From: Pseudonocardia sediminis
GTDB taxonomy: Bacteria > Actinomycetota > Actinomycetes > Mycobacteriales > Pseudonocardiaceae
Length of the DNA: 64,000 nucleotides
Direction: 5' to 3'
Assembly (NCBI RefSeq): GCF_004217185.1
Contig: NZ_SHKL01000001.1
Coordinates: 2,254,001 to 2,318,000, forward strand
Below are positions 1 through 64,000 of this stretch, piece by piece (position 1 is the stretch's first letter; every line of letters starts with the position of its first letter). Position numbers and translations under genes: made by a program. A model generated the notes under the pieces. The model saw nothing but the letters and a program-made list of their open reading frames with translations. It made no database searches and was not told the DNA's origin.

Positions 1-563
1 TCGGTGAGGAACGGGTGCGCGAACAGCCCGTCCGCGACCTGCGCCGCCGTGCGCAGCATGTGCGGCCCGACGGCGGCCAGGAACACCTTCGGCGCGCCGT
101 GCGGGTTCGGCGGCGGGCTGAAGTTCGGCGTCATCAGCGAGTGGTCGTAGAACTCGCCGCGGTGGGTGAGCTTCTCGCCGGTCTCCCAGGCGTGCCAGAT
201 CGCGCGCAGTGCCGTCACGAACTCGTGCATCCGCGCCGCGGGCTTCGACCACGGCATCGAGAACCGGCGCTGGATGTGCGGGCGGACCTGGCTGCCCAGA
301 CCGAGCACCAGCCGTCCACCGGAGTAGCGCTGCAGCTCCCAGGCCGCGTACGCGACCGTCATCGGGGTGCGGGCGAACGCGATCGCCACCGACGGGCCGA
401 TCTCGATCCGCGACGAGTGTTCCGCGGCCAGGGCGAGGCCGGGGAACGGGTCGCCCACGCTGTTCTCGGCGTTCCAGGCGCCGTCGTAGCCGATCTCCTC
501 GGCCGAGGCGGCGTCGCCGCCGCTGGTGCCGAGCCCGTCACGCAGCCGTGCGTCGATCTTCAC
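1..563 (-). CDS. LLM-class F420-dependent oxidoreductase (partial, C-terminus outside window)
   Basis: The reverse strand reads openly from about 563 off the left edge (about 187 codons). It starts with a GTG giving V/M-K-I-D-A-R-L and continues with EEIGYDGAWNAE, LGLGSQVRPHIQRRF and GPHMLRTAAQVADG. These are typical of bacterial luciferase-like monooxygenases that use coenzyme F420, in particular the actinobacterial subfamily annotated as TIGR03617-like. The family folds as a TIM barrel and moves hydride between F420 and small organic substrates; the substrate here cannot be told. An in-frame GTG seven codons upstream (584) is an alternative start, but family members normally begin at MK(I/V)DA. 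The gene is divergent from the sulfhydrylase gene, with about 55 bp between the start codons. Confidence 0.85.
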   Translation of the reverse strand, partial: MKIDARLRDGLGTSGGDAASAEEIGYDGAWNAENSVGDPFPGLALAAEHSSRIEIGPSVAIAFARTPMTVAYAAWELQRYSGGRLVLGLGSQVRPHIQRRFSMPWSKPAARMHEFVTALRAIWHAWETGEKLTHRGEFYDHSLMTPNFSPPPNPHGAPKVFLAAVGPHMLRTAAQVADGLFAHPFLT

Positions 564-618
564 CCCGGTGAGGTTGCCCTCCACACGGGCCGCCGGTCAA
601 CGGGGCAGGATGGAGACC

Positions 619-1923
619 ATGAGCGATCAGCAGCAGGACCGGTCCTGGGGTTTCCGGACCCGGGCCGTCCACGCCGGGGCGGTGCCCGACTCCGAGACCG
701 GGTCGCGCGCGGTGCCGATCTACCAGACGACGAGCTACGTCTTCAACGACACCCAGGACGCGGCGAGCCTGTTCGCGCTGCAGAAGTACGGGCTGATCTA
801 CAGCCGGATCGCGAACCCGACCGTCGCCGTGCTCGAGGAGCGCCTGGCGAGCCTCGACGGCGGCATCGGCGCGGTGGCGACGGCCAGCGGCCAGTCCGCG
901 GAGTTCCTGACCTTCGCCGCGCTCGCCGGGGCCGGGGACCACATCGTGTCGGCGTCGGCGCTCTACGGCGGCACGATCACCCAGCTCGACGTGACGCTGC
1001 GCCGTTTCGGCATCGACACCACGTTCGTCCCCGGCACCGACCCGGCCGACTACGCCGCCGCGATCACCGAGAAGACGAAGCTGATCTTCGCCGAGGTCGT
1101 GTCCAACCCCGGCGGCGAGGTCTCCGACATCGCCGGTCTGGCCGAGGTCGCGCACGCCCGCGGCATCCCGCTCGTCATCGACAACACGCTCGGCACCCCG
1201 TACCTGTGCCGCCCGATCGAGCACGGCGCCGACATCGTGATCCACTCGGTGACGAAGTTCCTCGGCGGGCACGGCACCACGCTCGGCGGCGTCGTCGTCG
1301 AGGCCGGGACGTTCGACTGGGGCAACGGCAACTTCCCGGTCATGACCGAGCCGGTCCCGTCCTACGGCGGCCTGAGCTGGTGGGGCAACTTCCAGGAGCT
1401 CGGCTTCCTGACCAAGCTGCGGGCCGAGCAGCTGCGCGACGTCGGCGCGACGCTGTCGGCGCACTCGGCGTTCCTGCTGCTGCAGGGCGTGGAGACGCTG
1501 CCGCAGCGGATGGACCAGCACGTGGCGAACGCTCAGAAGGTCGCGGAGTGGCTCGAGGCCGACCCGCGGGTGGGCTACGTGCGCTACTCCGGCCTGCCGA
1601 GCCACCCCCACCACGAGCGGGCGAAGAAGTACCTCCCGCAGGGGCCCGGCGCGGTGTTCGCGTTCGGTGTGGCCGGTGGCCGTGCGGCCGGGGCGCGGTT
1701 CATCGAGTCGGTGCAGCTGTGCAGCCACCTGGCCAACGTCGGCGACGTGCGCACCCTCGTCCTGCACCCGGGCTCGACGACGCACCAGCAGCTGACGCAG
1801 TCCCAGCTCGACGAGGCCGGCGTCCCGGAAGATCTGATCCGGATCAGCGTTGGACTGGAGGACCCCGAGGACATCATCTGGGACCTGGACCAGGCCCTGA
1901 CCGCGGCGTCGAAGGAGGCGTGA
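619..1923 (+). CDS. metY: O-acetylhomoserine sulfhydrylase (bifunctional OAH/OAS type)
   Basis: The product has 434 residues and belongs to the Cys/Met metabolism PLP enzyme family (PF01053). It makes homocysteine from O-acetylhomoserine and sulfide in the cytoplasm. The PLP-binding lysine lies in HSVTKFLGGHG at about residue 213, and the phosphate-binding YSRIANPTV element lies near residue 80. The length matches the roughly 430-residue MetY group rather than the roughly 390-residue cystathionine lyase group. The ATG at 619 is preferred because GGAG lies 3 bases upstream and MSDQQQD begins a normal N-terminus; an ATG at 610 is also in frame. The stop is separated by a single base from the ATG of the CoA-binding protein, so the two are co-translated. 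Confidence 0.93.
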   Translation: MSDQQQDRSWGFRTRAVHAGAVPDSETGSRAVPIYQTTSYVFNDTQDAASLFALQKYGLIYSRIANPTVAVLEERLASLDGGIGAVATASGQSAEFLTFAALAGAGDHIVSASALYGGTITQLDVTLRRFGIDTTFVPGTDPADYAAAITEKTKLIFAEVVSNPGGEVSDIAGLAEVAHARGIPLVIDNTLGTPYLCRPIEHGADIVIHSVTKFLGGHGTTLGGVVVEAGTFDWGNGNFPVMTEPVPSYGGLSWWGNFQELGFLTKLRAEQLRDVGATLSAHSAFLLLQGVETLPQRMDQHVANAQKVAEWLEADPRVGYVRYSGLPSHPHHERAKKYLPQGPGAVFAFGVAGGRAAGARFIESVQLCSHLANVGDVRTLVLHPGSTTHQQLTQSQLDEAGVPEDLIRISVGLEDPEDIIWDLDQALTAASKEA

Positions 1924-1924
1924 G

Positions 1925-2431
1925 ATGACCACGACCCAGGAGACGACACCGACCTGGACGAACCCGCCCGCGATCCGCCGCCAGCAGATCCTGCGTGACA
2001 CCCGCACCGTCGCGGTGGTCGGTGCGTCCGCGAACGCGGCCCGGGCCAGCAACTTCGTCGCGACCTACCTGCTGGCCTCGACCGGCTTCGACGTCTACTT
2101 CGTCAACCCGAACGCCACCGAGATCCTCGGACGTCCGGTGTACGCCTCGCTGGACGCGCTGCCGGTCGTCCCGGACCTGGTGGACGTGTTCCGCAAGCCC
2201 GCGGACCTGTCCGGGGTGCTGGACGAGGTGCTCGCGCTGGACCCGCACCCGTCCACGTTCTGGCTGCAGTTCGGGCTGTTCGACGAGGGGTTGGCCCGGC
2301 GTGCGGAGAAGGCCGGGCTGGAGGTCGTGATGGACCGCTGCCTCAAGGTCGAGCACGCCCGCTTCCACGGCGGCCTGCACCTGGCCGGCTTCGACACCGG
2401 GGTGATCTCCTCGCGCCGCCGGGACGGCTGA
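1925..2431 (+). CDS. CoA-binding domain protein (YccU-like)
   Basis: This 168-residue protein has a Rossmann-type CoA_binding_2 domain (PF13380). It begins with TVAVVGASANAARASNFVA at about residues 28-46 and contains VYFVNPNA, VPDLVDVFRKP and DRCLKVEHARF further on, as in YccU-type proteins. It is expected to bind CoA or a related dinucleotide; no catalytic role is established for the family. The ATG follows the metY stop after one base, so it is almost certainly translated with MetY. A CoA-binding partner next to O-acetylhomoserine sulfhydrylase is common in actinobacteria, which suggests a link to sulfur or acyl-CoA status; that link is inference. Confidence 0.9.
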   Translation: MTTTQETTPTWTNPPAIRRQQILRDTRTVAVVGASANAARASNFVATYLLASTGFDVYFVNPNATEILGRPVYASLDALPVVPDLVDVFRKPADLSGVLDEVLALDPHPSTFWLQFGLFDEGLARRAEKAGLEVVMDRCLKVEHARFHGGLHLAGFDTGVISSRRRDG

Positions 2432-2434
2432 GGC

Positions 2435-2476
2435 CTACCCGAGCAGCGCTACCCGAGCAGCGTTACCCGAGCAGGG
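2435..2476. repeat. 14-bp x 3 tandem repeat over a stop codon
   Basis: The unit ctacccgagcagcg occurs at 2435-2448 and 2449-2462, with a variant, ttacccgagcaggg, at 2463-2476. The third unit holds the last codons and TAA stop of the reverse-strand membrane protein gene. The other two are copies of that gene end lying beyond the stop. Each copy keeps a TAA or TAG, and the 14-bp period puts the three stops in three different frames of the reverse strand. The repeat also directly follows the stop of the CoA-binding gene. Confidence 0.9.
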
Positions 2477-2963
2477 CGACGGCGACGGCGTAGAGCACCC
2501 AGAACACGGGGAAGGCCACCAGCACCAGGAGGCCGACCCCGATCCGGTTGCGTCGCGCCGGGAGGAACAGCACGCCCACCGTGAGCAGGAACGGCAGCGT
2601 GATCGCCGCCGACCGCAGGCCCCAGCCCGCGCCGACCCCGGTCACCAGGGCGAGCACGACCGCGACCACCGCCCACACCCCGGCCGCGACCAGGCAGCGG
2701 GGCAGGAACGTCTCGCGCCGGCCCGCCGAGATCGGCGGCCGCTCGTGCTCGAGTGCGGCCGGGTACGGCGGCGCGCCGGGCATCGGCGCGTGCGGCGGGA
2801 AGCGCTGCGGGTCGAAGGGCGAGTAGCCCGGCGCGCCCTGCCAGGAGAACTTCGGCTGACTCAGGTCCTCCTGCGCCGCACCGTCGGTCCCGGTGTGCGT
2901 GCTCCCCGTACCGGACGTCCTGCGGGAGCCCGTGGGGCGCTGAGCCCGGTCCTCGTCGGCCAC
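2463..2963 (-). CDS. Small membrane protein with Pro-rich cytoplasmic N-terminus
   Basis: This is a 166-residue protein of unknown function. Residues 1-80 or so are polar and proline-rich (PFDPQRFPPHAPMPG). The C-terminal half has three hydrophobic stretches: a Val/Ala/Leu-rich one (WAVVAVVLALVTG), a second ending LLTVGVLFL, and a third starting IGVGLLVLVAFP. These fit three transmembrane helices. The GTG at 2963 is chosen because it starts VADEDRAQ, after which the composition becomes protein-like; reading further upstream gives only Arg-rich noise. Its 3' end is part of a 14-bp tandem repeat. It resembles the many small actinobacterial membrane proteins without an assigned role. Confidence 0.7.
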   Translation of the reverse strand: MADEDRAQRPTGSRRTSGTGSTHTGTDGAAQEDLSQPKFSWQGAPGYSPFDPQRFPPHAPMPGAPPYPAALEHERPPISAGRRETFLPRCLVAAGVWAVVAVVLALVTGVGAGWGLRSAAITLPFLLTVGVLFLPARRNRIGVGLLVLVAFPVFWVLYAVAVALLG

Positions 2964-3034
2964 GGTGACGACCCTAGCCACGCCCCGACCGTCGCGCGCG
3001 GGAGCGGAGCGACGTCGGCTCGACATCCGCGTCC

Positions 3035-3496
3035 CTACGAGGATCGGCCCTCGAGGGACTTGGCGAAGAAGACGCGGCGGTAGCCGTCCTGCTCGGCCCG
3101 GCGGGTCTCGACGTAGCCCTTGCGGGGGTAGTAGTCGAGGTTCTCGGTCATGGCCTCGTTGGTGTAGAGCTCGATCCGGTCGTGGCCGCGGGCCACCGCC
3201 TGCTCCTCGGCCAGTGCCAGAAGCCGTGCGCCGACACCACGGCCCTGGGCGAGCGGGTCGACCGCCACGTTGTCGAGCAGCAGGTGGTCGTCGGTGTCGA
3301 GGAGGACGATGAAGCCGACCATCCGGCCGTCGTCCTCGGCGACCCACATCGTGCCGGCGTCGACGACGGCGGCGTAGTCGGCCTCCATCGGCGCCGGCGG
3401 ACGGCCGATCCGCTCGGTGTAGTGCCGGTAGGCGTCGTGCGCCAGGCGCCGGGCCCGGTCGACGTCGGCGGGTTCCGCGGGCCGGATCGTGACCAT
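3035..3496 (-). CDS. GNAT family N-acetyltransferase
   Basis: The 153-residue product has the complete GNAT fold (PF00583/PF13508). VTIRPAEPADVD is the first strand, VDPLAQGRGVGARLL (about residues 86-100) is the acetyl-CoA pyrophosphate loop of the Q/RxxGxG/A type, and LDYYPRKGYVE is the conserved C-terminal strand-turn. It should acetylate an amine, but the substrate is unknown. The ATG at 3496 gives MVTIRPAE, the usual start; the nine extra residues of the longer frame are not typical. A 26-bp tandem duplication that contains the stop of the next gene lies just upstream of its start, in its promoter region. Confidence 0.88.
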   Translation of the reverse strand: MVTIRPAEPADVDRARRLAHDAYRHYTERIGRPPAPMEADYAAVVDAGTMWVAEDDGRMVGFIVLLDTDDHLLLDNVAVDPLAQGRGVGARLLALAEEQAVARGHDRIELYTNEAMTENLDYYPRKGYVETRRAEQDGYRRVFFAKSLEGRSS

Positions 3497-3507
3497 GGAC
3501 CGACCGT

Positions 3508-3553
3508 AGACGATCACGGTCACCGGGTCAGGGAGACGATCACGGTCACCGGG

Positions 3554-3558
<5 letters not shown>
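3508..3558. repeat. 25-bp direct repeat, period 26, carrying the DUF418 stop codon
   Basis: The same 25 bases, beginning agacgatcacggtcaccggg, lie at 3508-3532 and 3534-3558. The right copy holds the TGA stop (3554-3556) of the reverse-strand DUF418 gene. The left copy carries a second TGA 26 bases further downstream, in another frame. The left copy also forms the region immediately upstream of the GNAT gene. Confidence 0.9.
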
Positions 3559-5835
<2,277 letters not shown>

Positions 5836-5854
5836 TCCGAGCACTTCCACCGAT

Positions 5855-5881
5855 GGGCCTCTCCCGCGCCGGGAGGGGCCC
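5855..5881. terminator. GC hairpin after mdh
   Basis: GGGCCTCTCCCG and CGGGAGGGGCCC form a stem of about 12 bp (one T-G pair) with a 3-base loop, starting 19 bases after the mdh stop. There is no long T tract, as is usual for actinobacterial terminators. Confidence 0.75.
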
Positions 5882-5954
5882 TTCGGTCTGTGTGCCGGTG
5901 GGTCGTCGGCCATCTCGCCGTTGCGGGCGCCGGGTTCCTGCCGGATCTCCGTCA

Positions 5955-6161
5955 GTGGTGGTGGCCCAGGAGACGACGGCCCGGCCGTCGGCGCGGACCG
6001 GGGGCGCGGACCGGGGGCGCGGACGAACGGACCCGGTGATCGCCGCACACGGAGAGATCCCGGATCTGGTCGACGAGGACCCGCCGCCGCTGTCCGCCGA
6101 CGAGATCCCACAGCTCCCGGGGGAACCCGGTTCCGGGCTCGCCGAGAAGGACGGCGCATAG
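5955..6161 (+). CDS. Possible small acidic protein (doubtful)
   Basis: A GTG-started frame of 68 residues ends in PDLVDEDPPPLSADEIPQL...AEKDGA. It is acidic and protein-like in its second half, but the first half contains a 13-bp tandem repeat (5997-6022) and low-complexity Arg/Gly. There is no clear ribosome site and no recognised family. It could be a small gene, a remnant, or chance in GC-rich DNA. The rest of the 5882-6223 gap holds nothing else I can support. Confidence 0.2.
   Translation: MVVAQETTARPSARTGGADRGRGRTDPVIAAHGEIPDLVDEDPPPLSADEIPQLPGEPGSGLAEKDGA
5997..6022. repeat. 13-bp tandem duplication
   Basis: accgggggcgcgg occurs twice without a gap, at 5997-6009 and 6010-6022, in the gap between mdh and the HNH gene. 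Confidence 0.8.
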
Positions 6162-6223
6162 CCGGGGACGTGCCGTGCCGGGCAGGGGCTGAACGTGGTG
6201 CAGCCGAACCGGAGACGGCCCGT

Positions 6224-7624
6224 TCACCGACGTTGCAGGCCGAAGAGGTCGTCGAGGTTCGCGACGCGGACGCCGCCGGACCTGCGCGCAGGCTCCGACC
6301 TCGTCGCATCGGACGGCGTCTCCCGCCGCTGACCCGGAATGCTGATCATCGCGGGCTGTCGGCGTGGTGTCCGGCTGGGGTCGATCCACGCCGGTGGGAG
6401 GAACTCGGGTAGCCCGTCGCGGATGCGGACGTCCCACCCGGGGTGGTGGATCAGCCGGTGATGTTGTCGGCAGAGCATCACGAGGTTGTCGATCTTCGTT
6501 TCGCCGTGTTCTTCCCACGGGATGACGTGGTGGACCTCGCACCACGACGGCGGCCGGTCGCAGCCCGGGTGGGCGCAGCCGCGGTCCCGGGCGATGACCG
6601 CGCGGCGGAGACCGTCGGGGATTGTCCGGGTCGCCCGGCCCACGTCGAGGGGCTGACCCTTCCCGTCAAACACGATGGGGATGACCGCGGAGTCACACGC
6701 CATCATCCGCAACGTTTCCGCGGAGGTGCGCCCACCGAAGTCCAGCATCCCGGTCTTGGCGCGCTTCTCCAGATCCTCCAGGGAGATGATCACCGAGATC
6801 TGCGGGCGACGCCCACCCGTCTCGGGAACCAGCCCCGCGGGACCGTGCGATAACGCGTAAGCGCACACCTCGGCCAGGGCCTCGGCCTGGCGCTGCGCGG
6901 GCTCGCGGGTCTCGTCTGACGACGTCGGCTTGGACTTGGCGTCGATCACCGTGGCGATGGTGTCGAACATGGCCGCGTCGTCGAAACGCCCGGTGATCTT
7001 CCCGCCCGGCCGGTTGCGGTGCCGCACGATCCGCAGCTCGTTGACCTCCGGCTCCGGCCGGTCGTCATCGGGCTCGGGACCGTCCTGGTCCAGCTTCTCG
7101 ACCAGCGCAGTGCCCCACACCTGCAGCTCGTTCGGCGTGTACTCGCAGGACTTGGCGCCGATCTGCGCTTCCGCGGCGGACCACACCTCGGGCGTGAGCC
7201 GCTCCGCGGCGCGGGTCGCCAGGACCTTCGCCACGACCTCGACATGACGCAGGCTCGTGCGACCGGCGTCGAACACCTCGGCGGTGGCGGGCAGCCGCGG
7301 AGGTAGGACGGTGCCGTCCAGAGCGGTCCTGCCCACCACGTTCTCCGCGGCCATCACATGGCGGCGGGCCTCGAACCGCTCCCAGCCGAGAAGATCGGAC
7401 AACGCAGAAGCGCTGTTCTTGTAACCGCGCGAGGTGAACACATCCCGCCGCTCGGCACCGGCGAGGACCCCGACAGAGAGGTTATCGAGGCGCCGCCGCG
7501 CGGCTTCGCAGGCGATGAGCACGTTGATCTGCTCGGTGTCACTCGCGCCCAGGGTGGCGGCGCGGAGTTCTTCGACGGCCTCGATGAGGCGGTCGTGCGC
7601 TGCGGCGACCCGGCCGGTGGACAT
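6224..7624 (-). CDS. DUF222-HNH endonuclease domain protein (13E12 repeat family)
   Basis: This 466-residue protein has the two-part architecture of the actinobacterial 13E12 family: an alpha-helical DUF222 domain (about residues 30-300) and a C-terminal HNH nuclease motif. The HNH part reads CAHPGCDRPPSWCEVHH, then IPWEEHGET, NLVMLC and HHRLIHH, giving the zinc cysteines and the catalytic His/Asn/His. Such proteins are abundant and often multicopy in Mycobacterium and Pseudonocardiales. Their role is not settled, although links to DNA damage and to integration sites have been reported for mycobacterial REP13E12. The ATG at 7624 follows directly after a near-perfect LexA box, so expression is probably DNA-damage induced. 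Confidence 0.93.
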   Translation of the reverse strand: MSTGRVAAAHDRLIEAVEELRAATLGASDTEQINVLIACEAARRRLDNLSVGVLAGAERRDVFTSRGYKNSASALSDLLGWERFEARRHVMAAENVVGRTALDGTVLPPRLPATAEVFDAGRTSLRHVEVVAKVLATRAAERLTPEVWSAAEAQIGAKSCEYTPNELQVWGTALVEKLDQDGPEPDDDRPEPEVNELRIVRHRNRPGGKITGRFDDAAMFDTIATVIDAKSKPTSSDETREPAQRQAEALAEVCAYALSHGPAGLVPETGGRRPQISVIISLEDLEKRAKTGMLDFGGRTSAETLRMMACDSAVIPIVFDGKGQPLDVGRATRTIPDGLRRAVIARDRGCAHPGCDRPPSWCEVHHVIPWEEHGETKIDNLVMLCRQHHRLIHHPGWDVRIRDGLPEFLPPAWIDPSRTPRRQPAMISIPGQRRETPSDATRSEPARRSGGVRVANLDDLFGLQRR

Positions 7625-7637
7625 GCCTCCATCATAC

Positions 7638-7652
7638 TCGAACGCATGTTCG
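7638..7652 (-). promoter_or_regulatory. LexA/SOS box in front of the HNH gene
   Basis: TCGAAC-GCAT-GTTCG reads as the actinobacterial SOS box (consensus TCGAAC-N4-GTTCGA), with only the last base off. It is centred about 21 bases upstream of the ATG at 7624, where LexA would cover the core promoter. Confidence 0.8.
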
Positions 7653-7718
7653 TATCAAGACCTGTCATCGCAGGTAGGAGGCCGTTTGTCGCCACGACGG
7701 AAGCTGCTCATCGGAACA

Positions 7719-7753
7719 CCGAACGCCCCTCCAGGTCCCAGAGGGGCGTTCGG
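7719..7753. terminator. Perfect 13-bp hairpin
   Basis: ccgaacgcccctc (7719-7731) and gaggggcgttcgg (7741-7753) pair perfectly around a 9-base loop. It lies downstream of treZ and upstream of the HNH gene, both on the reverse strand, so it most likely ends the trehalose operon. Confidence 0.75.
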
Positions 7754-7891
7754 GTGAGCTGCGCTCGGACGGCGATCATCGTCTCCGGCTCGGCGCCGAC
7801 CGGGGCGCTGCCCCGGATCGCCCACGCCCGCGGCGACGACGATCAGAGCCACTGGAGGTCGCCCGCGGGCTGGTCTGAGGGTCGACCCGGG

Positions 7892-7945
7892 CTCAGGCGC
7901 CGACCTGGTCTCGGGCGCCGATCTTGTCTCAGGCGTCGATCTGAG
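7892..7945. repeat. 18-bp x 3 tandem repeat over the treZ stop codon
   Basis: Units ctcaggcgccgacctggt, ctcgggcgccgatcttgt and ctcaggcgtcgatctgag lie end to end at 7892, 7910 and 7928. The last one holds the treZ stop (7929-7931) and final codons. The outermost copy again supplies an in-frame TGA, a backup stop 12 codons further on. Confidence 0.85.
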
Positions 7946-9692
7946 CGATGGCGAAGGCCTCGCCGGGGACGGTGAAGCTGTCCTCACGGCTCTGCGTCGG
8001 TTCGGACGCGAGCAGGATCCGGGTGATCACCGCGCCGAGAGAGAGCGTCACCGGCTCGGGGCCGAGGTTGACCACCACCCGCAGACGGCCGCGGTTGACC
8101 ACCAGCGTGCGGGCCTGCTCGTGCACGTCGACGCCGATCGAGTCCAGCCACGGGTCCGAGAGCTCCGGCCACGTCTTGCGCAGCCGGATCAGCTCCTGGT
8201 GCATCCGCAGCAGGGTCGTGTGCGGCTCCTGCTCGGACTCGGCCCAGTCGAGCTTCGAGTCCAGGAACGTGTTCTCCGCGTTCGGGTCCGGGACCTCCTG
8301 CCCGCCCGCGGTGGCCGCCCAGCCGTGGTCGGCGAACTCCGCGGTACGCCCGGTGCGGACGGCCTCGCGCAGCTTCGGGTCCGGGAAGCAGGAGAAGAAC
8401 TGCCACGGCGTCCGCGCACCCCACTCCTCGCCCATGAACAGCATCGGGGTGAAGCCGGAGGTGAACAGCAGCGCCGCCCCGCACGCCATCAGGCCGGGGG
8501 ACAGGGTCTCGGTGAGCCGGTCGCCGGTGGCGCGGTTGCCGATCTGGTCGTGGTTCTGCAGGTAGGTCACGAACCGGGTGCCCGGGATCTTCCCGGTGTC
8601 GACCGGGGCCCCGTGGCTGCGCATCCGGAACGTCGACCAGGTGCCCTCGTGCAGGAACCCGCGGGTCAGCACCTGCGCGAGCCCGTTCAGACCGGCCTCG
8701 GCGAAGTCGGCGTAGTACCCCTGCGACTCGCCGGTGAGCACCGCGTGCAGGCAGTGGTGGATGTCGTCGGTCCACTGCGCGTCGAGACCGTAGCCGCCGC
8801 CCTCGCGGGAAGTGATCAGCTTGGGGTCGTTGAGGTCGGACTCGGCGATCAGCGACAGCGGACGGCCGGTGTGCGCCTCCAGGGCCGTCACCTCGACTGC
8901 CAGCTGCTCCAGGACGTGCTGGGCGCGGGTGTCGCGCAGCGCGTGCACGGCGTCGATCCGCAGGCCGTCGACGTGGAAGTCGCGCAGCCACATCAGGGCG
9001 TTGTCGATGACGTAGCGGCGGACCTCGTCGGAGTGCGGCCCGTCCAGGTTCAGCGAAGGGCCCCAGATGTTGCGCCCGGCGAAGTAGGGACCGAAGCGGT
9101 CCAGGTAGGCGCCGGAGGGACCGAGGTGGTTGTAGACGACGTCGAGAACGACGCCGATCCCGCGGGCATGCGCGGCGTCGACGAAACGCTTGAACGCGTC
9201 CGGGCCGCCGTAGTTCTCGGTGACGGCGTACCAGCCCACGCCGTCGTAGCCCCAGTTCCGCGGGCCGTCGACAGCGTTGACGGGGAGCACCTCGACCAGG
9301 TCGATGCCGAGCGCGACCAGGTGGTCGAGGCGCCCGATCGCGGCGTCGAACGTGCCCTCGTCGGTGAACGTGCCGATGTGGCACTCGTAGAGCACCGCGC
9401 CGGCGAGCGCCCGCCCGGTCCACTTGTCGTCGGTCCACCAGAACGCGTCCTGGTCGTAGCGCCGCGACGGCCCGTGCACGCCCTCGGGCTGCGACAGCGA
9501 GCGCGGGTCGGGCAACGGCGTCGGGTCGTCGTCGACGAGGAACGCATACGTCGTGCTGGGGCCGTTGTCCTCGATCTCGGCGCGCCACCAGCCGTCCTCA
9601 CCGCGGTCGAGGCGGTACCGGTCGCCGTCGACGAGCGCGGTGACCTGCCGACGGTCGGGTGCCCACACGGCGTAGTCGGTCACGAGGGACAT
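7929..9692 (-). CDS. treZ: Malto-oligosyltrehalose trehalohydrolase
   Basis: The 587-residue GH13 enzyme releases trehalose from malto-oligosyltrehalose, the last step of the TreX-TreY-TreZ route. It has an N-terminal carbohydrate-binding/E-set region (about residues 1-95) and the GH13 motifs DVVYNHLGPSG, GLRIDAVHAL (nucleophile Asp), AESDLNDP (acid/base Glu) and QNHDQIGNR. The length is normal for TreZ. The start at 9692 lies seven bases after the treY stop, so it is the last gene of the glgX-treY-treZ operon. The stop lies in an 18-bp tandem repeat. Confidence 0.96.
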   Translation of the reverse strand: MSLVTDYAVWAPDRRQVTALVDGDRYRLDRGEDGWWRAEIEDNGPSTTYAFLVDDDPTPLPDPRSLSQPEGVHGPSRRYDQDAFWWTDDKWTGRALAGAVLYECHIGTFTDEGTFDAAIGRLDHLVALGIDLVEVLPVNAVDGPRNWGYDGVGWYAVTENYGGPDAFKRFVDAAHARGIGVVLDVVYNHLGPSGAYLDRFGPYFAGRNIWGPSLNLDGPHSDEVRRYVIDNALMWLRDFHVDGLRIDAVHALRDTRAQHVLEQLAVEVTALEAHTGRPLSLIAESDLNDPKLITSREGGGYGLDAQWTDDIHHCLHAVLTGESQGYYADFAEAGLNGLAQVLTRGFLHEGTWSTFRMRSHGAPVDTGKIPGTRFVTYLQNHDQIGNRATGDRLTETLSPGLMACGAALLFTSGFTPMLFMGEEWGARTPWQFFSCFPDPKLREAVRTGRTAEFADHGWAATAGGQEVPDPNAENTFLDSKLDWAESEQEPHTTLLRMHQELIRLRKTWPELSDPWLDSIGVDVHEQARTLVVNRGRLRVVVNLGPEPVTLSLGAVITRILLASEPTQSREDSFTVPGEAFAIAQIDA

Positions 9693-9699
9693 CCTTCCG

Positions 9700-12069
9700 T
9701 CACGGGGTCACCGTAGGTCGGGCCGGGCGGACGAGGAGAGCGACCGGGTAGTCGGCGAGCAGGGTGGACAGCAGCGGGGCCGGGCCGTCCACGGCCTTGC
9801 CGCTGACGACGTCGTGGAAGTCGGTGGCGCCGCCGGGCAGCGGCAGCACCGTCTCACCCCAGCCCCCGCGCGCGGCCAGGCCCTCCGGCAGCCGCGTGGC
9901 GACCGCGACGAGCTGTCCGCCCCCGCGGGTGAACGCGACGGCGTGGTCGGCGGCGGGGCCCTGGGCCGGTACCGGGACGTATCCGGTGAACAGCTCCGGG
10001 CGGGACCGGCGCAGCCGGGCGCACGCCGCGGTGACGAGGAGCTTCGCCGCGCCGTGCGTGTCGACCGGGGGCAGGTGGCCCTCGTCGATCCGGGCCAGCA
10101 TGGCCTCCCGGGCACCGATGTCGACCGGGCGCCGGTTGTCCGGGTCCACCAGGGAGTACTCGAACAGCTCGGTGCCCTGGTAGACGTCGGGCACGCCCGG
10201 CCCGGCCATCTGCAGCAGCTTCTGGCCCAGCGAGTTCGACCACCCCGGCCCGGCGATCTCGTCGACGAACGCCGCGATCTCCGCGCTCAGCTCGGTGTCG
10301 CCGAGGACGGCCGCCGGCCACTCCGCGATCGCGGCGTCGACGTCGGGGACGCCGTTCACGTGGCTGGTGACGAGCTTGGCCTCCTTCGACGCCTTGCCCA
10401 GGTACCCGGCCAGACGCTCGGCGTCGATCGGCCACGCGCCGACGAGGCTCTGCCAGGCCAGCAGCTCCAGCGACCGGTCCGGCAGCGGGTGGCGCACCGA
10501 CCACTCCCGGACCCGGGACGCCCAGTCCCCGGGGCGCTCGGCGAGCACGGCCAGGCGGGCCCGGACGTCCTCGGAGCGCTTGGTGTCGTGCGTGGACAGC
10601 GACGTCATCGTGTGCGGTGTGGACGCCTCGCGCGTCGCCGCGCCCGTGTGGAACTCGGCGGGGGAGACCCCGAACCGCGCCGGGTCGCCGCCGACCTCGT
10701 TGAGCGCGACGAACCGGTTGTAGCGATAGAACGCGGTGTCCTCGACGCCCTTGGCCATCACCATGCCCGACGTCTGCTGGACCCGGGTGGCGAACTCGCC
10801 GTGCGGCTCGGCCAGCAGCGCGGCGTGCAGGTCGGCGAGCACCGGGCCCAGGTCGGGACGGCGGGTGCGGGCCACCGCGACGGCGGCGTCGGCGTCGGCG
10901 CGGCCCTCGGACAGGTAGCTGCGGTAGACCGGGAAGCCGCAGAGCAGCTCGGCCACCGCGTCGCACAGGTCCTGGGCCGAGACGGCCGGGTCGGTGCCGG
11001 CACCCGGGCCGGAGTGGTAGGCGTCGGCGATCCGGCGCACCTCGGCGACCAGTAGCTCGTCGGCGACGAGGTGCCGGCCGTCGTTCTCGACGGTGTGCGC
11101 GTGCGGCTTCTCGCCGGTGTGCTCGGCGGCGAACTGGGTGAGCAGCCCGGCGCCGTCGGGGTCGACGAACACGCCGCAGATCTCGCGTAGTGCCTCGTAG
11201 CCGGTGGTGCCGTCGATCGGCCAGGACACCGGCAGCGTCTCACCGACGCCGAGGATCTTCTCCACCAGCAGCCAGCGGTCCGGGCCGATCTCGGCGCGCA
11301 GCCGGCGCAGGTACGCCCCCGGGTCGGACAGCCCGTCCGGGTGGTCGATCCGCAGGCCGACGATCGTCGGGTCCTCGGCGAGCCAGCGCAGCACCTCGCG
11401 GTGGGTGTCGGCGAAGACCTCCGGGTCCTCGACGCGCACCGCGGCCAGGTCGGAGACGTCGAAGAACCGGCGGTAGGTCAGCTCCGCCGCCCCGCGGCGC
11501 CAGGACACGAGCCGGTAGTGCTGGCGCTCGTGCACCTCCTGGGGCGTGCCCTCGTCACCCGTGCCCGGGGCGACCGGGAGGACGTGCTCGTAGTAGCGCA
11601 GCTCGGAGCGGTCGTCGGAGAGCTCGAGCTTGCCCAGCGCGGTCTCGGCGTCGGCGTCGAGGACCGGCAGCAGCACCGGTCCGGCGCCCCAGTCGATGTC
11701 GAAGTGGTGCGCGACGCGCGACGACTCGCCGTGCGTGAGCACGTCCCACCACCACGGGTTGTCCTTCGGCACCGCGACGCCGAGGTGGTTCGGGACGATG
11801 TCGAGCAGCATGCTCAGCCCGGCCGCGCGCAGGGCCGCGAGGAGCGCCACCCGACCGTCCTCGCCGCCCCGTTCGGCGGAGACCCGTGTCGGGTCGACGA
11901 CGTCGTAGCCGTGGTTCGAACCGGTGCCCGAGGCCAGCAGCGGCGAGGCGTAGAGCGCCCCGACGCCGAGCCGGTCCAGGTAGCCGACGATCGCCGCGGC
12001 GTCGTCGAACGTCCGGTCCTTCGAGAACTGCAGCCGGTAGGTCGAGCCGGGCAGCGAACGCGCAGTCAT
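9700..12069 (-). CDS. treY: Malto-oligosyltrehalose synthase
   Basis: The 789-residue GH13 enzyme rearranges the reducing end of maltodextrins into an alpha-1,1 bond. It begins STYRLQFSKDRTFDDAA and carries LLDIVPNHLGV, GLRIDHPDGLSDP (nucleophile), VEKILGVGE (acid/base), STHDTKRSEDVRARL and GVPDVYQGTELF, all hallmarks of TreY. The length is typical. It sits between glgX (10-base gap) and treZ (7-base gap), and the three enzymes act in sequence on glycogen to give trehalose, an osmoprotectant and reserve sugar. Confidence 0.96.
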   Translation of the reverse strand: MTARSLPGSTYRLQFSKDRTFDDAAAIVGYLDRLGVGALYASPLLASGTGSNHGYDVVDPTRVSAERGGEDGRVALLAALRAAGLSMLLDIVPNHLGVAVPKDNPWWWDVLTHGESSRVAHHFDIDWGAGPVLLPVLDADAETALGKLELSDDRSELRYYEHVLPVAPGTGDEGTPQEVHERQHYRLVSWRRGAAELTYRRFFDVSDLAAVRVEDPEVFADTHREVLRWLAEDPTIVGLRIDHPDGLSDPGAYLRRLRAEIGPDRWLLVEKILGVGETLPVSWPIDGTTGYEALREICGVFVDPDGAGLLTQFAAEHTGEKPHAHTVENDGRHLVADELLVAEVRRIADAYHSGPGAGTDPAVSAQDLCDAVAELLCGFPVYRSYLSEGRADADAAVAVARTRRPDLGPVLADLHAALLAEPHGEFATRVQQTSGMVMAKGVEDTAFYRYNRFVALNEVGGDPARFGVSPAEFHTGAATREASTPHTMTSLSTHDTKRSEDVRARLAVLAERPGDWASRVREWSVRHPLPDRSLELLAWQSLVGAWPIDAERLAGYLGKASKEAKLVTSHVNGVPDVDAAIAEWPAAVLGDTELSAEIAAFVDEIAGPGWSNSLGQKLLQMAGPGVPDVYQGTELFEYSLVDPDNRRPVDIGAREAMLARIDEGHLPPVDTHGAAKLLVTAACARLRRSRPELFTGYVPVPAQGPAADHAVAFTRGGGQLVAVATRLPEGLAARGGWGETVLPLPGGATDFHDVVSGKAVDGPAPLLSTLLADYPVALLVRPARPTVTP

Positions 12070-12079
12070 AACGGGCGGA

Positions 12080-14236
12080 TCAGCCCTTCCGTCGCAGGAC
12101 GAGCAGGGAACGGGCGGGCACCGTCATCACCGAGCCGGCGGCGACCGGGTCGATGTCGGGCCCGTTGGCGTTCGTGGTCGGCGGGTGCACCTCGCCGGTG
12201 GCGGAGTCGACCACGGTCTCCCACGCCGACCCGAACTCGGCCGGCGGCACCGTGGCGTCGATGTCCTCCCAGTAGCTGTTGAAGTACAGCAGGAACGAGT
12301 CGTCGGTGACGCGCTCGCCGCGGTTGTCCACGTCGGCCAGGGCCTCGCCGTTGAGGAACACCCCGACGCAGCGGCCCAGGTCGTTGTCCCAGTCCTCCTC
12401 GGTCATCTCCTGACCGGTGGGGGTGAACCAGGCGATGTCGGCGATCGCGCCCTTGCGCCGGCGGCCGATCGGGCGGCCCTCGAAGAAGCGGCGGCGGCGG
12501 AAGACCGGGTGCGCGGCGCGGATCGCCGAGATCCCGGACGTGAACGTGATCAGGTCCGAGTTCTTGCCCGCGAGCGACCAGTCCTGCCAGGCGATCTCGT
12601 TGTCCTGGCAGTAGACGTTGTTGTTGCCGCCCTGGGTGCGGCCCAGCTCGTCGCCGTGCAGCAGCATCGGCGTGCCCTGGCTGAACATCAGCGTGGCCAG
12701 GAAGTTGCGCTGCTGCTTGGCCCGCAGCGCGAGCACGGTCGCGTCGTCGGTCGGGCCCTCGACGCCGCAGTTCCAGGAACGGTTGTGGCTCTCGCCGTCG
12801 TTGCCGTCCTCGCCGTTGGCGTCGTTGTGCTTGTCGTTGTAGGACGTCAGGTCGGCCAGGGTGAAACCGTCATGCGCGGTCACGAAGTTGATCGAGGCGT
12901 ACGGGCGGCGGCCGTCGGCCTGGTAGAGGTCCGAGCTGCCGGTGATCCGGGACGCGAACTCACCGAGCGTGCCCGCCTCGCCGCGCCAGAAGTCGCGCAC
13001 GGTGTCGCGGTACTTGCCGTTCCACTCCGTCCACAGGGGCGGGAAGTTGCCGACCTGGTAGCCGCCGGGACCGACGTCCCACGGCTCGGCGATCAGCTTG
13101 ACCTGGCTGATCACCGGGTCCTGCTGGACGAGGTCGAAGAACGTCGAGAGCCGGTCGACGTCGTAGAACTCCCGGGCCAGGGTGGACGCGAGGTCGAACC
13201 GGAACCCGTCGACGTGCATCTCGGTGACCCAGTAGCGCAGCGAGTCCATGATCATCTGCAGCGTGTGCGGGTTGCGCACGTTGAGCGAGTTGCCGGTGCC
13301 GGTGTAGTCCATGTAGTACCGCTCGTCGCCCTCGACGAGGCGGTAGTACGCGGCGTTGTCGATCCCGCGCATGGACAGCGTCGGGCCCATGTCCGAGCCC
13401 TCGGCGGTGTGGTTGTAGACGACGTCGAGGATCACCTCGATGCCCGCGTCGTGCAGGTCGCGCACCATCGCCTTGAACTCCGGCACCTGCGAGCCCGGGC
13501 GGCGGGGCGCCGCGGCGTAGGCGTGGTGCGGCGCGAGGAAGCCGATGGTGTTGTAGCCCCAGTAGTTCGCGAGGCCGTTCTGCTCGAGGTGGTGGTCGGT
13601 GATGAACTCGTGCACCGGCATCAGCTCGATCGCGGTGATGCCCAGGCGCTGCAGGTGCTCGATCATCGCCGGGTGCGCGATCCCGGAGTAGGTCCCGCGC
13701 ATCTCCTCGGGGATCTCCGGGTGCTGCACCGTCAGCCCGCGCACGTGCGCCTCGTAGACGACGGTCTCGTTGTACGGGATCTTCGGCGGGCGATCCGAGC
13801 CCCAGTCGAAGTAGGGGTTGACCACGACCGACTTCGGCACGAACGGCGCCGAGTCGGTGTCGTTGCGGCTGTCCGGGTCCCCGAAGTTGTAGCCGAACAC
13901 GGCCTCGTCCCAGGCCACCGGGCCGTCGAGGGCCTTGGCGTAGGGGTCGATCAACAGCTTGTTCGGGTTGCAGCGCTGCCCCTGCGCGACGTCGTAGGGA
14001 CCGCCGACGCGGAAGCCGTAGCGCTGCCCCGGCTCGACCCCGGGCAGGTAGCAGTGCCAGACGAAGCCGTCGACCTCGGTCAGCCTGATCCGGGTCTCGA
14101 CGTCGGGCTCGGTCGGGTCGAGCCCGAACAGGCTCAGCTCGACGGAGTCCGCGACCTCGGAGAAGATCGCGAAGTTGGTGCCGGCGCCGTCGTAGCTGGC
14201 GCCGAGCGGGTACGCGTGGCCCGGCCAGGGCTGCAT
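12080..14236 (-). CDS. glgX: Glycogen debranching enzyme GlgX/TreX
   Basis: The 718-residue isoamylase-type enzyme cleaves alpha-1,6 branches. It has an N-terminal CBM48 domain (GASYDGAGTNFAIFSEVA at about residues 10-27), then GH13 motifs DVVYNHTAEGS, GFRFDLASTLARE (nucleophile), LIAEPWDVGPGGY (acid/base) and FVTAHDGFTLADL. The ATG at 14236 (MQPWPGHAYPLG) is preceded by AAGGGGA at good spacing, which rules out the longer Pro/Arg-rich upstream frame. As the first gene of the operon it supplies linear maltodextrins to TreY and TreZ, so it is TreX in function. Confidence 0.95.
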   Translation of the reverse strand: MQPWPGHAYPLGASYDGAGTNFAIFSEVADSVELSLFGLDPTEPDVETRIRLTEVDGFVWHCYLPGVEPGQRYGFRVGGPYDVAQGQRCNPNKLLIDPYAKALDGPVAWDEAVFGYNFGDPDSRNDTDSAPFVPKSVVVNPYFDWGSDRPPKIPYNETVVYEAHVRGLTVQHPEIPEEMRGTYSGIAHPAMIEHLQRLGITAIELMPVHEFITDHHLEQNGLANYWGYNTIGFLAPHHAYAAAPRRPGSQVPEFKAMVRDLHDAGIEVILDVVYNHTAEGSDMGPTLSMRGIDNAAYYRLVEGDERYYMDYTGTGNSLNVRNPHTLQMIMDSLRYWVTEMHVDGFRFDLASTLAREFYDVDRLSTFFDLVQQDPVISQVKLIAEPWDVGPGGYQVGNFPPLWTEWNGKYRDTVRDFWRGEAGTLGEFASRITGSSDLYQADGRRPYASINFVTAHDGFTLADLTSYNDKHNDANGEDGNDGESHNRSWNCGVEGPTDDATVLALRAKQQRNFLATLMFSQGTPMLLHGDELGRTQGGNNNVYCQDNEIAWQDWSLAGKNSDLITFTSGISAIRAAHPVFRRRRFFEGRPIGRRRKGAIADIAWFTPTGQEMTEEDWDNDLGRCVGVFLNGEALADVDNRGERVTDDSFLLYFNSYWEDIDATVPPAEFGSAWETVVDSATGEVHPPTTNANGPDIDPVAAGSVMTVPARSLLVLRRKG

Positions 14237-14253
14237 GTGTGTCCCCTTACTTC

Positions 14254-14288
14254 CCGGCCGCGGCCGTGGTGGTGCCGGCCGCGGCCGG
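14254..14288. repeat. Large GC hairpin upstream of glgX
   Basis: CCGGCCGCGGCC (14254-14265) and GGCCGCGGCCGG (14277-14288) pair perfectly over 12 bp around an 11-base loop, 18-52 bases upstream of the glgX start codon. It could affect transcription or translation of the trehalose operon. Confidence 0.7.
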
Positions 14289-14307
14289 TCGGTCGTCGTG
14301 CGAAGGC

Positions 14308-14370
14308 TCGTGGTGCTGGGTGCTGGGTGCTCGCGGTGCTGGGTGCTCGTGCTGGGTGCTCGTCGTGCGG
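14308..14370. repeat. Irregular GTGCTGGGTGCTCG repeats
   Basis: About five imperfect copies of gtgctgggtgct(cg) occur between glgX and the PPOX gene (14237-14541). The gap otherwise shows only low-complexity GC DNA and must hold the operon promoter, which I cannot pin down. Confidence 0.6.
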
Positions 14371-14541
14371 ACGGCTCGTCGTGGTCGGGGCGAGGTGCGC
14401 GGGGCACAGGCGTGCACGCCGGGGTCCGGGGCGGCGACGGCCCGGGGACGGGCCCGAGCCGTCGTCCAGGCGTTCAACCTAGCCGAGCCCCCCGACAACC
14501 GTGCCGTCCCGGCGCCGGTGACGGGGGCGTCGGACGCGGTC

Positions 14542-15009
14542 CTAGTCCTCGGCGAACCGGGGAGGGAACCCGCCGGTGGCGATCGGGCTCCAGTACGTCG
14601 GGGTGATCCGGATGAGTGCTTTGCCCTGGTCACGCATGGCCTGGCGGTACTCGTCCCAGTCCGAGTGCTCGCCGGAGACGGCGCGGAAGTAGTCGACGAG
14701 CGGCTCCACCGCGTCCGGGAGTGTGATGAGTTCGGCGTCACCGTCGACCTGCACCCAGGCGGCGTTGAACTCCTCGGAGAGGACCACGACCGAGGCCCGG
14801 CCGGCGCGGGCGACGTTGTTCGACTTCGCGCGCTCGGGGTAGGTCGCGATCACGATCCGGCCCTGCTCGTCGACCCCGCCGGTGACCGGGGAGCCCTGAA
14901 CCCCGCCGTCGGAGCGGGTGGTCAGCAGGATCATCTTGTGGCGCGGCGTCACGAACTCGAGGAGCTCGTCGCGTTCGACCCGGGTCGTGGTGGCAATCGT
15001 GCGAGGCAT
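14542..15009 (-). CDS. PPOX-class F420-dependent oxidoreductase
   Basis: The 155-residue split beta-barrel protein belongs to the pyridoxamine 5'-phosphate oxidase-like superfamily. PRHKMILLTTRSDGGVQGSP, RIVIATYPERAKSNNVARA and ASVVVLSEEFNAAWVQVDGDAEL are the characteristic strands of the actinobacterial group that binds F420 and reduces small molecules. The ATG at 15009 (MPRTIATTTRVERDEL) fits the family length. It is divergent from the HIT gene, with 58 bp between start codons. The natural substrate is unknown. Confidence 0.88.
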   Translation of the reverse strand: MPRTIATTTRVERDELLEFVTPRHKMILLTTRSDGGVQGSPVTGGVDEQGRIVIATYPERAKSNNVARAGRASVVVLSEEFNAAWVQVDGDAELITLPDAVEPLVDYFRAVSGEHSDWDEYRQAMRDQGKALIRITPTYWSPIATGGFPPRFAED

Positions 15010-15067
15010 GCCCACGAGCCTAGGAGGGACGCCCGTGGTGTGCCGGGTCGCGCTAGGGTCGCACGCG

Positions 15068-15496
15068 ATGACCACCATCTTCTCCAAGATCATCGACGGT
15101 GAGCTACCGGGCCGGTTCGTCTGGTCCGACGAGCACTGCGTCGGGTTCCTCTCGATCAACCCCCTCGGCCCGGGCCACACGCTGGTCGTGCCGCGGCAGG
15201 AGGTCGACCAGTGGGTCGACGCCGACCCCGCCCTGATCGCGCACCTGACCGAGGTCTCGCGCGTGATCGGCGTGGCCGTGCGCGAGATCTGGTCGCCGCC
15301 GCGGGTCGGGCTGCTGGTCGCCGGCTTCGAGGTGCCGCACCTGCACGTGCACGTGTTCCCGGCCTGGGACATGGCGGCGTTCGACTTCGCCAACGCGGCG
15401 GCCACGGTGGACGCGGCCGAGCAGGACGGGTACGCCGAGACGCTGCGGGAGACCCTGCGCGCGGCCGGGCACGGCGACCACGTCGCCGGCGCCTGA
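15068..15496 (+). CDS. HIT family protein
   Basis: The 142-residue histidine-triad protein has a nucleotide-binding N-terminal part (IFSKIIDGELPGRFVW) and the HIT motif HLHVHVFP at residues 91-98, with His91, His93 and His95. Such proteins hydrolyse nucleoside phosphoramidates or related nucleotides in the cytoplasm. The ATG at 15068 starts MTTIFSKII, the normal family start. It is followed after nine bases by the phosphatase gene, so the two probably form an operon. Confidence 0.92.
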   Translation: MTTIFSKIIDGELPGRFVWSDEHCVGFLSINPLGPGHTLVVPRQEVDQWVDADPALIAHLTEVSRVIGVAVREIWSPPRVGLLVAGFEVPHLHVHVFPAWDMAAFDFANAAATVDAAEQDGYAETLRETLRAAGHGDHVAGA

Positions 15497-15505
15497 CCCG
15501 TACCC

Positions 15506-16102
15506 GTGCAGCTCATCCTCGTCCGGCACGCCCTGCCCGACCGCGTCGCCCACGACGACGGGTCCACGGCCGACCCCTCGCTGACGCCGGAGGGCGAGGC
15601 GCAGGCCGGACGTCTGGTCGCCGCCCTGCGCGACGACCGGGTCGACGCCCTGTGGTCCAGCCCGATGCACCGCGCGCTGGAGACGGCGGCGCCGCTGGCC
15701 GCCGCCCTGGGCGCCGAGCCGACCGTCTCCGCGGACCTGCGCGAGTACGACGCCGAGGGCCGCGCCTACACCCCGATCGCCGAGATGGCCGACGCCGATC
15801 CGGACGTCTGGGAGCGGATGCGGTCCGGTCTGCTGCCCACCCACGTCGACGTCGAGGCGTTCTCCTCGCGGGTCGTGCGGGCGGTCGAGGACGTCGTCGC
15901 GGCGCACCCCGGCAAGGCCACCGCGGTCGTGGTCGCGCACGCCGGGGTGATCAACGCCTACCTGGCGTCGGTGCTGGAGATCCCGCGCCCGCTGCCGTTC
16001 CCGCTGGACTACGTCGGGGTCAGCCGCGTCATCTGCGCACGCGGCGGACGGCGCCGCGTGCGAACGGTCAATGAGGTCGCGCACGTCGCCGACCTGCTCT
16101 GA
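15506..16102 (+). CDS. Histidine phosphatase family protein
   Basis: The 198-residue protein has the phosphoglycerate-mutase-like fold. ILVRHALPD contains the phosphorylated His at residue 8 (an RHA variant of RHG), LWSSPMHRALETAAPL carries the second arginine, and VVAHAGVINAYL holds the second catalytic His. It is probably a broad phosphatase; the substrate is not evident. The GTG at 15506 gives MQLILVRHA. A hairpin follows the stop. Confidence 0.9.
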   Translation: MQLILVRHALPDRVAHDDGSTADPSLTPEGEAQAGRLVAALRDDRVDALWSSPMHRALETAAPLAAALGAEPTVSADLREYDAEGRAYTPIAEMADADPDVWERMRSGLLPTHVDVEAFSSRVVRAVEDVVAAHPGKATAVVVAHAGVINAYLASVLEIPRPLPFPLDYVGVSRVICARGGRRRVRTVNEVAHVADLL

Positions 16103-16114
16103 TCCGGCCGCGAA

Positions 16115-16152
16115 GGCCCGAACGGATCACCCGATCGGGAACCGTTCGGCCC
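16115..16152. terminator. Hairpin after the histidine phosphatase gene
   Basis: GGCCCGAACGG (16115-16125) pairs with CCGTTCGGCCC (16142-16152) with one C-C mismatch, and the loop itself contains the palindrome CCCGATCGGG. It begins 13 bases after the stop at 16102. Confidence 0.65.
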
Positions 16153-16373
16153 GCTCCGTGGACCCGTCGTCCCGTCTCCGGCCCACTCGTCGCGCACGAT
16201 CGGCCACTGACCGGCCGACGGTCGGGTGGGCAGGACGTACCCCGCCGGTTTACCTACCCTCAGTAGATCGGCCGGACCGGGAGGGGGCGTCGCACGACGC
16301 ACCGGGCCGGGCGTGGAGGGTGTCGCAACGCGATGGGAACGGCAGGACACACGTCCCGGACGCGGACGTCGAC

Positions 16374-17684
16374 GTGACGGCGACGACGCGCCGGCTCGAC
16401 GTCCGCCGGTGGCCGGTGTGGGCGCTGCGGCCCCGGATGCTGGTCCTACTCCTCCTCGTGGACCTGGCCGCGGCCGGCCTGGTCTCGGCGGGGCTCGTCC
16501 TGTTCCCTCCGGGCAGGACCGAGGTGCTCGGAGCCGTCGGGCTGGCCGTGCTGGGCATCGTGCACACCGAGCTGGCGACCGGCATCGAGCGCGTGCGGCG
16601 ACGGGTCGCGCACAGCTCCTACTTCGACCTCAGTTCCGTGTGGACGTTCGCCGCGGCGTTGCTGCTGCCCGCACCACTGGCCGGAACGGTCGTCCTGGCC
16701 GTCTACGCGCACCTGTGGTTCCGGGTCTGGCGCCCGGCCGGGGCACCGCTGTTCCGCCACCTCTACACGACGGCGACGGTGGTGCTCGCCGTCCAGGTGG
16801 CGGGCCGTCTGCTGACGCCGGAGACGTTCGGGGCCGGGCCGGTCGACCCGCTCGTCAGCTATCCGGCGCTGATCGCCGCGATGGTCCTCTACGTCCTGGT
16901 CAACCAGGTGCTGGTGGGCCTGGCGATGAGCCTGTCCGCCGAGCGCAGGCTCAGCTGGCGGGACCTGGTCGGCGACTGGGACGACCACGTCCTGGAGGGC
17001 GCGACGCTGTGCCTGGCCGTGCTGGCCTCGGTCGCGGTGCTGCGTCAGCCGCTGCTCGTGCTGCTGGTCCTGCCGCCGCTGCTGGTGCTGCACCGCGCGG
17101 TGCTGATCCGCCAGCTCGAGGAGCGTGCCAACACCGACGCGAAGACCGGCCTGCTGACGTCCTCGGCGTGGCGGGGGCGGGCGACCCGGTCGCTGCTGCG
17201 CGCCCGGCGCAACCGGACCGCGGTCGCGGTACTGATCCTGGACCTGGACCACTTCAAGACCGTCAACGACACCTACGGCCACATCGCCGGTGACGAGGTG
17301 CTCGGCGCCGTGGCCAGCACCCTGCTCCGCGAGGTCCGCGACGGCGACCTGGTCGGCCGGTTCGGCGGCGAGGAGTTCGTGGTGCTGCTCTCCGGCCTGC
17401 CGGTGGCCGAGGCCGGACGCGTCCAGTCGCACGCCGCGGCCGAGCGCATCCGGCGCACCGTCCGCACCCTCGCCGTCGACGTCGGCACCCCGGACGCGCC
17501 GGTGGTGATCTCCGACCTGTCGGTGTCGGTGGGGGCGGCCCTGTCCGACGTGGACGGGAACACGATCGACGACCTCATGCAGATCGCGGACTACGCGCTC
17601 TACGCGGCCAAGCGTGGCGGGCGCAACCAGGTCCGCCTCGGCCGTCCCGACGGGATGGCCCGGCGCACCGCCGACGACGGCTGA
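16374..17684 (+). CDS. Membrane diguanylate cyclase (GGDEF), paralog 1
   Basis: The 436-residue protein has about six N-terminal transmembrane segments (residues 20-240) and a C-terminal GGDEF domain that makes cyclic di-GMP. The active loop is RFGGEEFVVLL, and an allosteric I-site RDGD lies five residues before it, so product inhibition is likely. DLDHFKTVNDTYGHIAGDEVL is also intact, hence an active enzyme is expected. The GTG at 16374 gives a short cytoplasmic lead before the first helix, as in the neighbouring paralog; a GTG at 16320 would add 18 residues. It converges on its paralog with only three bases between the stop codons. Confidence 0.87.
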   Translation: MTATTRRLDVRRWPVWALRPRMLVLLLLVDLAAAGLVSAGLVLFPPGRTEVLGAVGLAVLGIVHTELATGIERVRRRVAHSSYFDLSSVWTFAAALLLPAPLAGTVVLAVYAHLWFRVWRPAGAPLFRHLYTTATVVLAVQVAGRLLTPETFGAGPVDPLVSYPALIAAMVLYVLVNQVLVGLAMSLSAERRLSWRDLVGDWDDHVLEGATLCLAVLASVAVLRQPLLVLLVLPPLLVLHRAVLIRQLEERANTDAKTGLLTSSAWRGRATRSLLRARRNRTAVAVLILDLDHFKTVNDTYGHIAGDEVLGAVASTLLREVRDGDLVGRFGGEEFVVLLSGLPVAEAGRVQSHAAAERIRRTVRTLAVDVGTPDAPVVISDLSVSVGAALSDVDGNTIDDLMQIADYALYAAKRGGRNQVRLGRPDGMARRTADDG

Positions 17685-17687
17685 GCG

Positions 17688-19001
17688 TCAGCTGCGCGGA
17701 CGGCGGGGGCCACGGGGCCCGAAGCCGTGTGCTCCGGTCCGGACCGTGTCGCGCCCGGCCCGTTTCGCCGCGTAGAGCGCCGAGTCGGCCGTCTCCACCA
17801 GTGCGGTGAGGCCGTCGCCGTCGTGCGGGAACACGGCGCCGCCGACGGAGACGGTGACCGCCTCGATGGTGCGCGGGCCGTGCGGTCCGGAGACCTCGAC
17901 CCGGACCTCGCCGACGCGGCGCCGGATCCGGTCGGCGATCCGGCGGACCTCGGCGTGGTCGGCGGAGCCGGACAGGCGGGGGAGCAGAACCACGAACTCC
18001 TCGCCTCCGAACCGGCCGACCAGGTCGTGGCCCCGGACCTCGGCCCGCAGCGTCCTCGCGATCGCGCCGAGCACCTCGTCCCCGGCGAGGTGTCCGTGCC
18101 GGTCGTTGACGGTCTTGAACATGTCCAGGTCGAGCACCAGCAGCCCGGCCGTCCCGCGTTCCCGGGCGACCGCGTCCAACGCCCGACCGGCCCGGGTGTG
18201 CCAGCCGGCCGCGTTGAGCAGGCCGGTCTTGGCGTCGGTGTCGGCCTGTTCCTCGAGGTCGCGCAGCGGCATCGTGCGGTGCAGGACCAGGATCGGCGGG
18301 ATCACCAGGAGCAGCACGAACGGTGTCGACGACGCCAGCATCCCGGCGGCCAGCGCACCCAGGCAGAGCGTGGCCAGCTCGAGCGCCATCTCGTGACCGG
18401 TGCCGGGCACCCGCAGCACCCGCACGCCGGGCCCGGCCAGGGCCACGACGCCGAGCACCAGCCCGGTGTTGACTGCGGTGTAGGCGAGCAGGCCCGCGGC
18501 CACGGCGACCGGGAGGGCGAACGATCCGAGCCGCCCGAACCCGGGGAGCGCGATCACCGCCGCCGCGGCGTGCACCGCGAGCACGATGGTGGCGGTCGAG
18601 TAGACGTGCCGGTGGACCGGTGCCCGCAGCGGTCGCCGGGTCCGCAGGTGCAGGTAGAGGTACAGGCCGACGACGACGGCCGAGGCGGCGACCGGCGGCA
18701 GCAGGATCGCGACCGCGAACGTCCACACCGAGTTAAGGTCGACGTGATGGACGCCGGGGGTGCGTCGGCGCAGCCGGTCCACGCCCAGGGCGATCTCGTG
18801 GTGCAGGACCCCCGCCGCGAGCAGGACCGCGCCGGTGGCGGCCTCGGCGGGGGACGGCGGTGCCGCGCCGCGCAGCAGGTCGGCGACGACGACGGCGGCC
18901 GCGGTGGCCACGACGGCGAGCACCACGACGACGACGGCGGCCGGGAGTGACCGGATCGACGATCGGGGCGTCCGGAGGGCGGGGGAGTGAACGGAGGGCA
19001 C
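17688..19001 (-). CDS. Membrane diguanylate cyclase (GGDEF), paralog 2
   Basis: The 437-residue product has the same architecture as the facing gene: about six N-terminal helices, then DLEEQADTDAKTGLLNAAGW, DMFKTVNDRHGHLAGDEVLG and the active site RFGGEEFVVLL, with an I-site RGHD in front. Both copies share the pattern DLxSVWTFAxAxLLP in the sensor part, so they come from a duplication. The GTG at 19001 has GGGAG eight bases upstream; a GTG at 19010 is the alternative. The open frame continues far upstream opposite dxs, but that part lacks protein character. Confidence 0.87.
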   Translation of the reverse strand: MPSVHSPALRTPRSSIRSLPAAVVVVVLAVVATAAAVVVADLLRGAAPPSPAEAATGAVLLAAGVLHHEIALGVDRLRRRTPGVHHVDLNSVWTFAVAILLPPVAASAVVVGLYLYLHLRTRRPLRAPVHRHVYSTATIVLAVHAAAAVIALPGFGRLGSFALPVAVAAGLLAYTAVNTGLVLGVVALAGPGVRVLRVPGTGHEMALELATLCLGALAAGMLASSTPFVLLLVIPPILVLHRTMPLRDLEEQADTDAKTGLLNAAGWHTRAGRALDAVARERGTAGLLVLDLDMFKTVNDRHGHLAGDEVLGAIARTLRAEVRGHDLVGRFGGEEFVVLLPRLSGSADHAEVRRIADRIRRRVGEVRVEVSGPHGPRTIEAVTVSVGGAVFPHDGDGLTALVETADSALYAAKRAGRDTVRTGAHGFGPRGPRRPRS

Positions 19002-19302
19002 GGGTGGCACTCCCTTCGCTCCTGCCGTGTCGGGTCGTCCGTCGGGGTGGGTCGATGATAGCGGCAGTGATGGCGGAGGGTGACGGCCAGGTGTCCGAGC
19101 TCCTGGGGTTTCCCGGATCGATACGGCCGAAAGAGTGAAGATGTGAACGCACAGCGTCACCGGAAACGAGGCCGTTCTCGTGTCCGCGCGGGCAGACGAC
19201 CGTTCTCCGCGGCCCGTCGGGGGCGGTCCGGCGACGCCCGGCGCCGCGTGCCGGTGACCGTGGACTCGTGCGGTCCGGACGGTCGTCCGCGCCGGTCCTC
19301 CG

Positions 19303-19308
19303 TAGAGT
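19303..19308 (+). promoter_or_regulatory. Possible -10 element for dxs
   Basis: TAGAGT lies about 72 bases upstream of the dxs GTG and fits a TANNNT -10 hexamer. No convincing -35 accompanies it. Otherwise the 19002-19379 gap between the divergent diguanylate cyclase and dxs shows no gene. Confidence 0.25.
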
Positions 19309-19379
19309 GGGGGTCGGCCCATGGAGCGAGACGGCGCGGCCCCCGGCACCGGCCGTGGCGGCCGCCGAGGAGGCAGTAG

Positions 19380-21335
19380 GTGTCTGACACGCGAGGTCCG
19401 GCGAACCCTGGTCTGGCGGCGATCCGGCGACCGGCCGACCTGCGCGGTCTCGACGCCGCGCAGCTGGAGCACCTCGCTGCGGAGATCCGCGGCTTCCTGA
19501 TCAAGGCGGTCTCGCGCACCGGCGGGCACCTCGGCCCGAACCTCGGCGTCGTCGAGCTGACGATCGCGCTGCACCGGGTCTTCGACTCCCCGCGCGACAC
19601 GATCGTCTGGGACACCGGGCACCAGGCCTACGTCCACAAGCTCCTCACCGGCCGGCACGTCGGCTGGGACCGGCTGAAGAAGACCGGCGGTCTGTCCGGC
19701 TACCCGAGCCGCACCGAGAGCGAGCACGACGTCGTGGAGTCCAGCCACGCGTCGTCGTCGCTGTCCTGGGCCGACGGGATCGCCCGCGCCCAGCAGCTCG
19801 CCGGCCTCGACCGGCACGTCGTCGCCGTGATCGGGGACGGAGCGCTGACCGGGGGCATGGCCTGGGAGGCGCTGAACAACATCGCCGCGGGTGCCGACCG
19901 CAACGTCGTGATCGTCGTCAACGACAACGGCCGTTCCTACTCCCCGACGATCGGCGGGCTCGCCGACCGGCTCGCGTCGCTGCGCCTGCAGCCCGGCTAC
20001 GAGCGGATGCTCGAGGCCGGCAAGCAGACGCTGCGCGGCACCCCCGTCGTCGGGCCCGCGCTCTACGCCGGGCTGCACGCGCTCAAGGCCGGGGTGAAGG
20101 ACGCGGTCAGCCCGCAGGAGCTGTTCTCCGACCTGGGCCTGAAGTACTTCGGACCGGTCGACGGCCACGACGTCGCCGCGATGGAGTCCGCGCTGAGCCG
20201 GGCCAAGCGCTTCGGCGGACCGGTGATCGTGCACGCGGTGACCCGCAAGGGCAACGGCTACCCGCCGGCCGAGAACGACGAGGCCGAGCAGATGCACTCA
20301 CCGGCCGCGTTCGACCCGGAGACCGGCGCCCCGACCGGCGCGCCGAGCACCGGCTGGACCGACGTGTTCGCCCAGGAGATGGTCGAGCTCGGGCACCGCC
20401 GCACCGACGTCGTCGCGATCACCGCGGCGATGCTGGGCCCGGTCGGGCTGGAGCCGTTCTCCCGCGCGCACCCGGACCGCCTGATCGACACCGGCATCGC
20501 CGAGCAGCACGCGCTGACCGCGGCCGCCGGGCTCGCCCGGGCCGGGATGCACCCGGTCGTCGCGCTGTACTCCACGTTCCTCAACCGGGCGTTCGACCAG
20601 CTCATGATGGACGTCGGGCTGCACCGCGAGGCCGTGACGCTGGTGCTCGACCGCTCCGGCGTGACCGGCAGCGACGGCCCGTCGCACAACGGGATGTGGG
20701 ACCTGTCGATCCTCGGCGTCGTGCCCGGCATGCGGGTCGCCGCGCCGCGCGACGAGCCGACACTGCGCGAGGAGCTGGCCGAGGCGCTCGCCGTCGCCGA
20801 CGGGCCGACCGCGCTGCGCTACCCGAAGGGCTCGGTGATCCCGTCGGTCCCGGCACTGCGCCGGGTCGGCGGGGTGGACGTGCTCCACGAGCCGTCCGAG
20901 GGGCGGTCCTCGGTGCTGATGGTCTGCGTCGGGGCGTTCGGTGAGGTGGGTGTGGCCGCGGCACAGCGGCTGGCCAAGCAGGGTGTCGACGTCACCGTCG
21001 TCGACCCGCGGTGGGTGCTGCCGGTGCCCCGCGCGCTGCACGCGATGGCCCGCGAGCACGACCTGGTCGTGACCGTGTCCGACTGCGGCACCCACGGCGG
21101 CTTCGGCTCCGCCCTGTCCGACGCACTGCGCGCCGACGAGATCGACGTCCGGCAGCGCGACCTCGCACTGCCGCAGTCCTACCTCGAGCACGGCAGCCGC
21201 GACGACGTGCTCTCCCGCACCGGGCTGACCGTGCAGGACGTGGCGCGGCGGGTCACCGAGTGGGCCGCGGCCGCTGTCCCCGGCGTCGCGACCCCGGTGG
21301 AGGCCCGGGTCGACCACCCGGAGCAGTCGCGCTGA
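19380..21335 (+). CDS. dxs: 1-deoxy-D-xylulose-5-phosphate synthase
   Basis: The 651-residue thiamine-diphosphate enzyme condenses pyruvate and glyceraldehyde 3-phosphate at the entry to the MEP isoprenoid pathway. Visible are [14 protein letters not shown], the TPP/Mg motif [16 protein letters not shown] at about residue 152, [24 protein letters not shown] and [15 protein letters not shown]. The GTG at 19380 has GAGGAGG close upstream. It sits at the edge of the heme neighbourhood as in mycobacteria. Unusually, its TGA overlaps the ATG of a response regulator by one base, which couples a metabolic enzyme to a two-component system. Confidence 0.96.
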
Positions 21336-22000
21336 TGCGGGTCATCGTGGTGGAGGACGAGCACGCGATGGCCGACGCCGTCGCCCGCGGGCTGCGCCGG
21401 GACGGGATGGCCGTCGACGTCGCCTACGACGGTGACTCCGGTTCGGAGAAGCTGTCGTTCACCCGCTACGACGTCGCGGTGCTCGACCGGGACCTCCCGG
21501 GGCGCTCCGGCGACGAGCTGTGCGACGAGGTGCTCGCCGCGGGCGGCACCACGCGGGTGCTGATGCTGACCGCGAGCGCGACCCTGGCCGACAAGGTCGA
21601 GGGGCTCTCCCGCGGCGCCGACGACTACCTGGCCAAGCCGTTCGACTTCCCGGAGCTGGTCGCGCGCGTCCGGGCCCTGGGCCGCCGGGCGAGCCCGGCC
21701 GTCCCGCCGACGCTGGTCGCCGGGGACGTCCGGCTGGACCCGGCGAAGCGCACCGTGCACCGCTCGGGGACGCCGGTGGAGCTGACCCGCAAGGAGTTCG
21801 GCGTGCTGGAGGTGCTGCTCGGCGCGGGCGGTGCCGTCGTCAGCAGCGAGGAGCTGCTCGAGCGGGTGTGGGACGAGAACGCCGATCCCTTCACCACCAC
21901 CGTGCGGGTCACCGTGATGACACTGCGCAAGAAGCTGGGCGACCCCGGGGTGATCGAGACCGTGGTCGGCGCCGGCTACCGGGTCCCGGACGCGGGCTGA
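21335..22000 (+). CDS. OmpR/PhoB-type response regulator
   Basis: The 221-residue protein has a receiver domain (VVEDEHAMADAV with the acidic pocket, phospho-acceptor Asp in VLDRDLPG at about residue 51, Lys in LAKPFDFPEL) and a winged-helix DNA-binding domain (LTRKEFGVLEVLL, TTTVRVTVMTLRKKLGDPGVIETVVGAGYRV). It should be phosphorylated by the histidine kinase encoded four bases downstream. Its ATG overlaps the dxs stop (TGATG), so its synthesis depends at least partly on dxs translation. The regulated genes are unknown. Confidence 0.94.
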   Translation: MRVIVVEDEHAMADAVARGLRRDGMAVDVAYDGDSGSEKLSFTRYDVAVLDRDLPGRSGDELCDEVLAAGGTTRVLMLTASATLADKVEGLSRGADDYLAKPFDFPELVARVRALGRRASPAVPPTLVAGDVRLDPAKRTVHRSGTPVELTRKEFGVLEVLLGAGGAVVSSEELLERVWDENADPFTTTVRVTVMTLRKKLGDPGVIETVVGAGYRVPDAG

Positions 22001-22003
22001 ACC

Positions 22004-23257
22004 GTGGCGCGGGCCGCGAGGTGGGACGGCGCCGCGGGGTGGGGCCGCGCCGCCGGTCTGCGCCCCCGCCTGACCCTGCTGGCCACCGGGCTCGTCGCCC
22101 TGGTCAGTGCCCTGCTGCTGTGGCTGGGCTGGGTCCTGGTCGGCACCGTCGTCGCGACGACGACGGCGTTCCCCACCGGCGGGACGGTGCGGATCGGCGG
22201 GGTCGAGGTGCCGGCCGAGTCGGCCCGGGCCGCGGTGGCCGCCGCCGCCCGCTCCGAGGTGCTGCGCGCCGGGCTGATCGCGTTCCCGCTGGTGGTGGTC
22301 GCGGCCGCGCTGGTGTCGTGGATGCTGGTCGGGCGGGTGCTGGCGCCGCTGCACCAGGTGATCGCGGCGTCGCGGCGGCTCTCGGCGTCGTCGCTGGGGG
22401 AGCGGGTGGCGCTGCAGCGGGCCCGCGGCGAGGTCGCCGAGCTGGCCGCCGGGTTCGACGCGATGCTCGACCGCCTGCAGGCCGCGTTCGAGGCGCAACG
22501 CCGGTTCGTCGCGAACGCCGGGCACGAGCTGCGCACCCCGCTGGCCGTGCTGCGCACCGAGATCGACGTGACCCTGCAGGACCCGGACGCCGACGTCGCC
22601 GAGCTGCGACGGATGGGCCACGTCGTCCGTGACGCGGGCCGGCGCTGCGACGAGCTGGTGGCCGGTCTGCTGCTCCTGGCCCGGACCGAGGCGACCGGGC
22701 CGCTGGGGGAGCCCGACCTGGCGACGGTGAACCTGGCCGACCTGCTGGTCTCCGAGCTCGACGACGTCGCGGGGGCGGCGGTGGAGCACTGCCTGTCGGT
22801 GCGTGCGGACCCGGTCCCGGCCCGCACCCGCGGCGACGAGGTCCTGCTGCGCCGGCTCGTCGGGAACCTGGTGGAGAACGCCGTCCGGCACAACCGCGAC
22901 GGCGGGTGGATCGAGGCGTCCACCGCGACCCGTGCCGGGGGCGACGCGGACGTGGTCGAGCTGGTCGTCTCCTCGTCCGGCCCGGAGCTGGCCGCCGACC
23001 AGGTGGGAGAGCTGTTCGAGCCGTTCCGCCGGGGCCCCGTCGCCCGCACCGCACGGACGCGCGGCTCCGGTCTGGGGCTGTCGATCGTGCGGGCGGTGGC
23101 CGTCGCGCACGGCGCGACCGTGGACGCGATCCCGGTGCCGGGCGGCGGCCTGAAGGTACGGGTGCGGTTCAGCTCGGCGGTGTCGGCGCCGGGTCCGGCG
23201 GTGAGTCAGGGACCGAGTCCGGCGTCGCTGCCAGCGCACGTTCCAGGACCGGGCTGA
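22004..23257 (+). CDS. Sensor histidine kinase
   Basis: The 417-residue membrane kinase has two transmembrane helices (about residues 25-50 and 88-110) enclosing a short extracytoplasmic sensor segment, then a HAMP region, HisKA with the phospho-His in FVANAGHELRTPLAVLRTE, and HATPase_c with N (LVGNLVENAVRHNRDGG) and G (GSGLGLSIVRAVA) boxes. It pairs with the response regulator just upstream. The GTG at 22004 follows the regulator stop after three bases. The last 89 bp overlap the 3' end of the RNase D gene on the other strand. Confidence 0.93.
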   Translation: MARAARWDGAAGWGRAAGLRPRLTLLATGLVALVSALLLWLGWVLVGTVVATTTAFPTGGTVRIGGVEVPAESARAAVAAAARSEVLRAGLIAFPLVVVAAALVSWMLVGRVLAPLHQVIAASRRLSASSLGERVALQRARGEVAELAAGFDAMLDRLQAAFEAQRRFVANAGHELRTPLAVLRTEIDVTLQDPDADVAELRRMGHVVRDAGRRCDELVAGLLLLARTEATGPLGEPDLATVNLADLLVSELDDVAGAAVEHCLSVRADPVPARTRGDEVLLRRLVGNLVENAVRHNRDGGWIEASTATRAGGDADVVELVVSSSGPELAADQVGELFEPFRRGPVARTARTRGSGLGLSIVRAVAVAHGATVDAIPVPGGGLKVRVRFSSAVSAPGPAVSQGPSPASLPAHVPGPG

Positions 23258-24377
23258 GCAGCTCGGCCTGCCACGGGCGGGCCCCGCCGGCGCGCAGGGC
23301 GCCCGCGACGTCGCCGTCGGCGGGCGGGGTCCAGCAGATCCGGCGCATCAGGTCGGGCTGCAGGAGGTTCTCGGCCGGGACGTCCCACTGCTCGGAGACG
23401 GCGGCGATCCCGGTGCGGGCCGCGGACAGCCGCGCCGCGGCGTCCGGGTCGCGGTCCGCCCAGCGCGCGACCGGGGGAGGCCCGTCGGTCGGGGCGGAGG
23501 CCCGCGGCAGCTCGTCGGCGGGCAGCGCGGCGGCCGAGGCCAGCGCGTCGAACCAGTAGCGGCCCAGGCGTCGCTGCGAGCGCCCGCGGAACACCGGCAG
23601 CCCGGCGAGAGCCTCGACCGAGTCCGGGTTGCGCACGGCGGCGTCGACGATGGCGGAGTCCGGCAGCACCCGCCCGGGGGCGATGTCGCGTTCGGCGGCC
23701 AGCTGGTCGCGGGCCTGCCACAACGCGCGCACCCCGGCCAGGGGACGGGGCTTGCGGACCTTGTGGATCCCGGACGTCCGGCGCCACGGCTCGGCCCGCG
23801 GTGCGGACGGCGGCGCGGTGCGGACGGCCTCGAACTCCTGGTACGCCCAGTCGATCTTGCCCTGCTCGGTGAGCATCCCGGTCAGCACGTCACGCAGCTC
23901 GACCAGCACCTCGACGTCGAGCGCGGCGTAGACCAGCCAGTCCTCGGGCAGCGGGCGCCGCGACCAGTCGGCGGCGCCGTGGCCCTTCTCCAGCGCCAGC
24001 CCGAGCAGGTTCTCCACCATCGGGCCGAGCCCGACCCGGGGCAGCCCGGCCAGGCGGCCGGCCAGCTCGGTGTCGAACAGCGACGCCGGGCGCAGCCCGA
24101 TCTCGTCGAGGCACGCCAGGTCCTGCGACGCCGCGTGCAGTACCCACTCGGGGCCGTCCAGTGCCCGGGCCAGCGGCTCGAGCGCGGAGGTGTCGGAACC
24201 CGACCGCAACGGGATCGGGTCGACCAGGGCCGTCCCGGATCCCTCGCGGCGCAGCTGCACCAGGTAGGCGCGCTGCGAGTAGCGGAAACCCGACGCCCGT
24301 TCGGCGTCGACGGCGACCGGGCCGGAACCACCCGCGAACGCCTCGGCGACGTCGAGCAACGCCTGCCGGGTCGTCAC
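23169..24377 (-). CDS. rnd: Ribonuclease D-like 3'-5' exonuclease with HRDC domain
   Basis: The product, at least 402 residues, has a DEDDy exonuclease domain (VAVDAERASGFRYSQRAYLVQ for the first acidic pair, AASQDLACLDEIG, and the late YAALDVEVLVELR) followed by an HRDC region (ALWQARDQLAAERDIAPGRVLPD). It should trim structured RNA. The GTG at 24377 is the first ATG/GTG/TTG in the frame. However, family-typical sequence (ATPLLHPADGLPDVV) continues upstream without a stop for 58 codons. There a CTG (24551-24549) overlaps the LuxR stop as CTGA and has AGGGG seven bases before it. The true start is therefore probably CTG at 24551, giving about 460 residues. Confidence 0.88.
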   Translation of the reverse strand: MTTRQALLDVAEAFAGGSGPVAVDAERASGFRYSQRAYLVQLRREGSGTALVDPIPLRSGSDTSALEPLARALDGPEWVLHAASQDLACLDEIGLRPASLFDTELAGRLAGLPRVGLGPMVENLLGLALEKGHGAADWSRRPLPEDWLVYAALDVEVLVELRDVLTGMLTEQGKIDWAYQEFEAVRTAPPSAPRAEPWRRTSGIHKVRKPRPLAGVRALWQARDQLAAERDIAPGRVLPDSAIVDAAVRNPDSVEALAGLPVFRGRSQRRLGRYWFDALASAAALPADELPRASAPTDGPPPVARWADRDPDAAARLSAARTGIAAVSEQWDVPAENLLQPDLMRRICWTPPADGDVAGALRAGGARPWQAELLSPVLERALAATPDSVPDSPPDPAPTPPS

Positions 24378-24547
24378 GACGTCCGGCAGCCCGTCCGCGG
24401 GGTGGAGCAGGGGAGTGGCGACCGGACCGGCATCGGCCTCGGCGCCGTCCCCCGGGGTCGACGGATCCGACGGCCGCGTCGTCGCGGTCCCGCCGGCTCT
24501 CGTCGCGGCGCCGGAGCTCGATCGGCCGGCGCCTCCAGTGCTCGAGC

Positions 24548-25201
24548 TCAGCGAATGACCCCTGCGCGCATGGCGAGCGCCACCATCTGGGCACGGTCAC
24601 CGGTGCCGAGCTTGCGCCCGATCCGGGAGAGGTGGCTCTTGACGGTGAGCGCGGACAGGCTCAGGGCCTCGCCGATCTCCTTGTTGGACTGCCCGTCGGC
24701 GACGAGCTGCAGCACCTCGACCTCGCGGGCGGAGAGCTCGCGCGGCGTGTTGTCGGTGCCCGGCACCCGGCTCCCGGTGGCGAGCAGCGGGGCGACCGTC
24801 GGGTCGGCGTAGACGCCGCCGTCGAGCACCCGCTTCACGCCGTCGGTGACCACCGACGGGGAGGCGGACTTGAGCAGGTACGCCTGCGCACCGGCCTGGA
24901 ACGCCGACCGCACCGCGTACGGGTCGTCCGAGGAGGCGAGCACGACGAGCCGGTTCCAGCCGAGCGAGCGGAGCTCGCTGACCAGATCCAGCCCGCTGCC
25001 GTCGGGCAGCGTCAGATCGAGAATCGCGAGATCACACGGGCCTGCCGCGTGGGCGCGAGCACGTGCCTCGGTGACCGAAGCCGCCTCGTGCACCGTGCCT
25101 GCCCCCATCGCACGCAGCCGTCCGGCGATGGCCTCGCGCAACAGCGGGTGGTCGTCGACCACCATCACGGTGAAGAGCTCTTCCCGAGGATGCGGAACCA
25201 T
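24548..25201 (-). CDS. Orphan NarL/LuxR-type response regulator
   Basis: The 217-residue protein has a receiver domain (VMVVDDHPLLREAIAGRL, phospho-Asp in LAILDLTLPDGSG, Lys in AYLLKSASP) and a C-terminal LuxR helix-turn-helix (LSAREVEVLQLVADGQSNKEIGEAL, then LTVKSHLSRIGRKLGTGDR). No histidine kinase lies beside it; the nearest one belongs to the dxs-linked pair. The ATG at 25201 (MVPHPREELF) puts the receiver at the usual distance from the N-terminus. It lies between DUF3000 and RNase D, a position that is empty in the mycobacterial version of this block. Partner kinase and targets are unknown. Confidence 0.9.
   Translation of the reverse strand: MVPHPREELFTVMVVDDHPLLREAIAGRLRAMGAGTVHEAASVTEARARAHAAGPCDLAILDLTLPDGSGLDLVSELRSLGWNRLVVLASSDDPYAVRSAFQAGAQAYLLKSASPSVVTDGVKRVLDGGVYADPTVAPLLATGSRVPGTDNTPRELSAREVEVLQLVADGQSNKEIGEALSLSALTVKSHLSRIGRKLGTGDRAQMVALAMRAGVIR
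24549..24561 (-). promoter_or_regulatory. Candidate CTG start and ribosome site for rnd
   Basis: On the reverse strand AGGGG-TCATTCG-CTGA combines a Shine-Dalgarno, the last codons and TGA of the LuxR gene, and an in-frame CTG for rnd. It mimics the ATGA and GTGA junctions seen elsewhere in the window. Confidence 0.45.
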
Positions 25202-25449
25202 CGAGGGCGACAGCACTGCCCCGTGTGCGGGACCTTGTACTGGAGCGCCCTGGCCTACAACAGCCACGTCGTCAACCTTCCATGGAGTCGGTCGCTTGCC
25301 CCCGACCAACACCGGTTCCCGGCGGACGGAGAGTGGCGCTCAACCGCCCGGGGGGGTGTCATGCGGGAGATGGTATCCCTCCATGCGGCCTAACGTCCTG
25401 TATCCAATCGAACTTGTGCTGTTCAAAGTTACAGCCTTGTGGCGTGGGT

Positions 25450-25489
25450 CCCACTCCGGTGGGTGACACTTTTATCGCACAGCGCTGTG
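25450..25489. promoter_or_regulatory. Small hairpin and 12-bp palindrome upstream of the LuxR-type gene
   Basis: CCCAC-tccg-GTGGG (25450-25463) is followed by the perfect palindrome CACAGCGCTGTG (25478-25489). The stretch from about 25390 to 25500 is noticeably AT-richer than its surroundings and on the reverse strand contains TTGAAC about 16 bases before GATACA. This is a candidate promoter/operator region for the regulator gene (gap 25202-25500), or the end of the DUF3000 transcript. Confidence 0.35.
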
Positions 25490-25500
25490 ACCAGCGACAA

Positions 25501-26094
25501 CTAGCCGGACGTTCGGCTCAGCGCCCGTACGCCGAGTGGCGGCAGCCCCGCAGCCGAAGCGACGAGGGCGCAGAACGCGGCGGCGTGTCGCGCGAAGTCG
25601 CCGTCGCTCTCCGTAGGGGACCAGGAGGCCCGCAGCTCCACGTCGTCCTCCCGGGGGGCCGCCTCCATGCCGCCGAAGCGCACCGACGACGTCTGGGTCA
25701 CGGTCCCGCCCAGTGCGGTGAACTCCGCGCCGGACTCGGCGAACGCGTCCGTCAGCCACGACCACCCGACCTGCGGCAGCATCTCGTCGCCGAGCTGCTC
25801 GGGCTCCATCCGCGCCTGGACGAAGCAGACGAGGCGGAACGTGCCCTCCCACTTCTCCTGCCCCTCGGGGTCGTGCAGCAGGATCAGCCGTCCCGACGTG
25901 TCGGGCTCGTCGAGGTCGTCGGTGCCGTCGCCGCGGTGCACGATGTCGGCCTCGACGCTGGTCGCCCAGCTGTAGGACGCGAGCCTCGGCGGCGCGTCCA
26001 GGTCCCGGACCACGAGCTCGGGCCGGGGCCGGACGGCGGCGAGCGAGGCCGCCGCGCGGCGGAACAGCGGGGGTGTGATGATCGCTTCCGGCAC
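25501..26094 (-). CDS. DUF3000 domain-containing protein
   Basis: This 197-residue protein belongs to the actinobacterial DUF3000 family (PF11452). [20 protein letters not shown] and [13 protein letters not shown] near the start and [24 protein letters not shown] in the middle are typical. It has no known function. Orthologs lie next to RNase D and hemE in mycobacteria (Rv2680), as here. The gene is divergent from hemE, with 107 bp between the start codons. Confidence 0.9.
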
Positions 26095-26201
26095 GGGCCG
26101 GGACTCTAGGCGGCTTCCGGTGCCCCGGCCGTCAGGCGCGCCGTGATGATCGCGCAGGTGGTGAGCACGGGCCGCATGTGCCGTGGGAGAATCCGGTCCT
26201 C

Positions 26202-27317
26202 ATGACTTCCGCGAACGGCATCTCCGCACCCGCGCCCGGCATCCCCGCGCCCTCACGTGGCGACGAGCTCCCGTCGCCGTCGCGCCGGGACCTGGCCGGC
26301 GCCCCGTTCCTGGAGGCCGCGCACGGCCGCCGTCCGGCGCACCTGCCCGTCTGGTTCATGCGCCAGGCCGGCCGGTCGCTGCCCGAGTACCGGGCCCTGC
26401 GGTCGGGGTCCGGGATGCTGCAGGCCTGCCTGACCCCGGACCTGACCTGCGAGATCACGCTGCAGCCCATCCGCCGGCACGGCGTCGACGCGGCGATCCT
26501 GTTCTCCGACATCGTGGTGCCGCTCTACCTCGCCGGCATCGGTGTGGACATCGTGCCCGGCACCGGGCCGGTGGTCGGGCACCCGATCCGGACCGCCGCC
26601 GACGTCGAGCGGATGCCGATGCTCGAGCCCGGGCAGGTCGACCCGGTCACCGACGCGATCGCGCTGCTGCTCCCGGAGCTGGGGGACACGCCGCTGATCG
26701 GCTTCGCCGGCGCGCCGTTCACGCTGGCGTCCTACCTGATCGAGGGCGGCCCGAGCCGCAACCACGAGAAGACCAAGGCGCTGATGCGCTCGCAGCCCGA
26801 GGTGTGGCACCGCCTGATGGGGCGGCTGTCCGATCTGACCGGGCTGTTCCTGCGCCGCCAGGCCGCGGCCGGGGTGGACGCGGTGCAGCTGTTCGACTCC
26901 TGGGCCGGGGCGCTGTCCGAGCGGGACTACCGCGAGTTCGTGCTGCCGCACTCGTCGGCGGTGCTGTCGTCGCTGGCCGGGGCGGGCGTCCCACGGATCC
27001 ACTTCGGGGTCGGCACCGCCGAGCTCTTCGGCGCGATGGCCGAGGCCGGTGCCGACGTCGTCGGGGTGGACTGGCGCACGCCGCTCGACGTCGCCGCGGC
27101 GCGGGCCGGGGGGACGCACCCGGTCCAGGGCAACCTCGACCCCGCCGTGCTGTTCGCCGGCCAGGACGCGATCGACGCCGAGGTCGTCCGGATCGCGGGC
27201 GAGGGGACGCGCACCCCGGGGCACGTGTTCAACCTCGGGCACGGCGTGCTGCCCGACACCGATCCGGACGTGATCACCCGGACCGTCGAGACGGTGCACG
27301 CGCAGCCCGTCCGGTGA
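26202..27317 (+). CDS. hemE: Uroporphyrinogen decarboxylase
   Basis: The 371-residue cytoplasmic enzyme decarboxylates uroporphyrinogen III to coproporphyrinogen III. The first signature is complete ([16 protein letters not shown] at about residues 57-72), the substrate-binding [13 protein letters not shown] follows, and [17 protein letters not shown] is the second signature. The ATG at 26202 (MTSANGIS) is preferred; an upstream frame reaches 26178. The stop overlaps the GTG of the next gene by four bases (GTGA), so the two heme enzymes are translationally coupled. Confidence 0.95.
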
Positions 27318-28858
27318 GCTCTCCGGACCGTCGCGCGCCGCACGTCGCGGTCGTCGGCGGCGGGGTCTCCGGGCTCGCCGCGGCACACCGCCTGCGCACG
27401 CTGCTCGGGCCGTCCGCGCGGATCACCGTGCTCGAGCAGCGCGACCGTCTCGGCGGGGTGTTGCGCACGGTCGACCTGGCGGGGACGCCGTTCGACGTCG
27501 GGGCCGAGGCGTTCCTGGCCCGCCGCCCCGAGGTCCCGGCCCTGCTCGACGAGCTGGGCCTGGCCGGCCTGCGCGTGCACCCGGGCCGGGCGACGGCCAC
27601 GATCCGCGCCGGTGGCCGCACCGTCGGGCTGCCGGCCGGGACGCTGCTCGGCGTCCCGACCTCCCGTGCCCGCCTCGACGACGTCCTGTCCGCCACCGGT
27701 CTCGACGCGGTCCGCGCCGAACCCTCCCGTGCGCTGCGCTGGGAGCCCGGGTCCGACGTCGCCCTCGGGGGACTGCTGCGCGAGCGCTTCGGCGACGAGG
27801 TGGCCGACCGCGTCGCCGACCCGCTCCTGGGCGGCGTCTACGCGGGCCGGGTGGACACGCTCGGCCTGCGCGCGACCGTGCCTGCTCTGGCCGCCGCCCT
27901 GGACGCCGGCGCGGAGTCGCTCACGGCCGCGGCCACCGCCGGTGCGGACGCCACGCCCGCCCCGCCCCGGCCACCGGCGGGGACCCCGGCCGACGGCGTG
28001 CCGCCGAGCCTGACATCGCCGGACGGCCCGCCCGGCCGTGTCTCCGGCGGTGCCGCTCCGCCGCAGGTCGCCGCCGGGCCGGTGTTCGGCGCCGTGCGCG
28101 GCGGGTACCGGGTGCTGCTCTCCGCCCTGGCCGACGCCGCGGGTGCCGAGATCCGCCCGGGTACGACCGTGCGCTCGCTGGAACGACGTCCGGACGGCTG
28201 GCGCCTGGTGCTCGGGCCCGTCCCGGAGCCGGAGGTGCTCGACGCCGACGCCGTCGTGCTCGCCGTCCCGGCGCCGGCGCTGCGGCGGCTGCTGGAACCG
28301 GTCGTCCCGGCCGGGGCGTCGGCGGTGGCGGGGGTCGAGCTGGCGTCCTCGGTCGTCGTCGCGCTGGCCTACCGCGCCGCGGACGTCACCGCGATGCCGC
28401 CGACGTCGGGGTGCCTGATCGCGGCCGACGAGCCGCTGTCGGTCAAGGGCGTCACCCACTCGTCGACGAAGTGGGGCCACCTCGCCCCGGACGCGACCGA
28501 CGACCTCGTCCGCCTGCGGGTGTCGATGGGCCGCTTCGGCGAGGCCGCGACGCTGCAGGTCGACGACGACGAGCTCGTCCGCCGCGCCCGCGCCGACCTG
28601 AGGATCCTCGACGGGATCGACGCCGAACCGGTCGCGGTGCACGTGCAGCGCTGGGGTGGGGGACTGCCGCAGTACGGCGTCGGGCACCTGGACCGGGTCG
28701 CCGCGCTGGAGTCCGCCGTCGCCGGGGTGCCGGGGCTCGCGGTGGCCGGGTCGGCCCTGCACGGGGTCGGCGTCCCGGCGTGCGTGGGCACGGCCCGCTC
28801 GGCGGCGGAGCGGATCGCGGCCGGGCTGACGGCGACGGGCACCGCTGCGCGACCGTGA
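27314..28858 (+). CDS. cgoX: Coproporphyrinogen III oxidase (HemY/CgoX type)
   Basis: The 514-residue FAD enzyme has the dinucleotide motif [18 protein letters not shown] at the N-terminus, [15 protein letters not shown] for the flavin contact, and a C-terminal [15 protein letters not shown]...[19 protein letters not shown] flavin/substrate motif. In actinobacteria this HemY type oxidises coproporphyrinogen III to coproporphyrin III, and the chdC downstream supports that branch. It is longer than the usual roughly 450-470 residues because a Pro/Ala/Gly-rich stretch of about 50 residues (about 205-255) is inserted in the middle, probably a disordered loop. The start GTG overlaps the hemE stop. 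Confidence 0.93.
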
Positions 28859-29142
28859 CCGGGCGTCCCCGCGGCGACGGACCGGCCCCACCGGCGCGGT
28901 GATCGTCGGCCCGGTCCCGGTCGAGGCCACCGGTGGCGCCGATCGGGACCCGTCTCGCGATCACGTCCCCGGGGCGACCGGCCGCGGGTGTCGGGGGCAC
29001 GAGCCGTGGCACGAGGCCGCAAGGGAGCGGGTCGACGGCCCCGGTCGCGGCACCGAGCTTCTCCGACCCGTGTGGGGCCGCACACCCGTACGCGGCCGGA
29101 CTGAGCGGGGAGGGGTGGGACACGACGTGGCAACATGGAGCC

Positions 29143-29838
29143 ATGGCCCGCGTCGACTACCACGCCATCAACGACTCCATCCGCTACACCATGTGGTCGG
29201 TGTTCCGGGTCGAACCCGGACGCCTCGGGGACGACCGTTCCTCGGCCGCGCAGCAGGCGTCGGAGTTCCTGGACTCGCTCGACAACAAGGGCGTCATCGT
29301 CCGCGGCGTGTACGACCTGGCCGGTGTCCGCGCCGACGCCGACTACATGATCTGGTGGCACGCGGACAACATCGAGGCCCTGCAGGCCGCCTACTCCGAC
29401 CTGCGCCGCACCACCGCGCTCGGCCGGGCGTCGGTCCCGGTGTGGAGCCAGACCGCGCTGCACCGCCCGGCGGAGTTCAACAAGAGCCACGTGCCGGCGT
29501 TCATGGCCGGCGAGGAGCCCAAGCGCTACGTGTGCGTCTACCCGTTCGTCCGGTCCTACGAGTGGTACCTGCTGCCCGACGACGAGCGCCGCAAGATGCT
29601 CGCCGACCACGGCAAGGAGGCCCGCGGCTACGCCGACGTGCGCGCCAACACCGTGCCGGCGTTCGCACTCGGCGACTACGAGTGGATCCTCGCGTTCGAG
29701 GCCGACGAGCTGTACCGGATCGTCGACCTGATGCGTCACCTGCGGGCCACCGAGGCGCGCCTGCACGTGCGCGAGGAGGTCCCGTTCTACACCGGGCCGC
29801 AGGTCCAGGTCGGCGACCTGGTCGCGACCCTGCCCTGA
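29143..29838 (+). CDS. chdC: Coproheme decarboxylase (HemQ/ChdC)
   Basis: The 231-residue chlorite-dismutase-fold enzyme converts coproheme to heme b with peroxide, the last step of the coproporphyrin-dependent pathway. Counting along the sequence gives His116 (NKSHVPAF), Tyr133 ([12 protein letters not shown]) and His156 ([12 protein letters not shown]). These match the distal His, catalytic Tyr and proximal heme-ligand His reported for actinobacterial ChdC with an offset of two. The ATG at 29143 begins [11 protein letters not shown]. The 284-bp gap upstream (28859-29142) shows no gene and should hold its promoter. Ferrochelatase is not in the window. Confidence 0.95.
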
Positions 29839-29857
29839 GCGCTCCGCCACGACGAGA

Positions 29858-29892
29858 ACGGCGCCGGTCCCCACCACGGGGACCGGCGCCGT
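29858..29892. terminator. Strong bidirectional hairpin between chdC and msrB
   Basis: ACGGCGCCGGTCCCC and GGGGACCGGCGCCGT pair perfectly over 15 bp around a 5-base loop, midway between the convergent stops at 29838 and 29908. It can terminate transcripts from both sides. Confidence 0.85.
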
Positions 29893-29907
29893 CGTCGTGC
29901 GTGGGCG

Positions 29908-30366
29908 TCAGCTCTCGGCCGGCTCCAGCTTGAGCGAGACCGAGTTGATGCAGTAGCGCAGGTCGGTCGGGGTGCCGTAGCCCTCGCCCTCGAACACGTG
30001 CCCGAGGTGGCTGTGGCAGGTCGCGCACAGCACCTCGACCCGGCGCATGCCCATCGAGCTGTCGACCCGCTCGATGACCGCCTCGCCGGCGAGCGGGGTG
30101 AAGAACGACGGCCACCCGCAGTGCGACTCGAACTTGGAGTCGCTGCGGAACAGCTCGGCGTCGCACGCCCGGCACCGGTAGACGCCGGTGGTCTTCGTGT
30201 CGGTGTACTCACCGGTGAACGGGCGCTCGGTGCCCGCCTTGCGCAGGACCTGGTACTCGGCCGGGTTCAGCTGCGCGCGCCACTCGTCGTCGGTCTTGAC
30301 GACGGTGGGGGCGGGCTCGGTGTCGGTGGAGTTTTCGGAGCCGCTACCTCGGCTGAACAATCCCAT
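29908..30366 (-). CDS. msrB: Peptide-methionine (R)-S-oxide reductase
   Basis: The 152-residue enzyme repairs methionine R-sulfoxide. Two zinc-binding pairs are visible (CRACD and CATCHSHLGH), along with the conserved FESHCGWPSFF and the catalytic Cys in LRYCINSVSL near the C-terminus. The first 20 residues are polar and extra to the core (GLFSRGSGSENSTDT). It converges on chdC, as in the mycobacterial Rv2674-Rv2676c arrangement, which puts a peroxide-using enzyme beside an oxidative repair enzyme. Confidence 0.95.
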   Translation of the reverse strand: MGLFSRGSGSENSTDTEPAPTVVKTDDEWRAQLNPAEYQVLRKAGTERPFTGEYTDTKTTGVYRCRACDAELFRSDSKFESHCGWPSFFTPLAGEAVIERVDSSMGMRRVEVLCATCHSHLGHVFEGEGYGTPTDLRYCINSVSLKLEPAES

Positions 30367-30439
30367 GCGTCCACGCTAACCCGTTCCGGGCGCCCGTGCC
30401 GCCGAGCTGCGTGCCCTCCCGCCGTGACGTCGGCCGGGG

Positions 30440-30739
30440 TCAGATCCAGGTCGTGAGCACCAGGACCAGGACGTCCCAGATGATCCACGCCGCTCCGAGC
30501 AGGAGCGCGCTCACCACCAGGACCGCGGCGAGGCGGCGTGCGCCCTCCGCCCGGTTCGCGGAGTCGGCGAAGTCGCCGACGCTCTGCAGGTAGCCCTCGA
30601 CGGTGCAGGTCGTCACGCGTTCCATCTTGTCGAGGTGGGCGGCGAACGCCCGGGCCTCCGGGTCGTCGGGGTCGAGTCCGATCAGGTCGTCGTCGAACCG
30701 CGGGGAGCGGTCCGGGACCCCGGGGATGCCTGCGGACAT
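30440..30739 (-). CDS. Small single-helix membrane protein
   Basis: This 99-residue protein is of unknown function. About 65 soluble residues (DDDLIGLDPDDPEARAFAAH and a coiled stretch MERVTTCTVEGYLQS) precede one hydrophobic C-terminal segment (LAAVLVVSALLLGAAWIIW, then DVLVLVLTTW), so it is probably a tail-anchored membrane protein. The ATG at 30739 gives a natural start. It is divergent from the polymerase-domain gene. Nothing ties it to a pathway. Confidence 0.65.
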   Translation of the reverse strand: MSAGIPGVPDRSPRFDDDLIGLDPDDPEARAFAAHLDKMERVTTCTVEGYLQSVGDFADSANRAEGARRLAAVLVVSALLLGAAWIIWDVLVLVLTTWI

Positions 30740-30828
30740 GGGGAGAGGATATCCGCTCCGGCGCCCCGCGCAGGTGACCGACGTGTGTCGGGGTGACGCG
30801 GATCGGGGGAGGGGAATACCGTTCCGCC

Positions 30829-31863
30829 GTGGCCAGCAAGGATGTCGTGATACTGCAGGTGCCGGGACCCGACGGGGACCGCGACGTCCGGCTGACCAGC
30901 CCGGACAAGGTCGCGTTCCCGGCGCTCGGGATCACCAAGCGCGAGGTGGTCGAGTACTACCTCGCCGTCGGCGAGCCGATGGCCCGCGCGCTGCGCGACC
31001 GTCCCACCAACCTCAAGCGGTTCAATGACGGCGTCGACGGCGAGCCGTTCTTCGTCAAGCGGGTGCCCAAGGGTGCTCCGGACTGGGTGCGGACGTGCAC
31101 CGTGACGTTTCCCAGCGGCCGCACCGCGCAGTCGGTGTCGATCAGCGAGCCGGCCACGATCGCCTGGGCCGCGAACCTGAACACGCTCGACTTCCACCCC
31201 TGGCCCGTCCGCTGCCCGGACACCGACCACCCCGACGAGCTGCGCATCGACCTCGACCCGCAGCCCGGTACTGACTTCGCCGACGCCGCGGCCGTGGCCA
31301 TGGTGCTGCGCGAGGTCCTCGACGAGGCCGGTCTCGTGGGCTGGCCGAAGACGTCCGGCGGGCGCGGTCTGCACGTGTTCGCGCGGATCCGGCCGGAGTG
31401 GGACTTCATCGAGGTGCGGCACGCGGTGATCGCGATCGCGCGACGGGTCGCGGCCCGGATCCCGGACCGGGCGACGGTGGACTGGTGGAAGGAGGAGCGC
31501 GGCGAACGCGTCTTCCTCGACTTCAACCAGGCCGCGCGGGACCGCACGATCGCCTCGGCGTGGTCGGTGCGCGGCCTGCCGTCGGCGACGGTGTCGATGC
31601 CCCTGACCTGGGACGCCGTACCCGACGTGGAGCCCGACGACTTCACCCTGCGCACCGTGCCCGGGCTGCTGGCCGAGCGCGGTGACCCGCACGAGGCGAT
31701 GGACGACGCCGTCGGAGGCTGCGAGACGGCCCTGGAGTGGTACGCCGCCGACGAGCGCGACCACGGCCTGGGGGAGATGCCCTACCCGCCGGAGTACCCG
31801 AAGATGCCCGGCGAGCCGATGCGGGTGCAGCCCTCGCGGGCGCGGAACACCGACGGCGGGTAG
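30829..31863 (+). CDS. LigD-type polymerase/primase domain protein, copy 1
   Basis: The 344-residue stand-alone archaeo-eukaryotic primase-polymerase domain is of the kind found in bacterial NHEJ ligase D. The catalytic acidic pair is in LRIDLDPQPG, the nucleotide-binding His in KTSGGRGLHVF, and the third Asp in RGERVFLDFNQ. Mycobacterial homologues (PolD1/PolD2) are separate from LigD and act in gap filling and repair. The GTG at 30829 begins MASKDVVILQ. No Ku or ligase gene is nearby. It faces a second copy 0.5 kb away. Confidence 0.92.
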   Translation: MASKDVVILQVPGPDGDRDVRLTSPDKVAFPALGITKREVVEYYLAVGEPMARALRDRPTNLKRFNDGVDGEPFFVKRVPKGAPDWVRTCTVTFPSGRTAQSVSISEPATIAWAANLNTLDFHPWPVRCPDTDHPDELRIDLDPQPGTDFADAAAVAMVLREVLDEAGLVGWPKTSGGRGLHVFARIRPEWDFIEVRHAVIAIARRVAARIPDRATVDWWKEERGERVFLDFNQAARDRTIASAWSVRGLPSATVSMPLTWDAVPDVEPDDFTLRTVPGLLAERGDPHEAMDDAVGGCETALEWYAADERDHGLGEMPYPPEYPKMPGEPMRVQPSRARNTDGG

Positions 31864-31867
31864 CGCC

Positions 31868-32041
31868 TCAGCGGGAGACGGCCGGGCCGACCAGAACGGC
31901 CGGGCGCGGGACGTCGTCGGCGCCCGCCGACCCGCTCAGCACGCCCGCGCCGGCTGCGGCGACGACGGTCGCCGCGACGATCAGGCGGGCCACGGTGTTT
32001 CGACGGCGGGCGGTGCGGCGGAGGTTCCTCGGAGCGGTCAT
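31868..32041 (-). CDS. Small exported peptide
   Basis: A 57-residue product has a basic start (RRTARRRNTVARL), a hydrophobic core (IVAATVVAAAGAGVLSG) and an Ala-x-Ala-like site (GSAGADD), after which about 17 residues (DDVPRPAVLVGP) would be released. It is therefore a predicted signal-peptide-bearing mini-protein with no family. A start nine codons upstream (32068) is possible. It converges on the first polymerase-domain gene with four bases between stops. Confidence 0.45.
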   Translation of the reverse strand: MTAPRNLRRTARRRNTVARLIVAATVVAAAGAGVLSGSAGADDVPRPAVLVGPAVSR

Positions 32042-32197
32042 GTGCTCTGTGTCGGTGGTCCGGGTCACGTCCGTTGCACCTGTCGCGCCGGATCCCCAGA
32101 AGTGGGTACGGCCGAACGGCCCAACGAGCCGCTGTCCCGGATGATCGCCGCATCGACGGGTCCACCCGCCCCCGGAGCGGTGGCAGACTCACCGCCT

Positions 32198-32395
32198 GTG
32201 TACGCGTTCCTGGACGACGGCCCGCACAAGGGCGAGACGTTGCGGATCACGGCCGAGCGGGGCGGTGCCCCGCCCCGGGAGATCGAGCTCGCCGATCCCG
32301 CGGCGCCGGAGTTCGGGCCCGTCACCTACCTGCTGCTGGGCCCGCACCAGAACGACGAGTGGTGGATCTACCGCAGGGCACGACCCGGGTCCTAG
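32198..32395 (+). CDS. Small conserved-looking hypothetical protein
   Basis: A 65-residue GTG-started protein reads VYAFLDDGPHKGETLRI and ends GPHQNDEWWIYRRARPG. It has a well-mixed composition with Trp/Tyr and no Arg-rich shadow character, so it looks real. Its TAG shares the palindrome CTAG with the stop of the convergent polymerase gene, a four-base overlap of stops. The function is unknown. Confidence 0.6.
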   Translation: MYAFLDDGPHKGETLRITAERGGAPPREIELADPAAPEFGPVTYLLLGPHQNDEWWIYRRARPGS

Positions 32396-33369
32396 GCGCC
32401 GGCGTCCTTCTCCGCCTTCGCCGCGGCGCGCTTGCGGCGTTTGCCCTCGTGCATGGCCTGCACCCGGGGGACCGGGATGGTGTGGCCCTCCTCGACCAGG
32501 CCGCCGGGCATCGGGCGGGGCTCGGGCATCCGCTCCCGCCACGGGTCGGCGTCGCCGAGGCGCTCCGGCGCGGTGCGCACCGTGAAGTCGCCCGGCGCGA
32601 CGGTGTCGAGCTCGTCCCAGGAGACCGGGAACGACACCGGCAGCCCCGGCCGGGCGCGCGGGCTGTAGGCCGCGACGAGGGTGGCGCCGCCGGCGCGGGT
32701 CGGGTCCAGGAACACCCGCTCGCCGCGGTCGGCGCGGATGAACGCCGTCGTCGCGACGTCCGGGCCGAGCGCCGCGGCGCGGGCGGCGAGCGCGCGGGTG
32801 GCGGCGAACGCGTCGACGATCTCGACCGGCTCGTCCAGCGGCACGAACAGGTGCAGCCCCTTCGCCCCGCTCGTCTTCACCGCGGCCTGCAGCCCGGCCG
32901 CGGCCAGCGCCTCCCGGACGAGGTGCGCCGCGGCGACGACCTGGGAGAACGGGCCGTCCTCGGGCGGGTCGAGGTCCAGGATCAGCTCGGTGCTCCGCGT
33001 GGCGCCGTCGGGGATCAGCGTCGGGTGGTACTCGATCGCCCGCTGGTTGGCGAACCACAGCAGGGTGCGACGGTCGTCGCAGAGCGCGTAGCGGACCTCG
33101 CGCTGCGACGTCTCGGCCCAGGACGCGGTGGAGGCGATCCAGTCCGGGGCGTGCTTGGGCAGGTTCTTCTGCATGAACGGCGCCGCGCCCGGCCGTGCTC
33201 GGATCACCGACAGCGGACGGCCGGCGAGACCGGGGAGGATCCGGCCGGCGACGGCGTCGAGGTAGTCGACGAGGTCCCGCTTGGTCGCCTCCGCACCGTC
33301 GAACACCGGCTGGTCGAGGTTGGTCAGCTCGACGCCGTCCCGGACGTCGTCGACTCCGCGCCTGCTCAT
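32392..33369 (-). CDS. LigD-type polymerase/primase domain protein, copy 2
   Basis: The 325-residue product is the same fold as the gene at 30829. LILDLDPPEDG carries the catalytic aspartates, KTSGAKGLHLF the His, and RGERVFLDPTR the third Asp, and RPLSVIRARPG precedes MQKNLPKHAPDWI. The two proteins are clearly distinct subtypes rather than a recent duplication, resembling the pair of separate polymerase-domain proteins in mycobacteria. The C-terminus is Lys/Arg-rich (EGKRRKRAAAKAEKD). Roles in break repair or gap filling are inferred from the family. Confidence 0.92.
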   Translation of the reverse strand: MSRRGVDDVRDGVELTNLDQPVFDGAEATKRDLVDYLDAVAGRILPGLAGRPLSVIRARPGAAPFMQKNLPKHAPDWIASTASWAETSQREVRYALCDDRRTLLWFANQRAIEYHPTLIPDGATRSTELILDLDPPEDGPFSQVVAAAHLVREALAAAGLQAAVKTSGAKGLHLFVPLDEPVEIVDAFAATRALAARAAALGPDVATTAFIRADRGERVFLDPTRAGGATLVAAYSPRARPGLPVSFPVSWDELDTVAPGDFTVRTAPERLGDADPWRERMPEPRPMPGGLVEEGHTIPVPRVQAMHEGKRRKRAAAKAEKDAGA

Positions 33370-33407
33370 CGCGCACTTCTACCACCCGCGGGGCCCGGTG
33401 GCACCGC

Positions 33408-33456
33408 ACGAACGGAGCTCCCGTCCACCCCTGCTGGACGAGCGGAGCTCCCGTCC
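33408..33456. repeat. 19-bp direct repeat upstream of the copy-2 polymerase gene
   Basis: acgaacggagctcccgtcc (33408-33426) and acgagcggagctcccgtcc (33438-33456) differ at one base, with a period of 30. Each contains the palindrome GGAGCTCC. They lie 39-87 bases upstream of the gene starting at 33369, just after the dehydrogenase stop. Confidence 0.75.
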
Positions 33457-33472
33457 GGCGTGGAGGAGGGGG

Positions 33473-34414
33473 TCAGGTGACCACGTTCTCGAGGGGCTCG
33501 CCCCGCTCCAGACGGTGCACGTTGGCGGCGAACGTGTCGGCCATCGTCCGGTAGGAGTCCTCGGTGACGCCCGCGACGTGCGGGGTGACGACGACGTCGT
33601 GGTCGAAGAGCTCGTCGGCGGGGTCGATCGGCTCGGTCCAGGCGACGTCGAGCCCGGCGCCGGCCAGGTGCCCGGAGCGCAGGGCGGTGAGCAGCGCGTC
33701 GCGGTCGACGACCGGGCCCCGCCCGACGTTGACCAGCAGGCCGCCCGCCGGCATCGCGGCCAGGACGTCGGTGCCGACCAGGCCGAGGGTGTCGTCGGTC
33801 AGCGGTACGCACACCACCAGCGCGTCGGAGTGCGCCAGCGCCTCGTGCAGCCGGGCGACGGGGACGTAGCGGCCGGGCGCGAGGAGGGCGTCGGCGTCGG
33901 GGTAGTCGGCGCGGTCCCGCCGACCGGCGCCCCAGACGTCGACACGGAACGCGTGCAGCCGCTCGACCAGCGCCGTTCCGCTCGCGCCGACCCCGAGCAC
34001 GGTCACCGTCGACCCGGACAGCGTCCGCCCGATCGGGCCGCCGACGTGCCGCTCCGCCACCGCCGCCCGGGCCTGCGGGTAGCGCCGCCGCAGGGCGAGC
34101 AGGTGGAACACGGCCAGCTCCGCGACGGCGACGGCGTTGCCCTGCGAGCCGGGGACGTTCGTCACCGGGATCCCGCGCTCGCGCGCGGCGTCGAGGTCGA
34201 CGCCCTGCACGCCGACGCCGAACTGCTGCACCATCCGCGCTCCGGTGGCGTCCAGGAGCGTGGCGTCCACCCGGGCCCCGAGCGGGACCAGCACGTCCAC
34301 CGCGGGGGCGTCGTTCCCGTCCTCGGCGATCTCGATCAGCTCGGCGCCGGGCAGGGCGTCGCGCAGCATCCGGCGCACGTCCGGGAACGCGCCACCGACC
34401 AGTCCGATCCTCAT
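33473..34414 (-). CDS. D-2-hydroxyacid dehydrogenase
   Basis: The 313-residue NAD(P)-dependent dehydrogenase of the D-isomer family has VTVLGVGASGTALVERL as the nucleotide loop. The catalytic Arg lies in VNVGRGPVVDRDALL, the Glu in VAWTEPIDPADELF and the His in VVVTPHVAGVTED. It lacks the extra regulatory domain of SerA, so a glyoxylate/hydroxypyruvate or related 2-ketoacid reductase is likely. It is divergent from the SDR gene. Confidence 0.9.
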   Translation of the reverse strand: MRIGLVGGAFPDVRRMLRDALPGAELIEIAEDGNDAPAVDVLVPLGARVDATLLDATGARMVQQFGVGVQGVDLDAARERGIPVTNVPGSQGNAVAVAELAVFHLLALRRRYPQARAAVAERHVGGPIGRTLSGSTVTVLGVGASGTALVERLHAFRVDVWGAGRRDRADYPDADALLAPGRYVPVARLHEALAHSDALVVCVPLTDDTLGLVGTDVLAAMPAGGLLVNVGRGPVVDRDALLTALRSGHLAGAGLDVAWTEPIDPADELFDHDVVVTPHVAGVTEDSYRTMADTFAANVHRLERGEPLENVVT

Positions 34415-34533
34415 GGGTGATCACTGTGCCGCAGACGCGGGGTGCGGGCGCGCGGGGTGATCGGGACGACGCGTCCGGACCGGGCCGCGCGGGTATCCGG
34501 TGATCGAACGACCGACGACCCGAGGAGGACCCG

Positions 34534-35277
34534 GTGACGGGACGACTGGACGGCACGACCGCCGTGGTGACCGGCGCATCGAGCGGGATCGGTGCCGCCA
34601 CCGCGCGCGCCCTGGCCGCCGAGGGCGCCACCGTGGCGCTGCTGGCGCGCCGCCGCGACCGGCTCGAGGAGCTGGCCGCCGAGCTGGGGGAGCGCACCTC
34701 GGTGCACGAGACCGACGTCGCCGACGAGGCCGCCGTCCGGGCGTCGCTGGAGGCCGTCGTCGCGGCCCACGGCGGCATCGACGTGCTGGTCAACAACGCC
34801 GGGTACGGCAAGATCGAACCGGTCGCCGACGCCGAGTGGTCGAACTGGCGGACCATGGTCGACGTCAACGTGCTCGGCGTGTTCGCCGCGGCGATGGCCG
34901 CCGTCCCGCACCTGGTCAAGGCCGCCGACGGCCCGCGCGGCGTCGCCGACATGATCACCGTGAGCTCGGTGGCCGGGCGCAAGGTCGTCAAGGGCACCAA
35001 CGTCTACGCCGCGACCAAGCACGCCGTGGGCGCGTTCAGCGAGGGCCTGCGCCAGGAGCTCGCGGAGCAGCACGTGCGGGTCGGGCTCGTCGAGCCCGGG
35101 CTGGTGCGCACCGAGCTGACGCAGGACCCGACGTCGGGCACCGCGGAGATCCGTGACAACGGCTACGCCGTGATGGAGGCCTCCGACATCGCCGACGCGA
35201 TCGTCTACGCGGTCACCCGCCCGGCCCGCGTCGCGGTCAACGAGATCCTGATCCGGCCGACCGAGCAGACGCGCTGA
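34534..35277 (+). CDS. SDR family NAD(P)-dependent oxidoreductase
   Basis: The 247-residue classical short-chain dehydrogenase has TGASSGIG at about residues 13-20, NNAG near residue 88, and the catalytic Ser...YxxxK in VSSVAGRKVVKGTNVYAATK. The C-terminal part resembles YdfG-type serine/3-hydroxyacid dehydrogenases. The GTG at 34534 is preceded by GAGGAGGA. The substrate cannot be told. Confidence 0.92.
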   Translation: MTGRLDGTTAVVTGASSGIGAATARALAAEGATVALLARRRDRLEELAAELGERTSVHETDVADEAAVRASLEAVVAAHGGIDVLVNNAGYGKIEPVADAEWSNWRTMVDVNVLGVFAAAMAAVPHLVKAADGPRGVADMITVSSVAGRKVVKGTNVYAATKHAVGAFSEGLRQELAEQHVRVGLVEPGLVRTELTQDPTSGTAEIRDNGYAVMEASDIADAIVYAVTRPARVAVNEILIRPTEQTR

Positions 35278-35283
35278 TCCCGG

Positions 35284-36297
35284 TCAGCGAGCGGCGGGGA
35301 CGAAACCCTCGTCGGCGAGCCACGCCGCGGCGACGTCGCGCGGGTCGCGTCCCTGTCCGGAGACCTGGCGGTTGAGCGCGACCATGGTCGCCTGGTCGAG
35401 CGCACCGGCGATCGGGTCCAGCACCTTCGCCACGTCCGGTGCGTGGTCGAACGTGGTCCTCCGGATGGTCGGCGCCGGGTTGTAGATCGTGTGGAACGTC
35501 TTGTCGTCGGTCAGGACGCGCAGGCCCAGGCCGGGGATCCGGCCGTCGGTGGAGTAGACCTCGCCGAACAGGCAGTCACCGCGGGCGGTGGCCTGGTAGA
35601 TGTCGCCGCCGTCGAGGACCCGGAGCCGGTCGCGCGGGACCGTGAAGCCGTAGGCGCGCTGCAGGTTCACCAGCCCGTCCGGGCGGGTCGCGTACTCGCG
35701 CTCCACACAGACGTCGCCGGGAGCCCCGGAACGGACGTGGGCGGCCATCTCCGACAGCGTGCCGACACCGGGCAGGGCGCCGCCGGCCGTCGCGAACGCG
35801 TAGGTGTCGTCGACGTCGGCGCGGTCGGTCCAGACGACGTCGTTCTCCTGCAGGTCGCGCTGCCTCACCAGATCGTGGAGCCGGCCCGCGTCGAGGATCT
35901 TCTGCGACTGGCGCAGGAAGACCTCCCAGGCCGTGCCGGTGTACTCCCAGTAGACGTCGATCTCCCCGTCGAGCAGTGCCTGACGGGTGGCCTCGGTGCC
36001 GCCGATGTCGCACCGGCTCGTCACGGTGGCGCGGGCCTCCCGCAGCGCCGCGGCGGTGATCTCGCAGAGGATGCTCTGCTCCTCGGAGATGTCCTTGCCG
36101 CCGACGGTGTAGGTCCGGCCGCTCAGGTCGGCCGCGGCCGAGAGCGGCGGCCGGGACCGCGCGTCGCCGGAGCCGGGGTCGAGCACGAACACCACGGCCA
36201 GGGCCGCCACGACGACCACGAGCGCGACCGCCACGGCGATCACGGTCGGCCGGCGGTTGTGCGGGTCGCGCCCCGCGGGGCGGCCGGACGGCTGCAC
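35284..36297 (-). CDS. Glycine betaine/choline ABC transporter substrate-binding protein, second copy
   Basis: The 337-residue OpuAC-domain protein (PF04069) has an uncleaved-looking N-terminal helix (VIAVAVALVVVVAALAVVFVL) instead of a lipobox. The binding domain reads YTVGGKDISEEQSILCEI and VYWEYTGTAWEVF, typical of the ProX/OpuC group for quaternary amines. It is the last gene of the importer cluster, 115 bases after the first binding protein. Two binding proteins on one transporter suggest two ligand ranges; which ligands is unknown. Confidence 0.9.
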   Translation of the reverse strand: MQPSGRPAGRDPHNRRPTVIAVAVALVVVVAALAVVFVLDPGSGDARSRPPLSAAADLSGRTYTVGGKDISEEQSILCEITAAALREARATVTSRCDIGGTEATRQALLDGEIDVYWEYTGTAWEVFLRQSQKILDAGRLHDLVRQRDLQENDVVWTDRADVDDTYAFATAGGALPGVGTLSEMAAHVRSGAPGDVCVEREYATRPDGLVNLQRAYGFTVPRDRLRVLDGGDIYQATARGDCLFGEVYSTDGRIPGLGLRVLTDDKTFHTIYNPAPTIRRTTFDHAPDVAKVLDPIAGALDQATMVALNRQVSGQGRDPRDVAAAWLADEGFVPAAR

Positions 36298-36412
36298 GGT
36301 CCTCCCGTTCGTCGTCTCCGAGTCGGTGGTACGAGGGTGGTGATACCACTCGGGGCAGGACGAGGAATCCTCGCCCTGCCCCGGGTGGGTGGAACCGGTG
36401 GTGCCGACGGAC

Positions 36413-37471
36413 CTACTTCAGGCCGTTGGCCGCCAGGAACTGCTGCGCGACCTGGCCGGCCGGCTGGTTGTTGCCCTGTACCTGCTGGTTGAGGGCCTGG
36501 ATGGCCTCGTTGCTGAGCAGACCGCTCACCCAGTTCAGGGTCGCGGTGAACTCCGGGCCCTGGGCCGCGACGACGTCCTGCTTCACGATCGGCGCGACGT
36601 ACTGGTAACCGAAGACCGCCTCGGGGTCGGTCAGCAGCTTGTACTTGCCGGTGGTGAGCTGGTAGTCGGTCGTGAACGCGTTGGCCGCCTGTGCGGCGCC
36701 CTGGTCCACGGCGGTGTACTGGCTACCGGCCGGGGCGGGCAGGTAGCCGACGTTCGGCAGGTTGTAGGTCTTCTTCATGCCGACCAGACCGGTCTCCCGG
36801 TTCTGGAACTCCGGCGGGCCGGAGACGGTGACGCCCTGGCCGCCGGGGCCGACCTTGCTCAGGTCGGAGATGGTCTCCAGGCCCTTCTCCTGCGCGTACT
36901 GGGTCGAAACGACGATGCCGTCGGTGTCCTCGAACGCGGTCTGCAGCAGGACCGTCGAGCCGCGGTTGGCCTCGAGCCAGGCCTTGGCCTTGTTGTAGGT
37001 GTCCGAGGCCGAGGTCGGGGCCGGCAGCTTCGCGACACTGGTGACGGTCTCACCGAGGTACTCGGGGAACATCTGGATCTGGTTCGACTCGAGCGACTTG
37101 TCGATCAGCTCGGAGCCGCCGATGCTCGCCTTGAGCGTGGCGTTGTAGCCCTTGGCCTTGAGCGCCTGGGTGTAGAGCTCGCCGAGCACGGTCTGCTCGG
37201 CGAAGTTCTTCGACCCGATGACGATGGCCGGCTTGCCCTGGCCCGGGGTGCCCTGGGGGAGCGGGCTGTTCTGCGGGGTCGCGGTGATCGAGACGGCGTC
37301 GGCCGGGATGCCCTCGGCCGCGGGTGCGCCGCCGCCCGAGGACGGGGCCGCGGCCTCTCCGCCACCGCCGCCACCACAGGCGGCCGCGAGGAGTGTGGCG
37401 GCGAGGAAGCCCCCGAGGGCTCCCCGGCGCGTCCAGGACCTCACGGTCCTGGTGGATGACGACTTGCCCAT
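36413..37471 (-). CDS. Glycine betaine/choline ABC transporter substrate-binding lipoprotein
   Basis: The 352-residue OpuAC-type protein starts with RRGALGGFLAATLLAAAC, a lipoprotein signal with the Cys at about residue 31, followed by a Gly/Ala/Pro linker. The domain begins IVIGSKNFAEQTVLGELY and contains MFPEYLGETV, as in ProX/OpuBC. AAAGGGAA lies eight bases before the ATG at 37471; the longer frame upstream has no such signal. It follows the second permease and should deliver the ligand outside the membrane. Confidence 0.93.
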   Translation of the reverse strand: MGKSSSTRTVRSWTRRGALGGFLAATLLAAACGGGGGGEAAAPSSGGGAPAAEGIPADAVSITATPQNSPLPQGTPGQGKPAIVIGSKNFAEQTVLGELYTQALKAKGYNATLKASIGGSELIDKSLESNQIQMFPEYLGETVTSVAKLPAPTSASDTYNKAKAWLEANRGSTVLLQTAFEDTDGIVVSTQYAQEKGLETISDLSKVGPGGQGVTVSGPPEFQNRETGLVGMKKTYNLPNVGYLPAPAGSQYTAVDQGAAQAANAFTTDYQLTTGKYKLLTDPEAVFGYQYVAPIVKQDVVAAQGPEFTATLNWVSGLLSNEAIQALNQQVQGNNQPAGQVAQQFLAANGLK

Positions 37472-37527
37472 GGGTACTTCCCTTTCTTCCAGACGTGCTT
37501 CGAACGTGGTGGGAGCGGAGGCCGGAC

Positions 37528-38202
37528 TCACGCCGGAGCCATCGCTGCGGAACGGGCGAGCTTGATCCCGGCCGGGGTCACGGCGCGCTCGGCGAGCGAG
37601 AGCAGGCCTGCGCCGACGAACGCGAGGACGATCGCGAAGGCGGCCGCCACGAGGATGCCGGGGGTGCTCTCCCCGGAGGGGTTGCCGATGATGTCGCCCA
37701 GGGTCCCGATCTGGCCCGGCCGCGTGGCGTACCCGGCGAAGATCGCCAGGTAGGCCGTCGCGACCGTGTAGACCCAGGCGGTCCGCACGCCGGTCATGAT
37801 CAGCGGGATGGCGTTGGGCAGCTCGACCCGGAACAGGATCTGCGAGTCGGTCATGCCCATCCCGCGGGCGGCCTCGACCATCCCGCGGTCCACCCCGGCC
37901 ACGGCCGTGTAGGCGTTGGTCAGGATCAGCGGCAGGGCGAGCACCACCAGGGCGATCGTGATGTTGACGAAGCCGAACCCGATCAGCGCGATCATGACCG
38001 CGATCAGCGCCAGGGTCGGCAGCGCGCGCAGCACGTTGCCCAGGTTGATGGCCAGGAACGAGTACTTGTGCAGGTGGCCGACGTAGGCCCCGATCGAGAC
38101 GCCGATGAGGACCGAGATGACGAGCGCGACCAGGGACAGCAGGAGGTGCCCGAGCGTGAGCGTCAGCAGGCGGGTGAAGTTGTCGCTGAGGTACTGGAAC
38201 AT
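37528..38202 (-). CDS. Glycine betaine/choline ABC transporter permease 2
   Basis: The 224-residue BPD_transp_1 permease is of the OpuBB/OpuCB type with about five to six helices. The EAA loop reads GMVEAARGMGMTDSQILFRVELPNAIPLIM, where the ATPase docks. It lies 16 bases after permease 1 and pairs with it as a heterodimer. Its length is normal for the ProW-like OpuB/C subgroup. Confidence 0.93.
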   Translation of the reverse strand: MFQYLSDNFTRLLTLTLGHLLLSLVALVISVLIGVSIGAYVGHLHKYSFLAINLGNVLRALPTLALIAVMIALIGFGFVNITIALVVLALPLILTNAYTAVAGVDRGMVEAARGMGMTDSQILFRVELPNAIPLIMTGVRTAWVYTVATAYLAIFAGYATRPGQIGTLGDIIGNPSGESTPGILVAAAFAIVLAFVGAGLLSLAERAVTPAGIKLARSAAMAPA

Positions 38203-38218
38203 GGTTATCGCCTCTCCC

Positions 38219-38920
38219 TCATCGACTGGCCCGGGCCCACGGCGTGACCAGCTTCTGCAGCTGCACGACCAGGGCGTCGGCCACCAGGGCCAGGGCGATC
38301 GCGAGCAGACCGGTCGTGATCAGGCCGGTCGTGAACACGTTGCGCTGGGCGTTGAACAGCGGGGTGCCGAGGCCGGCCTGGACCACCTGGGCGGCGACCG
38401 TCTCCAGCGAGATCACGGTGACCACGGCGATCCGGACCCCGGCCATGATCGACGGCAGGGCCAGCGGCAGCTGGACCTTGAACAGCACCTGGTTGCGGGT
38501 CAGGCCCATCCCGTCGGCGGCCGCGATGGTCTCCGGCGGCGCGGCGCGCAGGCCGGTCACCGCGTTGGCGAAGAGCAGCAGCAGCGTGTAGCCGGTGAGG
38601 CCGATCAGCACCGTGCCCACGTTCAGGCCGGTGATCGGCACCATCAGCAGGAAGAACGCCAGCGCCGGCACCGTGTAGAGGAACGTCGCGAACGCCGAGA
38701 ACCCCTTCTCGAACCAGCTGTTGCGCACCGCGTACAGCGCTGCCGCGATCGAGATCACGAGGCCGAACAGCACGGCGAGCGCACTGATCCAGATGTGCTG
38801 GATCAGGGCGGGCGCCAGGACGCTGCTCCAGTTCGCGCCGACCCAGTCCCAGCAGAAGAACTGCCCGGCGCAGTTCGGCCCGGAGAAGTTGGGGATGACC
38901 TGGGTGGGTACCGACATCAC
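38219..38920 (-). CDS. Glycine betaine/choline ABC transporter permease 1
   Basis: The 233-residue permease of the same subgroup has an N-terminal extracytoplasmic stretch with cysteines (GPNCAGQFFCWDW), about six helices, and the EAA loop ETIAAADGMGLTRNQVLFKVQLPLALPSIM. The start overlaps the end of the ATPase gene by four bases, so translation is coupled. MM at the start leaves 38917 as an alternative first codon. Confidence 0.93.
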   Translation of the reverse strand: MMSVPTQVIPNFSGPNCAGQFFCWDWVGANWSSVLAPALIQHIWISALAVLFGLVISIAAALYAVRNSWFEKGFSAFATFLYTVPALAFFLLMVPITGLNVGTVLIGLTGYTLLLLFANAVTGLRAAPPETIAAADGMGLTRNQVLFKVQLPLALPSIMAGVRIAVVTVISLETVAAQVVQAGLGTPLFNAQRNVFTTGLITTGLLAIALALVADALVVQLQKLVTPWARASR

Positions 38921-39951
38921 GCCTCGCCCGCGACGACGACGTCGGTCGGTGCCTTCGGCGAGGTCTCGTAGACCGCGTCCTGCAGCTGGTCCAGGGTGAC
39001 GGTGCCGATCACGGTGGCCGTGTCGTCGTCGTGGGTCACCTTCAGGATCCGCGAGCCGGAGGCGAACAGCACCGACAGCCCGGTCCGCAGCGTGGCGCTG
39101 CCCTTGACCGTCGGGGCGTCGGACGGGGCGTTGTCGGTGCCGGTGACCTCGACCAGGTCCCGCATCAGGCGCAGCGACAGGCGCTTGAGGCCGCGGTCGG
39201 CGCCGACGAAGTCGGCGACGTACTCGTCGGCGGGGGAGCCGAGGAGCTCGTCGGCCGTGCCGTACTGGGCGAGCACGCCGCCCTGGCGCAGCACCGCGAT
39301 CTTGTCGCCCATCTTGATCGCCTCGTCGATGTCGTGGGTGACGAAGATGACGGTCTTGGCGATCTCGCTCTGGAGCTTGAGGAACTCGTCCTGGATCTCG
39401 TTGCGCGTGATCGGGTCCAGGGCGCCGAACGGCTCGTCCATCAGCATGACGGGCGGGTCGACCGCGAGCGCACGGGCGAGCCCGACGCGCTGCTGCTGGC
39501 CGCCGGAGAGCTGCGACGGGTAGCGCTTGGCGAAGTTCTGGTCCAGCCGCACGAGGTCGAGGAGCTCGACGGCGCGGGCCTTGATGCGGTCGGCCGACCA
39601 GCCGAGCAGGCGGGGGACGACGCCGATGTTCGACTCGATCGTCATGTGCGGGAACAGGCCCACCTGCTGGATGACGTAGCCGATGTCGCGGCGCAGCGTG
39701 GTGATGTCGACGTCGCGGACGCCGTTGCCGCCGATCAGGATCTCGCCCTCGTTGAAGTCGATCAGCCGGTTGATCAGCTTCATCGCGGTCGTCTTGCCGC
39801 CGCCGGACGGGCCGACCAGGCAGCAGATGTCGCCGGCCGGGACGGTCAGCGACAGGTTGTCGATCGCCGGTGTGTCCTGCCCGGGGTACTTCTTCGTGAC
39901 CGAGCGGAACTCGATCTCGACGCCGGGGCGCTGGCTGTGGGCCTCCGTCAT
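38917..39951 (-). CDS. Glycine betaine/choline ABC transporter ATP-binding protein
   Basis: The 344-residue ProV/OpuCA-like ATPase has Walker A GPSGGGKTT at about residue 40, Q-loop IQQVGLFPHMT, signature LSGGQQQRVGLARAL and Walker B VMLMDEPFGALD. A C-terminal region of about 90 residues with one CBS-like half (LFASGSRILKVTHDDDTATVIG) could sense ionic strength, as in OpuA. It is the first annotated gene of the importer operon. Its ATG overlaps the stop of a 17-codon leader ORF that owns the strong AGGAGG ribosome site. Confidence 0.94.
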   Translation of the reverse strand: MTEAHSQRPGVEIEFRSVTKKYPGQDTPAIDNLSLTVPAGDICCLVGPSGGGKTTAMKLINRLIDFNEGEILIGGNGVRDVDITTLRRDIGYVIQQVGLFPHMTIESNIGVVPRLLGWSADRIKARAVELLDLVRLDQNFAKRYPSQLSGGQQQRVGLARALAVDPPVMLMDEPFGALDPITRNEIQDEFLKLQSEIAKTVIFVTHDIDEAIKMGDKIAVLRQGGVLAQYGTADELLGSPADEYVADFVGADRGLKRLSLRLMRDLVEVTGTDNAPSDAPTVKGSATLRTGLSVLFASGSRILKVTHDDDTATVIGTVTLDQLQDAVYETSPKAPTDVVVAGEA

Positions 39952-40001
39952 CGGAGCCCCCCGTCGTTGTGCGTGCCGCGTCCGGCGGGTTCGAACCGCA
40001 T
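39948..40001 (-). CDS. Leader mini-ORF coupled to the betaine importer
   Basis: MRFEPAGRGTHNDGGLR (17 residues; or 18 from a GTG one codon earlier) has AGGAGG at 40011-40016, the best ribosome site of the region. It ends in a TGA that overlaps the ATPase ATG (ATGA). It may be a true leader peptide whose translation loads ribosomes onto the ATPase gene. No function is known for such a sequence. Confidence 0.5.
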   Translation of the reverse strand: MRFEPAGRGTHNDGGLR

Positions 40002-40191
40002 CACGATGTTCCTCCTGTCGTGGCGATCGGCCTGGGGCCGATCAGTGCCGGGATGACGTCCCGCACCGTCGTGGCCGGTTCGTGCTCCGGCCGCGACCAC
40101 TCGTGTCGTACCGGGGGAGTCCCGGGTGGTCCCGGGACGGACTACCCCCCGTGGTGTCTGATTCTGGGTGCCGGGGTACCGCATCCGCGAG

Positions 40192-40209
40192 ATCCGGAGG
40201 TCTCCGGAT
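40192..40209. promoter_or_regulatory. Inverted repeat upstream of the importer operon
   Basis: ATCCGGAG-gt-CTCCGGAT is a perfect 8+8 dyad about 190 bases upstream of the leader ORF. It could be an operator for the importer operon or part of its long untranslated leader. Confidence 0.35.
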
Positions 40210-40602
40210 TCGTGGCCGCGGAATGAGCCGGGGATCGCCGAACAATCGCACGGGAAACCGTGGATCGATCTTGACTGGAAACCCACGTGCTCCCCCGCTC
40301 GGACAACGTTGCTGCGCAGCGGCCTCCGAACGACCTCCCCGCCGGACGTTCCTCGTCGGATGCCGGTCCCCGCGTTACACCCGGACCGTGCCCGGCCGGG
40401 TGAACCGGAGTCGACGAGGATCGTCCGAATCGCCGAACGGAGCCTAGCCGTGGACGTTCGCGATGTTAAGGCTCGTGGAGGTCCACAGTTCGGCGAATGT
40501 CCGGTCGAGAGTCCATTCCGGATCCCATAATTGTGTCCGTATCCGCAGCTCAGAGGGGTTTCGGCTGCCCCTTCACGGAATCGTCACATCGGAGTGGAGA
40601 CG

Positions 40603-40633
40603 GAATCGTGACCTTTTCCGATGGTCACGATTC
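40603..40633. promoter_or_regulatory. 11-bp inverted repeat after the hydrolase-like lipoprotein gene
   Basis: GAATCGTGACC (40603-40613) and GGTCACGATTC (40623-40633) pair perfectly around a 9-base loop. A related ggaatcgtcac lies at about 40578. It may terminate the gene ending at 40713 or be an operator. The long gap 40005-40712 holds this, the dyad at 40192 and no believable gene on either strand. Confidence 0.4.
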
Positions 40634-40712
40634 GACCTGGCCACCTGTATGGCCCAGCCGCTTGATCCGATCGGCCCAGGGGTTTGATCACGATGGGTGT
40701 CCGGCGGTGGGC

Positions 40713-42317
40713 TCAGGGTGGGCAGACCACATCCTGGGACGGCGCGGTTCCTCCGGTGAGGGCCCGGTCGACGACCGACGAGACGCACGGGGTACCCGGG
40801 TAGGCCCCGGTGCCCGAACCCTCCCAGCGGACCAGCCGGGCGTCACCGAGCAGCTCCGCCGTCCGCTGGGCCCCGGCCGGCGGCGTGCGGGGGTCCTTCG
40901 CGGTGCCCAGGACGAGCACCGGCGGCGCCTCCGGCCCGAGCGCGGTGGCGCCCGGCCCCCCGCCGGTCGCGGGCCACGGCGCGCAGGTGATCAGCTGCTG
41001 GGCCGCCGCGGCGCCGAAGAGCGGATAGTCGGTGCGCCAGCGCTGCGCCAGCTGGGAGACCTCCGGCGGCGTGAGCCGGGCCCGGCTGTCGTTGCACCGT
41101 GTGGCGAGCACGGCATCGGCGCGTCCCTGGGGCCCGGCGACCGGGAGCAGCAGCGCCACCAGGCCGGCCGGGTTGCCGGTGCCGGCCGTGGTCAGGGCCG
41201 CGGTCAGCGCCGGCCACAGGCGTGGCTGGGCGAGTGCGGTGCGCACCGCCAGGGTCGCGGCACCGGCGGTCACCCGGTCGCCGTCCGGCGTCGGCAGCGG
41301 CCGGCTCGCGATCCGGGCGAGCAGGGACGTGACCGTGGCCCGGGGGTCCGCGCCGAGCGGGCAGGCGGGTCCGGACCGGCAGGCGGTCGCGTACGCGTCG
41401 AAGGTGGCCTCGGCCGCGCGGGTCGCGGCCTCGGACCGGGCCGGCTCGTCCAGGGCCGGGTCGGCGGGGCCGTCGAGCAGCACCCGGCCGACCGACCGGG
41501 GGTGCGCGCCGGCCCACAGCGCGACCGCGTCCGCGCCGTCGCCGACGCCGATCACGTTCAGCCGGGTCACGCCCAGCGCCACCCGCGCGGCCTCGACGTC
41601 GTCCGCGGTCGCGGCCGCGCGGTAGCTGCTCACGGCACCGGAGAGCAGCAGGTAGCAGTCCTGCACGATCGCCCGCGAGCGCTCCAGCAGGGCCGAGAGA
41701 CCGGCCTCGTCGGTGCGCGCCGGGTCCGCGTCGATCAGGGCGGCGCGGGCGTCGGCGGGCGCGCACCCGAGCAGGTTGGCCCCGCTGCCGCGCCGGTCCA
41801 TGCCGATCAGCTGGTACGTCGCGAGGACCCGGTCGGAGACCTGGCCGGCCAGCGCGGCGGCGTGCCGCGCGGACCCGTCGGTCCCGAGGTCGCCGACCAC
41901 CAGCAGCGGCGGGCGGTCCTCCGGGGCGCCGGGGGTGGTGGCGCGGGTCAGCCCGAGACGGGTGGGCCCGAGGTCGGGCTGGGCCACGTCGATCGGGACC
42001 GGGAGCTGCCCGCAGCCGATGCTCAGCGTCCGGCCCGCCCGGGGCGGTGTGCCCTGGGCGGCCAGCTCGGCCGTCGTGTCCGCGGTGCAGTCGGTGAACG
42101 ACAGTGCCGACGACGCGGGCTCCGGGTCCGGCAGGGCGTTCGGGTCCGCGGGCGGTTCGGCCGCCGCCGGGGGAGGTGCCGGCGCGGAGAGCGCGTCGCC
42201 GCGCACCGCCACCGGGGGACGCTCGGACGGCCCGACACTGCACCCGGCGAGCACGGCCGACGCGGCCAGCATCGCGACCGCGGACAGCATCCGGGCCCGC
42301 CGCGTTCCTCGGGCCAC
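40713..42317 (-). CDS. Alpha/beta-hydrolase-fold lipoprotein with degenerate active site (TAP-like)
   Basis: The 534-residue exported lipoprotein has signal MLSAVAMLAASAVLAGC with a clear LAGC lipobox. The rest resembles the TAP-like/SlpD peptidase family of actinobacterial secreted hydrolases (GMDRRGSG, HPRSVGRVLLDGPADP, PPVLVLGTAKDPRTPP). The nucleophile elbow, normally GxSxG, reads GVGDG, and the final His region reads GSGTGAYPG instead of a GHG-like motif. Only the Asp (KDPRTP) remains, so it is probably non-hydrolytic or uses another mechanism. The GTG at 42317 has AAGGGA eight bases upstream. Confidence 0.8.
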   Translation of the reverse strand: MARGTRRARMLSAVAMLAASAVLAGCSVGPSERPPVAVRGDALSAPAPPPAAAEPPADPNALPDPEPASSALSFTDCTADTTAELAAQGTPPRAGRTLSIGCGQLPVPIDVAQPDLGPTRLGLTRATTPGAPEDRPPLLVVGDLGTDGSARHAAALAGQVSDRVLATYQLIGMDRRGSGANLLGCAPADARAALIDADPARTDEAGLSALLERSRAIVQDCYLLLSGAVSSYRAAATADDVEAARVALGVTRLNVIGVGDGADAVALWAGAHPRSVGRVLLDGPADPALDEPARSEAATRAAEATFDAYATACRSGPACPLGADPRATVTSLLARIASRPLPTPDGDRVTAGAATLAVRTALAQPRLWPALTAALTTAGTGNPAGLVALLLPVAGPQGRADAVLATRCNDSRARLTPPEVSQLAQRWRTDYPLFGAAAAQQLITCAPWPATGGGPGATALGPEAPPVLVLGTAKDPRTPPAGAQRTAELLGDARLVRWEGSGTGAYPGTPCVSSVVDRALTGGTAPSQDVVCPP

Positions 42318-42409
42318 GCCAGACGTCCCTTCGTCACCGCCCGCCGGTGACACGGACACCGGAAGAGTGTGCACGGCAGGGAGTGAGGACCCGGTGAGCC
42401 GGGCGGCGT

Positions 42410-43174
42410 CTAGTGCGCCGACCAGCCGCCGTCCTGGGTGAGCGAGCTGCCGGTGATCGAGGCCGAGGCCGGGCCGTAGAGCAGCGCGGCGAGCTCGGCC
42501 ACCTCGTCCGGCTCGATCAGGCGCTTCACCGCGACCGGGGTCAGCATGATCTTCTCGATGACCTCGTCCTCGCTGATGCCGTGGGTGCGGGCCTGGTCGG
42601 CGAGCTGCTTCTCCACCAGCGGCGTGCGGACGTAGGCCGGGTTGATGCAGTTGCTGGTGACGCCGTGGGCGGCGCCCTCCAGGGCGGTCACCTTGGACAG
42701 CCCCTCCAGACCGTGCTTGGCGCTGACGTAGGCCGACTTGAACGGGCTGGCGCGCAGGCCGTGCGCGCTGGAGATGTTGATGACCCGGCCCCAGCCGCGG
42801 TCGTACATGTGCGGCAGCGAGCGCCGGATCAGCCGGAACGGGGCCTCGAGCATGATCCGCAGGATCTGGGAGAAGATCTCCGGGTCGAAGTCCGGCAGCG
42901 GGCTGACGTGCTGGCGGCCGGCGTTGTTGACCAGGACGTCGACGTCGGCGGGCAGGGTGTCGACCGCGGCGAGGTCGGACAGGTCGCACTGCACGGGGGA
43001 GACGCCCGGGTGCTCGTCGGCCAGGGCCTTGACCCGGTCGAGGTCGATGTCGACGGCGTGCACCTCGGCGCCGTCCGCGGCCAGGCGGCGGGTCACCGCG
43101 GCGCCGATGCCGCTGCCCGCCCCGGTCACCAGTGCGGTACGTCCTGCCAGGGGTCCGGTCGACCGATCGCTCAT
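42410..43174 (-). CDS. 3-hydroxybutyrate dehydrogenase
   Basis: The 254-residue SDR has TGAGSGIG, NNAGRQHVSPLPDF, INISSAHGLRASPFKSAYVSAKHG (catalytic Ser, YxxxK) and NPAYVRTPLVEKQLADQA, a pattern specific to D-3-hydroxybutyrate dehydrogenases. It interconverts 3-hydroxybutyrate and acetoacetate in polyhydroxybutyrate or ketone-body use. A putative PHA-related hydrolase occurs elsewhere in the window (54683). The ATG at 43174 gives MSDRSTGPLAGRTA. Confidence 0.92.
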   Translation of the reverse strand: MSDRSTGPLAGRTALVTGAGSGIGAAVTRRLAADGAEVHAVDIDLDRVKALADEHPGVSPVQCDLSDLAAVDTLPADVDVLVNNAGRQHVSPLPDFDPEIFSQILRIMLEAPFRLIRRSLPHMYDRGWGRVINISSAHGLRASPFKSAYVSAKHGLEGLSKVTALEGAAHGVTSNCINPAYVRTPLVEKQLADQARTHGISEDEVIEKIMLTPVAVKRLIEPDEVAELAALLYGPASASITGSSLTQDGGWSAH

Positions 43175-43258
43175 GGCCGCGACGCTACGCGGCGGCCCGC
43201 GGTGATCGGACTGTGACGCGGGTCGCAGCGCCGTGTGCGGGATCCGTCGGACACACGT

Positions 43259-43290
43259 CGGGCCGGGCACCTCGTGAGGTGCCCGGCCCG
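43259..43290. terminator. Strong hairpin ending the Asp23 cluster
   Basis: CGGGCCGGGCACCTC and GAGGTGCCCGGCCCG pair perfectly over 15 bp around two bases, 24 bases beyond the stop of the last cluster gene at 43314. Confidence 0.85.
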
Positions 43291-43313
43291 GGACGTACTG
43301 CGGTGGGGAGTGC

Positions 43314-44006
43314 TCAGGAGACCCGCGAGGTCTTCCCCGACGACTCCAGCTCCAGGCGCACCGCGACCGGCAGGGCGCGCAGCCCCAGCGAGTCGCGCAC
43401 CTCGGTGAGCACCTCGGAGTCGAGGCGGCGGCAGATCTCCGCCACGTCGGCCTCGTCGGTGACCCAGACCGTGGCCCGCACGGCCGGGGCCGTGGAGGAG
43501 CCGACCATCCGGGCGCGGGCGCGGCCCACACCCGGCAGGGCCGAGGCGCCGTCCGCGACGGCGTTGGCCGCCGCCGAGGAGCTGACCCGGATGTCGGTGC
43601 CCGGGCCGCCGTCGATGACCAGGTCGGGCTTGCTCTCCGGGCGCAGGGCCCGGACCGTCCAGATCAGGCCGAACACGACGAGCAGGACGCCGACGACGAT
43701 CGCGACGATCCGGGCGATCAGCAGCTGGGAGTTGAGCACCCCGAGCACCATCGGGTCCAGGATCGGGCGCTCCGGGCGGTTCTGCCCGAACACGCCGAGG
43801 ATCAGCAGGATCGTCAGCACGCCCGCGGCCAGCAGGACCAGCCCGAGCAGGGTCAGACCCCAGCGGCTGCCGCCGGCGGAGCGGGCGACCGCGCGCTGGG
43901 CGGTCTTGCCCGCCTTGCGCGGAGCGGGGCCGGACCGCGGCGGGAGGTTCTCGGTGGGGGCGTCGGCAGCGGTGCTCCCGGTCGTGGCGCTCACTGGGGT
44001 GCTCAC
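43314..44006 (-). CDS. amaP: Alkaline-shock response membrane anchor protein
   Basis: The 230-residue protein has two transmembrane segments (WGLTLLGLVLLAAGVLTILL at about residues 50-69 and LIARIVAIVVGVLLVVFGLI at about 98-117) and an Asp23-like C-terminal soluble domain, the layout of AmaP. In Gram-positives AmaP anchors Asp23 oligomers to the membrane. The GTG at 44006 overlaps the stop of the DUF6286 gene (GTGA). It is the last gene of a seven-gene cluster, followed by a strong terminator. Confidence 0.85.
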   Translation of the reverse strand: MSTPVSATTGSTAADAPTENLPPRSGPAPRKAGKTAQRAVARSAGGSRWGLTLLGLVLLAAGVLTILLILGVFGQNRPERPILDPMVLGVLNSQLLIARIVAIVVGVLLVVFGLIWTVRALRPESKPDLVIDGGPGTDIRVSSSAAANAVADGASALPGVGRARARMVGSSTAPAVRATVWVTDEADVAEICRRLDSEVLTEVRDSLGLRALPVAVRLELESSGKTSRVS

Positions 44007-44536
44007 TGGGGTCCCTTCGATCCGGTGGTGGACACGGACACCCGCGGGGTCCGGGTCAGGGGCAGCTCGCCCAGCACCTCGTCGACCCGCGAGCGGACCT
44101 CCGAGCGGGCGTCGCCACCCGTGTCCCGGGTCTGGGCCCGGACCGTGACCTTGCGGGCGGACGCCGTGACGGTGGCGCCGGCGACCGAGTCGGCGGCGCG
44201 GACCCGCCGGCCGACGAGCCGGGCGAGCACCCGGGGGGCGGTGGTGACGGTGATGCCCTCCGACGGCGAACGGAGCGTGATGTCGTGCCGGCGGGCGAGC
44301 AGCCCGACCAGCAGCAGGATCAGACCGACGACGGCGACGCCGATCGCGATCCAGAGCACCGGGCCGGCCGACCAGAGCGTGGTCTCCAGCGTCTGGCGCC
44401 AGGTCGACCAGGGGACGAGCAGGCCGGTGGACGCGGGGTTGACCCACGCCGCGACGACCTCGACGACGACGAGCACGCCGAGCGCAGCCACCACGAGGCT
44501 GAGCAGTGGCGCGAGTACGCGGAGCAGGACCCGCAT
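44003..44536 (-). CDS. DUF6286 domain membrane protein
   Basis: The 177-residue protein has two helices (LLSLVVAALGVLVVVEVVAA and WIAIGVAVVGLILLLVGLLA) and a soluble C-terminal domain with GITVTTAPRVLARLVGRRV, matching the DUF6286 family that accompanies Asp23 genes in actinobacteria. It is probably a structural partner of AmaP; both have two helices plus an Asp23-like tail. It starts 30 bases after the upstream Asp23 gene and overlaps amaP by four bases. Confidence 0.85.
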   Translation of the reverse strand: MRVLLRVLAPLLSLVVAALGVLVVVEVVAAWVNPASTGLLVPWSTWRQTLETTLWSAGPVLWIAIGVAVVGLILLLVGLLARRHDITLRSPSEGITVTTAPRVLARLVGRRVRAADSVAGATVTASARKVTVRAQTRDTGGDARSEVRSRVDEVLGELPLTRTPRVSVSTTGSKGPQ

Positions 44537-44566
44537 CGCATTCCTCCGTAGGGGTTGGTGTGGGTG

Positions 44567-44938
44567 CTACTGCACGCGCGGGGAGTCGGGGACGCGGTCG
44601 CCCTGCAGGGCGTCGACGTCGACCGAGAGGGAGCGGACCTGCTGACCGGTGAGCCGGTCCAGGTCCCGGGTGATCCGCTCACGCACGTCGGCGACGGTCG
44701 AGCGGATCGGGGAGGGGTAGCTGAGCGCGAGATTCAGGCGGACATCGAGCCCACCGGACCCGGAGCTGATCTTGGCGCTGGGACCGGCGTCGCCGCCGAC
44801 ACCCAGGCCGGCCACGGTGCGCGACCGGTGCCGGGTGCCCGGCGCCTGATCCGCGGCGTGCTCGACGATCTTGCGCAACACCGACTGGTCGATGTCGAGC
44901 GTCCCGCGCTCGCCGGCGTCGGCGAGCTCGCTGCTCAT
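44567..44938 (-). CDS. Asp23/Gls24 family protein, second copy
   Basis: The 123-residue soluble protein contains the Asp23 core: VLRKIVEHAADQAPGTRHR, VRLNLALSYPSPIRSTVADVRERITRDLDRLTG and VRSLSVDVDAL. Asp23-type proteins form a cell-envelope-associated layer. It is shorter than the first copy and lacks its Ser/Thr-rich start. Its ATG overlaps the stop of the DUF2273 gene (ATGA). Confidence 0.87.
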   Translation of the reverse strand: MSSELADAGERGTLDIDQSVLRKIVEHAADQAPGTRHRSRTVAGLGVGGDAGPSAKISSGSGGLDVRLNLALSYPSPIRSTVADVRERITRDLDRLTGQQVRSLSVDVDALQGDRVPDSPRVQ

Positions 44939-45114
44939 CGGTCCTTGCCCCGGCCGAGCACGCCGCTGACGTCGAGCTCGCCGTCGAGCACGCGGCCGAC
45001 GACGACGCCGATGGCGCCGAGCACGAGCGCGATGATGAAGGCGACGAATCCGCCGGAGGCGCCGGCGACGCCGAGCAGGAGACCTGCCAGCAGGCCGGTC
45101 TGGGTGGCGTTCAT
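44935..45114 (-). CDS. DUF2273 small membrane protein
   Basis: The 59-residue protein begins MNATQTGLLAGLLLGVAG and ends DGELDVSGVLGRGKDR, with two hydrophobic segments (GLLAGLLLGVAGASGG and AFIIALVLGAIGVVVG). It matches the DUF2273 miniprotein regularly found with Asp23 and AmaP. It overlaps the following Asp23 gene by four bases. It is easily missed because of its length. Confidence 0.85.
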   Translation of the reverse strand: MNATQTGLLAGLLLGVAGASGGFVAFIIALVLGAIGVVVGRVLDGELDVSGVLGRGKDR

Positions 45115-45178
45115 CTGGTTCTCCTAGAGAAGAGGGGTCCCACGTGGGACCTGCGATGGGGTGCCGGGCCGCGCGGGT

Positions 45179-45490
45179 CTACTCGACCCGCGGGTGGCGG
45201 CGGCGGTGGATGGTGCGGATGAGGGCGACGAGGACCCGGGTCGGCAGCGGCAGGTCCCGGACGATCTCGACCGGGGCGTCGTAGCGGTCCGGCCCCGCGT
45301 CGGGGGCCGGACGTGACGCTCCGGCGGCGAGGTCGCGGTAGTGCGCGAGACCGGCGACGAAGACCTCGGGGTCACCGCCACGGTCGGGATGGTGGGTGCG
45401 GACGAACGAGCGGTACGCAGCGCGCTGCTCGGGGGTCAGGCCCCGCGGGCCTCCCGGCCCGCCGGCCGCGCCGTTCGCCTGCTCGTTCAT
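45179..45490 (-). CDS. J-domain-like protein of the Asp23 cluster
   Basis: The 103-residue protein has a J-domain-like helix-turn-helix: LTPEQRAAYRSFVRTHHPDRGGDPEVFVAG carries the HPD tripeptide that in DnaJ proteins activates DnaK. A basic C-terminal tail (LVALIRTIHRRRHPRVE) follows. A full J domain has about 70 residues with four helices; only the second and third helices around HPD are obvious here. It may recruit DnaK to the envelope complex, which is inference. A hairpin lies just upstream. Confidence 0.75.
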   Translation of the reverse strand: MNEQANGAAGGPGGPRGLTPEQRAAYRSFVRTHHPDRGGDPEVFVAGLAHYRDLAAGASRPAPDAGPDRYDAPVEIVRDLPLPTRVLVALIRTIHRRRHPRVE

Positions 45491-45506
45491 CCGCCTCCAC
45501 CGATTT

Positions 45507-45544
45507 CCGGTCCCGCGCCGCCCGTGTGGGCGGCGCCGGACCGG
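45507..45544. terminator. Internal hairpin in the Asp23 cluster
   Basis: CCGGTCC-c-GCGCCGCCC pairs with GGGCGGCGC-c-GGACCGG (16 pairs, one C-C mismatch, 4-base loop) between the 152-residue protein gene and the J-domain-like gene. It probably acts as an attenuator or RNA-processing site that sets different levels for upstream and downstream genes. Confidence 0.6.
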
Positions 45545-45587
45545 CCGTTCCGTGCTGGGTCGCCCCGTGGTCGTGCCGGTGTCCGGC

Positions 45588-46046
45588 TCAGGGCCCGATC
45601 TCGACCGACGTACCGGGGGTGATCCCGGCCGGTCGGCGGACCCCCGCGGTGCCGGGAGGCGCCGGCGGTGCGGTGCCCTCCGGGTCGGCGGGGTCGTCCG
45701 ACTCCTGGCCGGGAACCTCGACGTCGGAGACGGTGATGTCCACCGGTGCCCCGCCGCAGAGTGCCGAGACGGTCGTCCTCAGCGTCGCGACGACGCCGGG
45801 GATCGGACGGTCCAGCCGGAGGACGACGGCGAGCTCGACCGGTTCGCCCGGCCGCCCGACGTGCACTCCGACCAGTCGCCGACCGGGCAGGAAGGTGGCC
45901 ACCGCACCGAACGCGCCGCCGTCGAGCCTGGCCACCGCCGGGTGCGCGGTGACCGCGTCCGCGACGAGCTGCGCGAGCTCGGCCGGGTCCGCGGCCGGTG
46001 CGACCGGGGGAGTGGGCGTGACGGTCACCGTGTTCGGTCCGGTCAC
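45588..46046 (-). CDS. Asp23-cluster protein of unknown function
   Basis: The 152-residue protein has an Asp23-like pattern in the first half (LAQLVADAVTAHPAVARLDG, then VGVHVGRPGEPVELAVVLRLDRPIPGVVATLRTTV). The second half is acidic and proline-rich (ESDDPADPEGTAPPAPPG). It probably acts with the Asp23 protein encoded upstream, whose stop it overlaps by four bases. It is not a recognised family of its own. Confidence 0.75.
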   Translation of the reverse strand: MTGPNTVTVTPTPPVAPAADPAELAQLVADAVTAHPAVARLDGGAFGAVATFLPGRRLVGVHVGRPGEPVELAVVLRLDRPIPGVVATLRTTVSALCGGAPVDITVSDVEVPGQESDDPADPEGTAPPAPPGTAGVRRPAGITPGTSVEIGP

Positions 46047-46528
46047 TCGACGCGGGCCGTGGAGGCGGGCGCCGGGGTCTCCTGGGCGTCGTCGTCGTCC
46101 TCGGCGAAGTGGATGTCGTTCACCGAGATGTTGACCTCGATGACCTCGAGACCGGTCATCCGCTCGACGGCGCCGATCACGTTGCGACGGACCGCGCGGG
46201 CCAGCTCGACGATCGAGGCGCCGTACTCGACGACCACGTCGAGGTCGATCGCGGCCTGCTTCTCGCCGACCTCGACCTGCACGCCCGCGACGCTGGACGC
46301 GCCGGTCGAGCTGCCGCCGGGGATGCGCTCACGGATGGCGCCGAACGCGCGCGAGGCGCCGCTGCCCATGGAGTAGACGCCGGAGACCTCACGCGCGGCG
46401 ATGCCGCTGATCTTCTGGACGACCGAGGCGGCGATGCTGGTCTTGCCCTGGGTGGTGTCGTCGCCGAGGCGGGCCGGGGAGGCCCCGCCCGAGGTCGCCG
46501 GGGTGGTGCTGGAGGTGCTGGAGGTCAT
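46043..46528 (-). CDS. Asp23/Gls24 family envelope stress response protein
   Basis: The 161-residue product has a Ser/Thr-rich N-terminus and the full Asp23 domain: TSIAASVVQKISGIAAREV, VGEKQAAIDLDVVVEYGASI and RNVIGAVERMTGLEVIEVNI, with NDIHFAEDDDD at the end. It is the first gene of the cluster. AAGGAGAAGGAG directly precedes the ATG at 46528, one of the strongest ribosome sites in the window, so it should be the major product. The frame stays open upstream to a GTG at 46606 that overlaps the reductase stop, a possible longer form. Confidence 0.92.
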   Translation of the reverse strand: MTSSTSSTTPATSGGASPARLGDDTTQGKTSIAASVVQKISGIAAREVSGVYSMGSGASRAFGAIRERIPGGSSTGASSVAGVQVEVGEKQAAIDLDVVVEYGASIVELARAVRRNVIGAVERMTGLEVIEVNISVNDIHFAEDDDDAQETPAPASTARVE

Positions 46529-46602
46529 GTCCCGCTCCTTCTCCTTCGTATTCGGGGCGTACAGGGGTGTGATGCCCGATGCGGCGGTTTCCTCACGCAT
46601 GT

Positions 46603-47391
46603 TCACCCGTTCGGAGGCTCGACGCCCGATCTGTCACTCCGACGGGTGTATCGCAGCAGGAGTGAGCCCTTCTCCTCGAGTGCTCCGACGAGGTCCATCG
46701 CCCGCGGAGGGCCCGGATCGGAGACGGCCGTGCGCCCGGCCCGTCCGGCCGCGAGCAGCGGGCTCAGCGTCAGGCAGAGCTCGTCCAGGACGTCCGCGGC
46801 GACCAGCGCGCCGAGCAGGGTCGGCCCGCCCTCGCAGAGCACCCGGCGCAGCCCCCGGCGTCCGAGCTCGGCGAGCAGGGTCTCCGGACGCAGGTCGGCC
46901 AGGACCGCGACGTCGGCCCCGGCCCTGGTCAGGGCGCTGCGCCGGTCGGGCGACGCGCCGGCGGTGGTGATCACGATCGGAGCAGTGCGGGTGTCGGTGA
47001 ACAGCCGTGCGCCGGGGTCGAGGTCCGCGGACCCGGTGACGACGGCGACCGGCGGCGGACCGTCACCCCCGCTTCGGTCGGACCGGCCCCGGCGGGCACC
47101 CCGGTAGTCCTCGGCGCGGGCGGTCCCGGCCCCGACCAGGATCACGTCGGCGCGCCGGCGCAGCAGGCCGAACACGCGACGGTCACCGGTCGAGGCGAGC
47201 CCGTCGGAGACACCGTCGACCTCCACCGCCCCGTCCAGCGAGCTCACCATGTTCGCGCGGACCCACGGCCGCTCCCGCGTGTCCGCCGGGGACGGGTCGG
47301 GGTACCGGGCGACGAGCCAGGCGTCGGACCCGTCGTCGGGTGTCGACGGGCCGGTCCGGGGGGTGGGGGTCAGGTCGCGCACACCGCGCAT
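46603..47391 (-). CDS. Pyrimidine reductase family protein (RibD C-terminal type)
   Basis: The 262-residue dihydrofolate-reductase-fold protein contains RANMVSSLDGAVEVDG, RRADVILVGAGTARAEDY, VLCEGGPTLLGALVAADVLDELCLTLSP and a C-terminal LLRYTRR. It matches the stand-alone reductases of riboflavin biosynthesis and their F420- or NADPH-dependent relatives in actinobacteria. No other riboflavin gene lies nearby, so a different substrate is possible. The ATG at 47391 gives MRGVRDLTPTPRTG. It may be co-transcribed with the Asp23 cluster behind it. Confidence 0.88.
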   Translation of the reverse strand: MRGVRDLTPTPRTGPSTPDDGSDAWLVARYPDPSPADTRERPWVRANMVSSLDGAVEVDGVSDGLASTGDRRVFGLLRRRADVILVGAGTARAEDYRGARRGRSDRSGGDGPPPVAVVTGSADLDPGARLFTDTRTAPIVITTAGASPDRRSALTRAGADVAVLADLRPETLLAELGRRGLRRVLCEGGPTLLGALVAADVLDELCLTLSPLLAAGRAGRTAVSDPGPPRAMDLVGALEEKGSLLLRYTRRSDRSGVEPPNG

Positions 47392-47454
47392 CCCAGCACG
47401 CCGCCCGGGTGCCGGCGGCGCGGAGTCGATCGGGGAGGACCGGGTGGTGTTCCG

Positions 47455-47473
47455 ACAGGGTTGCCTCACTTAT
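47455..47473 (+). promoter_or_regulatory. Candidate iron-regulator (IdeR/DtxR) box
   Basis: ACAGGGTTGCCTCACTTAT agrees at most core positions with the actinobacterial iron box (AGGTTAGCCTCACCTAA type; 13 of 17 by eye). An overlapping dyad CCTCAC-N5-GTGAGG runs from 47464 to 47480. It lies about 65-80 bases upstream of the FecCD-type operon, the expected place for an iron repressor. Confidence 0.4.
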
Positions 47474-47536
47474 GGTGAGGTCTGGGAGACCACGACCGAG
47501 GGAGACGCATGGGACCGGGCGCATGAGGACGGGCAC

Positions 47537-48607
47537 GTGACCGCGACGGCGGATCCGGCGTCCGGACCGGCGTCGACCGATGTACCCCCGTCGGGCCGTC
47601 CGCGCCCGACGATGCGGCGGCGACGGCTGGTCGGCCTGGCCGCGCTGTTCGCCTCGCTCGTCCTGGCCGTGCTGGCCAGCATCGCCATCGGTACCAAGGT
47701 GATCCCGTTCGGCGAGGTCTGGAGCGCGCTGTTCTCGCCCACCGGCACCGAGAACGACATCGTCGTCAACTCGCTGCGGATCCCGCGGACCGTGCTCGGC
47801 GTGCTCGTCGGGGCCGCGCTGGGTCTGGCCGGCGCGCTGGTGCAGGGCTTCACCCGGAACCCGCTGGGCGACCCGGGCCTGCTCGGGGTGAACGCCGGGG
47901 CCGCGTTCTTCGTCGTCGTCGGCATCTACATCTTCGGCGTGACCAGCCTGCTGGGCTACGTCTGGTTCGCCTTCGCCGGTGCGCTGGTGGCCAGCGTGGT
48001 CGTGTTCTCGCTCGGTGCCCGGGGCCGCGGCGGCGCCACCCCGGTGACGCTGGCGCTCTCCGGCGCCGCGGTCGCCTTCCTGCTCGGCGCGCTGACGTCG
48101 TCGATCATCCTGATCGACTCCGCGACGCTGGACGCCTACCGGTTCTGGAACGTCGGGTCGCTGGCCGGGCGCGACGCCGCGGTGGCCGGGCAGGTCGTCT
48201 GGTTCATCGTGGTCGGCGCCCTGCTCGCGTTGTTCAGCGCCCCGGCGCTCAACGCCCTGTCCCTCGGTGAGGACGTCGCCGCGTCGCTCGGACACTCGGT
48301 GCGCCGGACCCGGACGGTCGGCATCCTGGCGATCACCCTGCTCGCCGGCGCGGCCACCGCCGCCTGCGGGCCGATCGTCTTCCTCGGCCTGATCGTGCCG
48401 CACGTGGTGCGTGCGTTCACCGGGCCCGACTACCGCTGGCTGCTGCCCGCCTCGGCGCTGTCCGGGGCCGTCCTGCTGCTGGGGGCCGACGTGATCGGCC
48501 GAGTCGTGGCCCGCCCCGGTGAGCTGCAGGTCGGCATCGTGGTCGCCCTGATCGGGGCGCCGTTCTTCATCGCACTGATCCGCCGGAAGAAGCTGGCCCA
48601 GGTATGA
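47537..48607 (+). CDS. FecCD-family iron-siderophore ABC permease 1
   Basis: The 356-residue permease of the BtuC/FecCD family (PF01032) has about nine to ten helices. [39 protein letters not shown] is the classical signature, and [21 protein letters not shown] is the coupling region. The GTG at 47537 has GAGGA nine bases upstream. A five-codon ORF (MGPGA) with its own GAGGGAG precedes it at 47509. It overlaps the second permease (ATGA). The substrate is probably a ferric siderophore, by family and context. Confidence 0.92.
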
Positions 48608-49707
48608 CGACGACCGAAGACCGTCCGACGACGGCGGCCGCACCGCTCGTCCCCGGACGGGTCCCGTGGCGGTTCCGCGTCTTCTCCGGTGTCCGCCGCC
48701 CGCGGACCCTGCTCGTGCTGCTGGCCTGCGCGGCCGTGCTGCTGTTCGCCTCGGCGGTGAACCTGGGCCGCGGCGACTTCCCGATCGGGCTGGGCGACGT
48801 GCTCGCGACCCTGTTCGGAGCCGGCGACCCGTCGCAGCAGTTCATCGTCCTGGAGCTGCGGCTGCCCCGGTCCCTGACCGGGGCGCTGGTCGGCGGCGCG
48901 CTGGCCGTGTCCGGCGCGATCCTGCAGTCGATCGCCCGCAACCCGCTGGCCAGCCCCGACATCATCGGCATCTCGTGGGGCGCGAGCGCCGCGGCCGTGT
49001 TCGTGATCGTGCTCGGCGGCGGCGTCAGCGCCGTCGGCGGCAGCTTCGCCGCGGTCGGCCTCCCGATCGCGGCCCTGGCCGGCGGGCTCGTCAGCGCCAC
49101 CGCGATCTACGCGCTGGCCTGGCGCCGCGGCGTCCAGGGCTACCGGCTCGTGCTGGTCGGGATCGGGATCAACGCGGTCCTCGTCGCGGCCGTGAACTGG
49201 CTGCTGACCGTCGCGCAGATCTACCAGGCCGCCCAGGCCCAGGTCTGGCTCAACGGCAGCCTCAACGCCCGGAGCTGGGACGACGTCATCCCGGTCTCGA
49301 TCGCGCTGGTCGTCCTGGTGCCGCTGGCGATGATCCTGGCGTTCGTCCTCGGCGGTCTGCAGTACGGCGACGACACCGCCCGCGGCCTGGGGATCCGGGT
49401 CAACGGCGCGCGGACCGCGCTGCTGCTGGTCTCGGTCGGACTGGCGTCGGTGGCCACCGCCGCGGCCGGGCCGATCGCCTTCGTCGCGCTGGTCAGCCCG
49501 CAGCTCGCCCAGCGCCTGTGCCGGACGCCGTCGCCGCCGCTCGGGGTGTCGCTGGTCCTCGGGGCCGCACTCGTCGTGGTCTCGGACGTGATCGCCCGGA
49601 CCGCGTTCGGCGGCACCGAGCTGCCGGTCGGCATCGTCACGGCCGTCCTCGGGGCCCCCTACCTGATGTTCCTGCTCGCACGTCACCGCCGGGAGGCACG
49701 TTCATGA
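48604..49707 (+). CDS. FecCD-family iron-siderophore ABC permease 2
   Basis: The 367-residue second FecCD permease has [39 protein letters not shown] and [21 protein letters not shown]. With permease 1 it forms the membrane heterodimer. Both ends of the gene overlap its neighbours by four bases (ATGA), so the three proteins are made in fixed ratio. No periplasmic-type binding protein gene accompanies the operon. Confidence 0.93.
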
Positions 49708-50552
49708 CCCTCCAGAGCGCCCAGGGCGCCGACCTGCTGACCGGCTCCGCGCACGCGGCACCGGTCCGGCTGCGTGCCGAGGACGTCCGGCTCGGCTACG
49801 GCGACCACGTCGTCGTCGACGGGCTGGACTTCGACGTCCTGCCCGGCACGGTGACCGCGGTGATCGGCCCGAACGGCTGCGGCAAGTCGACCCTGCTGCG
49901 CGCGCTGGGCCGCCTGCTCTCGCCGCTCTCGGGCCAGGTCCTGCTCGACGGCAAGCGGATCGACAAGACCCCGACCCGCGAGGTCGCGAAGGTGCTGGGG
50001 ATCCTGCCGCAGTCCCCGCTCGCGCCGGAGGGACTGACCGTCGGCGACCTGGTCTCGCGCGGGCGTCACCCGCACCAGGCCTGGTACCGGCAGTGGTCCT
50101 CCGACGACGAGGAGGCCGTGGCGGAGGCCCTGGACTGGACCGGGATCGGCGACCTCGCCGACCGCCCGGTCGACGAGCTCTCCGGCGGGCAGCGCCAGCG
50201 CGCGTGGATCTCGATGGCGCTGGCCCAGGGCACCGACCTGCTGTTGCTCGACGAGCCGACCACGTTCCTCGACCTGGCCCACCAGGTCGACGTCCTCGAG
50301 CTCGTCCGGCGGCTGCACACCGAGGCCGGGCGGACCGTGGTGATGGTGCTGCACGACCTGAACCTGGCCGCGCGCTACGCCGACCACCTCGTCGCCATGC
50401 GCGACGGGAGGATCGTCGCCGCGGGCGACCCGTCGGACGTGATCACCGCGCCGATGCTGGCCGACGTGTTCGGCCTGCGCGCCCACGTCATCCCGGACCC
50501 GGTCACCGGCACCCCGATGGTCGTCCCGATCGGCGGCCGCGCGGCGGGGTAG
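49704..50552 (+). CDS. FecE-family iron-siderophore ABC ATPase
   Basis: The 282-residue ATPase has Walker [17 protein letters not shown]-loop [14 protein letters not shown], signature [17 protein letters not shown], Walker [13 protein letters not shown] and H-loop [27 protein letters not shown] is typical of siderophore/heme/cobalamin importers. It completes the importer. The last codons and the TAG stop are duplicated 14 bases further on. Confidence 0.94.
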
Positions 50553-50575
50553 CAGCGGCGGGGTAGAACTACCCC
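50541..50575. repeat. 14-bp tandem copy of a stop codon, running into an inverted repeat
   Basis: gcggcggggtagca (50541-50554, with the ATPase TAG) is followed by gcggcggggtagaa (50555-50568). The second copy forms the left arm of the inverted repeat GGGGTAG-aa-CTACCCC (50560-50575), which ends one base before the GTG of the next gene at 50577. It may hide that start codon's ribosome site. Confidence 0.85.
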
Positions 50576-50576
50576 C

Positions 50577-51764
50577 GTGGACCACCTCGCGACCCGGGCC
50601 GTGCACGCCGGCAACGACATCGACCCCGGCACCGGCGCGATCCGGCGTCCTCTGGTCACGGCCAACTCCTACGCGCTGCCCGAGGACCCCTCGGAGCTGG
50701 ACTGGTCGGGCACCGGCACCGCGCTCTACACCCGCAACGGAGGGTCCAACCAGCGCTGGCTGGAGCGCAAGCTCGTCGCCCTGGAGGACCCCGCCGGCAC
50801 CGACACCGCGGCGGTGGCGCTCGCCTCCGGTGTGGCGGCGCTGCACGCGGTGTTCTTCACGTTCCTGCGCTCCGGCGACCACGTCGTCTCCTCCGACGTC
50901 ACCTACGTCGCCACCCACCGGCTGCTGACCGAGCTCCTTCCGGACCGCTACGGCATCACGGCCACCCTCGTCGACTCCTCCGACCCCGGGGCCGTGCGGG
51001 CCGCGATCCGCCCGGAGACCCGGCTCGTGCACGTCGAGACCCCGGCGAACCCGACCACCCGGATCACCGACGTCGCCGCCGTCGCCGCGATCGCCCGGGA
51101 GGCCGGGGCCCTGTGCTCGGTGGACGCCACGTTCGCCACACCGGTCCTGCAACGGCCGCTGGAGCTGGGGGCGGACCTGGTGGTGCACTCGCTGACCAAG
51201 TACGTCAACGGCCACGGCGACGCGATGGGCGGCGCCGTGCTCGGGCGCACCGGGCTCGTCGAGCGGATCCGCGCGGACGCGATGGTCGACGTCGGCGGCG
51301 TGATCAGCCCGTTCAACGCCTGGCTGATCATGCGCGGCGCGGTGACGCTGCCGATGCGGATGCGCGCCCACTGCGGAGGCGCCCAGGTCGTGGCCGAGTT
51401 CCTGGAGTCCGACCCTCGGATCGCCTACGTCGCCTACCCGGGTCTGGCCTCGCACCCGCAGCACGAGCTGGCCGCCCGGACGCTCGACGGCGGTTTCGGC
51501 GGCATGCTGGCGTTCGCCCTGGACGGGGACACCGACCTGCAGAACCGCTTCGTCGCCGCGCTGCGGATCGTCGTCTCGGCGGTGTCGCTGGGCCACGACG
51601 AGACGCTGATCGTGCACGTCGCGGCGGGGGAGAAGGGCCGGGCGGCGCACTTCCCGGAGCCGTTCCGCCGCTACGGGCACCTGCGCCTGTCGGTCGGCCT
51701 GGAGGACCCGCGCGACCTCGTCACCGACCTGTCACAGGCGCTGGACGCGGTGCTCCCGCGCTAG
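50577..51764 (+). CDS. Transsulfuration-family PLP enzyme (cystathionine gamma-lyase/synthase-like)
   Basis: The 395-residue enzyme belongs to PF01053. HLATRAVHAGND at the start, YTRNGGSNQRWLERKL for phosphate binding, and the PLP lysine in LVVHSLTKYVNGHGDAMGG at about residue 210 are visible. The length fits cystathionine gamma-synthase/lyase or methionine gamma-lyase rather than MetY, and the exact reaction cannot be assigned. It lies 24 bases after the iron importer operon, separated by a small hairpin. The link between iron import and sulfur amino-acid chemistry is only positional. Confidence 0.9.
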   Translation: MDHLATRAVHAGNDIDPGTGAIRRPLVTANSYALPEDPSELDWSGTGTALYTRNGGSNQRWLERKLVALEDPAGTDTAAVALASGVAALHAVFFTFLRSGDHVVSSDVTYVATHRLLTELLPDRYGITATLVDSSDPGAVRAAIRPETRLVHVETPANPTTRITDVAAVAAIAREAGALCSVDATFATPVLQRPLELGADLVVHSLTKYVNGHGDAMGGAVLGRTGLVERIRADAMVDVGGVISPFNAWLIMRGAVTLPMRMRAHCGGAQVVAEFLESDPRIAYVAYPGLASHPQHELAARTLDGGFGGMLAFALDGDTDLQNRFVAALRIVVSAVSLGHDETLIVHVAAGEKGRAAHFPEPFRRYGHLRLSVGLEDPRDLVTDLSQALDAVLPR

Positions 51765-51767
51765 GAC

Positions 51768-52760
51768 TCAGCTCACCAGCGGGTGGATCAGCCAGAACGC
51801 GCACGCGGCGCTCAGCGCGGCCGCCGGGATGGTCAGCACCCAGGCCACCGCGATGTTGCCGGCCACACCCCAGCGCACCGCACTCAGACGCTTCGTCGCG
51901 CCCACCCCGAGGATCGACGACGTGATCGTCTGGGTCGTCGAGATCGGCGCCGCGAACACGAACGCCGAGGTGTAGAGCACCGCCGACGCCGTCGCCTCGG
52001 CGGCGAACCCGCGCGGCGGGTCGAGGTCGATCATGCGACGGCCGAGCGTGCGCATGATCCGCCAGCCGCCGGCGTAGGTACCCGCCGACAGCGCACCGGC
52101 GGAGATCAGCACGACCCACCACGGGACGTCGAAGCCCTGGTGGAAGCCACCCACGACGAGCGCGAGCACGATCACGCCCATCGTCTTCTGGGCGTCCTGC
52201 AGCCCGTGGCCGAGCGCCATCGCCGCGGCCGAGACGGTCTGGGCGTGCCGGAACCCGCGGGTCAGCTTCGACGGGCGGCCGCGCCGGAAGATCCACAGGA
52301 TGGCGATCATCAGCAGGCCGGCCAGCACGAACCCGACGATCGGGGAGACGACCATCGGGATGATCACCTTCTCCAGCACGCCGGACCACTGCACCCCGCC
52401 GGACGAGGCGAGCGCGGCCCCGACCAGTCCGCCGATCAGCGCGTGCGACGACGACGACGGCAGCCCGAACCACCAGGTGACCAGGTTCCAGACGATCGCC
52501 CCGATCAGCGCGGAGAGCACCACCATCAGCCCGGAGATGCCCTGCGGCGCGTCGATGATGCCGCTGCCGACGGTCGAGGCCACCTCGGTGCCCAGGAACG
52601 CGCCGAGCAGGTTCATCAGCGCGGCCATCGCCAGCGCGACCCGCGGGGTGAGCGCGCGGGTGGCCACCGAGGTCGCGATCGCGTTCGCGGCGTCGTGGAA
52701 GCCGTTGGTGTAGTCGAAGCCCAGGGCCACGAGGATCACCAGGACGACGGCGATCTCCAC
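51768..52760 (-). CDS. pit: PiT-family inorganic phosphate transporter
   Basis: The 330-residue membrane transporter (PF01384) has the two inverted PiT motifs: FDYTNGFHDAANAIATSVATRAL near residue 15, and ALGHGLQDAQKTMGVI near 183 as the divergent second one. WWFGLPSSSSHALIGGLVGAA is also highly characteristic. It imports metal-phosphate coupled to protons. The GTG at 52760 directly follows the TGA of the DUF47 gene, with AGGA in the DUF47 3' end as ribosome site, so the two are strictly coupled. Confidence 0.94.
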   Translation of the reverse strand: MEIAVVLVILVALGFDYTNGFHDAANAIATSVATRALTPRVALAMAALMNLLGAFLGTEVASTVGSGIIDAPQGISGLMVVLSALIGAIVWNLVTWWFGLPSSSSHALIGGLVGAALASSGGVQWSGVLEKVIIPMVVSPIVGFVLAGLLMIAILWIFRRGRPSKLTRGFRHAQTVSAAAMALGHGLQDAQKTMGVIVLALVVGGFHQGFDVPWWVVLISAGALSAGTYAGGWRIMRTLGRRMIDLDPPRGFAAEATASAVLYTSAFVFAAPISTTQTITSSILGVGATKRLSAVRWGVAGNIAVAWVLTIPAAALSAACAFWLIHPLVS

Positions 52761-53399
52761 TCAGGCTTCCTTGACCGCGATCGACTCGACGGTGTTGGCC
52801 ACCGTCTCGAACGCGTCCGCCGCCTCCTCGAGGGTGTCGACGACCTCCTTGAGCTTGATCGCCTCCAGCACCGCCGCCGGGTCGGTGATCGGCTCGGCGG
52901 GGGAGAGGATCCCGGCGAGCACCCGGTGGTAGATCTCGTCGGCCTCGTTCTCCAGGGAGTTGACGTCGATCCAGTACTCCTGGAGCTGGGCCATCTTCTC
53001 CAGCCCCGGCATCGCGAGCACGGTCCGTGCGGCGGCCCGCTGCAGGACGTCGACCTGCGCGTCGACGCCCGGGGGCAGCGGTCCGAGCCGGTAGAGCACG
53101 ATCCGGTCGGCCGCCTCCTCGATCGCGTCGCAGACGTCGTCGAGGGAGGAGGCCAGCCGGTAGATGTCCTCCCGGTCGAACGGGGTCACGAACACCTTGT
53201 TGAGCTTGACCATGATCTCGTGGGTCAGCTCGTCGCCGGCGTTCTCGGCGTCCTTGACCCGCCTCGCGATCTCCGGGCGGGCCCCCGGCTCGGCCGCGAC
53301 GAGCTTCGCGAGCTCGTCCGCGGCGACGACGATGTTCTCCGCCGCACGGGTGAACAGCGGGTAGAACCCGCGTTCATGTGGCGTCAACCGGAAGGCCAT
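52761..53399 (-). CDS. DUF47 family PhoU-like protein
   Basis: The 212-residue helical protein (PF01865) is related to PhoU. FYPLFTRAAENIVVAADEL and FDREDIYRLASSLDDVCDAIEEAADRI contain the metal-binding E/DxxxD patterns. DUF47 proteins regulate the adjacent PiT transporter, as the gene order here implies. The ATG at 53399 (MAFRLTPHERGF) is the normal family start; an ATG five codons upstream is also in frame. Confidence 0.93.
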   Translation of the reverse strand: MAFRLTPHERGFYPLFTRAAENIVVAADELAKLVAAEPGARPEIARRVKDAENAGDELTHEIMVKLNKVFVTPFDREDIYRLASSLDDVCDAIEEAADRIVLYRLGPLPPGVDAQVDVLQRAAARTVLAMPGLEKMAQLQEYWIDVNSLENEADEIYHRVLAGILSPAEPITDPAAVLEAIKLKEVVDTLEEAADAFETVANTVESIAVKEA

Positions 53400-53441
53400 G
53401 CGCCGTTCGTACACGGTGGGTGATCCACCGCGGTGGCCGGG

Positions 53442-54584
53442 TCAGCCGATCAACGACCGCCCGATGATCTCCTTCATGATCTCGTTGGTGCCGCCGTAGA
53501 TGGCCTGCACCCGCGAGTCCACGAACGCCTTGGCGATCGGGTACTCCAGCATGTAGCCGTAGCCGCCGTGCAGCTGCACGCAACGGTCGACGACGCGCTT
53601 GAGCAGGTCCGAGGTCCACCACTTGGCCTTGGCGGCGTCGGGCACCGACAGCTCGCCCTCGACGTGCTCGCGGATGCACCGGTCCACGAACACCTGCGCG
53701 ATCGTGACCTCGGTGTCCATCTCGGCCAGCTCGAAGCGGGTGTTCTGGAAGTTCGACACCGGACGGCCGAACGCCTTGCGGTCCTTGGTGTACTCCAGGG
53801 TCTGGTGCAGCGCGGTGGCCGCACCGGCCGCGGAGCCGACGGCGATCGACAGGCGCTCCTGGGCCAGGTTCTGCATCAGGTAGATGAAGCCCTGCCCCAG
53901 CTCGCCGAGCACGTTCGCGGCCGGCACCCGGACGTCGGTGAACGACAGCTCGGCGGTGTCCTGGGCCTTCATGCCGACCTTCTTCAGGCGGCGCCCGCGC
54001 TCGAAGCCCTCCATCCCGCTCTCGACGACGAGCAGCGAGAAGCCCTGGTGCTTGGCCTCGGGGTCGGTCTTGGCGACCACGATCACGAGGTCGGCCATGA
54101 TCCCGTTGGTGATGAAGGTCTTGGAGCCGTTGAGGATCCAGTCGTCACCGTCGCGGCGGGCGTTGGTGGCGATGCCCTGCAGGTCCGACCCGGTGCCGGG
54201 CTCGGTCATCGCGATCGCGGTGATGATCTCGCCGGAGCAGAAGCCGGGCAGCCAGCGCTTCTTCTGCTCGTCGGTGCCCAGGCGCAGGAGATAGGGCGCG
54301 ACGACGTCGTTCTGCAGCGGGAAGCCGATGCCGCTCGCGCCGGCCGAGGAGATCTCCTCGGTGAGGATCGCGTTGTAGCGGAAGTCGTCGACCCCGCCAC
54401 CGCCGTACTCCTCGGGCACGGCCATGCCCAGCAGCCCGGCCGCGCCGGCGGCCTTCCAGACCTCGCGGCTGACCTGACCGTCGGACTCCCACTGCTCGTG
54501 GAAGGGCATGACCTCCTTGGCCATGAACGTCCGGCACAGGTCACGGAACGCGTCGTGTTCGTCGGTGAAGATGTCGCGCTGCAT
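53442..54584 (-). CDS. Acyl-CoA dehydrogenase
   Basis: The 380-residue flavoprotein has the N, middle and C domains of the family: ITAIAMTEPGTGSDLQGIAT (FAD/substrate), WILNGSKTFITNG, KDRKAFGRPVSNFQ, QLHGGYGYMLEYPI and a C-terminal IYGGTNEIMKEIIGR. The place of the medium-chain enzyme's catalytic Glu is Gly here, as in long-chain-type enzymes. It introduces the alpha-beta double bond in acyl-CoA oxidation. The ATG at 54584 (MQRDIFTDEH) is preferred over one five codons upstream. It is divergent from the hydrolase gene. Confidence 0.94.
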   Translation of the reverse strand: MQRDIFTDEHDAFRDLCRTFMAKEVMPFHEQWESDGQVSREVWKAAGAAGLLGMAVPEEYGGGGVDDFRYNAILTEEISSAGASGIGFPLQNDVVAPYLLRLGTDEQKKRWLPGFCSGEIITAIAMTEPGTGSDLQGIATNARRDGDDWILNGSKTFITNGIMADLVIVVAKTDPEAKHQGFSLLVVESGMEGFERGRRLKKVGMKAQDTAELSFTDVRVPAANVLGELGQGFIYLMQNLAQERLSIAVGSAAGAATALHQTLEYTKDRKAFGRPVSNFQNTRFELAEMDTEVTIAQVFVDRCIREHVEGELSVPDAAKAKWWTSDLLKRVVDRCVQLHGGYGYMLEYPIAKAFVDSRVQAIYGGTNEIMKEIIGRSLIG

Positions 54585-54599
54585 GGAAAGCAGTGTCAC

Positions 54600-54613
54600 A
54601 TACCCATCGGTAA
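54600..54613. promoter_or_regulatory. Candidate TetR-type operator
   Basis: ATACC-CATC-GGTAA is a near-perfect dyad in the 98-bp divergent region between the acyl-CoA dehydrogenase (start 54584) and the hydrolase (start 54683). It resembles TTACCNNNNGGTAA-like boxes of fatty-acid regulators. No regulator gene lies next to it. Confidence 0.3.
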
Positions 54614-54682
54614 CTTCAGCCGGTCCCGCGGGCCGTCGATGACCCGCCCGGGCCTATAGGGTGCCCGCATGGGGCGGGGCGC

Positions 54683-55765
54683 ATGAACCTTCTGGATGCC
54701 GCGGCGAACGTCTGGGACAAGACGGTGACCGGGCACGTGGCGAACCTGCACCGGATGCCGCGCGAGGCCGTCGTCGGCTCACCCTCGGGGATCCTCTACC
54801 GCTACCTGCCGCGTTCGGGCGTCGACCAGGTCGGCGGACCGCCGGTGCTGCTGGTCCCGCCGCTGGGCGCCCCGGACTTCGCCTACGACCTGCGCCGCGG
54901 CTGCTCGCTGGTGCAGCACCTGCTGCACGCCGGCCGGACGGTGTACCTCGTCGACTACGGCCCGATGTCGTTCGACGACCGGGGCCTGGGCATCGAGGAC
55001 TGGGTCGACGACCTGGTGCCCCGGATGGTCCGCGAGGTCGCGGCGGAGACCGGCGAGGACGTCGCGCTGATGGCGTGGTCGCTCGGCGGGATCTTCGCGC
55101 TGCTCGCGGTGGCCTCCGCGGCCCAGGACGGCGAGCCGCTCCCGGTGAGCACGGTGACCGCGATCGCCACCCCGGTGGACATCTCCAAGGTCCCGCTCGT
55201 CGCCCCGATCCGGCCCCTGGCCCAGATCACCGGCGGACGGCTGGTCTCCTCGATCTACCACGTGATCGGCAGCTTCCCGGCGCCCGTGGTGAGCTGGGCG
55301 TTCCACCTGACCGCGGTCGACAAGCTGATCACCCGGCCGCTGGCGATCGCCTCACGCCTCGACGACCGGGACTGCCTGGCCCAGATCGAGGCCGTCGACC
55401 ACCTGATGAACAACATGCACGGCTACCCCGGCCGGGCCTTCGGGCAGCTGTTCCACCTGCTCGTGCGCGGCAACGACCTCGCCGGCGGAGGGCTCACGCT
55501 GGCCGGACGGCGGGTCGAGCTGGCCGCGATCGACGTCCCGGTGCTGGTGGTGGCGGGCGAGGACGACGTGATCGCGCCGATGCGCTCGGTCCGCCGCACG
55601 GTGGACCTGCTCACCGGCTCGCCGGAGGTCCGGTTCGTCACCGCCCCGGGCGGGCATCTCGGCGTGCTCACCGGCCGCCGCGCCCGCGACACCACCTGGT
55701 CGGAGATCGACCGGATGCTCGACGACCACGCCGGTTCCACCGACGCGGCGGCCTCCGGCGCCTGA
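54683..55765 (+). CDS. Alpha/beta hydrolase related to PHA synthase/acyltransferase
   Basis: The 360-residue protein reads PPVLLVPPLGAPDFAYDLRRGCSLVQHLL, GRTVYLVDYGPMSFDDRGLGIEDWVDD (oxyanion/PHA-synthase-like) and LMAWSLGGIFALL. The last has Ser where PHA synthases have Cys, so it is more likely a hydrolase or acyltransferase of the PhaC-like group. AGEDDVIAP and APGGHLGVLTG supply the Asp and His. It is close to an acyl-CoA dehydrogenase, which fits lipid or polyester metabolism. A 12-bp direct repeat (gcctccggcgcc, period 19) flanks the TGA. Confidence 0.85.
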   Translation: MNLLDAAANVWDKTVTGHVANLHRMPREAVVGSPSGILYRYLPRSGVDQVGGPPVLLVPPLGAPDFAYDLRRGCSLVQHLLHAGRTVYLVDYGPMSFDDRGLGIEDWVDDLVPRMVREVAAETGEDVALMAWSLGGIFALLAVASAAQDGEPLPVSTVTAIATPVDISKVPLVAPIRPLAQITGGRLVSSIYHVIGSFPAPVVSWAFHLTAVDKLITRPLAIASRLDDRDCLAQIEAVDHLMNNMHGYPGRAFGQLFHLLVRGNDLAGGGLTLAGRRVELAAIDVPVLVVAGEDDVIAPMRSVRRTVDLLTGSPEVRFVTAPGGHLGVLTGRRARDTTWSEIDRMLDDHAGSTDAAASGA

Positions 55766-55841
55766 CCGAGCCTCCGGCGCCCTGGCCCCGCGCACGGGGC
55801 GCCCGCCGCTCATCGACGCGCACCGCCCCACCCGGGCCCAC

Positions 55842-56054
55842 GTCTCGAGGGGGCCCCACGGGACTCGCTGCGGCCCGGGTGGCCCGGCGCGGCCCCGGGC
55901 CCACGTCCCGAGGGAATCCTTCAGGACGTCACGCGCCCCGAGGGGACCCCGTGGGACAGGCCGTGGTCCGGATGGACCCGGCGGCGCCCCGTCCCGGGAG
56001 GGTCCCGAGGGGAGCCTTCGGGACGCCGGAGGTCTCGAGGGGAGCCCTCGGGGC
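55842..56054. repeat. Field of five 23-bp palindromic repeat units
   Basis: Five 23-base units start at 55842, 55905, 55935, 56002 and 56032. Their consensus begins GTCCCGAGGGGA and ends GGGAC, so the ends are complementary and each unit can fold. The second/third and fourth/fifth units form pairs with an exact 30-base period. No gene is visible in the 368-bp gap (55766-56133). The units look like a REP-type dispersed palindromic element; the reverse strand is open but low-complexity. Confidence 0.8.
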
Positions 56055-56133
56055 TTGCCTGGGCGGCGGCGCGGGCTGGGGCAGGGGAGCGGGCTCGCGG
56101 CGCGGCGGCGGTGCTCTCGGCACAATGGGGGCC

Positions 56134-57111
56134 ATGCGTTACCTCGAGCAACTCGGCACGGCCAAGCGGTACTCGGTCATCGGCCTCGGAACCTGGCAGT
56201 TCGGCTCGAAGGAGTGGGGATACGGCGACGACTACGCCGGAGGGGAGTCGGCGAAGATCGTCGCGCGGGCGCGCGAGCTGGGCATCACGGTGTTCGACAC
56301 GGCCGAGGCCTACGGCTTCGGGCGCAGCGAGCGGATCCTGGGCGACGCGCTCGCCTCCACCGGCGGGACCGGCGACACGGTCGTCGCCTCGAAGATCTTC
56401 CCGATCCTGCCCACGGCCCCGGTCGTGCAGCAGCGCGGCGTCGCCTCGGCCCAGCGCCTGGGCGTCCGGACGATCGACCTCTACCAGGTGCACCAGCCGA
56501 ACCCGCTCGTCGGTGACGCCACGACCATGCGCGGCATGCGTGCACTGCGCGACGTCGGGATCGTCGACGAGGTCGGGGTGTCGAACTACTCGCCCGACCG
56601 CTGGCGGGCCGCGGAGACCGCGCTGGGCTCTCGGCTGCTGTCGAACCAGGTGCAGTTCAGCCTCGTCGCCCGGGAGCCGATGGACGAGCTGATCCCGTGG
56701 GCCCAGCGCACCGGGCACCTGGTGATGGCCTGGAGCCCGCTGGCGCAGGGCCTGCTGACCGGGCGTTACGACGCCGACCACCGGCCGTCGAACACGGTGC
56801 GCCAGACCTCGGTGTGGCTGCCGGAGAACCTCGACGCGGCGCGCCCCCTGCTCGACACGCTGCGCGACGTCGCCTCGGCCCACGACGCGTCACCGGCCCA
56901 GATCGCGCTGGCCTGGGTGCTGCACTTCCCGAACGTGGTGGCGATCCCGGGCGCGTCGAGCGTCCGGCAGGTGGAGAGCAACGCCGCGGCCGCCGACATC
57001 ACGCTGACCGACGGCGAGCACGCCGGGCTCACCGCCGCCGCGCAGGCCTACCGCCCGCGCACCGGCATCCCGGCCCTGCCCCGCCTGGTCGCGGACAAGC
57101 TCGGCCGGTAG
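56134..57111 (+). CDS. Aldo/keto reductase
   Basis: The 325-residue TIM-barrel oxidoreductase has the catalytic tetrad: Asp in TVFDTAEAYG, Tyr in the same segment (AYGFGRSE), Lys in VVASKIFP and His in YQVHQPNP. The C-terminal IPGASSVRQVESNAAAADITL is the NADP pyrophosphate site. The sequence is closest to the YajO/Tas-like bacterial group; the substrate is unknown. The ATG at 56134 gives MRYLEQLGTAKRYS. Confidence 0.93.
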   Translation: MRYLEQLGTAKRYSVIGLGTWQFGSKEWGYGDDYAGGESAKIVARARELGITVFDTAEAYGFGRSERILGDALASTGGTGDTVVASKIFPILPTAPVVQQRGVASAQRLGVRTIDLYQVHQPNPLVGDATTMRGMRALRDVGIVDEVGVSNYSPDRWRAAETALGSRLLSNQVQFSLVAREPMDELIPWAQRTGHLVMAWSPLAQGLLTGRYDADHRPSNTVRQTSVWLPENLDAARPLLDTLRDVASAHDASPAQIALAWVLHFPNVVAIPGASSVRQVESNAAAADITLTDGEHAGLTAAAQAYRPRTGIPALPRLVADKLGR

Positions 57112-57122
57112 CTCCCGACGTG

Positions 57123-57161
57123 CGACGACGCCCGCTCCGGGATCCGGGGCGGGCGTCGTCG
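57123..57161. terminator. Hairpin between aldo/keto reductase and dienelactone hydrolase genes
   Basis: CGACGACGCCCGC (57123-57135) and GCGGGCGTCGTCG (57149-57161) pair perfectly over 13 bp. They lie between the convergent stops at 57111 and 57175. Confidence 0.8.
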
Positions 57162-57174
57162 TGCGCTGCGGGGA

Positions 57175-57882
57175 TCAGGTGAGGTTCGCGCGCAGGAACT
57201 GCAGGGTGCGGTCCCAGGCGATCTCGGCCTGCTCGGGGTCGTAGGTGCCCATCAGGTTCTCGTCGTTGAAGAACGCGTGCCCTGCGGGGTACTGGTGGAA
57301 CTCCGGGTGGACGCCGGACTCGGACTCGATCCGCTTCGCCAGGGCGGCGACGGCGTCCGGGTCGGCCATCGTGTCGTCGCGGCCGAAGTGGCCCTGCAGC
57401 GGCGCGGTCAGGCCGGCGAAGCTCGGGTAGTCCTCCTTCAGCACGCCGTAGAACGGCACCGCGGCGCCGATCTTGTCGCCCTGCTGTGCGGCCAGGACCA
57501 GCACGAACCCGCCGCCCATGCAGAAGCCGACGGCCCCGACGGTGGACGAGGTGACGGCGTCGTGGCCGAGCAGGAAGTCGACGGCCCCGCCCAGGTCGGT
57601 GGCGGCGTCGTTCACCGGGAGCTTGCTCATCAGCTCACCGGCCTCGTCGGAGTCGTGCGTGGTGCGCCCGCCGTAGAGGTCGGGGGCCAGGGCGACGAAG
57701 CCCTGCGCGGCGAGGCGGTTCGTGACGTCGGCGATGTGGTCGGTCAGACCCCACCACTCCTGGATCACGACGACGCCGGGCCCGGAACCGGACTCGGGGA
57801 GCTTGAGGTAGCCGTGCGCGGTCCCGCCGTTGCTCGGGAACGTGACGTTCTGGATCGGGTTCTCGTTGCTGTGATCGGACAT
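57175..57882 (-). CDS. Dienelactone hydrolase family protein
   Basis: The 235-residue alpha/beta hydrolase (PF01738) has VVVIQEWWGLTDHIADVTNRLA near the start, the nucleophile Cys in VGFCMGGGFVL at about residue 121, Asp in GRDDTMADP and His in PAGHAFFND. The Cys nucleophile is characteristic of dienelactone hydrolases, although most actinobacterial members have unknown substrates. It is divergent from tmsA, with 136 bases between starts. That gap (57883-58018) holds an AT-richer stretch near 57971-58000 that probably carries the tmsA promoter. Confidence 0.92.
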   Translation of the reverse strand: MSDHSNENPIQNVTFPSNGGTAHGYLKLPESGSGPGVVVIQEWWGLTDHIADVTNRLAAQGFVALAPDLYGGRTTHDSDEAGELMSKLPVNDAATDLGGAVDFLLGHDAVTSSTVGAVGFCMGGGFVLVLAAQQGDKIGAAVPFYGVLKEDYPSFAGLTAPLQGHFGRDDTMADPDAVAALAKRIESESGVHPEFHQYPAGHAFFNDENLMGTYDPEQAEIAWDRTLQFLRANLT

Positions 57883-58018
57883 CGCTCCCGATCAGATCAC
57901 GGTCGCACCACGCCCGCCCGACGGCTGCGGGGCGTCGCCGCAGGTGTGACCGGCGAGACGTCCCCTTCGGACGAAAAGAGTTAGCGTTACCAACGACCGG
58001 GGATTACCGTCTGCCCCC

Positions 58019-59404
58019 ATGACCACCTTGGACGTGTCCGGTTCCCGCGCCGCGCACGACGCGGCGGTCGCCGACCTGAGACGGGCCCGCGCCGCGTCCG
58101 GGCCGTCGGTGCAGCTGGGCAAGCGGACGTCGAACCTGTTCCGCTTCGGTGACCGCGACCGGCCGGCCCCGACCGTCGTGCGGCTGGACACCTCCGCCCT
58201 GAACGGTGTGATCGGCGTCGACCCGGTCGCGCGGACCGCCGAGGTCCAGGGCATGACCACCTACGAGACGCTCGTCGACGCCACGCTGGCGCACGGGCTG
58301 ATGCCGCTGGTCGTCCCGCAGCTCAAGACGATCACCCTGGGCGGGGCGGTGACCGGGCTGGGCATCGAGTCGACGTCGTTCCGCCACGGCCTGCCGCACG
58401 AGTCGGTGCTGGAGATGGACGTCCTCACCCCCTCCGGCGAGCTGCTCACGGTGACCCCTGAGGGCGAGTACGCGGACCTGTTCCACGCGTTCCCGAACTC
58501 CTACGGGACGCTGGGCTACGCGTTGCGCCTGGTCATCGAGCTGATGCCGGTCAAGCCGTACGTGAAGCTGACGCATCACCGCTACCCGGACGCGAAGGCC
58601 GCGACGGCGGCGATCGTCGACTTCTGCGACCTCTCGCGTCCCGGGCACGTCGACTTCCTGGACGGGACGGTGTTCTCGCCGGGGGAGCAGTACCTGACGG
58701 TGGGGGAGTTCGTCGACGAGCCGATGCCCGGCGCGCGGGTCTCCGACTACACCGGCCAGGAGGTCTTCTACCGGTCGCTGCAGCGCCGGCCGGTGGACCA
58801 CCTCTCGGTGCACGACTACATCTGGCGCTGGGATCCGGACTGGTTCTGGTGCTCGCGGGCATTCGGGGTCCAGCAGCCGTGGGTGCGGCGTTTCTGGCCC
58901 CGTCACCTGCGCCGCTCGGACGTGTACCGCAGGCTCGTGGCTCTGGACCAGCGCTATCAGGCCAGCAACCATGTCCGTCGTGCATTCGGTGCGCCGGAGG
59001 AGGAGATGGTCGTCCAGGACGTCGAGATCCCGGTGGCACGGATCCCGGAGTTCCTGAAGGTGTTCCACCGCGACGTGCGGATCGAGCCGGTCTGGTTGTG
59101 TCCGGTGCGGCTGCGCGGGCAGCGGACGTGGCCGCTGTACCCGATGGACCCCGGCGAGCTCTACGTCAACGTCGGATTCTGGTCGTCGGTTCCCCGGGTG
59201 CCCGGGAAGCCCGACGCGCACAACCGGCTCGTCGAGGATCTCGTCGCGGAGCTCGGCGGGCACAAGTCGCTGTACTCGACTGTTCATTACGACGAGGACG
59301 AGTTCTGGGCGCGCTACAACGGCCCGGCCTACCGGGCGGTCAAGGACCGCTACGACCCGGCCGGGCGCGCCAAGGACCTGTTCAGCAAGGTGACCGGCCG
59401 CTGA
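58019..59404 (+). CDS. tmsA: FAD-dependent reductase of 10-methyl fatty acid synthesis
   Basis: The 461-residue FAD_binding_4 oxidoreductase has GLMPLVVPQLKTITLGGAVTG (flavin contact) and a C-terminal VWLCPVRLRGQRTWPLYP. It matches the TmsA/BfaA type (mycobacterial Rv0449c), which reduces the 10-methylene intermediate to a 10-methyl chain on membrane phospholipids, giving tuberculostearic-type acids. The downstream methyltransferase confirms the pair. The ATG at 58019 starts MTTLDVSG. Confidence 0.88.
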   Translation: MTTLDVSGSRAAHDAAVADLRRARAASGPSVQLGKRTSNLFRFGDRDRPAPTVVRLDTSALNGVIGVDPVARTAEVQGMTTYETLVDATLAHGLMPLVVPQLKTITLGGAVTGLGIESTSFRHGLPHESVLEMDVLTPSGELLTVTPEGEYADLFHAFPNSYGTLGYALRLVIELMPVKPYVKLTHHRYPDAKAATAAIVDFCDLSRPGHVDFLDGTVFSPGEQYLTVGEFVDEPMPGARVSDYTGQEVFYRSLQRRPVDHLSVHDYIWRWDPDWFWCSRAFGVQQPWVRRFWPRHLRRSDVYRRLVALDQRYQASNHVRRAFGAPEEEMVVQDVEIPVARIPEFLKVFHRDVRIEPVWLCPVRLRGQRTWPLYPMDPGELYVNVGFWSSVPRVPGKPDAHNRLVEDLVAELGGHKSLYSTVHYDEDEFWARYNGPAYRAVKDRYDPAGRAKDLFSKVTGR

Positions 59405-59447
59405 CCCGGACCGGGATCCGCACACGAGGAGTGGGGGCGTTTCGACG

Positions 59448-60725
59448 ATGACAGGGTTGATCGAACGGACACAGGCGACGTCGGCGCCGGTGGCCGAACT
59501 ACTGACCAGCGTGCTCGGGCCGAACTCGCCCATCCGGGTGGAGGCCTTCGACGGCTCGACGACGGGGCCGCCGGACGCCGACATCACGCTGCACGTCCGC
59601 ACCCCGCGGGCGCTGGCGCGGCTGGCCTCGGCGCCGGGGTCGCTCGGGCTCGCCCGGGCCTACGTCACCTCCGACATCGACGTCGACGGCGACCTCTACG
59701 CGGCGCTGCACGCGCTGTCGGAGGTCACGCTGCACTCGATCCCGCGACGCGAGCAGCTCCGCCTCGCGCGCCAGCTGCTGCCCTACTGGCGCGAGCACCA
59801 CGTCCCGCCGCCGGACCTGGAGGCCAAGCCGAAGGGCCTGCTGCACTCCAAGCGCCGTGACTCCCAGGCGATCTCGCACCACTACGACGTGTCGAACACG
59901 TTCTACGAGTACGTCCTCGGCCCGTCGATGACCTACACCTGCGCGGCCTACCCGGACGTGGACTCCACGCTGGAGGAGGCCCAGGCCGCCAAGTACGAGC
60001 TGGTCTCGGCCAAGCTCGCGCTGAAGCCGGGGATGCGCCTGCTCGACGTCGGGTGCGGCTGGGGCGGCATGGTCATGCACGCCGCGGCCGAGCACGGGGT
60101 GCGCGGCCTCGGCGTGACGCTGTCCCGCGAGCAGGCCGCCTGGGCGCAGGAGGCGATCGCGAAGCGTGGCCTGTCGCACCTGGCCGAGGTCCGCCACCTC
60201 GACTACCGCGACGTGCCGGACGGCGTCTACGACGCCGTCAGCTCGATCGGGCTCACCGAGCACATCGGCAAGGCGAACATCGACTCCTACTTCTCCTCGA
60301 TGTACGCCAAGCTCCGCCCCGAGGGCCGGATGCTCAACCACTGCATCACCCAGCCGCACCGGCCGACCAAGCGTCACACCGACCCGTTCATCAGCCGCTA
60401 CGTCTTCCCGGACGGCGAGCTGACGACGATCGGCAACCTGGTCACCGCCATGAACGACGCCGGGTTCGAGATCCGGCACTCGGAGAACCTGCGCGAGCAC
60501 TACGCCATGACGCTGCGCGACTGGGGCGCGAACCTCGAGCGCAACTGGAACGACGGCGTCGCCGAGGTCGGGCTCGGCCGGGCCCGGGTGTGGCGGCTCT
60601 ACATGGCGGCCTGCCGTCTCGGGTTCGACCTGGACAACATCCAGCTCCACCAGGTGCTGGGTGTGAAGCTGGGCGACAACGGGTCGTCGGCGTTCCCGCT
60701 GCGCGGCGAGCACGGGGCGTACTGA
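59448..60725 (+). CDS. tmsB: SAM-dependent fatty acid methyltransferase (cyclopropane synthase family)
   Basis: The 425-residue enzyme of the CFA synthase family has an N-terminal lipid-binding region and a C-terminal methyltransferase domain. QAISHHYDVSNTFYEYVLGPSMTYTCAAYP is the family hallmark, LLDVGCGWGGMVMHAA the SAM motif, and SIGLTEHIGKANIDSYF follows. As TmsB/BfaB (mycobacterial UfaA1, Rv0447c) it methylates oleoyl chains at C10, and TmsA then reduces the product. It starts 43 bases after tmsA. The stop is inside a 17-bp tandem repeat. Confidence 0.9.
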   Translation: MTGLIERTQATSAPVAELLTSVLGPNSPIRVEAFDGSTTGPPDADITLHVRTPRALARLASAPGSLGLARAYVTSDIDVDGDLYAALHALSEVTLHSIPRREQLRLARQLLPYWREHHVPPPDLEAKPKGLLHSKRRDSQAISHHYDVSNTFYEYVLGPSMTYTCAAYPDVDSTLEEAQAAKYELVSAKLALKPGMRLLDVGCGWGGMVMHAAAEHGVRGLGVTLSREQAAWAQEAIAKRGLSHLAEVRHLDYRDVPDGVYDAVSSIGLTEHIGKANIDSYFSSMYAKLRPEGRMLNHCITQPHRPTKRHTDPFISRYVFPDGELTTIGNLVTAMNDAGFEIRHSENLREHYAMTLRDWGANLERNWNDGVAEVGLGRARVWRLYMAACRLGFDLDNIQLHQVLGVKLGDNGSSAFPLRGEHGAY

Positions 60726-60769
60726 CCCCTTCCCCGTACTGAGCCCTTCCCCGTACCGAGCCCTCCTAC
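60719..60769. repeat. 17-bp x 3 tandem repeat over the tmsB stop codon
   Basis: gtactgaccccttcccc (60719), gtactgagcccttcccc (60736) and gtaccgagccctcctac (60753) lie end to end. The first unit holds the tmsB TGA, and the second repeats a TGA in another frame. The third runs into the TAG of the convergent anti-sigma gene. The repeat fills the whole gap between the two stops. Confidence 0.9.
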
Positions 60770-61542
60770 GTGCTGAAGTCCGACACGAGGACCGGGTTGC
60801 CGGCGGCGTCGGTGACGACGAAGCCGGTGGCCCGGTCCCGCAGCACCGACGAGTTGAGGTTGCACACCATCTCGTCGCCACCGGTGCCGACGAACTCGCC
60901 GGCGCCGACCGGGCGGCCCGTCGAGTCCAGGACGGCCGCGCGGTAGGTCCGCCCGGCGTCGAAGCCGCTGGCGGTCAGCTTCACCTCCACGCCCCAGGTG
61001 TGCGGGACGACGCCGGCCTCGGCGTCGATGCCCGGGCGCAGGGCCTGCACGCCCACGCTCTCCAGCGGGCCGTCGGACTCCCCGGGTGCGAGGACCGTCC
61101 CGATGCCGATCCCGGCCAGGGCGATCACCGCGGCCGCCGCGGCCAGGCGCACCGACGACGACCGCGTACGCCGCAGCGGGCGGACGTTGTCGGGCGGGGG
61201 AGCGTCCCCGGTCCCGGCGTCCCCGACCGTCGGCCCGGTGCCGTTCCTCCTGTCCCCGCCTGCCTCCTCCGCGCGGATGCGGTCGAGGATCGCCGCGAAC
61301 CCGCCGGTCGCGGCGGGCGACGACTCCGCTTCGGCGGAGTCCGGGCCGACGGCGTCCGCGTCGACGGCGGACAACGGGCCCACCAGCGGGAGCAGGTCGT
61401 CGACCTCGGTGCGGCACTCCGGGCACACCGCGAGGTGCGCGTCGACCTCGGCCCGCTCGTCGGCGTCGAGGGCGTCGAGGACATAGGCGCCGAGCCGTTC
61501 ACGGAGCTCGCGGTGGAGCTCGTCCGGGATCGGGGTGTTCAC
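60766..61542 (-). CDS. Zinc-type anti-sigma factor
   Basis: The 258-residue membrane protein has an N-terminal anti-sigma domain (GAYVLDALDADERAEVDAHL followed by the zinc motif H-x3-C-x2-C in HLAVCPECR), a linker, one transmembrane helix (LAAAAAVIALAGIGIGTVLA at about residues 133-152) and an extracytoplasmic domain. That domain (LTASGFDAGRTYRAAVLDSTG) resembles other actinobacterial anti-sigma sensors. It should hold the co-encoded ECF sigma factor at the membrane. Its GTG overlaps the sigma factor stop (GTGA). Confidence 0.9.
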   Translation of the reverse strand: MNTPIPDELHRELRERLGAYVLDALDADERAEVDAHLAVCPECRTEVDDLLPLVGPLSAVDADAVGPDSAEAESSPAATGGFAAILDRIRAEEAGGDRRNGTGPTVGDAGTGDAPPPDNVRPLRRTRSSSVRLAAAAAVIALAGIGIGTVLAPGESDGPLESVGVQALRPGIDAEAGVVPHTWGVEVKLTASGFDAGRTYRAAVLDSTGRPVGAGEFVGTGGDEMVCNLNSSVLRDRATGFVVTDAAGNPVLVSDFST

Positions 61543-62117
61543 AGCGCTGCTCCCATGTCGTCCATGATCTGCCGCAGGTTCTTCAGGCCGTAGAACACCC
61601 GGCTCCGCAGCGTTCCGACGGGCACCGACTGCTCCGTCGCGACCTCGGCGTAGGGCCGCCCGCGCAGATGGGTCTCGACGACCGCGCTGCGCTGTTCGTG
61701 CCCGAGCCGGCCCAGGGCGTCCTCGAGCAGCCAGGTGGTGACCAGGCTGTCGTCGAACGCGTTCCCCGCGTGCCCGGCGCCCGCGTTGTCGGCCAGCTCG
61801 GCGAGGTCACCGGGGTCGGTGGGCGACCGGTCACCGGGACGGCTGCGGGCGCGGCGGACGTGGTCGATCACGGCGTTGCGGGCGATGCCGAACAGCCACA
61901 CCCGCATCGAGGCGATCGACGGGTCGTAGCGCTCGGCGTTGCGCCAGGCCCGGACGAACACCTCCTGCACCACGTCCCCGGCGGCGCCGTCGTCGCGCAG
62001 CGCCCGGGCGGCGAACCGGTGCAGCTCCGCGCCGTGCGCCCGGTAGGCCGCTTCCAGATCGGACTCCCGGCGCAGGTCGGTCCGCCCGTCGAGCACGGTC
62101 GGAGAACGTTCGTCCAA
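61539..62117 (-). CDS. ECF RNA polymerase sigma factor
   Basis: The 192-residue sigma-70 family protein has region 2 with DVVQEVFVRAWRNAERYDP and VWLFGIARNAVIDHVRR (-10 recognition), and region 4 with LGRLGHEQRSAVVETHLRGR and VPVGTLRSRVFYGLKNLRQ (-35 recognition). It resembles the SigK/SigL group, and in mycobacteria sigK is also a neighbour of the tms-type genes. The TTG at 62117 is preferred because GGGGGAG lies six bases before it. GTG at 62096 is an alternative, and the ATG far upstream adds atypical sequence. Confidence 0.88.
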   Translation of the reverse strand: MDERSPTVLDGRTDLRRESDLEAAYRAHGAELHRFAARALRDDGAAGDVVQEVFVRAWRNAERYDPSIASMRVWLFGIARNAVIDHVRRARSRPGDRSPTDPGDLAELADNAGAGHAGNAFDDSLVTTWLLEDALGRLGHEQRSAVVETHLRGRPYAEVATEQSVPVGTLRSRVFYGLKNLRQIMDDMGAAL

Positions 62118-62226
62118 CCCGGTCTCCCCCTTCGTCCCGGCCGTTCCCGTGCGGGAGTGGCCGGGCGCGTGAACGGTGCATCGCCGTGGTGCTGTCCGGA
62201 GCGTTGCGGTGACCATCCACTATGCC

Positions 62227-62252
62227 TACGTCGGGCGGGGCGGCGCCGTTCA
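62227..62252 (-). promoter_or_regulatory. Candidate ECF-type autoregulatory promoter
   Basis: On the reverse strand TGAAC is followed after 17 bases by CGTAGG, which fits the ECF consensus (GAAC...CGT). It lies 110 bases upstream of the sigma gene start and would make the sigma factor control itself. Confidence 0.3.
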
Positions 62253-62291
62253 GGACGGCACGATCTTTCTCCCGGGTGACGCCCGGGGCCG

Positions 62292-63131
62292 TCAGACGCG
62301 CAGTGCCGCCCGGGCGGCCGCGACGGCCTGACCGGCGTAGCCGCCGCCGAACAGCACCGTGTGCACGAGCAGCGGGAACAGCTGGTGCAACGGGATCCGC
62401 GCCTCCCAGCCGTCCGCGAGCGGCGAGGTCTCCCGGTACCCGTCGCGCACGGCGTCGAGGTGGGGGAGGCCGAACAGGTCGAGCATGGCGAGATCGGTCT
62501 CACGGTGCCCGCCGTGCGCGGCCGGGTCGATCAGCCAGGCGTAGTGCGGGCCCCACAGGACGTTGCCCGACCACAGGTCCCCGTGCAGGCGCGCCGGCGG
62601 CTCGGGCGGGCCGGCCAGCTCCGGCAGACGGGCGAAGACCTGCTCGAACACCGTCGTGTCGTCGAGGTCGCCGGCGTCGCGGGCGGCGCGGACGTAGGGC
62701 TCGACCCGGTGTTCGGCGTACCACTGCGGCCAGCTCGCCGCGTCCGCGCCGTTGCGCATCCGGGTGTGCCCGATCCAGGCGAGCTCCGGTCCGCCGGGCG
62801 GTGCGGCACCGAACCCGTCCGCGCCGGTGTCGTGCAGGACGGCCAGGCGCCGGCCCAGCTCGGCGGCGTGCTCCCGCGTCGGACGACCGGTCTCGACCAG
62901 CGTCGTGACCAGCCACTCGTCGTCGGCGCCGAGCACGTCGGGCACCGGCGGACCGCCCGGGACGGCGATCCAGGCCAGCCCGGCCGCCTCGGCCGCGACC
63001 GACCCGGGGTCGGACGCGCCGTTCTTGAGGACCGCGACCCGCCCGTCGTCGAGCTCGAAGCGGGACGCGCCCCGCTCGCGCCGCACCCGGGCCCCGGTGA
63101 GGCGCTCGACGACCTGGGCGGGACGGCTCAC
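62292..63131 (-). CDS. Fructosamine kinase family protein
   Basis: The 279-residue aminoglycoside-phosphotransferase-like kinase has an N-terminal ATP-binding lobe (FELDDGRVAVLKNGASDPGSVAAEAAGLAWI) and the catalytic loop ARLHGDLWSGNVLW with the Asp base. The metal Asp lies in LIDPAAHGGHRETDLAML. Fructosamine kinases phosphorylate glycated amines so the sugar is lost, a protein-repair role; the bacterial substrates are mostly unknown. The GTG at 63131 overlaps the stop of the phosphatase gene (GTGA), so both are co-translated. Confidence 0.92.
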   Translation of the reverse strand: MSRPAQVVERLTGARVRRERGASRFELDDGRVAVLKNGASDPGSVAAEAAGLAWIAVPGGPPVPDVLGADDEWLVTTLVETGRPTREHAAELGRRLAVLHDTGADGFGAAPPGGPELAWIGHTRMRNGADAASWPQWYAEHRVEPYVRAARDAGDLDDTTVFEQVFARLPELAGPPEPPARLHGDLWSGNVLWGPHYAWLIDPAAHGGHRETDLAMLDLFGLPHLDAVRDGYRETSPLADGWEARIPLHQLFPLLVHTVLFGGGYAGQAVAAARAALRV

Positions 63132-63592
63132 GCGTTGCGCTTGACGTGCTCGACCAGGCCGGGCATCGCGGCCCGGATCATGTCCAGGACCTCGGAGAAC
63201 CCGTCCGGGCCGCCGTAGTACGGATCCGGCACCTCGGCGCCGCTGCCGGCGCCCGGGTCGAACGAGCGGAGCAGGCGCACCCGCTCCGGCTCCGGTGCCG
63301 AGCACTGCAGCGACCGCAGGTGCCCCTCGTCCAGGGCGACGAGCAGGTCCGCCGACAGGATCTCGGAGTCGACCTGGCGGGCGGAGTGGGCGGTGTCGAA
63401 CCCGTGCTCGGCCAGGATCTGCGCCGAGCGCTCGTCCATCGGCGAGCCGACGTGCCAGTTCCCGGTCCCGGCGCTGGTCACGCGCACGCGGTCGGAGAGT
63501 CCGAGTGCCTCCACCTCGGCGGCCAGCACCTTCTCCGCGATCGGGGACCGACAGATGTTGCCACTACAGACGAAGGAGACATGCACGTCCAT
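63128..63592 (-). CDS. Low-molecular-weight protein-tyrosine phosphatase
   Basis: The 154-residue enzyme has the CX5R loop VCSGNICRSPIAEKVL (Cys9, Arg15) at the N-terminus and the general acid Asp in VPDPYYGG, both complete. This is the PtpA type. The pairing with a fructosamine-kinase-like protein that is GTGA-coupled is notable; in bacteria such phosphatase/kinase pairs have been linked to protein deglycation. In mycobacteria ptpA is likewise near a cobC-like gene. Confidence 0.93.
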   Translation of the reverse strand: MDVHVSFVCSGNICRSPIAEKVLAAEVEALGLSDRVRVTSAGTGNWHVGSPMDERSAQILAEHGFDTAHSARQVDSEILSADLLVALDEGHLRSLQCSAPEPERVRLLRSFDPGAGSGAEVPDPYYGGPDGFSEVLDMIRAAMPGLVEHVKRNA

Positions 63593-63680
63593 ACCGTATG
63601 CGGGCTGTGCGGCCGGGTGCCGCACGGTCCGCCGTGACGGCCCGGTCGTGGCCGGTTCCGCCCGGTCGTAGGGTGGTGCG

Positions 63681-64000
63681 ATGGCGTTCGGACCTCCGTC
63701 CGGCGGAACGGCAGGACCGCCCGGGCACGACCTGCACCACCACGGCGACGTCGACGCGGCCGAGGGGCTGGTCGACTTCGCGGTCAACGTGCAGGGTGAC
63801 GGTCCGCCGCGGTGGCTGCGCGACCGGCTCGCCGCGACCCTCGACGACCTCGGCCGCTACCCCGGGGCCGCGCACGACGCGCAGGCCAGGGCCGCCGCCG
63901 GGGCCCGGCACGGACGCCCGCCGGAGCAGGTCCTGACCCTGGCCGGAAGCGCCGAGGGCTTCGCGCTGCTGCCGTGGCTGGCCCCGCGCCGCGCCGTCGT
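63681..64000 (+). CDS. CobC-like PLP-dependent aminotransferase/decarboxylase (partial, runs off the window)
   Basis: The first 106 residues of a class I/II aminotransferase-fold protein are visible: HHHGDVDAAEGLVDFAVNVQGDGPPRWLRDRL, RYPGAAHDAQARAAAGARHGRP and VLTLAGSAEGFALLPWLAP. They match the actinobacterial Rv2231c/CobC group, related to threonine-phosphate decarboxylase (cobalamin side chain) and histidinol-phosphate aminotransferase. The catalytic lysine is beyond the end of the window. The ATG at 63681 gives MAFGPPSGGTAG. Confidence 0.85.
   Translation, partial: MAFGPPSGGTAGPPGHDLHHHGDVDAAEGLVDFAVNVQGDGPPRWLRDRLAATLDDLGRYPGAAHDAQARAAAGARHGRPPEQVLTLAGSAEGFALLPWLAPRRAV

Follow-up and report, generated by a model that had tools for sequence, protein, structure and literature searches.

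A candidate LexA operator in the promoter of a DUF222-HNH gene

The window analysed here, a 64-kb stretch of the Pseudonocardia sediminis genome, carries on its minus strand (6224..7624) a gene for a DUF222-HNH (13E12-type) protein of 466 amino acids, flanked by a treZ-like and an mdh-like gene (both names are our own reading of the predicted proteins). The assignment is based on the open reading frame and on Pfam, in which the protein matched DUF222 (PF02720) with 101.2 bits (cut-off 24.4) and a C-terminal HNH domain with 29.2 bits (cut-off 21.4), placing it in the 13E12 family; these were the only domains recognised. Inspection of the upstream region confirmed the original prediction that an SOS box stands just ahead of the ATG of this gene: forward-strand positions 7638-7652 read TCGAACGCATGTTCG (TCGAAC-GCAT-GTTCG), a palindrome located 13 bp from the start codon (7624-7622, minus strand). 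In the orientation of the gene the box, aCGAACATGCGTTCGA (7653-7638, minus strand; ACGAAC-ATGC-GTTCGA), agrees with the actinobacterial LexA box TCGAAC-N4-GTTCGA at 11/12 positions, the sole mismatch being the outermost base, and it is conserved in orthologues.

The box is embedded in what appears to be the core promoter. Reading towards the gene, a -35-like hexamer TTGATA (7658-7653, minus strand), which shares one base with the box, is followed by the box itself (7653-7638), a single G, a -10-like hexamer TATGAT (7636-7631), GGAGGC and the ATG, such that the 16-nt spacer of a promoter-like TTGATA-16-TATGAT arrangement is filled by the SOS box. With 6 nt between the end of the -10-like hexamer and the ATG, the mRNA of the window gene is probably leaderless, as judged from this geometry; GGAGG could act as an alternative ribosome site if transcription starts elsewhere. 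A terminator-like perfect inverted repeat of 13 bp (7719..7753), located between treZ and the DUF222-HNH gene, divides the promoter from treZ. Hairpin-like repeats that differ in sequence are also present in several short mdh-treZ gaps of relatives (L248-L254). A second conserved stretch, around CTGCGACGA (window positions 7660-7694), precedes the box at a constant distance in most of the Pseudonocardia copies. Rfam returned no match within 5800-8000, and comparison by eye with the PafBC motif as given in the accessible part of PMC8151990 showed no oriented match.

LexA boxes across the genome and its DUF222 genes

Both contigs of the genome (6.61 Mb) were scanned for the box. In the 64-kb window alone, four sites with up to one mismatch were present relative to 1.47 expected, a number reached in 9/100 shuffles; the window box is therefore meaningful because of the genome-wide excess and its identical position in all six near-identical copies of the gene, and not because of the window statistics. 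Genome-wide there were 35 perfect CGAAC-N4-GTTCG sites, compared with a single site for the reversed pattern used as a control, and the genes nearest to some of them are dinB, ruvC, uvrC, dnaB and a recN-like gene (SMC_N match below the cut-off, AAA_23 above it). DUF222 genes hold 11 of the 35 sites and are the largest single class among those identified, part of the 35 having been assigned. A single LexA (LexA_DNA_bind plus Peptidase_S24) is encoded in the genome, and two one-mismatch boxes are located upstream of lexA. With a promoter box above chance and a matching LexA in the same genome, the window gene is a candidate member of the LexA regulon. Two perfect-core SOS boxes, at G000:C2:20812 and G000:C2:84531, are carried by the second contig, which is 110 kb long and possibly a plasmid.

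Pfam gave 20 DUF222 matches in the genome, which were grouped into 16 genes, six of them forming a clade that includes the window gene, in keeping with the expectation of a multicopy family. A search of every copy for the same box, as the original prediction had suggested, found it at the gene start with no more than one mismatch to TCGAACN4GTTCGA in 14/16 genes, the remaining two having 2 and 3 mismatches; a perfect-core box was present in 11/16. In every copy of the six-gene clade the box lies 13 bp ahead of the ATG, including one (L019:2647-2889, C1:2434292) that is interrupted by an internal TGA after 80 codons and retains the box, whose middle differs (ACAC). Seven other DUF222 genes (C1:1436156-1438078 and six similar genes) have the ATG inside the SOS box (TCGAACGC-ATG-TTCGC), so that operator and first codons share bases, with a -10-like hexamer immediately upstream. 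Broken members also occur among these ATG-in-box genes, one being frameshifted after 132 amino acids (L025) and one shortened (L028).

These two operator geometries recur in relatives, many of which have the start codon inside the box where the window gene instead has the box ahead of it. They were counted in 64 distinct promoters of frames with a simple HNH-like pattern, drawn from 84 rows, some of which were reverse-strand artefacts. Where the start lies 28-30 bp after the beginning of the box, a TANNNT hexamer was present 6-7 nt ahead of the start in 44/47 promoters, and where the start lies inside the box, TANNNT was present at a fixed place ahead of it in 16/17, relative to an upstream background of 0.0004 per position. 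In both geometries the start codon follows the -10 hexamer as it does in leaderless genes. The LexA motif of Mycobacterium tuberculosis, given in the accessible part of PMC4181829 as MKWMTCGAAMRYWTGTTCGA (...RYWTGTTCGA), carries WTG at the start-codon position and would fit the start-inside-box geometry; this is our reading of the motif and not that of PMC4181829.

Conservation of the box in relatives

Loss of the box from orthologues, named at the outset as evidence that would speak against LexA control, was not borne out in Pseudonocardia, the genus that holds the closest copies among the named relatives: 14/15 of its loci had a box with no more than one mismatch. Across the named-genome set as a whole (the best 80 of 199 confirmed stretches, including the near-identical pairs L079/L080 and L081/L091), such a box was found near the start at 22/80 loci, relative to 1/846 control windows of equal width from the same loci; besides Pseudonocardia these were Mycobacterium (3/3), Zhihengliuella (2), and Saccharothrix, Frankia and Geodermatophilus (1 each). 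In the genus set, 39/49 loci had a box with at most one mismatch compared with 1/1078 control windows. Five genus loci at first had no box within two mismatches; a wider look, which revealed a perfect box at one of them (L209), brought the count at that threshold to 45/49, leaving four loci (L189, L195, L197 and L212) with no box found, a two-mismatch site 189 bp upstream of L197 being left uncounted. The named-genome and genus sets are not independent, since some loci are on the same contigs (e.g. L185 = L074, L209 = L084, L210 = L083).

More widely, a draw across the phylum contained DUF222 in 33/80 genomes, and a box with at most one mismatch was present in 14/29 loci relative to 1/212 control windows, a count that used the longest frame per locus and may be wrong in some rows. 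At the level of the order a box with no more than one mismatch was found in 8/26 loci, counted without control windows on 26 of the 29 loci from outside the P. sediminis genome (L181-L183 were left out). Alignment of orthologues indicated conserved half-sites, with drift in the N4 and in the more distal upstream sequence. LexA control does not appear to be universal, as four of the 49 genus loci have no box and the best site in Microbacteriaceae loci is mostly at background level. Four Cryobacterium loci (L114, L120, L132 and L136) share a conserved non-SOS stretch (TTGACT...ATTCGAAGTCATTTAC) upstream of DUF222, at the place that the LexA box occupies in other genera; this suggests that the DUF222 genes of this genus may be under different control.

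A predicted DNA-binding domain ahead of an HNH nuclease domain

The HNH nuclease domain of the window protein (residues 334-407; 6404..6625, minus strand) was delimited by Pfam, alignment and structure matches. Among 36 relatives, His366, Cys355 and Cys385 are invariant and Asn380, His389 and Cys350 are conserved in at least 90%. The domain matches IscB, EcoKMcrA and Cap5, and matches in PHROGs, NCBIfam and PADLOC were likewise limited to the HNH region. The full-length structural model had a mean pLDDT of 72; it was good over residues 1-180 and over the HNH domain and disordered at the C-terminus, and residues 1-190 modelled alone reached a pLDDT of 93. Residues 42-180 (7085..7501, minus strand), with a helix-turn-helix at about residues 71-96, form a predicted helical domain that most resembles the DNA-binding domain of ParB, Noc and KorB: these proteins account for 14 of the first 15 rows of a VIA-align search (Z 6.6-8.9; best Z 8.9, rmsd 2.4 over 103 residues), and Noc was the best Foldseek match of the N-terminal model (E 0.023). 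For neither model did Foldseek against the PDB give a match with an E value of 0.001 or lower. The fold match is moderate, and in view of the tool's own warning that such Z values may represent a common helical arrangement, we grade it as likely that the modelled residues 42-180 are a ParB/Noc-like DNA-binding domain placed ahead of the HNH domain. Behind a variable linker, a C-terminal motif RVANLDDLF (residues 453-461; 6242..6268, minus strand), identified from the alignment of the copies and the model, is kept in the six-copy clade; its ANLDDLF part might be read as a putative clamp-binding motif.

Concerted evolution of the copies

The six copies share a repeat unit that in the window extends from the stop codon to approximately 70 bp upstream of the ATG (6224..7694, minus strand). 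The units are 87-92% identical, have sharp edges and unrelated flanks, and contain the DUF222-HNH gene and its promoter and nothing else. Four of the six positions are common to P. sediminis and Pseudonocardia sp. KRD291. Identity between copies within a genome is 86.8-92.1% in P. sediminis and 89.3-93.7% in KRD291, compared with 80.1-83.0% between positional orthologues. At the window position dS is 0.70 in the DUF222-HNH gene versus 0.18 in mdh and 0.22 in treZ, and over the copies at shared positions it is 0.50-0.70 versus 0.18-0.22 in flanking genes. The higher identity within than between genomes, together with the raised dS, indicates that copies at fixed places were replaced or homogenised after the species split. 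Between copies of one genome dN/dS is 0.04-0.08 (the broken copy was included with its stop codon skipped), and the protein is under strong purifying selection.

Relatives were found in 57/60 genus genomes, with 0 to 27 matches per genome. The mdh-treZ interval is no longer than 600 bp, and so too small to hold a DUF222-HNH gene, in 24/60 of these genomes (counted by eye; genomes with larger gaps are outside this count), and the site is occupied by a copy of the gene in P. sediminis and in two other genomes (G096 and G117). Carriage as phage or plasmid cargo was also considered and rejected: matches occurred in 2/50,697 phage records and 6/72,556 plasmid records, none covering 80% or more of the protein in one place and all below 60% identity. 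The link to repair or element mobility that had been raised from the sequence is hence upheld in part, by the concerted evolution and the empty sites, while phage or plasmid carriers are almost absent.

Relation to known systems

The 13E12/DUF222-HNH family is common in actinobacteria, M. tuberculosis included, and, according to the accessible text of PMC13061034 (a preprint), is without a defined biological function. The mycobacterial LexA control of 13E12 genes that the original prediction mentioned is in print for M. tuberculosis, where these genes are placed in the LexA regulon (PMC5005354 and PMC4181829, as far as their accessible text goes); five putative HNH endonucleases of this species respond to mitomycin C in a RecA-dependent manner (accessible part of PMC8151990), and REP13E12 loci are described as gene-conversion hotspots (PMC13061034, likewise in part). 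LexA control of DUF222-HNH genes is thus already known in M. tuberculosis, and the window gene is a further case. The M. tuberculosis regulon members (Rv0515, Rv1702c, Rv3074 and Rv3776) resemble it in the box TCGAAC-N4-GTTCGA, in being multi-copy 13E12/HNH genes and in conversion between copies, according to the same partly accessible sources (PMC5005354, PMC4181829, PMC13061034), whereas the Pseudonocardia copies are a distinct clade and the box of the window gene is ahead of the start codon and not over it. The window protein shares the HNH fold and catalytic residues with EcoKMcrA, IscB and Cas9-type nucleases, but the similarity is limited to the HNH domain and no EcoKMcrA-like or guide-RNA parts were matched. 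Its predicted helical fold (residues 42-180) likewise resembles the ParB/Noc/KorB DNA-binding domain, from which it differs in being fused to HNH and in having a sequence identity of about 10%.

Among the literature matches listed there was none that treats DUF222 together with SOS, no report of a LexA/SOS-box DUF222 gene in Pseudonocardia and none of a ParB-like domain in DUF222. As far as searched, several points go beyond print: this control extends over many actinobacterial families, its operators come in two geometries, the protein has a likely DNA-binding fold, concerted evolution is seen in a second genus, and a sister subfamily, described below, carries an SSB-like tip. The fixed geometries, the predicted DNA-binding domain, the concerted evolution and the tip turn a vague association into testable claims: what is cut, when, and whether cutting drives conversion of the enzyme's own copies.

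Proposed mechanism and alternative explanations

We consider it probable, at approximately 0.85, that the box is a LexA operator in the core promoter of a multi-copy nuclease gene that is opened by DNA damage and encodes a two-domain enzyme. In the undamaged cell a LexA dimer would sit over the -35/-10 spacer and block RNA polymerase; following DNA damage, RecA filaments would stimulate self-cleavage of LexA and the promoter would open, probably yielding a leaderless mRNA. In the resulting protein the predicted ParB/Noc-like domain would pick the DNA site, and the HNH domain, whose catalytic residues are intact, would cut or nick the chosen DNA. Direct LexA control, as originally claimed, is well supported by the core-promoter box, by its near-universal presence in paralogues and orthologues and by the M. 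tuberculosis precedent, all of which is support at the level of sequence.

Several explanations of what such a nuclease is for can be weighed. It may be an ordinary host nuclease for SOS repair or DNA processing, in which case conversion between copies would be a by-product of repeat homology; this is quite plausible though it falls somewhat short of even odds. Strong purifying selection, the chromosomal location of nearly all copies, a box common to repair genes and the presence of an SSB-like tip in the sister subfamily argue for such a role, and a mismatch-repair-like function has been proposed for the M. tuberculosis members (accessible part of PMC4181829); a copy number of 0 to 27 matches per genus genome, at intergenic sites that are empty elsewhere, would nevertheless be unusual for core repair. 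Alternatively, and in our view rather unlikely, the gene is selfish and homing-like: an SOS-induced nuclease would cut chromosomal sites, either other copies or unoccupied sites, and their repair by recombination would copy or convert the gene; SOS control would in this way couple its spread to the moment of active repair. The sharp-edged unit of promoter plus gene alone, the empty mdh-treZ sites in 24/60 genus genomes relative to the occupied sites, the higher identity of copies within genomes (87-92% and 89-94%) relative to the 80-83% of positional orthologues, the dS raised over that of the flanks and the hotspot status of REP13E12 loci in M. tuberculosis (PMC13061034, accessible part) are consistent with this, but passive gene conversion between repeats also yields concerted evolution, and a dN/dS of about 0.05 points to a function that benefits the host.

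It is improbable that the gene encodes a suicide or defence nuclease that is triggered by damage and breaks down the DNA of the host or of phages. The M. smegmatis HNH protein MSMEG_1275, likened here as an HNH protein, cuts DNA and kills when overexpressed (PMC9416677, accessible part), and the HNH domain of the window protein resembles those of EcoKMcrA and IscB, but the locus showed neither an immunity partner nor defence neighbours and PADLOC gave one weak match (E 0.00086) limited to the HNH domain. A chance palindrome or the operator of another repressor, for which the lack of significance of one-mismatch sites in the window alone could be cited, is very improbable and was set aside given the genome-wide excess, the position shared by copies and by orthologues across the genus and the named genomes, and the presence of this box at known SOS genes.

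Returning to a LexA-controlled two-domain nuclease, a more far-reaching proposal, which we regard as doubtful as a whole, is that these proteins are SOS-coupled, sequence-guided nucleases that draw on recombination repair by the host, overwriting and spreading the unit of promoter and gene that encodes them, the ParB-like domain picking the site and HNH cutting while RecA is active, with the SSB-like tip (DDPPPF) of one subfamily placing the enzyme on SSB-binding repair proteins. If true, this would account for the 13E12 family being both LexA-controlled and a gene-conversion hotspot.

An SSB-like C-terminal tip in a sister subfamily

The C-terminal tip of SSB is a docking peptide for repair proteins (PMC5872125, whose accessible part concerns the interaction in general). 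The two typical SSBs of P. sediminis end in ADDEPPF and DDEPPF, and a third SSB-like protein is without such an end. The window protein ends in LFGLQRR and does not have an SSB-like tip; in a sister subfamily, 5/13 aligned DUF222 proteins of the same genome are DUF222-HNH proteins that end in DDPPPF (L023:1357-3213, L024:1360-3273, L026:28-2187, L027:163-2145 and L065:139-2196). At the level of the order, 12 of 26 loci had a PPF end and one had PAPF. For a filtered count, only frames of at least 150 codons, with a third-position GC above 0.8 and not truncated at a locus end, were retained, and frames identical over their last 60 residues were counted once; PPF tips were then present in 12/151 DUF222 frames compared with 1/933 other frames, the latter being the genome's own SSB.
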